This document shows positions 1 to 20,300 of a stretch of DNA of 20,300 bases, piece by piece. The position numbers and the translations under genes were made by a program. Source of the stretch: a virus. Within the stretch, counting starts at the first letter, position 1. Each line of letters opens with the position of its first letter. The notes under the pieces are model-generated. The model was given only the letters and a program-made list of their open reading frames with translations, was not told the DNA's origin and searched no databases. The stretch is from IMG/VR virus record IMGVR_UViG_3300032235_000677, positions 1 through 20,300 of that record, one strand, 5' to 3'.

Positions 1-1
1 T

Positions 2-3000
2 GCATATTCTAAGTTTGAAAATGGATGGGAAAGAGAAACTGGATTTTTAAATAATAATTTCCAAAGAGTTCAAGATAGTTTTTACTATCAAAATTTCTCA
101 TATTCATTAAAATCTAGAGTTCCATATGATAAATGGGAAGATGTTATAGGTTCATTGAACCATACTTTGGGATTTAAGAAATTTAGTGATTATCAATGCG
201 AACCCTCTTTTGCTGAAGTTCAGGATAATAAATTATCAGTAGGTGTTTCTACTAGTAGATTAGATTCTTCAATAGGACTTGTAGGCATTGCTAACTTGAA
301 TTGTTACTATGATTTTGATTTGGTTAGGGAAAATGCTCTGAGAGACGAAGATTCTATTTTTTCTTCGGAGGTTTATTTTAATAGTAGAATTCTTACAGAT
401 TACTTTGAATCTGTGGGAAACAGAGTTCTTTCAATAGATGACTTTAGTGGTTCTTTCTATAATCTACCAAGAACTACAAGATATTCGGTAGCACATAGAT
501 TTGCATTGAGTGATTTCAGAGCACAAAAATACATAACTTATGTTAAAGACAGAAGATACTTTAAACAGAGGCAGTTGATGCTAGTAACTTTAGTTCATGA
601 TAATGTTACTGGTTATTTGAATCAATATGGAAGAGTTGAAAGTTCCTCTGATTTGGGATCATTTGATTTTTCAATAGAAAATAATGAAGGTTTACTACTA
701 TTCTATCCTCAAAAATATTTGTGGAATGATTATGATGTAACTACTTTTGTATACAATTTAAAGGATACTTTTATCGGAATTGCAAGTACAAACTTCGGTG
801 GAGTATCATATTTTGATGCAAATACTGTTCAAGTTTCTTCTGGATCAACAACAATTATTGGAGTTGGAGTTACATTCACATCAGTTAAAGCAATAGTTGA
901 AATCTCCACAAATAATGGACGTTATGAATTTAATGAACTCAATGTGATTCATGATGGAACCGATGTTAATATGATTAACTATGCTCCATTGTCTAGTGGA
1001 AATTCTAGTGCATATTCAAGTTCAGAAATAGGAAGTTTTGATGCATATATTTCTGGATCTCAATTAAAAATTGATTTTACACCAAATGTTGGAATCTCTG
1101 CCACAATAAGTTCTGTTAGCGTATCAATAGCAGACACTACCTCAACTGGAATAGGAACACATGATTTACAATATACAAAGATTGAATCTAGATCAACATC
1201 CATAGGAGCATCAGCATCTCCGATTGCAAACGTAATAGGAGAATATCCTGATACTTATAATGGAGCATATTATATTGTACAAATTTCAGACACAACAAAT
1301 AATATGCATCAATTGTCTGAAGTAATTGTGGTCGATGATGAAGATACGTCATATGAAACGGAATTTGCTACTCTTTACACAAAATCAGGAATTGGCACCA
1401 TAGGTTCTTTAAAAACACCAACTTCAACTCAGTTGGTATTTACTCCAAATCCAAACATAAATGTTGAAGTGAAAGTTTATTCAAATTCAATTAGAGATTT
1501 TAGAGATGATACTAAGGAATTATCTTTCAACAATGATCTTTTAGTCAATCAATATGAAGTTTATTATGGATCCGCAATTGATATTAAAAGAGCATTTGAT
1601 TTAAATTATAGACAAAAACCTATTTTTAAGAGAGGTTTTAACGCAAGTAGTTCGGATATCGTAGATCTTAATAACAATACAATTAAATTAGAAGATCACT
1701 TTTTTGTTACTGGAGAAAAATTAATTTATTCATCAGGAACAATTTCAGAATCTAATTCACCAATAGGAATACAAACAACTGATTTTGGAGTTGGTATTGG
1801 AACAACAGAAAAAATACCCAGCACTGTTTATGCCATTAAAGTTGACAAAAATAAAATTAAACTTGCTAAGAGTGCTGAAGATGCGTTAAGTTTTGTTCCA
1901 AAAACTCTAGATTTTGTTTCTCTTGGTATAGGGACAAATCATACCTTTACTTCAATAAATCAAAACGCAAGAGCCTTAATTACACTTGATAATGTAATTC
2001 AATCTCCAGTAGCTTCAACTGCTACAACATCACACTTGACATCACCTTCTCTTATATCTGAAGATATATTGTATTTTAATAATACAACTGAGTTTTTCAC
2101 GGATAGTTTAATTAAAATTGACGATGAAATAATGAGAATTGATTCTGTTGGTGTTGGATCAACTAATGCGGTTAGAGTAAATAGACCTTGGTTGGGATCC
2201 ACGGCACAAGATCATTCACTAAATTCTAAAGTTATAAAATTACAAGGAGATTACAATATTGTTGAAAACAGAATTCATTTTGTGACAGCTCCATATGGTA
2301 AAGTTCCCATTGGAACAACAACAAATGCACCAGATGAAATTGATTGGCAAGGAATATCAACAAATTCTACATTTTATGGTAGGGTCTTTATGAGATCTTC
2401 TGAGATTAATAGTGATAGAACACCATATTCAAAAAATTATGTTTTTGATGACATTTCCGATAAGTTTAATGGTAGAGATAAAGAATTTATTATAAAATCG
2501 GACTATTCTGACGTATCAGATATGTCTGACGATAATGCAATTATATTATTAAATGAAGTGTTCCAACAACCCGGTGTATCTGGAGCGTACAATTTAGTGG
2601 AAGGTAATGTAGGCATTACCTCTATTGTATTTGTTGGTGCTGCTACATCTACCCCAGCAGATATTAACACATCAAATTTACCATCTGGTGGCATAATAGT
2701 TTCTGTTGGTTCAACTTCTGGTTATGGATATCAACCTTTAGTATCTGCAGGAGGAACAGCAATTGTTTCCGCCTCTGGCACGATATCTGCAATTAGTATT
2801 GGGAATAGTGGGTCGGGATATAGGAAAAAAATTCAAAATTATTTTATAACAAAAGATGTGACTGTTAGAGTTGGAGTAGCAACTTCATCTACAGAGACTG
2901 CGGAAATTCAGTTTATTGGAACAGCATCTGTTACAAATGGAAATGTTGTTAGTATTGCAATTACTAACCCCGGAATAGGATATACTAGGTCAAATCCACC

Positions 3001-4807
3001 ATACGTTATTATTGATCCTCCATTGTCATATTCAGACATTCCATTAATTTATAGATCATCATCCGGAATTGGAACTAGAGCAACAATTGATATTGTTGTT
3101 GGACAGGGATCAAGTGTAATTGATTTTGAAATAAAAAATATAGGATATGCATATAAACCGGGAGATATTTTGACAGTTGATACAAATAGTATTTCTGGAA
3201 TTCCAACTGTACAAAATTCTACTTTTAATCCATTTGAGATCTCTATTCAAAGAACATCTACTGATAAATTTTCTGGATGGTCAATAGGTCAATTACAAAT
3301 TTTAGACAACATCGAAAGATTTTTCACTGGAGATAGAGTTATTTTCCCATTAAGATCTCAAGGTCAGTTAATATCTATTTTATCTGCAAAAGGATCGGAT
3401 ATTGTTATTAGAGATAATTTATTAATTTTTATCAATGAAATTCTCCAAATCCCAGGAAAATCATATATTTTTGATGGGGGAAGTACAATAAGATTTACTG
3501 AACCACCAAAAGTCGGAGACACCTGCAGTATTTTGTTCTACAAAGGAAGTGGTGATATTGATGTTCCCCTTAGAAATACATTAGAGACAGTTAAACCTGG
3601 AGATGAGATTATGTTAACATATGACTCATCACTAGGACAAGAACCAAGTTTGTTAGAAAATCCAAGAACAGTTACGGAGATTAAGAGTATTGATTTTGTT
3701 GAGACAAATCCATATTTTGGTCCAGGAAATACACCCGATCAAGTTTTGTCTAGACCATTAGTTTGGTGCAAACAAACATCTGATAAAATTATTAATCAGA
3801 AAGAGGTTGGAAAGGACAGAATGCTATATGAAGCGTTGATATATCCATCGACGCATATTATTAAATCTGTAGGAATCGGTTCAACAGTTATTTTTGTTGA
3901 TAATGTAAGACCTTTCTTTAACCCGTTAAATGAAAATATTTCTTCTTTACAATTCCAAAAAAATGTTAGACTATACTCACAAGATAATTTAGTATCAGCA
4001 GCTGCTACTGCTTTAGTTTCTTCATCTAGTACAATATCGTCCATTGTTATAACGAATGGAGGATTCGGGTATAATGAACCCCCACAAGTAGCAATTCAAA
4101 ATCCAATAGGAATAGGTACAACAACTACAACGGCAATTTCATCTATAACATCCGGTTCTGTAACTTCGATAGAAATTGTTGGAGTTGTAACTGGTTATTC
4201 TCAGAGCAATCCACCATTGGTTATAATAGAACCCCCCAAACAAAAATTTGAAGATAACACTTCATTAAGTTATTCTGGAGATTTTGGAATTATTACTGGA
4301 ATTGCAACTACATCCGTTGGCGTTGCTTCTACTGGCATAATCTTTGATTTTGTAATACCATCAAATTCTCCATTGAGAAATAGTTCAATAACAGGTTTAA
4401 CTACTATTAGCTCTATTGCAAATGGATATTATTTTACAGTATCTAATTCAAATGTCGGTAATGGGGTTACTTCTTTAGATTATGGTGGAAATATTGTTGG
4501 AGTAGGAACTTCTTTCTTAGACGGAGTTTATCATGTTGCAGATGTTTCCATCGCTAGAACATCAAGTATTGGATTTGGAGTTACTTATGTGGCCAGAGTT
4601 ACTGTCAGTGTTTCTAGTTATAATCAACTATCCGGTATTGGAATAAGTAATTATTATGGTGATTTTAGTTGGGGAAGAATTTTGTTAGGTCCAAGACAAA
4701 AAGAAAATGCTTATGATGCATATACAACTGAAGGATACCCTGGAATATCTACTGGAACTATCGTAAGAAGATCAAGTCCTTTAAAATATTCTGATTATCT
4801 AATATAA
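2..4807 (+). CDS. Giant virion structural protein, 5'-truncated by window edge (probable gp7-position baseplate protein)
   Basis: The reading frame is open from base 2 with no stop before 4805-4807, so 1601 residues are visible and the true start lies upstream. A TTG at 155 is only an internal codon: the residues before it (SFYYQNFSYSLKSRVPYDKW and on) read as ordinary protein in the same frame and resemble segments of large marine T4-like phage structural proteins. The chain is beta-rich and modular. Residues about 297-376 and 422-497 are a tandem duplicated beta domain. About 686-747 is an IDDE-type module also seen at the end of gp15. About 900-1007 and 1331-1412 carry GYT/NPP beta repeats. 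No membrane segment or enzyme motif is seen. Its place directly before gp8 is that of T4 gp7, a baseplate wedge protein, but I see no convincing residue-level match to T4 gp7, so that identity is inferred from order only. A role as a baseplate or tail-fibre-attachment component is likely. Confidence 0.85.
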   Translation, partial: AYSKFENGWERETGFLNNNFQRVQDSFYYQNFSYSLKSRVPYDKWEDVIGSLNHTLGFKKFSDYQCEPSFAEVQDNKLSVGVSTSRLDSSIGLVGIANLNCYYDFDLVRENALRDEDSIFSSEVYFNSRILTDYFESVGNRVLSIDDFSGSFYNLPRTTRYSVAHRFALSDFRAQKYITYVKDRRYFKQRQLMLVTLVHDNVTGYLNQYGRVESSSDLGSFDFSIENNEGLLLFYPQKYLWNDYDVTTFVYNLKDTFIGIASTNFGGVSYFDANTVQVSSGSTTIIGVGVTFTSVKAIVEISTNNGRYEFNELNVIHDGTDVNMINYAPLSSGNSSAYSSSEIGSFDAYISGSQLKIDFTPNVGISATISSVSVSIADTTSTGIGTHDLQYTKIESRSTSIGASASPIANVIGEYPDTYNGAYYIVQISDTTNNMHQLSEVIVVDDEDTSYETEFATLYTKSGIGTIGSLKTPTSTQLVFTPNPNINVEVKVYSNSIRDFRDDTKELSFNNDLLVNQYEVYYGSAIDIKRAFDLNYRQKPIFKRGFNASSSDIVDLNNNTIKLEDHFFVTGEKLIYSSGTISESNSPIGIQTTDFGVGIGTTEKIPSTVYAIKVDKNKIKLAKSAEDALSFVPKTLDFVSLGIGTNHTFTSINQNARALITLDNVIQSPVASTATTSHLTSPSLISEDILYFNNTTEFFTDSLIKIDDEIMRIDSVGVGSTNAVRVNRPWLGSTAQDHSLNSKVIKLQGDYNIVENRIHFVTAPYGKVPIGTTTNAPDEIDWQGISTNSTFYGRVFMRSSEINSDRTPYSKNYVFDDISDKFNGRDKEFIIKSDYSDVSDMSDDNAIILLNEVFQQPGVSGAYNLVEGNVGITSIVFVGAATSTPADINTSNLPSGGIIVSVGSTSGYGYQPLVSAGGTAIVSASGTISAISIGNSGSGYRKKIQNYFITKDVTVRVGVATSSTETAEIQFIGTASVTNGNVVSIAITNPGIGYTRSNPPYVIIDPPLSYSDIPLIYRSSSGIGTRATIDIVVGQGSSVIDFEIKNIGYAYKPGDILTVDTNSISGIPTVQNSTFNPFEISIQRTSTDKFSGWSIGQLQILDNIERFFTGDRVIFPLRSQGQLISILSAKGSDIVIRDNLLIFINEILQIPGKSYIFDGGSTIRFTEPPKVGDTCSILFYKGSGDIDVPLRNTLETVKPGDEIMLTYDSSLGQEPSLLENPRTVTEIKSIDFVETNPYFGPGNTPDQVLSRPLVWCKQTSDKIINQKEVGKDRMLYEALIYPSTHIIKSVGIGSTVIFVDNVRPFFNPLNENISSLQFQKNVRLYSQDNLVSAAATALVSSSSTISSIVITNGGFGYNEPPQVAIQNPIGIGTTTTTAISSITSGSVTSIEIVGVVTGYSQSNPPLVIIEPPKQKFEDNTSLSYSGDFGIITGIATTSVGVASTGIIFDFVIPSNSPLRNSSITGLTTISSIANGYYFTVSNSNVGNGVTSLDYGGNIVGVGTSFLDGVYHVADVSIARTSSIGFGVTYVARVTVSVSSYNQLSGIGISNYYGDFSWGRILLGPRQKENAYDAYTTEGYPGISTGTIVRRSSPLKYSDYLI
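890..1492 (+). repeat. Tandem duplicated beta domain inside the giant structural protein
   Basis: Two protein copies, nucleotides 890-1129 (80 codons) and 1265-1492 (76 codons), align along their length. Shared landmarks are an opening AIVEIS / YYIVQIS strand, a middle NVIHDGT / VIVVDDEDT turn, a G-S-F/L strand (EIGSFDAYISGSQLKIDFTP versus GTIGSLKTPTSTQLVFTP), and a closing run of alternating small and hydrophobic residues. DNA identity is low, so the duplication is old. These are probably tandem beta-sandwich domains acting as spacer or contact units. Confidence 0.6.
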
Positions 4808-4823
4808 AATACATCTATATACC

Positions 4824-4831
4824 CATAAATA
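4824..4831 (+). promoter_or_regulatory. Putative T4-type late promoter before gp8
   Basis: CATAAATA differs from the T4 late promoter octamer TATAAATA at the first base only. It lies in the 39-base gap before gp8, with 15 bases between the octamer and the ATG. T4 late promoters are read by a phage sigma factor (gp55) and need no -35 box, and none is seen here. The local sequence is very AT-rich (a run of ATAAATAAATAAA), so a chance match is possible. Confidence 0.45.
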
Positions 4832-4846
4832 AATAAAAAACTCCAA

Positions 4847-6415
4847 ATGGCAGCAATTATAACTGATCAGATTAGAATACTTAATGCTAAGAATTTTGTT
4901 GCTGGTGTAACAACTTCGGATAATTCTTATTATGTATTTTTAGGATTACCAAATCCATATGATATTCAAGAAGATTGGGATTATAATCCACCTGCACCAA
5001 AAGATAATTTTAATGAAGAAAATAATTATTGGGATACAGCAATATCTTTAAAAAAAATACTTCCTACTGATGTTAGACAAGTAATTCCAAAAATAACTTG
5101 GGCATCTGGAATTACTTATGATTATTATAGACATGATTATAGTAGATCAAATATAGCTCCTGTTTCCGGTTCTACTTCACTTTATGGTGCATCATATTAT
5201 GTTATGAATAGTGACTATAGAGTTTATATTTGTTTGCAAAATGGAACTGATCCAGAGAACCCAAGAGGTAGACCATCTTTAGATGAACCAACATTTGTGG
5301 ACTTGGAACCAAGAACAGCTGGACCAAGTGGAGATGGATATGTTTGGAAATACCTTTATACAGTAAAACCTAGTGATATTGTAAAATTTGAATCAACAGA
5401 TTTTATGCCAGTTCCTCAAAACTGGGAAACGAATCAAGATAATGCTTCAGTTAGAGAAAATGCAGTAGATGGATCAATAAAAACTATCATTATAAATCCA
5501 GATAATTTGGATAATAGGGGAGTTGGTATTGGCACTGCCAATATAACTTATACGAAAGTTCCTATCAGAGGTGATGGATTTGGTGCTGAATGTACTATTA
5601 CAGTAAATAATGATCAGCGTGTTCAATCGGTTATCGTTTCCAATCAAGGATATGGATATACTTATGCCAATGTAGATTTGGAGGGGGGGAGTGTACCAAC
5701 AGGAACAGTAAGGCCAAAGTTAGATGTAATAATTTCGCCCAAGGGTGGACATGGGCGTGATATTTATAGAGAACTTGGATCTTATAATGTTTTGATATAT
5801 TCTAGAATAGAAAATGACGTTGAGAATCCAGATTTTATTACTGGAAATCAAATATCTAGAATAGGAATAGTTAAAAATCCTCTACTTCCATCTTCTATTA
5901 ACATATTGTCTTCAGATAAGGCAAGTTGTACTTATGCTATTAAATTGACTGGAGTTGGTTATAGCTCTGCAATTTTTACACAAGATTCTACAATAACGCA
6001 AACAATAGGGACAGGAGTAACTGCTGTAGGTAAAGTCGTTAGTTATGATCAGAATACAGGAGTTTTAAAGTATTGGCAAGACAGAACTCTTGCTGGATTT
6101 AATACCTCAGGATCGTCTCAAATTAATCCAAAATATGGATATAATCTTACGAGATTTACTAGTGGACCATCCGCTGGGGGTAGTTTAGTTGTAACAGGAA
6201 ATAGTGGAAATTCTTTATCTATTGATACTAATTTTAGTGGTATTTCGACAGTAATAAATAATAGAACATACTACCTTGGGCAATCTTTTGTAGGTGGATT
6301 ATCTGATCCTGAAGTTAAAAAATACTCCGGTGAGATCATTTATGTTGATAATAGACCAGCAATTACTAGATCAATAAACCAAAAAGAAGATATTAAGGTT
6401 ATTTTGCAGTTTTAA
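4847..6415 (+). CDS. 8: Baseplate wedge protein gp8
   Basis: This is a homologue of T4 gp8, a structural subunit of the baseplate wedge. The C-terminal 32 residues contain SGEIIYVDNRPAI followed by an acidic stretch and a final ILQF, matching the T4 gp8 end (SGEMIYMENRPPI and ILFTF). Other matches to T4 gp8 are LPTDVRQVIPKITW (72-85) and GDGYVWKYLY (162-171). The protein is 522 residues against 334 in T4. The extra length is largely internal, between about residues 190 and 480, and includes a GYT-type beta module at about 238-281. The start is the first ATG after the upstream stop; no clear Shine-Dalgarno sequence precedes it, only A-rich leader. It is followed after 6 bases by the next gene, so the two are probably translated from one transcript. 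Confidence 0.93.
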   Translation: MAAIITDQIRILNAKNFVAGVTTSDNSYYVFLGLPNPYDIQEDWDYNPPAPKDNFNEENNYWDTAISLKKILPTDVRQVIPKITWASGITYDYYRHDYSRSNIAPVSGSTSLYGASYYVMNSDYRVYICLQNGTDPENPRGRPSLDEPTFVDLEPRTAGPSGDGYVWKYLYTVKPSDIVKFESTDFMPVPQNWETNQDNASVRENAVDGSIKTIIINPDNLDNRGVGIGTANITYTKVPIRGDGFGAECTITVNNDQRVQSVIVSNQGYGYTYANVDLEGGSVPTGTVRPKLDVIISPKGGHGRDIYRELGSYNVLIYSRIENDVENPDFITGNQISRIGIVKNPLLPSSINILSSDKASCTYAIKLTGVGYSSAIFTQDSTITQTIGTGVTAVGKVVSYDQNTGVLKYWQDRTLAGFNTSGSSQINPKYGYNLTRFTSGPSAGGSLVVTGNSGNSLSIDTNFSGISTVINNRTYYLGQSFVGGLSDPEVKKYSGEIIYVDNRPAITRSINQKEDIKVILQF

Positions 6416-6421
6416 AGAATT

Positions 6422-9400
6422 ATGTCACAAGAAACGAATTTAAATGTCTCTCCATATTTTGATGATTTTGATCCAAAAAATGACTATTATAAAATTCTTT
6501 TTAAACCAGGATATCCTGTCCAAGCTAGAGAATTAACAACTCTACAATCAACATTACAAAATCAAATAGAAAAATTTGGACAGCACTTTTTTAAAGAAGG
6601 TGCTAAAGTCATTCCAGGAAACATTTCATATAATCAATTTTTCTATGCAGTACAAATTCAACCAACTTACCTTGGAGTGCCGGTAGAGGCATATATTTCC
6701 CAATTAGTTGGAACAAAAATAATTGGTGAATCTTCTGGTATTACTGCAACGGTTGAGAAAATACTTCTGTCATCAGAATCTGAAAGAGACAGCACTACAT
6801 TATATGTAAATTACGTAAGTTCCAGCACTCAAAATAACTCCAGTACACAGTTTTTTGATGGTGAAAATTTATTAACGACCACAACAGTAACTTCGGGTTT
6901 ACTTGGAAATCAATTTATTTCTGAAGGATCTCCTTTTGCAACGACAATTGCTAGTGGTGCTACTTCCGTAGCGTCTTCATTTTCTATCAGTGAAGGTGTA
7001 TATTTTATTAGGGGTCAATTTGTAAATGTAAACACAGAAACTTTAATATTAGATCAATATTCAAGTTCTCCAAGTTATAGAGTTGGATTGTTTGTAAATG
7101 AAGAAATTGTTACGTCTGATATGGACGAATCCCTGAATGATAATTCTCAAGGATTTAACAATTACTCTTCTCCTGGAGCAGATAGATTAAAAATTACAAC
7201 AACATTATTTAAAAAATCTTTAAATGATTTTAATGATAATAATTTCGTAGAATTAGCAACTATTGAAAGTGGAATAATAAAAACTAATAGAACCACTAAG
7301 GAATATAGTATCATAGCAGATGAACTTGCAAGAAGAACATATGCAGAATCTGGTGACTATTATGCAACTCCATTTGATGTAAGTATCAAAGAATCTTTAA
7401 ATGATAATCTGGGAAATAGAGGAATTTTTAATGAGGGGCAGTTTACGTATAATGGATCAATTCCTTCAGAAAGTTTAGCAATTTATCAAATATCTCCCGG
7501 AAAAGCTTTTGTTAAAGGATATGAAGTTGAGACTGTTTCTAATACATTTTTAGATGTTCCAAAACCAAGAACTACAAAGAAGTTAGAAAGAGTTGGTATT
7601 AATTATAATACCGGATCCACATTAATGTTAAACAGAGTTTATGGATCTCCAGTAGTTAGTTTAGGAAATACTTATGTTGTAAGTTTAAGAGATTCTAGAG
7701 TTGGTATTGCATCAACTACACCCTCAGGAAAAGAAATAGGTGTTGCAAGAGTTTATGATTTTAAATTAGAATCCGGATCCTATGATTTAGGAAATAATAA
7801 TATCAATCAATGGGCAATATCTTTATTTGACGTTCAAACTACAACCGAAGTTACGTTAAATTCCCCAATAACTCTGAGTGTACCAACTTATATTCAGGGA
7901 AAAAATAGTGGTGCAACAGGATTTTTAAAAGATTCTGTAACTAATAGCACTTCTTTTACAATTTATCAAAAGAACGGAGATTTCGTACCTAACGAATCTT
8001 TTAATTTTAATGGAATAAGTAATACAAGAATTGCAATTGCTTTAACATCCTATGGACTAGGAGATGTAAAATCAATATATGGTGTAGTTGGAAGTGCAAG
8101 AACATTCAATGCAGATTCTATTCAGTCTGCAGTATATAATGTCGGACTTGCTACCATTAGCACCGTAAATAATCTTGGAATTTCAACTATTACTAGTACA
8201 AACCCAGATTTTCCTGGAAAAATAGTTCAACCTGGAAATTTAATTTCATTTAGTAACTATTCTTCAGACATATCCGTTTATGCTAGTGTTGTTAGCGTAG
8301 GAAGAACAAATATTACAGTAACAGGAGTTACAACTGTTATTGGGATTAATGAAGGCAAACTTCCAAACGCAACTCTCAATGCAGTGGATCTTAAAATCCT
8401 AAAGACACTGCAGGCAAGATCAACTGATGATACTTTGTTCACCCCTTTACCTAGGCCAAATGTCGCCACTATTGATTTAAATGATTCTTCTTTAACTATT
8501 AGAAGATCGTATAATGTTACAATATTAAACGGTCAACTATCTACTCCAGTAACTGCGGAAGAAAATGAAGTATTTTTGCCTTTTGATGAGGAAAGATATT
8601 GTTTAATTAGATCAAATGGATTAGCGGAAGTCTTAACAGAAGATAAATTTGATTTTACAAATGGATCAACGCAACTACAAATTTATAATCTTGGTGGCAA
8701 TGATTCCGCAACTTTGATTGTAACACTAGAAAAGATAAAACCAAAATCTAAAATAAAATTTAAAAATAGAATTAACACCTTGATAGTAGATAGATCAAAC
8801 AATCAATCGTCTGGTGCAGGCGCAACTACTTTAAATGATGGGTTATTCTATGGAAATTATCCTTATGGAACAAGAGTTCAGGATGAAATTATTTCACTAA
8901 ATGTTCCAGATGTCATTAATGTTTATGCAGTTTATGAATCAAGAACAACTGATAATGCTTCAGCTCCAACAGTAGTTTTATCCTCTATCAATGGAACTAC
9001 AACCACTACTATAGATTTGATTATTGGAGAGCAATTTGTTGGCCAATTAAGTGGTGCTATAGGCGTATATGCCGAAAGGTTAACAAACTCAGAAATATCA
9101 TTTATTCCCCAAAACGAAACCCCTTTTAAACAAGGTGAACCAATTCTCTTTAGGGAATCAAAAATACAAGCAGTAATAACTTCTTTAGATTCACCGAGTT
9201 CAAATATTTCTGCTAATTTTAAATTTGATAATGGGCAGAGAGGATCTCATTATGGACACGCTTTTATAACAAGAAATTCTTCTGCATCATCGCCAAGTAA
9301 AAAATTAAAAATTTATTATGCAAATGGATATTATCAAGGATCTGATAATGGTGATATAACAACAGTAGAATCATACAATTCGTTTGATTATATAAAAGAT

Positions 9401-12400
9401 ATTCAAACAGTGAATTCAATGAGAAATTGTGATATGATTGATATTAGACCAAGGGTGTCTAATTACACACTTTCAGAAAATTCAAGATCTCCATTGGAAT
9501 TTTATGGAAGAATATTTAATGCTGATGGAAATTCTTCTAAGAATGTTTTAGCTTCAAATGAATCAATAGTAACAACTTTTACATATTATCTTGGAAGAAT
9601 AGATAGAGTTTTTCTCAGAAAAGATGGAACATTTCAGATACAGTATGGTGTCCCATCAGATAAACCAGAAAAACCAATAGCAATAGATGATGCATTAGAA
9701 GTTGCCACAATAACTTTATCTCCATATCTATTTGATGTATCCCAATCAGGAATTCAATTCCTTGAGCATAAACGCTATAGAATGGTTGATATTAAACAGT
9801 TAGAAAGTCGTATCAAAAATCTTGAGTATTATACTGCTCTTTCTCTTTTAGAAACCAGTACTGCTAACTTATTTGTTCCAGATTCTGGTGGTTTAGATAG
9901 ATTTAAGTCCGGATTTTTCGTTGATAATTTTAGCTCTTTACAGTCTCAAGAAAGTGGGATTCCTTATGAGAATAGTATTGACATAAAAAATAAAGAATTA
10001 AGACCAAAACATTACACAACTTCTACAGATTTAATACAGGGACCAGTTGATGGGATTGATCCTTTCATTGACTATTCAACACAACAACCTGAAGGATTTA
10101 ATATTATAAAAAATTCCGATATCATAACTTTAGACTATTCGGAAGTTGAATATAGCAAGCAAAGTTTTGCAACTAGAACAGAAAATGTTACTCCTTTTGT
10201 AATTAGTTTTTGGCAAGCTACTATTGAATTGACACCTGCTTCCGATACTTGGGTGGACACTGTTCGTTTGGACGCAAAAGTAATTAATGCTGAAGGAAAT
10301 TACGCTCAAACATTAGCACTTGCAGCTGAACAGTTCAATGTAGATCCACAAACAGGATATTCTCCTACCGTTTGGGGAGCATGGGAAACTAATTGGACAG
10401 GAAAAGAAGTAATTGAAACTGTCAATGTTAGCAGTAAAACTACCACAAATTACCATGGATATTATGGATACTGGTATGGATATCCATACGGATACTATGG
10501 TTATTATTGGGGATATTATGGATATTATGGATATTATGGGTGGTATGGAAGAGGTTGGAGCAACACTACAACAGTAACACAAGATACTTATAAAGAAATA
10601 AAAGAAACGGGAGAAAAGACACGAACTGGAACTACTACCTTTATCACAGAACAATTTGATAGGCAATCAATAGGGGATAAAGTTGTAAGTAGAGAACTTA
10701 TACAGTATATGAGATCTAGAAACATTCAATTTGTTTCTAAGAATTTAAAACCTCTTACTCAAGTATATGCATTCTTTGATGGAGTTGATATTACAAAATA
10801 TTGTACTCCAAAGTTGATTGAAATTTCAATGATAAGTGGAGTATTTGAGGTTGGAGAGGATGTTATAGGAACAACTGACGATATCGTTCTTCTTGATTCG
10901 ATTAATACTTCTCCGGCAATAACTTTTAGAGTTGCTCAATCTAATCACAAAGAGGGTCAATATAATTCACCATCATCAGTATATCCATTAAATCCATATA
11001 CAAGTCAACCACTTGGAGAAACATATTCTTCAACATCAACGATTATAAATGTTGACACTTTCTCCCTATCTGCACAATATCAAGGTCAGTATAGTGGGTG
11101 GATATCGGCAGGAATGACTTTGGTAGGAAAGACTAGTGGAGCTCAGGCAACTATTACTAATGTAAGACTCGTATCTGATGTATACACTTCTTTAATAGGT
11201 AGTTTCTACTTACCAAATCCCAATATTTCAGTAAATCCTAGATTTGAAAATGGATCCAAGACATTCGCTCTTATTAATAATAATTTAAATGATACTAATC
11301 TTGCATCAACTCTTGCTGAAGAGAAGTTTATTTCTAGTGGAACTTTAGAGACAGTTCAGGAAAATATTATTTCTACTAGAAATGGTAGAATTGAACAAAA
11401 ACAAGAAATTCAACAAGAAGATGTTTCTAGAACAACTGGTCCACAATTAGTTAATAGTCAAATTGTTTCTCAAACTACTAATTATGGATATAGATGTTAT
11501 TGGTGGGATCCTCTTGCACAATCTTTCTTAGTTAAAGAAGCTTCTGGAGTGTTTTTAACAAGTTGTGATATTTTCTTTAAAACAAAAGATAACGATGAAA
11601 CTCCAGTATTTGTTCAAATCAGAACAATGCAAGGAGGAGTTCCTACTAGAACTGTATTACCTTTCTCTGAAGTATTTTTAGATCCAGAACAAGTTAACAC
11701 CTCAGATAATGGATCTGTAGCAACTAAATTTACTTTTAAAGCTCCAGTTTACTTGGAAGGTAACAATGAGTATGCACTTGTTGTCGGTTCTACTTCATCA
11801 AAATATAATGTGTTTATATCAAGAGTTGGTGTAGGAGAAGTTGATATTTTGACGCAATCTGCAGTTTCTACTCAACCAACTCTTGGTTCTTTATTCAAAT
11901 CACAAAATGCTTCAACTTGGGAACCAAGTCAGTGGGAAGATCTGAAATTTACTCTTTACAGAGCAGAGTTTGTACAAAGTGGTAGAGTTGAGTTCTATAA
12001 TCCAGAACTTAGCATAGGAAATTCCCAAATTCCAACCCTGATGCCAAATTCTTTATCATTACAATCCAGAAAAATCAGAATCGCACTATCTAATCCCTTA
12101 TCCGATAATAACTTAAAACTTGGAAACACTGTTTATCAGGATGGATCTGATGGAACTGGAAATTATGTAGGAAATGCGGGAATTGCAACTGGATCTTTAA
12201 CTGTTATCAACTCTGGCATAGGATACACTCCATCTACAGGATCGGTTACTTATTCAAGTGTAGATTTGGTTTCAATAACTGGTAACGGTAGAAATGCAAA
12301 AGCAGATATTACTATTGATAACGGTGTAGCAGTAGCAGCTACAATATCAGAATCTTATGGTGGTAATGGTTATCAAGTTGGTGATGTATTAGGTATTACG

Positions 12401-13987
12401 ACCCTTGGAAGTACTTCATTAGGAAGAAATGCAATACTTTCTCTTGTTTCTATTGCAAGTACAAGCGAATTGATTTTAGATAATGTGCAAGGAGAGTTTC
12501 TTTCTGGAGTTGGAAAAACAGTATCTTTCATAAACAGTTTAGGGGTATCAACTACATTAAACTCATCTGTAGGTGGAAATGTACAAATTTCTGGCATAAA
12601 CATTGAAACTGATGGTTTACATATTGTCGTGAATCATAAAAACCACGGAATGAATTTTGAAAATAATTATGTTAAAATTTTCAATGTAAAATCGGATGTT
12701 CCTCCAACAAAACTTTCTTCAGAAAGAAATTATAATTCAAGTGGACCAATATTGGTAGATAGTGCAGCAGATTTCGGTACATTTGAGAATGTTGGAGTTG
12801 GAACTACTAATCCCGGTTATGCCTTAGTGGGAAATGTATTGTTTGAGTATACTTCAGTTTCTGCTAATTCATTAAATGACGTTACTAAGGTTGGATTTAT
12901 TGATCCAGCAATTCCTAACAATTTACTTTCTGCGTTGCAAATAAGTTATGGGTCAGGAACACCTGTTTACAAATATGAACTTGGTGGAGTATCTTTACTT
13001 AGAATTAATAAAACGCATTACCTAGGAGATGCTACAGTATCAGATCCTATAAGTTTTGATTCATATGCAATCAAAATTAAAATGGATTTAAATGGAACAG
13101 ATAGATCTTCTGGAGTAGGATTTCCAAAACTTTATGTTAATAATACAAAGTCTGATGGTGGATTTAACATAAAAGCAACTCAAAATATACCTTTTGAATT
13201 GATAACACCAAATATACAAAATACTACGGTACAGGGAACTAATTTATCTGCTGAGATTAGAACCATTAGTGGATCTAGCATTAGTGGAAATGAAATAGGT
13301 TTTGTAGATAAAGGATTTGAACCTATCGCATTAAATAAGACAAATTATTTTGATACGCCAAGAATAATTGCATCTAGAGTAAATGAAACTGAATTTTTGA
13401 CAGAGTTGCCAGGCAAAAAATCATTAAATTTAAGACTCAATCTATCAACTGCAGATACTTTAGTGTCTCCTGTAGTTGATACACAGAGAATGTCTGTTAT
13501 TTTGACAACGAATAGAATTAATAAAGTTATTTCAAATTATGCAACAGATAATAGAGTTAATGCGATAGGAACAGATCCATCTTCTTTCCAATACATATCT
13601 AAGGAAATTGTTTTAGAAGCCCCAGCATCATCTATTAAAATTATCTTAGATGCTCATGTTAATGTTTATTGCGACTTACGAGCATTTTATGCAATAGGAG
13701 AATCTCAGAATTTCACTCCAATATTTACCCCCTTCCCAGGGTATAATAATTTGGATGAAAGACAGCAGATTATAAATTTTGAAAATAGTAATGGATTATC
13801 AGATACACTTGTTCAACCATCATCTTCTCTTGGATTTGAAAGTGCCAACATTGAATTTAGAGAGTATACTTTTACTGCAGACCAATTACCTTCATTTAGA
13901 TCTTATAGAGTTAAACTAGTTTTAACTTCAACAAGTCAAGTATATCCACCTAGAGTTAAAAATCTAAGAGTTATAGCTTTAGCATAA
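6422..13987 (+). CDS. Giant virion structural protein, DUF4815-type (2521 aa)
   Basis: The N-terminus (NVSPYFDDFDP, then GYPVQARELTTLQSTLQNQI, then FGQHFFKEGAKVIPG, residues 8-66) is the signature of the DUF4815 family of large structural proteins in marine T4-like phages. Further conserved blocks are: an LESRIKNLEYYTALSLLE helix (nt 9800-9853); YMRSRNIQFV to FFDGVDITKYC (about 1430-1461); a beta domain from WWDPLAQSFLV to about residue 1850; and a C-terminal domain (about 2347-2521) with FPGYNNLD and PPRVKNLRVIA. Between these lie smaller modules: SGATG-type (91-153, 486-531), a Tyr/Gly-rich tract (1344-1379) and GYT-type repeats (1924-1992). It stands between gp8 and gp13, where T4 has genes 9, 10, 11, 12 and wac, so it may do the job of several of them in the outer baseplate or fibre attachment. 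That function is inferred. The start ATG follows the gp8 stop by 6 bases with a weak AAAGAA ribosome site. Confidence 0.85.
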   Translation: MSQETNLNVSPYFDDFDPKNDYYKILFKPGYPVQARELTTLQSTLQNQIEKFGQHFFKEGAKVIPGNISYNQFFYAVQIQPTYLGVPVEAYISQLVGTKIIGESSGITATVEKILLSSESERDSTTLYVNYVSSSTQNNSSTQFFDGENLLTTTTVTSGLLGNQFISEGSPFATTIASGATSVASSFSISEGVYFIRGQFVNVNTETLILDQYSSSPSYRVGLFVNEEIVTSDMDESLNDNSQGFNNYSSPGADRLKITTTLFKKSLNDFNDNNFVELATIESGIIKTNRTTKEYSIIADELARRTYAESGDYYATPFDVSIKESLNDNLGNRGIFNEGQFTYNGSIPSESLAIYQISPGKAFVKGYEVETVSNTFLDVPKPRTTKKLERVGINYNTGSTLMLNRVYGSPVVSLGNTYVVSLRDSRVGIASTTPSGKEIGVARVYDFKLESGSYDLGNNNINQWAISLFDVQTTTEVTLNSPITLSVPTYIQGKNSGATGFLKDSVTNSTSFTIYQKNGDFVPNESFNFNGISNTRIAIALTSYGLGDVKSIYGVVGSARTFNADSIQSAVYNVGLATISTVNNLGISTITSTNPDFPGKIVQPGNLISFSNYSSDISVYASVVSVGRTNITVTGVTTVIGINEGKLPNATLNAVDLKILKTLQARSTDDTLFTPLPRPNVATIDLNDSSLTIRRSYNVTILNGQLSTPVTAEENEVFLPFDEERYCLIRSNGLAEVLTEDKFDFTNGSTQLQIYNLGGNDSATLIVTLEKIKPKSKIKFKNRINTLIVDRSNNQSSGAGATTLNDGLFYGNYPYGTRVQDEIISLNVPDVINVYAVYESRTTDNASAPTVVLSSINGTTTTTIDLIIGEQFVGQLSGAIGVYAERLTNSEISFIPQNETPFKQGEPILFRESKIQAVITSLDSPSSNISANFKFDNGQRGSHYGHAFITRNSSASSPSKKLKIYYANGYYQGSDNGDITTVESYNSFDYIKDIQTVNSMRNCDMIDIRPRVSNYTLSENSRSPLEFYGRIFNADGNSSKNVLASNESIVTTFTYYLGRIDRVFLRKDGTFQIQYGVPSDKPEKPIAIDDALEVATITLSPYLFDVSQSGIQFLEHKRYRMVDIKQLESRIKNLEYYTALSLLETSTANLFVPDSGGLDRFKSGFFVDNFSSLQSQESGIPYENSIDIKNKELRPKHYTTSTDLIQGPVDGIDPFIDYSTQQPEGFNIIKNSDIITLDYSEVEYSKQSFATRTENVTPFVISFWQATIELTPASDTWVDTVRLDAKVINAEGNYAQTLALAAEQFNVDPQTGYSPTVWGAWETNWTGKEVIETVNVSSKTTTNYHGYYGYWYGYPYGYYGYYWGYYGYYGYYGWYGRGWSNTTTVTQDTYKEIKETGEKTRTGTTTFITEQFDRQSIGDKVVSRELIQYMRSRNIQFVSKNLKPLTQVYAFFDGVDITKYCTPKLIEISMISGVFEVGEDVIGTTDDIVLLDSINTSPAITFRVAQSNHKEGQYNSPSSVYPLNPYTSQPLGETYSSTSTIINVDTFSLSAQYQGQYSGWISAGMTLVGKTSGAQATITNVRLVSDVYTSLIGSFYLPNPNISVNPRFENGSKTFALINNNLNDTNLASTLAEEKFISSGTLETVQENIISTRNGRIEQKQEIQQEDVSRTTGPQLVNSQIVSQTTNYGYRCYWWDPLAQSFLVKEASGVFLTSCDIFFKTKDNDETPVFVQIRTMQGGVPTRTVLPFSEVFLDPEQVNTSDNGSVATKFTFKAPVYLEGNNEYALVVGSTSSKYNVFISRVGVGEVDILTQSAVSTQPTLGSLFKSQNASTWEPSQWEDLKFTLYRAEFVQSGRVEFYNPELSIGNSQIPTLMPNSLSLQSRKIRIALSNPLSDNNLKLGNTVYQDGSDGTGNYVGNAGIATGSLTVINSGIGYTPSTGSVTYSSVDLVSITGNGRNAKADITIDNGVAVAATISESYGGNGYQVGDVLGITTLGSTSLGRNAILSLVSIASTSELILDNVQGEFLSGVGKTVSFINSLGVSTTLNSSVGGNVQISGINIETDGLHIVVNHKNHGMNFENNYVKIFNVKSDVPPTKLSSERNYNSSGPILVDSAADFGTFENVGVGTTNPGYALVGNVLFEYTSVSANSLNDVTKVGFIDPAIPNNLLSALQISYGSGTPVYKYELGGVSLLRINKTHYLGDATVSDPISFDSYAIKIKMDLNGTDRSSGVGFPKLYVNNTKSDGGFNIKATQNIPFELITPNIQNTTVQGTNLSAEIRTISGSSISGNEIGFVDKGFEPIALNKTNYFDTPRIIASRVNETEFLTELPGKKSLNLRLNLSTADTLVSPVVDTQRMSVILTTNRINKVISNYATDNRVNAIGTDPSSFQYISKEIVLEAPASSIKIILDAHVNVYCDLRAFYAIGESQNFTPIFTPFPGYNNLDERQQIINFENSNGLSDTLVQPSSSLGFESANIEFREYTFTADQLPSFRSYRVKLVLTSTSQVYPPRVKNLRVIALA
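10451..10558 (+). repeat. Tyr/Gly-rich YYG tract in the DUF4815 protein
   Basis: Thirty-six codons (residues 1344-1379) encode 18 Tyr, 11 Gly, 4 Trp and single His, Pro and Arg, much of it as GYY triplets. At the DNA level it is a 9-base quasi-repeat (GGATATTAT). It is flanked by Thr/Asn-rich stretches (SSKTTTN before, SNTTTVTQ after). Such aromatic low-complexity tracts suggest a flexible adhesive or self-associating loop; the function is not known. Confidence 0.8.
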
Positions 13988-13993
13988 AGTATT

Positions 13994-14221
13994 ATGAATT
14001 ATTTAAAAGTAGAGGGTCAAAATGATCTTTTTAGAGATCCAAATACAAATTCAGTTATTAATGTTAACATGACAGAATATAACCAGTACTTAGCAAGAAA
14101 AAATTTGAAGAGCTCTGAATTACAAAAAATTAATAATCTAGAATCTGATGTTGCAAGTATAAAAAATGATTTAGATGAAATTAAGGACCTATTGAGAGGA
14201 CTGAAAAATGAATCCAGATGA
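13994..14221 (+). CDS. Small coiled-coil protein, marine T4-like phage hypothetical (75 aa)
   Basis: The N-terminal half has LKVEGQNDLFRDPNTNSVIN, a pattern I recognise from small hypothetical proteins at this place in marine T4-like phages. The C-terminal half is a coiled coil: Ile46, Leu49, Val53, Ile56, Leu60, Ile63, Leu67 and Leu70 are spaced 3,4,3,4,3,4,3, a perfect heptad core. The gene starts 6 bases after the DUF4815 gene and overlaps the next by 14 bases, so it belongs to a translationally coupled group. In T4, wac (fibritin, a trimeric coiled coil) occupies this position before gene 13. A whisker-like or assembly role is possible but unproven, and the sequence itself does not match fibritin. 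Confidence 0.8.
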   Translation: MNYLKVEGQNDLFRDPNTNSVINVNMTEYNQYLARKNLKSSELQKINNLESDVASIKNDLDEIKDLLRGLKNESR

Positions 14222-14393
14222 AATTGAGTTGGAAAATTTGTCAAAAAGTTTTGAATATTTTAGATTTTCAAGTGAGATAGACTCAACTGATGATATTAAT
14301 TCATTGCGAAATATAGCGAAATGTTATTTTAAGTTATACTTAAAACAACAAGAAGTTGTTTCCAGTTTAATGATACCCAGTAATAAACTATAA
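14208..14393 (+). CDS. Small hypothetical protein (61 aa)
   Basis: This short, probably all-helical acidic protein opens MNPDEIELENLSKSF and has a second helix LRNIAKCYFKLYLKQQEVV. It resembles a small protein found at the same place in marine T4-like phages, but I know no function. Its ATG lies inside the end of the 75-aa gene (14-base overlap, different frame), with a good AGAGGA ribosome site at about 8 bases. Its stop codon lies inside the TATAAATA octamer that precedes gp13. Confidence 0.72.
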   Translation: MNPDEIELENLSKSFEYFRFSSEIDSTDDINSLRNIAKCYFKLYLKQQEVVSSLMIPSNKL

Positions 14394-14396
14394 ATA
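14389..14396 (+). promoter_or_regulatory. Exact T4-type late promoter octamer before gp13
   Basis: TATAAATA matches the T4 late promoter consensus at all eight bases and is followed by a T-rich stretch. The gp13 ATG begins 20 bases after its end, with a GAGGG ribosome site between them, which implies a very short leader. Bases 3-5 of the octamer are the TAA stop of the 61-aa gene. Confidence 0.6.
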
Positions 14397-14415
14397 TTTT
14401 TACCGAGGGAAAAAT

Positions 14416-15270
14416 ATGGCGCAACCATCTACTAGACAAGAACTAATAGATTACTGTAAAAGAAAACTGGGTGCGCCAGTTTTGGAAATAAACGTTGCCG
14501 ATGAGCAGATTGAAGATTTGGTTGACGATGCGATTCAGTTTTTTCAAGAGAGACATTTTGATGGAGTTTATCCAACATTTTATAAGTACAAAGTCACTCA
14601 AGATGACATTGACAGAGGTAGAGGATTAGGTCCAAAGGAAAATTCTCAGCATGTTGGAGTTACAACTACTACTGTAACTACAAATATTGTTGGAACTGCT
14701 ACGACCTTTACTTATTATGAGAATGGTAATTATTTGCAAGTACCTCCAAATATTATAGGAGTAAATAAAATATTTACTTTTGATGGGGCAAATACAATTA
14801 CCCATAATATGTTTAGTGTGAAATACCAATTATTTTTAAATGATATTTATTATTGGGGAACTACTGAATTACTTAGTTACGCAATGGTAAAGACATATCT
14901 AGAAGATTTAGATTTTCTTTTAAATACTAACAAACAAATTAGGTTTAACAAAAGACAAGATAGATTATATTTGGATATAGATTGGGGTTCTGTATCCAAA
15001 GGGCATTATTTTGTTATTGATTGTTATAGTACATTGGATCCTAATGATTATTCTAGAATTTGGAATGATTCTTTCATAAAACCATATTTAACTTCTCTAA
15101 TAAAAAAACAGTGGGGACAAAATATGATGAAATTTACTGGAGTAAAACTGCCTGGTGGGGTAGAACTAAATGGAAGGCAAATGTACGATGATGCACAAAG
15201 AGAAATTGATATAATAATGGAAAAAATGTCAAGTACTTATGAGTTACCTCCACTTGATATGATAGGTTAA
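14416..15270 (+). CDS. 13: Neck protein gp13 (head completion)
   Basis: This is a homologue of T4 gp13, which with gp14 closes the filled head and forms the neck to which the tail binds. Visible matches are the N-terminal ELIDYCKRKLGAPVLEINV (9-27; T4 has a similar LRRLGAPIINVEL), an FQERHFDGVY helix end (about 43-52), and the C-terminal VKLPGGVELNGRQMYDDA followed by a long acidic helix, matching T4 MLPGGVTIDGQRLIEEA. The length of 284 is close to the 309 of T4. The start is well supported by GAGGG 8 bases upstream. gp14 begins 1 base after its stop, so the two partners are probably co-translated. Confidence 0.93.
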   Translation: MAQPSTRQELIDYCKRKLGAPVLEINVADEQIEDLVDDAIQFFQERHFDGVYPTFYKYKVTQDDIDRGRGLGPKENSQHVGVTTTTVTTNIVGTATTFTYYENGNYLQVPPNIIGVNKIFTFDGANTITHNMFSVKYQLFLNDIYYWGTTELLSYAMVKTYLEDLDFLLNTNKQIRFNKRQDRLYLDIDWGSVSKGHYFVIDCYSTLDPNDYSRIWNDSFIKPYLTSLIKKQWGQNMMKFTGVKLPGGVELNGRQMYDDAQREIDIIMEKMSSTYELPPLDMIG

Positions 15271-15271
15271 T

Positions 15272-16678
15272 ATGTTAAATCCATTTTTTCTTCAAGGTTC
15301 AAAATCTGAGCAAGGTCTAATACAAGATCTTATAAATGAACAATTAAGAATGTACGGTGTTGAAGTTTATTATTTGCCCAGGCAATTTATTACAGAAAAA
15401 AAAGTAATTAGAGAAGTTATAGAGTCCGAATTTAAAAATGCTTATCCGATAGAGGCTTATTTAAACAACTATGAGGGATATGCGGATAATTCAGTTATAC
15501 TTTCTAAGTTTGGAGTGCAAGCATTAAACGAATTAACCATTACAATTTCAAGAGAAAGATATGAAACATATATTTTCCCACTAATAAAAAATATACCGGA
15601 TATTAAATTGGCATCTAGACCTAAAGAGGGTGATTTAGTTTATTTTCCTCTTGGTGATCGTTTATTTGAAATTAAATTTGTAGAACATGAAAAACCTTTT
15701 TATCAACTACAAGGAAATTATGTTTATGAATTAAGATGCGAACTCTTTAGATATGAGGATGAACTTATTGACACTGGAATTGAACAAATTGATGATAACA
15801 TATCTGGTTCCACTACAGAAGATACCTCTTCTGTAGGTATAATACAAAAATTGACGATGGTTGGGGTTGGAGTTACTGCAACTGCAATAGCAGAAATTGT
15901 TAATGGGGGAATAAGATACATTACAGTAACAAATAGAGGGGGTGGATATACAAGTGTTCCCACTGTAGGTATATCGTCAGCATCAATTGCAGGAGGAACT
16001 GCAGAGGCAATTGCAAAAATGATAGGTGGTATTGTTGTTTGTAATGATAATACTAACCCATCTGCACAATCAGTTCAAAGTGTAGAAATTATTAATGCCG
16101 GATACGGATACACTACTCCACCAGGAGTAAGATTCATCGGCGGCGGCGGAAATGGAGCAACTGCTACTGCAACAATTGGTAATGGTATTGTTGGAGTTAT
16201 TAACATAACAGATTCTGGATCTGGATATACATTACCTCCAACTATAATATTTACAGGCATTTCAAGTGTTTCAGCTGCTGCAACTGCTATTGTTTCTACT
16301 GCCGGAACAATAACACAAATTCGCATCACTAATGCGGGTCTTGGTTATACTGAACCCCCAACGATTATGATAGGAGCAGCTTCAACTTCATCCTATGGTA
16401 GTTTTATTTTTAATGAAAAAGTAGTTGGGTCCCAAAGTGAATCATCTGGACGTGTTAGATCGTGGAGTTCACCCACAAACATACTAGAAGTTTCTAATGT
16501 TACTGGAGATTTTATTCCTGGAGAAATTATTACCGGTCAAGAATCTGGTGCATATTATAAACTACGTTTTGTTGGGGTTTATCCTATTAATAATGGATAC
16601 TCCGATAATAGTGATATAGAAGAAGAAGCAGATTCAATTATAGATTTTAGTGAAAAAAATCCTTTTGGAATGCCATAA
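15272..16678 (+). CDS. 14: Neck protein gp14 with inserted beta repeats
   Basis: This is a homologue of T4 gp14, partner of gp13 in the head-tail neck. Matches to T4 gp14 include YGVEVYYLPRQFI (28-40), EAYLNNYEGY (61-70), RPKEGDLVYFPLGDRLFEI (116-134) and KPFYQLQGNYV (141-151). The short acidic tail ending FSEKNPFGMP recalls the SSPFDNDF end of T4 gp14. The protein is 468 residues against 256 in T4, and the extra lies between the core and the tail: four GYT-type beta repeats (about 193-370) and an SGAxxxL / GDFIPGEII module (about 381-430). The insertion implies surface decoration on the neck. The stop codon lies inside the octamer that precedes gp15. Confidence 0.92.
   Translation: MLNPFFLQGSKSEQGLIQDLINEQLRMYGVEVYYLPRQFITEKKVIREVIESEFKNAYPIEAYLNNYEGYADNSVILSKFGVQALNELTITISRERYETYIFPLIKNIPDIKLASRPKEGDLVYFPLGDRLFEIKFVEHEKPFYQLQGNYVYELRCELFRYEDELIDTGIEQIDDNISGSTTEDTSSVGIIQKLTMVGVGVTATAIAEIVNGGIRYITVTNRGGGYTSVPTVGISSASIAGGTAEAIAKMIGGIVVCNDNTNPSAQSVQSVEIINAGYGYTTPPGVRFIGGGGNGATATATIGNGIVGVINITDSGSGYTLPPTIIFTGISSVSAAATAIVSTAGTITQIRITNAGLGYTEPPTIMIGAASTSSYGSFIFNEKVVGSQSESSGRVRSWSSPTNILEVSNVTGDFIPGEIITGQESGAYYKLRFVGVYPINNGYSDNSDIEEEADSIIDFSEKNPFGMP
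15848..16381 (+). repeat. Four GYT-type beta repeats in gp14
   Basis: The encoded repeats centre on GGGYTSVPTV, AGYGYTTPPGV, SGSGYTLPPTI and AGLGYTEPPTI (residues about 222, 276, 315 and 355), each preceded by an alternating strand of type VxxIxITNxG. Spacing is 54, 39 and 40 residues. The segment is rich in Gly, Ala, Thr and Ile with almost no charge, as in surface beta folds. DNA identity between copies is modest. Confidence 0.75.
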
Positions 16679-16681
16679 ATA
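16674..16681 (+). promoter_or_regulatory. Putative T4-type late promoter before gp15
   Basis: CATAAATA has seven of eight bases of the T4 late octamer. It overlaps the gp14 stop codon (TAA 16676-16678) and lies 42 bases before the gp15 ATG, the longest leader of the four candidates. A small inverted repeat lies in that leader. Confidence 0.45.
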
Positions 16682-16685
16682 TAAT

Positions 16686-16701
16686 TTACTAGGTTTAGTA
16701 A
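16686..16701 (+). other. Small inverted repeat in gp15 leader
   Basis: TTACTA and TAGTAA form a perfect 6-base inverted repeat around a GGTT loop, between the octamer and gp15. The stem is AT-rich with one G-C pair and no T-run follows, so it is a poor terminator. It could be a weak leader hairpin or chance. Confidence 0.25.
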
Positions 16702-16723
16702 TCTTAATATTAACTTTAAAACT

Positions 16724-17725
16724 ATGTTTGAGTATTTTTATAACGAAATTCTAAGAAGAACTGTAATATCATTTGGGTCATTGTTTAATGATATAAAAAT
16801 TAAACACACAAATTCTGAAAATAATACTGTCAGTGTTATAAAAGTACCTTTAGCTTATGGTCCAACACAAAAGTTTTTAGCAAGACTAAATCAATCACCC
16901 AATTTGAATAAACCAGTTCAAATTACATTACCAAGAATGTCATTTGAATTTACTGGTTTGACATACGACTCAACCAGAAAAGCAACAACTACTCAAACAT
17001 TTACTGCAAAATCAGTTGTTGATGGAAAAGAAACTAAGAAATCATACCTTCCAGTTCCATATAACATGCAGTTTGAATTAAGTATTATGTCAAAATTAAA
17101 TGATGATGCCTTACAAATAATAGAACAAATTTTACCATATTTTCAACCAGCTTATACCATGACAGTTGAGTTAGTCGATAGTATTAATGAGAAAAGAGAT
17201 GTTCCTGTTGTGTTAGAAAATATCACTATGCAAGATGACTATGAAGGAGATTACACGACAAGAAGAGTTTTAATGTATACTTTAAGATTTACAGTAAAAA
17301 CTTATCTATTTGGTCCTACTTCTTCGGCAACAAAAGATATTATCAAAAAAACTACTATCAGTTATATTACAGGAGATACTACAAATACTCCGACAAGAGA
17401 GGTTGTTTATTCATCAGAACCCAGAGCAATTAAAAATTATACTGGAACAATATTAACAAATCTTTCTAAAGATATAACAACTAATGATATTTTGATTTCG
17501 GTAAATGATTCTTCTGGAATTGTAAAAGATTCCTACTTAGACATAGAAGGTGAAGAGGTTTACGTTAAATTAGTTTCTGGGAATGTGTTAACTGTTGATA
17601 GGGGTAGAGATGGAACTGTTGTATCATCTCACTTATCTGGAGCACAAGTTAAGTCAATTTCAAGTCAAGATAATGATTTAATTGAAGATGGTGATGATTT
17701 TGGATTTAATGGCACAATCTTTTAA
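16724..17725 (+). CDS. 15: Tail sheath stabiliser and completion protein gp15
   Basis: This is a homologue of T4 gp15, the ring at the head end of the tail that stabilises the sheath and joins tail to neck. Matches to T4 gp15 are the start MFEYFYN (T4 MFGYFYN), QIIEQILPYFQP (131-142; identical in meaning to T4 QIVEQILPYFQP) and FELSIMSKLNDD just before it. At 333 residues it is longer than T4 (272). The extra is a C-terminal beta module (about 243-312: DSYLDIEGEEVYV, then TVDRGRDGTVVSSH) that resembles a segment of the giant protein at the left of the window. No clear ribosome site precedes the ATG. gp16 follows after 8 bases. Confidence 0.93.
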   Translation: MFEYFYNEILRRTVISFGSLFNDIKIKHTNSENNTVSVIKVPLAYGPTQKFLARLNQSPNLNKPVQITLPRMSFEFTGLTYDSTRKATTTQTFTAKSVVDGKETKKSYLPVPYNMQFELSIMSKLNDDALQIIEQILPYFQPAYTMTVELVDSINEKRDVPVVLENITMQDDYEGDYTTRRVLMYTLRFTVKTYLFGPTSSATKDIIKKTTISYITGDTTNTPTREVVYSSEPRAIKNYTGTILTNLSKDITTNDILISVNDSSGIVKDSYLDIEGEEVYVKLVSGNVLTVDRGRDGTVVSSHLSGAQVKSISSQDNDLIEDGDDFGFNGTIF

Positions 17726-17733
17726 TAAGATTT

Positions 17734-18177
17734 ATGAAAATGACAAAAAAATTTAGCAAGTTAAACGAAGCATTTGATTTACCTGGGGATATTATCTCAG
17801 CAGAATCTACATCAATTTCAAAAAAAGTTGATGTGGAAATAGAAAAAATAAAATCTCAGGATGATGATATTAAAAAAGATTATGAATACACAAGAGGAAA
17901 TTTATATAGTTTAATAGAAAAAGGACAAGAAGCTATTAACGGTATTCTGGAATTGGCACAAGAAAGTGAAATGCCAAGAGCATATGAAGTTGCCGGTCAG
18001 TTAATTAAAAGTGTTGCTGACGCAACTGATAAGTTAATGGATTTGCAGAAAAAATTAAAAGATATGGACGAAAAATCACAATCAAAATCCCCAACAACAG
18101 TTAATAATGCACTATTTGTAGGATCAACTGCTGATTTGGCTAAGTTATTAAAAACTCAGTTAAATCAAGAAGAATAA
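17734..18177 (+). CDS. 16: Terminase small subunit gp16
   Basis: This is a homologue of T4 gp16, the ring-forming small terminase that helps gp17 start DNA packaging. It has the family's layout and size (147 against 164 residues): an N-terminal segment with DLPGD (15-19), a central helical hairpin starting KKDYEYTRGNLYSLI (47-61) through LMDLQKKLKDM, and a C-terminal NALFVGSTADLAKLL (125-139) like T4 NATVFMGSPTELMDE. The start could also be the ATG at 17740, two codons on; neither has a strong ribosome site. In T4 the large subunit gene 17 follows directly, whereas here two fibre-type genes follow instead. Confidence 0.9.
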   Translation: MKMTKKFSKLNEAFDLPGDIISAESTSISKKVDVEIEKIKSQDDDIKKDYEYTRGNLYSLIEKGQEAINGILELAQESEMPRAYEVAGQLIKSVADATDKLMDLQKKLKDMDEKSQSKSPTTVNNALFVGSTADLAKLLKTQLNQEE

Positions 18178-18180
18178 ATA
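18173..18180 (+). promoter_or_regulatory. Putative T4-type late promoter before the fibre cassette
   Basis: AATAAATA has seven of eight bases of the T4 late octamer and contains the gp16 stop codon (TAA 18175-18177). The next ATG lies 21 bases after its end. It would allow the beta protein and collagen-like fibre to be transcribed apart from gp16. The region repeats TAAATAAATAAAA, so a chance match is possible. Confidence 0.42.
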
Positions 18181-18201
18181 AATAAAATACTAAAATAATA
18201 A

Positions 18202-18537
18202 ATGGCAGTTCCATCTGTTAACATAACAATAGAAAAAGGAACGGATTTTGAAAGTGTTTTCACTGTCAGTAATCCAGATGGTTCTCCTTTGAATTTATCT
18301 GGTTATTCATCAATATCTAAACTTAAAAAATTCCCGTCTTCAAACGAATCTACAGAATTTTCTGTAGGAATTATGACATCTGCTGGTCAAGTAGTAGTTT
18401 CTATGGCAAACACCATATCAACTACATTAGATGAGGGCAGACATTATTACGATGTAATAATTATTAATTCTTCTACTGGAAATAAAAGAAAAATAATTGA
18501 GGGAATGGCACTTGTAACATCTTCGGCGTCTGTTTAG
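18202..18537 (+). CDS. Small beta/Ig-like phage protein, possibly BppU N-domain-like (111 aa)
   Basis: The pattern ITIEKGTDFESVF, then NPDGSPLNLSGYS, then a closing strand with EGRHYYDVIII and KIIEGMALV is that of the small beta-sandwich domain found at the start of many phage baseplate and fibre proteins (BppU_N-like: 'GDTF... dG.piDLtGyt... YDl... il.G.v.v'). Assignment to that family is from memory of the pattern and is not certain. Here it is a separate gene, ending 11 bases before the collagen-like fibre gene, so it may cap or attach that fibre. The leader is AT-rich with no clear ribosome site. Confidence 0.7.
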   Translation: MAVPSVNITIEKGTDFESVFTVSNPDGSPLNLSGYSSISKLKKFPSSNESTEFSVGIMTSAGQVVVSMANTISTTLDEGRHYYDVIIINSSTGNKRKIIEGMALVTSSASV

Positions 18538-18542
18538 AGGGG
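18536..18542 (+). promoter_or_regulatory. Strong ribosome binding site for the collagen-like gene
   Basis: AGAGGGG overlaps the TAG stop of the preceding gene and lies 6 bases before the ATG at 18549. It is the strongest Shine-Dalgarno match among the starts in the window and decides the start of the fibre gene. Confidence 0.7.
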
Positions 18543-18548
18543 ATATAA

Positions 18549-20300
18549 ATGACGGACTATAACGTTACTGTAGGTTATACCCCTAGTATTAAAGTAACGC
18601 AATCTGCAACAGGTTTTGGCCCCCAGGGGATTCAAGGGACTCAAGGAACTCAAGGACCCTTTGGAACTCAAGGTGTTCAGGGTTCTCAAGGAATTTCTGG
18701 AGAATTTGCAGGTCAAGGAACTCAAGGTTTACAAGGACTACAAGGACTTCAGGGATCTCAGGGATCTCAGGGTTCTCAGGGTTTACTGGGTTATCAAGGA
18801 ATTCAGGGTCTTCAAGGTCTTCAAGGAACTCAAGGTAGACTTGGTGCTCAAGGATTTCAGGGTCTTCAAGGTCTTCAAGGTCTTCAGGGATCATATGGTC
18901 TTCAAGGACCTCAGGGATTACAAGGTTTACAAGGTGTTCAAGGTTTACAGGGTGTTCAGGGAAGACTGGGAACTCAAGGACTTCAAGGAACTCAAGGAAC
19001 ACAAGGAACATTAGGTTCGCAAGGTGTTCAAGGCGAACAAGGTTCACAGGGTCTTCAAGGAACTCAAGGAACTCAAGGTAGACTTGGTATTCAAGGAAAT
19101 CAAGGTCTCCAAGGTCTCCAAGGTCTTCAAGGACCGCAAGGTCTTCATGGTATACAGGGATCTCAAGGAACTCAAGGAACTCAAGGAATTCAAGGAACTC
19201 AAGGTAGACTTGGAATTCAGGGATTTCAAGGAACTCAAGGATCTCAAGGAACTCAAGGATCTCAGGGAATTCAAGGTGAACAAGGTTTCCAAGGAATTCA
19301 GGGATTACAGGGTTTAAGTGGTGAATTTGCTGGTCAAGGAACTCAAGGTACTCAGGGTATTCTAGGTGCCCAAGGAATTTTAGGATCTCAAGGATATCAA
19401 GGAGTCCAAGGATCGGCAATTCAAGGTTCTCAAGGATCGCAAGGTGCTCAAGGAAAGTTAGGTGCTAGTGGATCACAAGGTTCTTCAGGTTCCCAAGGAA
19501 CAGCTGGTAATGATGGATCACAGGGATTGCAAGGATCTCAAGGATCTCAAGGTTTTAGAGGATCTGTTGGTTCTCAAGGAACTCAAGGTACTCAGGGAAT
19601 TCAAGGAAAAATAGGTTTAGATGGAACCCAAGGAACCCAGGGTATACAAGGTTTATCTGGTTCTAGGGGTTTTACTGGTTTTCAAGGAATTCAAGGTGTT
19701 CAAGGAAATGAAGTTCAAGGATCTCAAGGTATTCAAGGAACTCAAGGACTTCAAGGTAGAGTTGGCGCACAAGGTCTTCAGGGGACTTATGGCGTTCAAG
19801 GTATTCAGGGATTAAGTAACCAAGGAGTTCAGGGTTCAATAGGATCTCAAGGTATTCAAGGAACTCAAGGAACTCAAGGAATTCAAGGTCACCTAGGTTC
19901 ACAGGGTATTCAAGGATTACAAGGTTTAAGTGGTGAATTCGCGGGTCAAGGAACTCAAGGTACTCAAGGTCAGATAGGATCTCAAGGCATTCAAGGTACT
20001 CAAGGTGAGCAAGGTTATCAAGGAATTCAAGGACCTCAAGGACCTCAAGGAAGATTAGGTGGTCAAGGATTTCAAGGTACTCAAGGATTAATTGGAAATC
20101 AAGGACCAGTTGGTCCTATTGGTGATACTGGACCTATAGGTATTCAAGGAGAGCAAGGTACACAAGGAGTACAAGGTTTAAGTGGTGAATTTGCGGGTCA
20201 AGGAACTCAAGGATCTCAAGGTATTCAAGGTGAACAAGGTTTCCAAGGAATTCAAGGAATATTAGGTGCTCAAGGTGAACAAGGATCTCAAGGTATTCAA
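18549..20300 (+). CDS. Collagen-like Gly-X-Gln fibre protein, 3'-truncated by window edge
   Basis: The frame from ATG 18549 is open to the last base (584 codons, no stop), so the gene continues beyond the window. Residues 1-23 (MTDYNVTVGYTPSIKVTQSA and on) form a short non-repeat head, probably for attachment. From residue 24 there are about 185 consecutive Gly-X-Y triplets, mostly GTQ, GIQ, GLQ, GSQ or GVQ. Gln fills the third position almost throughout and Pro is rare, unlike animal collagen. A landmark SGEFAGQGTQG (one Gly-to-Ala change) recurs four times and GRLGxQG about six times. Three 5-residue units (GSAIQ, GNEVQ, GLSNQ) break the triplet register. A trimeric tail or head fibre rod is likely, with a folded tip expected downstream. 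The other long frames over this stretch are shadows of the repeat. Confidence 0.92.
   Translation, partial: MTDYNVTVGYTPSIKVTQSATGFGPQGIQGTQGTQGPFGTQGVQGSQGISGEFAGQGTQGLQGLQGLQGSQGSQGSQGLLGYQGIQGLQGLQGTQGRLGAQGFQGLQGLQGLQGSYGLQGPQGLQGLQGVQGLQGVQGRLGTQGLQGTQGTQGTLGSQGVQGEQGSQGLQGTQGTQGRLGIQGNQGLQGLQGLQGPQGLHGIQGSQGTQGTQGIQGTQGRLGIQGFQGTQGSQGTQGSQGIQGEQGFQGIQGLQGLSGEFAGQGTQGTQGILGAQGILGSQGYQGVQGSAIQGSQGSQGAQGKLGASGSQGSSGSQGTAGNDGSQGLQGSQGSQGFRGSVGSQGTQGTQGIQGKIGLDGTQGTQGIQGLSGSRGFTGFQGIQGVQGNEVQGSQGIQGTQGLQGRVGAQGLQGTYGVQGIQGLSNQGVQGSIGSQGIQGTQGTQGIQGHLGSQGIQGLQGLSGEFAGQGTQGTQGQIGSQGIQGTQGEQGYQGIQGPQGPQGRLGGQGFQGTQGLIGNQGPVGPIGDTGPIGIQGEQGTQGVQGLSGEFAGQGTQGSQGIQGEQGFQGIQGILGAQGEQGSQGIQ
18618..20300 (+). 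repeat. GGN-NNN-CAR 9-base tandem repeat coding for the collagen-like rod
   Basis: The DNA is a degenerate 9-base repeat (Gly codon, variable codon, CAA or CAG) running to the window end. GRL/GRV triplets begin at 18834, 18960, 19077, 19203, 19755 and 20049, giving early spacings of 126, 117 and 126 bases. SGEFAG marks begin at 18696, 19317, 19929 and 20181, spaced 621, 612 and 252 bases. Many spacings are close to multiples of 126 bases (42 residues), which suggests growth by larger unit duplication as well as by single triplets. Confidence 0.9.

Follow-up and report, generated by a model that had tools for sequence, protein, structure and literature searches.

Collagen-like phage fibres are already known. 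EPclP, encoded by prophages of E. coli O157:H7, has folded ends, with PfN, PfC and PCoil as flanking domains, on either side of a collagen segment that lacks hydroxyproline (X 48% Pro, 36% charged; Y 14.5% Gln). Across published viral collagens, Gln accounts on average for 13% of Y and Pro for 22% of X (PMC3368898 Table 4). FibU, a baseplate fibre of Staphylococcus phage 80alpha, contains a predicted collagen-like segment of about 30 residues within a 390-aa protein (PMC7048315). The freshwater cyanophage S-CRM01 encodes two fibre proteins with collagen triple-helix repeats, SCRM01_020 and SCRM01_023, in which 82/135 and 40/60 triplets, respectively, are Gly-X-Gln (GXQ). What keeps collagen stable when proline and hydroxyproline are lacking is of current interest in biology and biomaterials. 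Host-guest peptide studies place Gln among the better uncharged residues for the Y position. Axial contacts between Gln in Y and Phe in X' stabilise triple helices in peptides (PMC9599227), and for bacterial collagens rich in Thr and Gln, networks of hydration have been put forward (PMC8968730).

The window analysed here, 20,300 bases, is an entire IMG/VR record, and it closes within a gene for a collagen-like fibre. The likeness to EPclP and FibU lies in the combination of phage fibre and collagen segment. The composition of the window rod differs sharply from that of EPclP, with 5% Pro in X and 75% Gln in Y, and FibU has other end domains. The S-CRM01 rods come closer in their GXQ content; unlike the window rod they are shorter, have 17-20% Pro in X, and possess other ends and other interruptions, the GxF[AV][GA]Q unit described below not being seen in them.

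The collagen-like gene and its surroundings

The open reading frame begins with an ATG at position 18549, preceded by an SD-like GAGGGG, and continues on the plus strand to the window edge at 20300, giving at least 584 codons without a stop; the 3' end of the gene lies beyond the contig. The product scores 267 bits against the Pfam Collagen family PF01391 (cut-off 27), and its regular Gly spacing extends far beyond 20 triplets. Its 23-aa non-collagenous N-terminus, MTDYNVTVGYTPSIKVTQSATGF (18549..18617), resembles the starts of two related proteins (L013 and L055, see below) and is presumed to be an anchor. The repeat starts at residue 24 and forms a rod (18618..20300) of 181 Gly-X-Y triplets, 135 of which (75%) are GXQ, with a longest unbroken GXQ run of 11 and X chiefly T, L, S or I. 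Only 9 triplets (5%) contain Pro, always in X, and charged residues account for 7% of X/Y. The original prediction had rightly described a reading frame open from 18549 to the edge and a long repeat in which Pro is rare. Its figure of about 185 triplets was somewhat too high, its description of the triplets as nearly all Gly-X-Gln overstated their purity, and it left seven interruptions unmentioned. The window rod has neither the Pro- or imino-rich X or Y of animal-type or EPclP-type collagens, which PF01391 does not require, nor the EPclP pattern of Pro-rich X, charged X/Y and GPK/GPQ/GPA triplets. Long antisense or out-of-frame ORFs over the rod, such as 18589-19419 on the minus strand, were set aside as mechanical shadows of the stop-free repeat.

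Four interruptions are copies of GEFAGQ, located on the plus strand at 18699..18716 (in register, with Ala at the Gly position), 19320..19337, 19932..19949 and 20184..20201. In the window and two relatives (L012 and L013) together, 29 of 41 repeat breaks have the form G-[EQL]-F-[AV]-[GA]-Q, a six-residue unit that places Ala or Val in a Gly position and preserves the register. Copies of the unit vary by silent changes, and related units, GAYAAQG and GAFAAQG, are present in other cyanophage rods. Repeated Gly-to-Ala or Gly-to-Val sites would weaken a triple helix; the GxF[AV][GA]Q units probably give the rod flexible or hinge points, or mark its register.

The genes upstream, all on the plus strand, form a T4-like structural cluster with cyanophage homologues, in the order gp13-gp14-gp15-gp16-fibre assembly-collagen gene. 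They encode a gp13-like neck protein (14416..15270; phrog_211; 72% identical to the SynMITS9220M01 protein and 69% to gp13 of S-SM2), a gp14-like neck protein (15272..16678; phrog_460, PF11649), a gp15-like tail sheath stabiliser (16724..17725; PF16724, 284 bits), a gp16-like terminase small subunit (17734..18177; phrog_445, PF11053), and a 111-aa protein of the PHROG family 'L-shaped tail fiber protein assembly' (18202..18537; phrog_3304, E 2e-22). The last of these genes stops 11 bp before the collagen gene and has relatives in 142 phage records, mostly from cyanophages. Since the nearest gp13 proteins come from Synechococcus phages, the virus is cyanophage-like, from which we also infer the host. 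Two overlapping ATAAATA sites resembling late promoters (18174..18184, plus strand) lie upstream of 18202 and presumably drive both that gene and the collagen gene.

Across the window, six of the seven plus-strand ATAAATA sites, which resemble T4 late promoters, touch its only 163 intergenic bases (binomial 1e-11). Counted by cluster, four of five are intergenic (6e-8), and the window total is not above chance. The sites at 4825-4835, 14390-14396, 16675-16681 and 18174-18184 lie about 18-49 bp upstream of the genes starting at 4847, 14416, 16724 and 18202.

A full-length relative and the fibre tip

Relatives were found by searching with the 111-aa phrog_3304 neighbour. The corresponding proteins on contigs L012 and L013 are 92% and 74% identical to it, respectively, and in both a collagen-like gene comes next. 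Because these independent contigs carry the same gene behind the same neighbours, the collagen-like ORF is real and not an assembly artefact. The L013 protein is complete at 1610 aa; it starts with MADYNVSI, resembling the window N-terminus, and its N-terminus of about 19 aa leads into a 1025-aa rod, after which come 566 aa of C-terminal sequence. In L012 the rod is 955 aa long, and the contig ends within the C-terminal part. At about 0.286 nm per residue, assuming a triple helix, the L012 and L013 rods would measure about 270-290 nm (L013 ~290 nm), and the visible part of the window rod ~160 nm. The tip and total length that the original prediction hoped to obtain by extending the sequence could thus be read in L013, the window's own 3' end falling outside the record, and the very long fibre with folded ends that it envisaged probably corresponds to the anchor, rod and folded tip of this relative.

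Among PHROGs, the C-terminal part of L013 hits cyanophage families, notably the tail-fibre family phrog_17885 (E 7e-159), and this tip family has relatives in 161 phage records, again mostly from cyanophages. The phrog_17885 tip is seen in both L012 and L013, and the window, which ends upstream of that region, would by analogy encode the same tip. The Peptidase_S74 chaperone is absent from the L013 tip and present in the third gene downstream, an observation that concerns L013 and not the window, whose sequence stops earlier. An initial AlphaFold model covering the complete tip had a mean pLDDT of just 59; confident prediction was confined to tip residues ~20-160, with pLDDT values of 85-96 over residues 21-160. 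Comparison of the tip sequence with solved structures gave no significant match, and only fold comparison was informative. The predicted fold of the first ~230 tip residues resembles PL6 alginate lyases (Z ~17), and tailspikes and the tail fibre of Agrobacterium phage 7-7-1 (9rkv) with Z 14-17; identity to these proteins is only 10-20%. Foldseek TM-scores were low (0.1-0.3) despite good E-values and Z-scores, consistent with a matched sub-domain. The first part of the tip is predicted to be a right-handed beta-helix of polysaccharide-lyase/tailspike type, a statement about fold and not activity.

A 'GxGYTxxPxV.I' module is common to the L013 tip, the C-terminal part of the gp14-like protein (15272-16678) and the baseplate wedge protein (2-4807). 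The copies match the same PHROG profiles, pointing to module sharing among unrelated virion proteins.

The tip also occurs without a rod. In P-SSM2 (PSSM2_293) and S-SRM01 (gp329) it is 54-60% identical to that of L013 over its full length, although these proteins are only about 620 aa, have another N-terminus and are encoded near psbA instead of after gp16; rodless proteins of ~620 aa are also found in L301 and L302. L055 provides a rodless positional orthologue, a 781-aa protein encoded directly after the phrog_3304 gene, in which a short start, MSEYIVKL, is joined to the tip with no collagen. Because such rodless relatives exist, the rod is best understood as a modular spacer inserted or lost between anchor and tip, and the rodded and rodless orthologues show that phages alter the reach of a fibre tip through insertion or deletion of a collagen spacer. 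Downstream of the tip gene, L013, L301 and P-SSM2 each have a small gene (~110 aa) and then larger ones, some of fibre type.

A proposed fibre and its alternatives

The product is, in our view, likely to be a fibre on the receptor side of a T4-like cyanophage virion, composed of an anchor, a collagen-like spacer and a beta-helix tip, with Gln in the spacer kept by selection. The short N-terminal anchor would fix the fibre to the tail or neck of the particle, and the phrog_3304 protein may assist in its assembly. The spacer, whose length would run from several hundred residues to about 1000, is presumably a homotrimeric triple helix with a rise of ~0.29 nm per residue, and would hold out the C-terminal tip, whose first part is the predicted right-handed beta-helix. 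The folded tip may bind a receptor or polysaccharide and help to nucleate the triple helix. The Pro-poor rod would manage without hydroxyproline, Gln probably being favoured in Y as one of the better uncharged residues there for inter-chain contacts and hydration, and the repeated GxF[AV][GA]Q units may serve as flexible or marker sites.

Silent and replacing changes were counted between the window and L012, one clean pair whose initial 153 rod codons align collinearly. Gly positions showed 13 silent and 0 replacing changes (0/51 Gly replaced), X positions 7 silent and 18 replacing, and Y positions 14 silent and 3 replacing (X versus Y, Fisher p=0.0013); Gln in Y was kept in 40 of 41 cases, with the codon changed in 14. 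A second pair, L018/L020, gave the same direction (X 18 silent/12 replacing, Y 18/4). The other pairs were unsuitable: the register shifts within L041/L042 and within L114/L120, and L087/L105 have zero silent changes at Y. Since Gly and Gln persist through silent changes while X drifts, Gln is under purifying selection at the protein level and not just copied. The Gln-based rod of the original prediction fits with this selection at Y, whereas the stabilisation it suggested for Gln would be by analogy with peptides (PMC9599227).

The same counts bear on whether the Gln purity arose by passive expansion of DNA repeats from a GXQ founder unit, Gln having no special role. Tandem repeats of 9-63 bp are indeed detectable in the rod DNA, the rod lengths of relatives differ mostly by multiples of three residues, and the L087/L105 pair, which concerns other rods, is what copying would leave. 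At the nucleotide level, however, the repeat units of the main arrays agree only to about 60-75%, and recoding of 14 conserved Gln codons beside a changing X speaks against copying, making this explanation quite improbable. It is also unlikely, though somewhat less so, that the rod forms, in place of a collagen triple helix, another Gly-rich structure, such as a polyglycine-II-like bundle or a mostly disordered tether, in which Gly at every third residue is fortuitous. The scarcity of Pro and of charges in the window rod would suit such a structure, as would Gly-to-Ala/Val sites spaced every 30-200 residues, and Pro-free viral GXY repeats do exist. Against it stand the complete conservation of Gly through 13 silent changes and a strict register across 560-1025 residues that even the six-residue interruptions preserve; moreover, a hydroxyproline-free phage collagen-like protein trimerises and melts at 42 C (PMC3368898), although that protein is Pro-rich.

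Modification of the rod in animal fashion, by a prolyl-hydroxylase-like 2OG-Fe(II) oxygenase of the phage itself, is highly improbable. Oxygenases of this family (PF13640) are encoded by 15 of 17 cyanophage genomes, and their genes directly precede or follow collagen-like fibre genes in L301 (11587-12138) and six other loci (L062, 9700-10964; L107; L166; L223; L261; L291). Within these loci, however, such adjacency is seen 7 times against 5.8 expected, with no enrichment, and the linkage was dropped as a chance-level association. DSL-LC02 has GXY rods without a PF13640 match, the single PF13640 copy of S-CRM01 is far away from its rods, and the window rod offers just 9 Pro to modify. The premise that prolyl hydroxylation is nothing a bacterial virus can depend on was therefore too general in view of the 15 cyanophages with such oxygenases, while the expectation that the rod does not rely on Pro held.

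Gln-rich rods among other viruses

Viral contigs were scanned, blind to Gln, for ORFs containing 20 or more GXY triplets in a row. Among the 118 ORFs in the matches listed, the median GxQ content was 12%, 7% had 50% or more, and one matched the level of the window (0.75). A second scan, for ten consecutive GXQ codon triplets, listed 88 loci with at least 50 triplets; in this pattern-selected set, at least 34 had 80% GXQ or more and at least 11 had 90% or more. GXQ rods also occur in isolated phages, at 61-67% in S-CRM01, 81% in S-SCSM2R and 43-83% in DSL-LC02. The composition of the window rod is extreme, yet not unique. The search proposed with the original prediction, for phage proteins with more than 80% GXQ, was productive, with rods of up to 98% GXQ and of up to 594 triplets; the purity it regarded as unusual is exceeded in many listed loci, and a description as the purest GXQ rod was ruled out. 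Translated searches with the rod itself matched collagen-like proteins of unrelated phages and, given the low complexity, were not taken as homology.

What appears new is a class of rods dominated by GXQ and almost devoid of Pro, in which Gln is under selection and a conserved unit replaces Gly; no paper describing Gly-X-Gln phage rods was found in the open-licence literature, which is weak evidence of absence. Tentatively, as a reading that is possible and still doubtful, GXQ rods may form a class of their own among viral collagens, and a widespread one: Gln, maintained in Y by selection, would take over the stabilising role of Pro or hydroxyproline in nearly Pro-free triple helices of 300-500 nm, and GxF[AV][GA]Q would mark hinges or the register at regular intervals. 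The phage rods provide long natural sequences with uncharged Gln filling Y under selection, and the idea is directly testable.

Two of the listed rods are both longer and purer than that of the window, each with 1% Pro or less: L103 (1-6385), with 594 triplets and 96% GXQ, and L156 (6462-14372), with 430 triplets and 98% GXQ. L138 (3-1589, minus strand) is a near-pure (GAQGFQ)n repeat, with regular Gln-then-Phe pairs of the kind that stabilise triple helices in peptides (PMC9599227). L044 encodes two rods (2354-5503 and 13197-16224) of 93-94% GXQ, which carry a regular SNANVQG interruption instead of GEFAGQ.
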